64,000 bases of DNA from Delphinus delphis (lineage: Eukaryota > Chordata > Mammalia > Artiodactyla > Delphinidae): NCBI RefSeq assembly GCF_949987515.2, contig NC_082694.2, positions 9,293,958-9,357,957 of the forward strand, in the 5' to 3' direction. Position 1 is the first letter of the stretch; every line of letters starts with the position of its first letter. The position numbers and the translations under genes were made by a program. The notes beneath the pieces are model-generated. The model worked only from the letters and a program-made list of their open reading frames with translations, was not told the origin of the DNA and made no database searches. Below, piece by piece: positions 1-64,000 of the stretch.

Positions 1-1055
1 TGTCCAGCCGCCATTTTCCACACAGGAATGTTAAGGTTACAAATCCTCCCATTTTACAGACGTTGCCGTGTTAAAATTAAGAGCGATAAGAACAGAAACC
101 AAAGTGACCTTTTCTCTCTCACACCTCCATCTGGCACAACTGCCCAAAAGTGGACCTTATTTTTTGGTAAATTTTGATTTTTTTTCATAATTAACCATAT
201 TTGATTTGTAAGAGAGAAAAGGTATCTGGACTTGAATCTGGAATTAAAGCAGGTTTTTTTTTTTTGATGAAAAATGCTATTTCAAGAAAAATAAATGTAT
301 CTATAACTTCAACGGCCTTTTGCTACTCTGTGCATTTGTTCCTGGATCAGTTTAATGACAAAGATTTAAAAGAGTAATTCTAAAGTCACATGCAATATGT
401 TACTTTTATGTGCCTGATTTGATACGATGAGCTACCGTCCTCACAGCTTTGTGTCATCCCAACTTGGAAATAGTAACGTAAGCAAGGAAATGTTATAATT
501 CTGCAAACTGTTTGCTACTATAATTTCAGGGACTACGCTTTGAAATGAAAGCAGAAAGTACATGTCCTATTAAATAGGTTTATCTAGATGAGCCAGTTAG
601 AAAGCATCTACACTTTTCATTTCTCTTCAAAAGGAAAGGAAAGGTTAGCAGTACATTTAAAGAATAGTATCAAATATACAAATTCTTTCCTGACAGAATT
701 CCTCTCTCTAGGAAACAGGGCACAAGAGATAATACAGGTAATAAATAGTTTTACATCAGAAGGTAAGAGATTTGGTACAAGTAATTCCAGGCCAGCTAAA
801 CAAAGCAGTAACAGAGCTCTGTAAGAACATGTTACAAGCACTGAAAACGCTACAGAATTTAAATGAACACATCCTCTTGGTGAAATAATTTGGCAGGTGT
901 TTACAATTCAGAACAACAAAATGTCAAACTGTAAGGCATGAAATACATCTCGGCGGACCATGCTCTGACACGCTCCTTCTGTCCAGTCGGGTACACGGTG
1001 GCTGGACATGTCTGGCACTTTTTTTTGGTGATTTGTTAATTTCTCATAACGATAT
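1..1055 (-). other. Sequence downstream of the membrane-tail stop (3'UTR or intron)
   Basis: AT-rich sequence with no coding exon. On the minus strand it would be 3'UTR for the membrane-tail isoform or intron for the soluble isoform. The only polyadenylation-like hexamer I found on that strand is ATTAAA (plus-strand 351-356); no AATAAA was found. Confidence 0.5.
351..356 (-). promoter_or_regulatory. INPP4A: Candidate poly(A) signal ATTAAA for the membrane-tail INPP4A isoform
   Basis: The plus strand reads TTTAAT, which is ATTAAA on the gene strand, 700 nt beyond the stop. This is a common variant signal, but it is not supported by any other evidence. Confidence 0.2.
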
Positions 1056-48308
<47,253 letters not shown>

Positions 48309-49714
48309 GATGTCATTGGTGACGATGTGCTTCCTGATCCTGGGTCAGACCACGCCTGATTCCCCGGGAAGAGCTGTCATCAAGCCCTAGTCCCCTAAGG
48401 TGGCAGTAGTCCTAAGAAATAAAAACAAACACGTTTTTTTTTAAAAAAACAAACAACAACAAAAAACAGGGATGGTGACGAAGAGACACTGTGCTCTCAT
48501 GGAGAGAGCACGTTGACCTACACGGACAAGATGCAGCAAAGCCAGGGTCCTCTGGCAGTTGGAGAGCCAGGACGGAGAGTCCAATGACCTAGGCCCCATC
48601 TAGTCACCTCCTCTGTACTCACACACCAGCACGGTCCGTCCGTGGGATCCCGTAAAGAAATCATGTTCTCTTCAACAGAGACATGCCACATTAAATGATG
48701 GCTTAGATCTAATCATAAACTATGGCCTTTGATATTTTCTTGTTTGCTTTATTATGTTTTTCCACTGGCAAGCCTCAGAGACTCTTCACAATCATAATCA
48801 GCTCACTACCATCTCTGTTAGAAAGATAAGAGACGCAAGAAGAGGTCTGGTACCCACTGGCCAGGACAGCACAGCAGAACAGTGGAGACCAGAGGCATGT
48901 CTCCAACCTTGCTCTCTCCCTCCCAGGGGTACAGGAATTTCACGTGTGTCGGACTCAGGCTTTCTTTCCCACAAAACGCCACAATCTACGCCTCAGTGGA
49001 CAGTGCTGTGCTGTGGATACGGAGGTCTCTGGGCAAAGGGCCACTGCAGGCTGAGCCACACAGATGCTCCGGCCCAGCACAGAACTCACTTTCTGCTCAC
49101 AGCAAGGAGTGAGTTTCACATATTCTTCTAACCCTATATGCTACAATCCCTGCTGTCTCTGGAAGGAACCAACCTTTAGGAGTTAAGATAATTAGACTAA
49201 TAACCCCTCTCAAAGGTCCCCATATATCCAGATGCCCCTGTCTTCTCAAAGTGCATCAATGCCTTTGCACCTGAAGGGCCTGTGTTCCCACTCTTGGGTT
49301 AATTCACCCAGCAACTAACTTACTGGGCATGTTCGTTCTTGGACCAGTAGAGACACGTGGCATTTCTTCATAGAAGCACATGCAAATCCATCATCTAAAA
49401 ATAGAAAATTATAAACTTAACAAGCTAGTCAAACATGAAGTTCTCGAGAATGCTTATTATAATGCACTGATATATGTTATAATTTTAATGCCTAGAAATG
49501 TGGGGAAGCCAAGAGCTACTACATGTTCCTTTGAGCTTCACACCCCAATCTAACCTTTTGGCTCAAAAACAAAGGTTTTGCACAAAGCCCCGAAGGATGA
49601 GAAGCGGAAAGTGCCCATTCCTCTCCCCCGCCCTGGGGTGATCCAGGGGAAGTGGGGACAGGCCTAAAGGGCCTGCTGGGCAGCTGGGATGTGATTCAGG
49701 GAAAGGAGGAGATA

Positions 49715-49850
49715 AAGAGCCCGAGGCCAGGCCTCCTGCTCAGAACTGTCAGGCCCTGGGAGAACCTGGGTGCCTCTGAGGCTCTGCTTTTTGGTGTCTA
49801 AGATGAAGGTGGTTGTACCCACCTCACGGGGCTGCAGGGGGAAGCAAATG
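49715..49850 (+). repeat. MIR SINE fragment
   Basis: GAACCTGGGTGCCTCTGAGG, GTGTCTAAGATGAAGG and GTACCCACCTCACGGGGCTG follow the MIR 3' pattern. Confidence 0.6.
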
Positions 49851-50639
49851 TGCGAGAACGGGAGCGGGCTCTGCAAACGCCTCCTAGCTCCCAGCCCACC
49901 GCTGCTGCCTGGCCCCTGCGCGCCTTCCCGCGGACCCCACCACCCAGGCTCCGACTCGGTCCAGCACTGCTGGGGGCGGTAGGGCAGACCGCAGGGCCCA
50001 GAGCGAGAGCATCTGAAACTTCCGGAGTCCGTGGTGGAGACGGCAGGAGGATCCGTGCGCACAGCCCTCAGACAAACCCGACACCCCCTGCAGGCTGTGT
50101 TCCTCCCCTTCCCACTGGGGCACCCGGGGGCCTTGGGCACCTCAGCAGAGAGGGCAGTAGCCTGGCTGGGGAGGCCCCGAAGAAGTCACCATGGGAAAGA
50201 CTCACCAGTCTGCTGACATCAAAAGGCGCACAAGTCAAAACTATGCAATAGCAGTGGAACAGACCGGGAAAGTACTTGCAGTACTAATATCTGTATTTTA
50301 CAATAATGTTTACACAACTTGACAAAAAAAACAACTCACTAAAAATGCAAGTGGCAAAAGGTATGAATTCATAAAAGAGGGATACAGGTAGGAAATACTT
50401 TGGAAAAGTGACCGAACTCAATCATAATGAGGAAAGCAATGCTAAATACACCTTTCGTTACCTAAAGGAGGGTCTAAAAGAGGTTTGTTTGTTCTTCTAA
50501 TGAGAATGTGCTTTGCTGGCAGAACTAGGGGAAACTCTGTAGGGCTCTCCTATACTGCTGATAACATTTTAGAGAGGTTCGAGCATTTCAGAAACCAATT
50601 TGACATTATTTATCAGAATCTGTAAACAATAACAAAATT

Positions 50640-51610
50640 CTGGCCAGTGGTCCAGAGATGCTAATTGTAGCACTGCTTGTCATGACAAACACTGGAACCA
50701 ATCTAAATGCCCAGCTGCAGATAAGTGCATTCTGGGACATCTATAAGAAACACTACCTATGGGTGTTAAAATGACCATAATAAAGGCAACACACAGAAGA
50801 AGTCCTTCAACCTCATTAGTCATCAGGACAATGCTAATTGTAACCATGAGATACCTCTGCGTACCCACTAGAATAGCTAAAATGAAACAGACAGACAGTA
50901 CCACGTGCTAGCAAAGATGTGGACAGAATAAATGGGGCCCCGATACACTGCTAGTGGAGTGTAAGATGCTGGAAAACTGGCAGTACCTACCCACACTGAA
51001 CGTGACCTGGTGTGTAACTCAGAGTGCAATTGCTAACGGAAACGCACACTTAGGGTCACCAAAAAAAAAAAAGCTGCAAAGAACATTTAAAGCTGGGAAC
51101 TCCCTGGTGGAATTCCAGTGGTTAGGACTTGGTACTTTCACTGCCAGGGCCCGGGTTCAATCTCTGGCTGGGGAACTAAGATCCTGCAAGCCGCACAGTG
51201 CGACCAAATAAAAAAATAACTCTAAAAAACAAAAAAAAACCAACACTTACAGCAGTAACATTTATAATATTCAAAAACTAGAAACAATCCAAGTGTCCAT
51301 CAACAGCAGAATGGACAAAACAACACAGATGACTCTTAGGGACAATGTCAAGGGGGAAACCCAGACCCACGAGAGCACGTTCTAGGCGATTCCACCTCTG
51401 TGAGGTTCGGGCACTGGCCAAACGAGTCTGTGGTGTCGGAAGTCAGGACAGTGGTGTCTCTGAGGGGCAGGACTGACGGGGGAGGGTGGGAGGAGGCTTG
51501 CGGGCTCTGCTGGTGCTGCCTCCTCATGCGGGCGCTGCTTCCGTGAGTCGCTTCACCGTGGGGAAATGCACTGAGCTGTATATGAAATGATCTTTATACC
51601 CAATAAAAAG
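50640..51610 (+). mobile_element. Decayed L1 LINE fragment interrupted by a SINE
   Basis: ORF2-end sequence (CCTCATTAGTCATCAGGACA, ATACACTGCTAGTGGAGTGT) and 3'UTR-like sequence (AACAATCCAAGTGTCCATCA, GAGCTGTATATGAAATG, CCAATAAAAAGGC) on the plus strand. No intact frame remains. Confidence 0.7.
51095..51215 (+). mobile_element. Short CHR-family (CHRS-like) SINE
   Basis: GGGAACTCCCTGGTGGAATT, then GGGTTCAATCTCTGGCTGGG and GAACTAAGATCCTGCAAGCC with an A-rich end follows the short CHR SINE consensus. Confidence 0.85.
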
Positions 51611-53619
51611 GCTGGTTCCTTTAACGACTATAATAAAGACGACACAACATGAAAAAGTGTTTATGTCAGTTCTGCATCTTGCGTGTCTTTAATGAAATGT
51701 TCTACCTGTTCTCTGGTTAAAGCTGTTTAAAAAGACGGGACAGAGCCAGCAGGAGACCACACCAAGACGACGGCCACATTTGGGGGCGTGACCACGGGGA
51801 AGCGTTGTCTTTCTCAGCTTACTGCCATCCTCCCGCGTCACTGAAAGCTGCCGCCACGCCAGAGGTAGAGGTGGCACCCGGAGCATGACCTTTCCCTGCG
51901 TGTCCCCGGCATCCCCTCGCCCCTCCTGGCTGCCCTGCTCAACTTGTTAGTGAGCTGCTGTCGCCCCCCTTCACTCGGGACAGTGGAGACATGCCACCTA
52001 ACGGAGGACAACATCTGTACCCCGACATCCCGCCAGCCCAAGGGAGGCTCCGCACCCGCCTGCCCTTGCAGGGTCCCCACCAGCCCATCCCTTCCCCTGG
52101 AGACTCTGGGGACAGAAATGCTTGAAGGGGAACATCTACAGGCTAATTTTACACGTAACAGAATTCACAGATCAGAGAAGCTTTTAGTTCATGAGGACCG
52201 TAGAAGCCACCTCATGGTTATTTGGGGGCATCTAATTAGGATCTGCGATTCAAGTCATCAGGACCCAGAACACGAAGCTGACTTGCACGGCTGAACTAGA
52301 CTTCCCGTTATTAGTCTCATTAATTGAAGGTAATTCGCCGAGGATTCAGATATTCCCAAGCTCCCTGGTTTTCCTCCTAGCCCCATTTGAAGGCCAGAGC
52401 TCATTAGCAAGAAAAATGACTTAAAGAGGACAGAGAGGGTGTGGGAGTTGTTGAGGAGACTGGAATTTTTTTCTTCGGGGCAGGAGAGAAGCAGTAACTC
52501 ATGAAACTAACTGCCTCGGCTCCTGACTCTGTGGGAGACGTGTGACCCCTTCCATCAAATCAGCAGCAAAGCCGATGACGTCCTGCTGCCCAGTGGGGGC
52601 AGGGAGATGTGGCCGAGGGAGCATCACCAAGGCCACGGAGAGGACGCTATGACCCACACGGCTTCGTGGGGTTCCTGAGGGTCACCAATGACTGTCGGAA
52701 GCTTCCAGAGGAACCGGTCTCGGGAAGGCCTGCCCTCCTCCTCCACAGAACAAGGTGTCTCAGGCCTGACAGGGGTCTGGAGGCCCTTCTGGCTCAGTAA
52801 CCTCTGCTGAGCAGGAGTTGAGGGGGGAGGCCAGCTCCACTGGTATCTGTCAGAACACTGGGGTCTTCTCAAAATCATCTTAAAAAGGAGTTGCATGGAT
52901 GAGCATGGAAATCCAGGCAGGGTGACTTCCTCAAGGTCAAGTGGAGGTAAAGGATGAGCTACTGGCATCAACCCAAAGCCAGAAGCCCCCGTACCACTGG
53001 CTCTCTCCCTGCCATCCCAGCCCTTCCCACCCTACCGCTGTCACTGCTGTGGGCAGCAAACGGGCCAAGGGCAACCCTTCCCAGTGCTCTGCTCTCCAAG
53101 AGGGAAGGTCAGACGAAAGCTGAGTCAGAGCAGCCCTTGAGGAGGCGGCTACTTCACGAGTCAGAAAGAGGAAGCGCTTTCTCTCAAAGCCCCCAATCCA
53201 GGACGGCCACGGCCACTGATGGTTGAGGTGTCACACTGATCACTGGCACCGAAAATCACTGTAATAACCCGAGAGAGACAGCTGCCCCTTCCTGCAGGAA
53301 GCCTCCCCTCCAGCCAACAGCCCTTCTGCAATGGAGCAGGACCCGGTGGGGCCCTGCTGGGTACAAGTCCTTTCCGTGTCCCCTGTTTCTTGTTTGTAGG
53401 AAATGGGCTTCATTCAGCCTCCTTGACCTTCCCGGAGCTCCAAAGGGCAGATTCAAGCAGCTGCTCATCAGGGAAGGGAGGGACTAGAGACAAGGGAGAA
53501 GCAGTCAGGACACAACAGTGCAGCCTTGGGGCAGGGTCCTGGTTCCCCCTCAAGGTATATATATAACAAAATATCTCTGAGTTCTTCTGCAGGAACTAAG
53601 ACCCCACCCAGGTGGAGGA

Positions 53620-53870
53620 TGGTAACTTCTGGCTGAGCACCAGATTCCTGGAGCACTGCCCTGTCACCTCACCACCAGCCAATCAGAAGAAAGTCTGCAC
53701 AAGGTGGAAGATAAAGAAGACTCTGAGCCCCTCCCCAAATGATTCTTCTTTAAAAACTTTCATGGTCGAGCAGAATCTCTGGAGTTGGTTTCTGGACACA
53801 AGTCCCCCGCCTCCCCAGGTTAGCAGCCTCCTGAACAAAGCAGCCCTTCCGTTCCTGCCAGCACTTGGCT
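53620..53870 (+). mobile_element. Possible endogenous retrovirus LTR fragment
   Basis: CCAGCCAATCAGAAG, a short AT stretch with TTAAAAACTTTCATGG, GAGTTGGTTTCTGGACACAA and AGCAGCCTCCTGAACAAAGC resemble the promoter-to-R segment of class I LTRs. The boundaries are not defined and no internal retroviral sequence is present. Confidence 0.35.
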
Positions 53871-54540
53871 CTCGAGTACTGGCTTACGGACATCATGCAG
53901 CCAAACCAGAGTTTGCTAACCTTTCCTCACAGAGGCTTGCTAACCCACCAGGCGGTCTGCACCTCAGGACGATGCACTTCCTGTGTGGCAGCAGGAGAGC
54001 CAGCCAGCACCTGTGTCTTGACCTAAAGTCCTTGCGTTACCCTCCTGGGCGCCTAGCTCAAGCCTAAACACAGATGAGGGGGCGAACAAGCACCTCCCGA
54101 GTAACAAACCATCAAGGTCCATGGCAGACCACACCTGCCACCAGGCTCACTGACGGACTGGTCCCTCCAGCGGCGTGCGACCACTGCAGAAGGATGTACA
54201 ACCGCTTAGATGCGGACAGTGACGTGGTCATGGGATCCCCTCTTCCCTGGACTCCCTGCTATGTGCAGGGGCCTGCTGGGCAATTCCAAGGCCCCAGGGT
54301 AAGGTGGGGTCACTCAGTGGAAGGAAACTAGGTCCCCAGACTGTGGGGCGGGCAGAGTCCCCACCCCACCACTTCCCCACACACGACCTATGTTGAGCTT
54401 AACCTGACTAAGAAATAAACCTGTGCCGTGGGAGACCGGGGGGTAGGTGGTTGTTATAGCAGCTAATGTGAGTTACTTTGACTAAAGTCTGGTGCTTTCC
54501 AGGCACTCAATAAATGGTTACGATGAAAATAAAAATTACA

Positions 54541-54901
54541 GGGGCTTCCCTGGTGGTGCAGTGGTTAAGAATCTGCCTGCGAGTGCAGGGAACACGGGTT
54601 TGAGCCCTGGTCCAGGAAGATCTCACATGCCGCGGAGCAACTAAGCCCGTGCGCCACTACTACAGAGCCTGCGCTCTAGAGCCCGCAAACTACAACTACT
54701 AAGTCCGCACGCCACAACTACTAAAGCCTGTGCCTAGAGCCGATGCTCCACAACAAGAGAAGCCACCGCAATGAGAAGCCCGCGCACCACAACGAAGAGT
54801 GGCCCCCGTTCTCTGCAACTAGAGAAAGCCCACACGCAGCAACAAAGACCCAACACAGAAATAAATAAATAAATAAATAAATATTTAAAAAATAAATAAA
54901 T
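54541..54901 (+). mobile_element. CHR-type tRNA-derived SINE with target-site duplication
   Basis: It begins GGGGCTTCCCTGGTGGTGCA and ends in an AAAT-rich tail. It is flanked by the perfect 15-bp duplication AAAATAAAAATTACA at 54526-54540 and 54902-54916. Confidence 0.93.
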
Positions 54902-55308
54902 AAAATAAAAATTACAACCACAAGTTAAAACTTACTGCACAAAGGGAAAAACAAAAAATAACATACAAGGGAACTCCCATAAGGTTAACAGCTGATTTCT
55001 CAGCAGAAACTCTACAAGCCAGAAGGGAGTGGCATGATGTAAAGTGATGAAAGGGAAGAACGTACAACCAGCATTATTCTAACCAGCAAGGATATAATTC
55101 AGATTCAATGGAGAAATCAAAAGCTTTATAGACAAGCAAAAGCTAAGAGAATTCAGCACCACCAAACCAGCTCTACAACAAATGCTAAAGGAACTTCTCT
55201 AAGTGGGAAACACAAGAGAAGAAAAGGACCTACAAAAACAAACCCAAAACAATTAAGAAAAATGATCATAGGAACATACATATTGATAATTACCTCTATA
55301 CCAATAAA

Positions 55309-58300
55309 ATGGACAATCCATTCACAAACGTGAATGGATTAAATGCTCCAACTAAAAGACACAGGCTTGCTGAATGGATACAAAAACAAGACCCATATAT
55401 ATGCTGTCAACAAGAGACCCACTTCAGACCTAGGGACACATACAGACTGAAACCGAGGGGATGGAAAAAGATATTCCACGCAAATGGAAATCAAAAGAAA
55501 GCTGGAGTAGCTATACTCATATCACATAAGATAGACTTTAAAATAAAGAATGTTACAAGAGACAAGGAAGGACACTACATAATGATCAAGGGATCAATCC
55601 AAGAAGAAGAAGTAACAATTATAAATATATATACACCCAACATAGGAGCACCTCAATACATAAGGCAACTGCTAACAGCTATAAAAGAGGAAATCGACAG
55701 TAACACAATAATAGTGGGGGACTTTATAACACCTCACTTACACCAATGGACAGATCATCCAAAATGAAAATAAATAAGGAAACAGAAGCTTTAAATGACA
55801 CAACAGACCAGATAGATTTGATATTTATAGGACATTCCATCCAAAAACAGAAGATTACACTTTCTTCTCAAGTGCACACGGAACATTCTCCAGGATAGAT
55901 CACATCTTGGGTCACAAATCAAGCCTCAATATATTTAAGAAAATTGAAATCATATCAAGCATCTTTTCTGACCACAATGTTATGAGATTAGAAATGAATT
56001 ACAGGGAAAAAAACATAAAAAAACACAAACACATGGAGGCTAAACAATACGTTACTAAACAACCAAGAGATCACTAAAGAAATCAAAGAGGAAATAAAAA
56101 AATACCTAGAGACAAATGACAATGAAAACACAATGATCCAAAACTTATGGGATGCAGCAAAAGCAGTTCTAAGAGGGAAGTTTATAGCTATACAAGCCTA
56201 CCTCAAGAGACAAGAAAAATCTCAAGTAAACAATCTAACTTTATACCTAAAGGAACTAGAGGAAGAAGACCAAACAAAACCCAAAGTTAGCAGAAGGAAA
56301 GAAATCATAAAGATCAGAGCAGAAATAAATGAAATAGAAACAAAGAAAACAATAGCAAAGATCAATAAAACTAAAACCTGGTTCTTTGAGAAGATAAACA
56401 AAATTGATAAACCATTAGCCAGACTCATCAAGAAAAAGAGGGAGAGGACTCAAATCAACAAAATTAGAAATGAAAAAGGAGAAATTACAACAGACACCAC
56501 AGAAATACAAAGCATCCTAAGAGACTACTACAAGCAACTCTATGCCAATAAAATGGACAACCTGGAAGAAATGGACAAATTCTTAGAAAGGTATAACCTT
56601 CCCAGACTGAACCAGGAAGAAACAGAAAATATGAACAGACCAATCGCAAGTAATGAAATTGAAACTGCAATTAAAAATCTTCCAACAAACAAAAGTCCAG
56701 GACCAGATGGCTTCACAGGTGAATTCTATCAAACATTTAGAGAAGAGCTAACACCCATTCTTCTCAAACTCTTCCAAAAAATTGCAGAGGAAGGAACACT
56801 CCCAAACTCATTCTATGAGGCCACCATCACCCTGATACCAAAACCAGACAAAGATACTACAAAAAAAGAAAATTACAGACCAATATCACTGATGAATATA
56901 GATGCAAAAATCCTCAACAAAATACTACCAAACAGAATAAACAACACATTAAAAGGATCATACACTATGATCAAGTGGGATTTACCCCAGGGATGCAAGA
57001 ATTCTTCAATATACGCAAATCAATCAATGTGATACACCATATTAACAAATTGAAGAATAAAAACCATATGATCATCTCAATAGATGCAGAAAAAGCTTTC
57101 AACAAAATTTAACACCATTTATGATAAAAAACTATCCAGAAAGTGGGCATAGAGGGAACCTACCTCAACATAATAAAGGCCATATATGACAAACCCACAG
57201 GAAACACCATTCTCAATGGTGAAAAACTGAAAGCATTTCCTCTAAGATCAGGAATGAGACAAGGATGTCCACTCTTACCACTATTATTCAACACAGTTTT
57301 GGAAGTCCTAGCCATGGCAATCAGAGAAGAAAAAGAAATAAAAGGAATACAAATTGGAAAAGAAGAAGTAAAACTGTCACTGTTTGCAGATGACATGATA
57401 CTATACATAGATTATCCTAAAGATGCCACCAGAAAACTACTAGAGCTAATCAATGAATTTGGTAAAGTTGCAGGATACATAATGAATGCACAGAAATCTC
57501 TTGCATTCCTATACAGTAATGATGAAAAATATGAAAGATAAGGGAGCACTCCCATTTACCACTGCAACAAAAAGAATAAATACCTAGGAATAAACCTACC
57601 TAGGGAGACAAAAGACCTGTATGCAGAAAACTATAAGACACCGATGAAAGAAATTAAACATGATACCAACAGATGGAGAGATATACCATGTTCTTGGACT
57701 GGAAGAATCAATATTGTGAAAATGACTATACTACACAAAGCAATCTACAGATTCAATGCAATCCCTATCAAATTACCAATGGCATTTTTTACAGAACTAG
57801 AACAAAAAATCTTAAAATGTGTATGGAGACACAAAAGACCCCGAATAGCCAAAGCAGTCTTGAGGGAAAAAACCGGAGCTGGAGGAATCAGACTCCCTGA
57901 CTTCAGACTATACTACAAAGCTACAGTAATCAAGACAATATGGTACTGGCACAAAAACAGAAACAAAGATCAATAGAACAAGATAGAAAGCCCAGAGATA
58001 AACCCACAAACCTATGGTCAACTAATCTATGATAAAGGAGGCAAAGATATGCAGTGGAGAAAAGACAGTCTCTTCAATAAGTGGTGCTGGGAAAACTGGA
58101 CAGCTACATGTAAAAGAATGAAATTAGAACACTCCCTAACACCATACACAAAAATTAACTCAAAATGGATTAAAGACCTAAATGTAAGACCGGACACTGT
58201 CAAACTCTTAGAAGAAAACATAGGAAGAACACTCTTTGACATAAATCACAGCAAGGTCTTTTTTGATCCACCTCCTAGAGTAATGGAAATAAAACAAAAA

Positions 58301-59292
58301 TAAACAAATGGAACCTAATGAAACTTCAAAGCTTTTGCACAGCAAAGGAAACCATAAACAAGACCAAAAGACAACCCTCAGAATGGGAGAAAATATTTGC
58401 AAATGAATCAACAGACAAAGGATTAATCTCCAAAATATATAAACAGCTCATGCAGCTCAATATTAAAGAAACAAACAACCCAATCCAAGAAGACCTAAAT
58501 AGACATTTCTCCAAAGAAGACATACAGATGGCCAAGAAGCATATGAAAAGCTGCTCAACATCACTAATTATTAGAGAAATGCAAATCAAAACTACAATGA
58601 GGTATCACCTCACACCAGTTAGAATGGGCATCATCAGAAAATCTACAAACAATAAATGCTGGAGAGGATGTGGAGAAAAGGGAACCCTCTTGCACTGTTG
58701 GTGGGAATGTAAATTGATACAGCCACTATGGAGAACAGTATGGAGGTTCCTTAAAAAACTAAAAATAGGGCTTCCCTGGTGGCGCAGTGGTTGAGAGTCC
58801 ACCTGCTGATGCAGGGGACACGGGTTCGTGCCCTGGTCCGGGAAGATCCCACGTGCTGCGGAGCGGCTGGGCCCGTGAGCCATGGCCGCTGAGCCTGTGC
58901 GTCCGGAGCCTGCATGTCCGGAGCCTGTGCTCCACAACAGGAGAGGCCACAACAGTGAGAGGCCCGCATACCGCAAAAAAACAAAAACAAACAAAAAACT
59001 AAAAATAGAATTACCATATGACCCAGCAATCCCACTACTGGGCATATACCCAGAGAAAACCATAATTCAAAAAGACACATGCACCCCAATGTTCACTGCA
59101 GCACTATTTACAATAGCCAGGTCATGGAAGCAACCTAAATGCCCATCGACAGACGAATGGATAAAGAAGTTGTGGTACATATACACAATGGAATATTACG
59201 CAGCCATAAAAAGGAATGAAATTGAGTCATTTGTTGAGACGTGGATGGACCTAGAGACTGTCATACAGAGTGAAGTAAGTCAGAAAGAGTAA
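55309..59292 (+). pseudogene. L1 ORF2 remnant (endonuclease, reverse transcriptase, Cys-rich end)
   Basis: Broken pieces of the ORF2 polyprotein lie in order. The endonuclease N-terminal half is at 55309-55767 and is lost by a frameshift after VGDF. The upstream part of the reverse transcriptase is at 56133-57032 and the catalytic FADD box at 57383-57394. Later reverse-transcriptase and thumb-type segments are at 57644-57976 and 58049-58303. The Cys-rich end ([16 protein letters not shown]) is in 58318-58768. After the SINE the C-terminus resumes to a stop at 59290-59292. Multiple frameshifts and stops make it inactive. Confidence 0.9.
58769..58992 (+). mobile_element. CHR-type SINE (young, short form) nested in the L1
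   Basis: GGCTTCCCTGGTGGCGCAGT, GGGTTCGTGCCCTGGTCCGG and GAGCCATGGCCGCTGAGCC, then an A-rich tail, is the form abundant in whales and dolphins. It is flanked by the perfect 16-bp duplication AAAAAACTAAAAATAG at 58753-58768 and 58993-59008. Confidence 0.95.
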
Positions 59293-60382
59293 AACAAATA
59301 TCGTATATTAATGCATGTATGCGGAACCTAGAAAAATGGTACAGATGAACTGGTTTGCAGGGCAGAAATTGAGACAGAGATGTAGAGAACAGACGTATGG
59401 ACACCAAAGGGGGAAAACTGTGGTGGGGTGGGGATGGTGGTGTGCTGAATTGGGTGATTGGGATTGACATGTATACACTGATGTGTATAAAACTGATGAC
59501 TAATAAGAACCTGCAGTATAAAAAAATAACAAAAATACAACTAATACTAAACTTTCTTTAGGTTATTTGTATGGAAATATGTTAATATAAATGTTTCAGA
59601 CATTACATGAAATTTCTAAAAATCTTATATGTTCTGGTATAATGTTATAAGTCATAATTCTAGTTATTACTTTAAAATGTATATCTCAGAAATAACTAAA
59701 TTTCCTTGTCAATTACATTATTATGAACTTTCATCAAATCTTTAACCGTGGTCATTTTTAAGTCTTTTGTCACTTACAGACAATTCTGGGTGTACTCTGA
59801 TGCTGTTGCAAGTATGTTCCTATAAAAGGGTTTCATCTTCAAGGAATTCATGGAAAAGACTCTAACAAGTACAGGTTTCTGGTAACTGACTATACTGCTG
59901 AGCTGGATGAATAAGCATTTTCAGAACTCTAATGGAAAACTGATGAATTCATAAAAGTGCTAACAAAAGATCAAGATGAAAAAAATTAATTACATGGGAC
60001 TGAGTGAACTGATGAGAATGATTATAATTTTTGTGACTTTCTGTTTGAATTAAATAAAAACAAAAAAACAATCCACAAGGACTCAGAGGCAAAAAATATA
60101 CAAATCAATTTTCACTGCAAAGTAAAGGAGCTGTTACAGTGGAGGATTACTGGGCTGAATGTCAATATTATGACGTAGTGTGAGTGTGTTTTGTGTTTGG
60201 TAATTGCAATCATTGTTGCTTTTGTTGTGGTCATCCATGTACAATGCTTGGTGTTAGTTTATTTATCTCTTGTAAAAATAAAATACAGTGTGTGTGTGTG
60301 GAAAGAGAAAAAAATGGGCAAAGGATCTGAAGAGACATTTTTCCGAAGAAGATATACAAATGGCTAATAAACGATGCTCAGG

Positions 60383-60672
60383 GGAGACTTCCCTGGTGGT
60401 GCAGTGGTTAAGAATCCACCTGCCAATGCAGGGGACATGGGTTCAAGCCCTGGTCCAGGAAGATCCCACATGCCGCAAAGCAGCTAAGTCCATGTGCCAC
60501 AACTACTGAGCCCGCGCGCCTAGAGCCCATGCTCCGCAACAAGAGAGACCACCGCAATGAAAGGCCTGCACAATGCAACGAAGAGTAGCTCCTGATTGCC
60601 GCAACTAGAGAAAGCCCTCGCATAGCAAGGAAGACCCAATGCATCCAAAAATAAAAATTAATTAATTAAAAG
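60383..60672 (+). mobile_element. CHR-type SINE inside an older L1 fragment
   Basis: GACTTCCCTGGTGGTGCAGT, GGGTTCAAGCCCTGGTCCAG and an A-rich tail with an AATTA repeat. The interrupted L1 text resumes after the SINE, and the shared word GATGCTCA on both sides is a short, decayed target-site duplication. Confidence 0.85.
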
Positions 60673-60979
60673 AAAAAAGATGCTCAATGTCATTAGTCAT
60701 CAGGGAAATGTAGATCAAAACCATGATGAGATACTACTTTGCACATTCCAAGATGGCTATGATAAAAAAAAAAAAAGACAGATGATAACAAGTGTTGGGG
60801 AGGATACAGAGAAATTAGAACCTTCATCTATTGCTCATGGGACTGTAAAGTGGTGCAGTCACTTTGGAAAAGTCTAGCAGTTGCTCAAAAGGTTAAACAT
60901 AGAGTTACCATATGACCCAGCAATTCCCCTTGTAAGATTTTAAATACCATAGAAGAAATCATAAAGGAAAAGAGTGAAT

Positions 60980-60985
60980 AATAAA
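60980..60985 (+). terminator. AATAAA poly(A) signal used for the transduced L1 transcript (inferred)
   Basis: AATAAA lies 12 nt before the A tract that abuts the right target-site duplication, the position expected for the signal that ended the read-through transcript. Confidence 0.65.
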
Positions 60986-62308
60986 AAAAGAAGAAGAAAA
61001 AAAAAAAAACTTACTGCACAATGCTCGGGAAAGAATGATGTTTTGTGCTCTGGATGAGGCAGCCCAGTTCATGAGAAAAACACCCACATGTGGCAGGAAG
61101 AGTTCCAGAAAATGAGAGGAGCACAGAGAAGTAAAAAATCCACTTTAGCAGGTAGTCAACCAGACAAATCTGTCATTCCCCCTCTAACTCCAGGTCAGGC
61201 TCAGGACCCCCTGATTTCTCTCCTGCCCCTCTCCCACCCGATATCCCCTGGCGAGGCCTGGGCCTCAACACTCCAGACAGACCCTAAGGTGGAGGCTGGC
61301 CTTAATATTAGTTGAGAAAGCAAGTTCTTTGAGGTGGCCTCAGAGCTGTTAATCCAACCAAGAGAGAAAAAGGGACCCACCACCGCCACCAAAATCAACC
61401 TCTGGTCCCAGGGGTTCCCTGGAGTCCACTGGGAATTGAGGCCACCCAGGGCTCCCTGGTCTACTCCCAAGAGGAAACTTGATACGCTGGGGACTTCAGG
61501 GCCACCAATTCCTTAAAGCCCAGCAAATAAGAGAATGACAACAGCGTGGGTGCAAACTCCATGGCGTGGGTACAAACCTGGGGGCGGGCACACAGTGGCT
61601 GGGGGGCAGCTGCCAATCACATAAATGGAATGGGCAGAGTCATGGCAGCTGGGGGAAGAGGGATGGGCAAGGCCAACACAGAGAAACAGGAGCGGTGTCT
61701 CTGCAACGGCCAAGGGCAAGGGTGAGCAGCAAACTGGAGGCTGCACTCCAGGGAGAAGGCAGTGCTGGCCAGAGGGCAGGCTCAGAGCGCCCAGTGTCAA
61801 ACAGCTCCCGGGCATCTGCCCAGGTCAGCCACCAGCAAAGGAGGAGCCGGTATACGGGCAAGGACCAGGAAGGCCCCGATTGCGAATGTTCCAGAGCAAC
61901 AGCCAATGGCAGCAGAAAATGCCTCTGGCTTATATTTGGAACGGATGAATGTGTGCTTCTCTGGGAAGACTCAGAAATGTAAGTGCTGTCAATCAAGTTC
62001 TGATGCAAGGCAAGTGACGGGACGGCTGTGGTCAGAGAAGCCTGCTGCCGGGGTGGGGGGAACCACACCTTCCCTGAAGCAGAAATCACGAGCAGGCTGC
62101 CGAGGAGGCTTACAGAAGAGACGTTACACTACGGAAACCTCCACCACCTGATGCAAAGCCCAGACCGGCCGTGGGGTGGGGAGGAACCACCAAAAGCAGA
62201 GCACAGGGCGGGTTCCAGGAGGCGGGGCAGGAGGCGGAGCCCTGGGGGTCAGGGCTCCTTTATTCTAATTTGCTCACCTTGGGGACTTCCCTGCCCACTG
62301 GATGCTCC

Positions 62309-62330
62309 ACCCCACCCCCACCCCCCACCC
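62309..62330 (-). repeat. C-rich tract, G-quadruplex-type on the minus strand
   Basis: Runs of four to six C separated by A. On the INPP4A transcript strand this reads as G runs with single-base loops. Confidence 0.6.
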
Positions 62331-62361
62331 CGGTGCCTCTCCCCAGCCTAAAATGCATAAG

Positions 62362-62618
62362 AGGGGAAGCTGGGACGAAGTGAGAGAGTGGCATGGACAT
62401 ACATACACCACCAAACGTAAAATAGGTAGCTAGTGGGAAGCAGCCGCATAGCACAGGGAGATCAGCTCGGTGCTTTGTGACCACCTAGAGGGGTGGGAGG
62501 GAGACGCAAGAGGGAGGGGATATGGGGATATATGTATACGTATAGCTGATTCACTTTGTTATACAGCAGAAACTAACAAACCATTGTAAAGCAATTATAC
62601 TCCAATAAAGATGTTAAA
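62362..62618 (+). mobile_element. Cetartiodactyl L1 3'-end insertion (about 257 bp)
   Basis: GAGAGAGTGGCATGGACATA, AGCAGCCGCATAGCACAGGG, CTGATTCACTTTGTTATACA and CTCCAATAAAGATG is the terminal 3' pattern of a common cetartiodactyl L1. It is flanked by AAAATGC[AG]TAAG at 62350-62361 and 62619-62630 (11 of 12 identical). Confidence 0.88.
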
Positions 62619-63234
62619 AAAATGCGTAAGAATAGTGGAAGCAAGCAGGGCTTCCTTTTTTTCTGTTTGAAAAAGCCAACTGCCTAGGAAAGATCTTAAT
62701 TTTGTAAACAAAGTCAAATATGACTCATCCCCACAAAAAGCCAGGAATGCTGGCTGTGGCAAAGGCTCAGGTATTAACTGGGCGGGAAAGGCCAGAGGCC
62801 CCGGGAACAGAGACCAGGGCGGAGGGCACCTGGGAGGGCTCTGAGGGGGCACACAGGCAGGCCTTGGGCTTGGCCCCCGGCCCAGGCTCTGGCCCCCGCC
62901 CCATTCTCTGCCACGGTGAGGGCGGGTTCTGGGCACCCCTGTCATGGCCAAAAAACCATACTTGACACACAGGACCTTGTGCTGCAGGTTAGAGTCCGAA
63001 TCAGGTGAGCTTAAACAGAGAAGCCCGTCTTCATAAAGGTTCTGAGCTGACTTACAAAAGCTGGGCAGGAAAATGGCTGAGCTGGCTTGTGCGCCCCCCC
63101 CGACCCGTGTCTCCCACCAGGCCCCAGACACTCTGGTCCACAGTGCTCTCAACACCTGCCCTTCTGGGACCTGGATGCTTGGGTCAACCGGCAGAGGCCC
63201 AGAGCTGGTCCGTGAGTCCAAGCACCTGCTCAGT

Positions 63235-63400
63235 TAATGTCACCTCAGACCCCTCCTCCTGCACGAGTGACAGAGCTACTGAGCTTCTCCCAGCCTCAGT
63301 TTCACAATCTGTAAAAGAGGAATAACAGCACGACCACCAGGGGATGCCCTGAGGAGCAAGCACGTACATAGAGAAACACATGACAGCCCACACAGGGCCT
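63235..63400 (+). repeat. MIR SINE fragment
   Basis: CAGCCTCAGTTTCACAATCT, then GTAAAAGAGGAATAACAGCA follows the MIR core and 3' pattern. Confidence 0.7.
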
Positions 63401-64000
63401 GCCACCAAAGGCCTCCGTGTGACACGCTGAGTTTCCCTCCTGGGCTTTCCTAACCTCCCACGTGTTGGGTCCACACTACATTCTTCCTGGAGCATCTGCG
63501 AGCCGGGAAGGCCTTCATTCCAGCTCAGCCTCTTCCCATGGACAACTCCGCAGCCTCCCTGGGTTCTCCAACCGCAGCTCTTCCCCCAGGTCCACGTGCT
63601 TCAGTTTATAGTCAGCACATTTTCTAATAACGTCCCTAAAATTTGGGCTTACAGGCTGCTGCTGGGAAGGAATGTGTGAACGGAGGGCCCTTCCCGGAGG
63701 CGGTGGGGCTTGGTGAGGGAGCCCGGGCACTGGTGTCAGCCACTATGAGCCATGTCACCTCCACAGGGCGCCTTCCCTGTGCTGAGGTTTCCTCGCCTGT
63801 AAGACGAGGACACGACGGCTGGTGGGAGGAATCCACGGTGCCCCAGTCAGAGGGGAGTGTGGAAGGAGGCCCTGCCCCCACCCCTAGTGCTGTGCCTCGG
63901 GCTGGACATCCTTGGGATTCTGTTCTCCAGAGGGTGGCCCCAGGCCCCCCTGTACTGGAGAAAGCCTGTGGGGAGGCCACTTCCTCCTTCCCCTTGGACC

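Follow-up and report, generated by a model that had tools for sequence, protein, structure and literature searches.

Known routes by which L1 carries other sequence

The closest described counterparts of the locus reported here are the partnered 3' transductions of human L1, in which an L1 and its downstream flank lie within one target-site duplication and are followed by an inner and an outer poly(A). One human study gives transduction lengths of 51-1570 bp (PMC4862182), while a short-read survey reports a median of 63 bp (PMC9311842), and 72% of partnered transductions in another set were reported with two tails (PMC13009371). Transductions of either end were reported for 8.8% of polymorphic human L1 insertions (PMC12350158), and 3' transductions in dogs are put at about 1.8% (PMC12458276). 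A full-length reference L1 was given upstream in only three of six human calls (PMC4862182), so a source that is missing from a reference would not be unusual. Two further systems are relevant. L1 transduction families are described as several copies with one common transduced tail (PMC6425141), and L1/RNA chimeras, formed by template switching or ligation, have two joined sequences within one duplication, and in these the other RNA is described 5' of the L1 (PMC13174262). Among cetaceans, L1 and SINE subfamilies are reported to peak near 5% divergence (PMC6657726).

We analysed a window of 64,000 nucleotides of Delphinus delphis (C12:9293958-9357957, the whole stretch of DNA studied) together with its 2.66-Gb genome (G000). 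The window holds an L1 insertion that resembles human partnered transductions in its single duplication and its inner and outer tails. It differs from them in that the L1 already bears an older, lineage-wide extension, so that two pickups may be stacked, and in that no source L1 is present in the assembly searched here. The mechanism is already known; the interest of the locus lies in this stacking and in the missing source. The features, in window coordinates, are:

54927..54942, + strand: left target-site duplication at TT/AAAA (repeat search and random control)
54943..59519, + strand: 5'-truncated L1 with the C-terminal end of ORF1, ORF2 with stops and frameshifts, and a short 3' UTR (Pfam and PDB matches to L1 ORF1p and ORF2p)
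58769..58992, + strand: later SINE within the L1, flanked by a perfect 16-bp duplication of its own at 58753-58768 / 58993-59008
59520..59537, + strand: inner A-rich tract whose length varies by copy, probably the fossil tail of the ancestral L1 (copy alignment; a SINE lies in it in L016)
59538..60301, + strand: extended 3' UTR of an L1 subfamily with a (GT)n end, probably an ancient fixed 3' transduction (genome search and copy alignment)
60277-60282, + strand: AATAAA of the extended 3' UTR (sequence and copy alignment)
60302..60314, + strand: second inner A tract, end point of the other 11 copies, its last six A's also matching the donor (copy and donor alignment)
60309..60996, + strand: private, probably transduced segment made of a SINE-bearing fragment of an old L1, plus about 67 nt of other sequence (its donor is C16:26339861-26340588, minus strand)
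about 60385-60678: SINE within the old L1 fragment of the private segment
60980..60985, + strand: AATAAA ahead of the outer tail (read in the sequence; the donor has AATAAA too)
60997..61005, + strand: outer A tract, running into the A's of the right duplication up to 61009 (read in the sequence)
61006..61021, + strand: right target-site duplication (repeat search and random control)

A single duplication brackets the insertion

The initial annotation had rested on a perfect 16-bp repeat, AAAACTTACTGCACAA, at both ends of the element, and this repeat is real: its second copy lies about 6.06 kb after the first, and the window holds no other site with two or fewer mismatches (0.07 expected). Eight exact copies occur in the genome, including the two that bracket the insertion, and the printed flanks of the other six (about 40 bases per side) have nothing obvious in common with the insertion site. 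The longest word shared in 3980 random pairs of 60-base pieces of the window was 12 bases. Within 54900-61050, where the pairs can include the AAAACTTACTGCACAA repeats themselves, words of 13-14 bases were shared in three and of 16 bases in two of 3747 pairs.

The other marks named at the ends also hold. The left copy is preceded by ...AAGTT, which gives the cut gTT/AAAA of an L1 endonuclease site, and the right copy follows the A tract (60997-61009) and AATAAA. Between the copies lies 5'-truncated ORF1/ORF2 sequence with a 3' poly(A). One insertion, 54943-61005, has the 16-bp repeat as its target-site duplication. A separate duplication flanking only 54943-59540, named beforehand as evidence that would speak against a single event, was searched for and none was found. 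The longest match between the left junction and the L1 end as first drawn was 11 A-rich bases, which we discounted because they lie inside the L1; an 8-of-9 match near 59548, seen by eye, was not counted.

The extended 3' end belongs to an L1 subfamily

In the initial annotation the L1 ended at about 59.54 kb, and the following 1.45 kb or so was transduced flank whose first half looked like the 3' UTR of an unidentified gene. A genome search with 59541-60310 leads to another reading. Among 2027 first-look candidates, 40 were scored, namely the window and 39 other copies, which match nearly the whole query at 94-95% identity. We fetched 11 of the 39; every one of them has the segment attached, in register, to the same L1 3' end. 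Homology ends at 60296-60324 in 10 of the 11; in L012 the alignment continues to 60672 through a SINE in the flank, and its printed sequence is other flank after the tail. The copies have one architecture, consisting of a variable A-rich tract, about 0.76 kb of sequence, AATAAA, (GT)n and an A-rich tail, followed by flanks that differ. The variable tract is present in 11 of 12 copies including the window; L016 has a later SINE at this junction instead.

Since the L1 continues through the segment to its own tail in 11 of 11 copies, 59538-60301 is, on these alignments, the 3' UTR of an extended L1 subfamily. The L1 end had thus been placed about 0.76 kb too early, and because 59538-60301 recurs in 39 other copies, only about 0.69 kb of the supposed flank is private. 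The first half belongs to the extended 3' UTR of the L1 lineage rather than to a gene's 3' UTR gained in this insertion. No gene was identified for it, four of its open frames gave nothing above the Pfam cut-off (best E 0.089), and one frame gave no match in PDB. The false 0.76-kb transduction arose because the usual L1 3' end was taken as the border. Unlike the shared tail of a transduction family, the tail here is on at least 39 other copies (from 40 of 2027 candidates scored) and forms the normal 3' terminus of the 11 that were fetched.

Duplications around the other copies were sought in nine of the 11, L023 and L029 being omitted since the query does not reach their L1 start. In L024 a 16-base duplication itself set the L1 start and is not independent, which leaves eight copies. 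Four of these (L022, L026, L028 and L031) have 10-12 exact bases across the L1 start and the outer tail, each equalled by 1-4 of 400 random windows. L030 has 8 exact bases (9 of 400 random windows), or about 15 with one mismatch by eye, and likely has a duplication bracketing L1 and extension. L021, L025 and L027 showed no convincing duplication, with 8, 6 and 3 bases equalled in 35, 88 and 387 of 400 random windows, respectively. Matches at the inner tail were no longer than 3-7 bases in eight copies, L022 not among them. Pairwise divergence of the extension is 3.1% (1.8-4.2%) among the other 11 copies and 4.3% (3.5-5.1%) between the window and these 11; divergence values for the short 3' UTR (up to 57%) came from misaligned rows and were discarded.

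Origin of the extension

We hypothesize, with less assurance, that the 0.76-kb extension arose earlier by the same read-through route and was then fixed in the lineage. The fetched stretches happened to contain four other partial L1 3' ends that bear on this. The one in L021 (82.6% identical) clearly ends in an A-rich tail at the point of the inner tract and the one in L031 (79.9%) probably does so, while an older one in L029 (69.6%) continues past this point into other sequence that is not A-rich and the one in L028 breaks off before it. Exact matches to an L1 3'-end motif containing CTGCNG number 5234 in the genome, a count for the motif alone in which long and short forms are not told apart. 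The first 100 matches listed, all on contig C1, comprise by eye 97 with CTGCTG and 3 with CTGCAG, and CTGCAG is present in 9 of the 12 aligned extended copies. We infer that the extended form may be a minority lineage founded by a 3' transduction.

The competing explanation is that 59538-60301 is an original 3' UTR module of the L1 family, or a gain by recombination, and was never transduced flank. This would account for its presence in 12 of 12 aligned copies with an AATAAA of its own, and it fits with the variation of L1 3' ends, L029 passing the same point without an A-rich tail. We consider it unlikely, though it retains some weight, given that a variable A-rich tract separates the L1 from the segment in 11 of 12 copies and that L021 clearly and L031 probably end there in A-rich tails. 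A single-copy origin of 59538-60301 was not found. Our literature search yielded no fixed cetacean L1 tail, and the subfamily may already stand in Repbase.

A private segment from a locus on C16

The remaining extra sequence, about 690 bp between the L1 poly(A) and the outer poly(A) and inside the one duplication, exists as a locus elsewhere in the genome. A search with 60290-61005 matched C16:26339861-26340588 on the minus strand over positions 20-709 of the query (89% with gaps, 984 bits), covering 690 of its 716 bases. This was the only locus so matched among the 40 scored of 13944 first-look candidates, and the remaining scored matches reach at most 347 bits and fall almost wholly within the SINE. 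With gaps excluded, 31 of 656 sites (4.7%) distinguish the donor from the window, 12 of 346 outside the SINE and 19 of 310 in it. Halved, this divergence comes to 2.4% (1.7% outside the SINE). The L1 tail of the window has a private divergence of similar size, 1.9% (14 singletons over 729 columns; mean 1.2% in the other 11 copies), so the L1 and the donor piece can be of one age, with wide errors on both figures.

The donor sequence at the breakpoint is GACAATT and then AAAAAATGGGC, which makes a perfect TT/AAAA endonuclease site, and the transferred piece starts exactly at this TT/AAAAAA. TT also stands ahead of 13 of the window's 68 runs of at least six A's, and of 4 among 27 such runs in the donor stretch, so the match is modest evidence. 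About 15 bases upstream of the breakpoint there begins, by eye, a different stretch of some 100 bp whose end is A-rich and which lies between two copies of ACAATAAAAA; it looks like a small, different retro-insertion, without a match to the extended L1. As a modest argument from the letters of the site, the donor looks like an empty source site.

The suggestion that the second half, with its older L1 and SINE, could locate the source was borne out as far as the locus on C16, to which it was traced. The source L1 is absent there: the donor had been expected directly downstream of a longer L1, and no extended L1 occurs in 18.9 kb around it in this assembly. A source L1 directly upstream of the donor, a confirmatory and not a defining mark of transduction, is absent from the assembly.

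One insertion or two

We consider it likely that the whole element came from one target-primed insertion, at TT/AAAA, of a read-through L1 transcript with its 3' flank. A single retrotransposition with 3' transduction, as first proposed, remains the best reading, since L1, extension and donor piece all lie within a single 16-bp duplication; what changes is the length of the flank. A source L1 of the extended subfamily would once have stood on C16, exactly at the TT/AAAAAA site. Its transcript would have passed its own poly(A) signal and reached the AATAAA about 0.69 kb downstream, and a 5'-truncated cDNA of it would have been inserted in the window by target-primed reverse transcription. In the simplest story, the source was polymorphic, emitted the window copy and was then lost, and the window insertion would be the only trace of it found here. 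Against this explanation, read-through at C16 would have come from an L1 that the assembly lacks at the donor, the match to the endonuclease site is modest evidence, some of the other copies gave no convincing duplication around L1 and extension, and a flank of about 690 bp is long beside the human median of 63 bp.

Two separate insertions are improbable. An L1 ending in poly(A) near 60314 would have received a later, 5'-truncated retrocopy of C16 in its tail, the duplication being hidden in A's. Both borders of the private segment are indeed A-rich, which is where the duplication of a nested retrocopy would lie and where one made only of A's would be invisible, and the donor without an extended L1 is as expected. 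Such a history takes two events, of which the later one must hit the L1 tail exactly, and a retrocopied RNA from a locus that resembles an old L1 fragment rather than an mRNA. Further, the divergence of the donor is not below that expected from the L1's own, within wide errors, and the donor breakpoint falls on TT/AAAA.

Least probable is a template switch, in which ORF2p started on a polyadenylated C16 RNA and jumped at an A run to the tail of the L1 RNA: it would yield a single duplication and a junction in an A run common to both templates without any source L1 on C16, but the TT ahead of the A run would be coincidence, and described chimeras have the other RNA 5' of the L1 in a study that sought 5' additions and may miss 3' ones (PMC13174262), whereas the joined sequence here is at the 3' end. 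Template switch and later retrocopy would lead to nearly the same sequence and together hold about a quarter of the probability.

Implications for L1 lineages and their annotation

Taking both joins together, we lean slightly towards a history in which a cetacean L1 lineage swapped its 3' end through a fixed 0.76-kb transduction with its own poly(A) signal, and a member of it then made a second transduction from a source that has vanished. Should the extension be a fixed transduction, it would show how an L1 lineage can gain a fresh 3' UTR and polyadenylation module through an accident of a known type, while the former tail can still be read between the parts. The private transduction would place a source L1 no longer found in the genome and, if the lost-source reading is true, the insertion is a fossil record of it. 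In annotation, taking the usual L1 3' end as the border is wrong for the extended subfamily and would produce false calls of 0.76-kb transductions.

L1 body and SINEs

The frame from 54943 reads R-E-K-Q-K-I-T-Y-K-G and aligns with L1 ORF1p (PDB entries such as 2LDY and 2YKO), and pieces of ORF2 match human ORF2p; no L1 comparators were found in viral_contigs or genome_contigs. Because the ORF1p alignment begins five residues within the left duplication, where two of the five residues agree, and becomes solid at 54943, the border between L1 and duplication is uncertain by a few bases, and a few bases of microhomology are possible there. The CHR-type SINE named in the initial annotation fits a cetacean genome. 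Beside the L1 lies a further SINE with a 15-bp duplication at 54526/54902, a duplication of the same kind as those of the L1 and of the SINE within it.

The GT run of the extended 3' UTR

In the window and in the other extended L1 copies fetched from the same genome (L010-L020), a (GT)n run, at window positions 60283-60301, lies between the AATAAA and the A tail, that is, within the RNA. GT-rich elements usually sit downstream of the cleavage site. The length of the run differs among these copies and is very long in L014.

Flanks of the donor locus and of the L1 copy L021

The final 67 nt of the transduced piece (window 60929-60995) have a second, inverted match, 97% identical, at C16:26338162 of the same genome, about 1.7 kb past the donor locus. 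Just upstream of position 26340588 on C16, and about 15 bases ahead of the donor piece, inspection by eye revealed a stretch of about 100 bp that is A-rich at its end and flanked by two copies of ACAATAAAAA. This stretch may be a short retro-insertion from a different family.

The extended L1 copy L021 has a right flank (from C13:44542907) that continues past the subfamily end into a short additional stretch and then a second A run, followed by a possible 8-bp duplication. This stretch may represent another, very short 3' transduction.

Other repeats in the window

Two further repeat features were recorded:

41720-43100, minus strand, older L1 fragments with a 3' end of a different type
54541-54901, SINE with a 15-bp duplication (54526/54902)

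The duplication of this SINE stops 10 bases short of the L1 target-site duplication. ARAGORN also reported a tRNA with an undetermined anticodon at 36838-36911; since this prediction overlaps a SINE match, it is probably the tRNA-derived head of a SINE.
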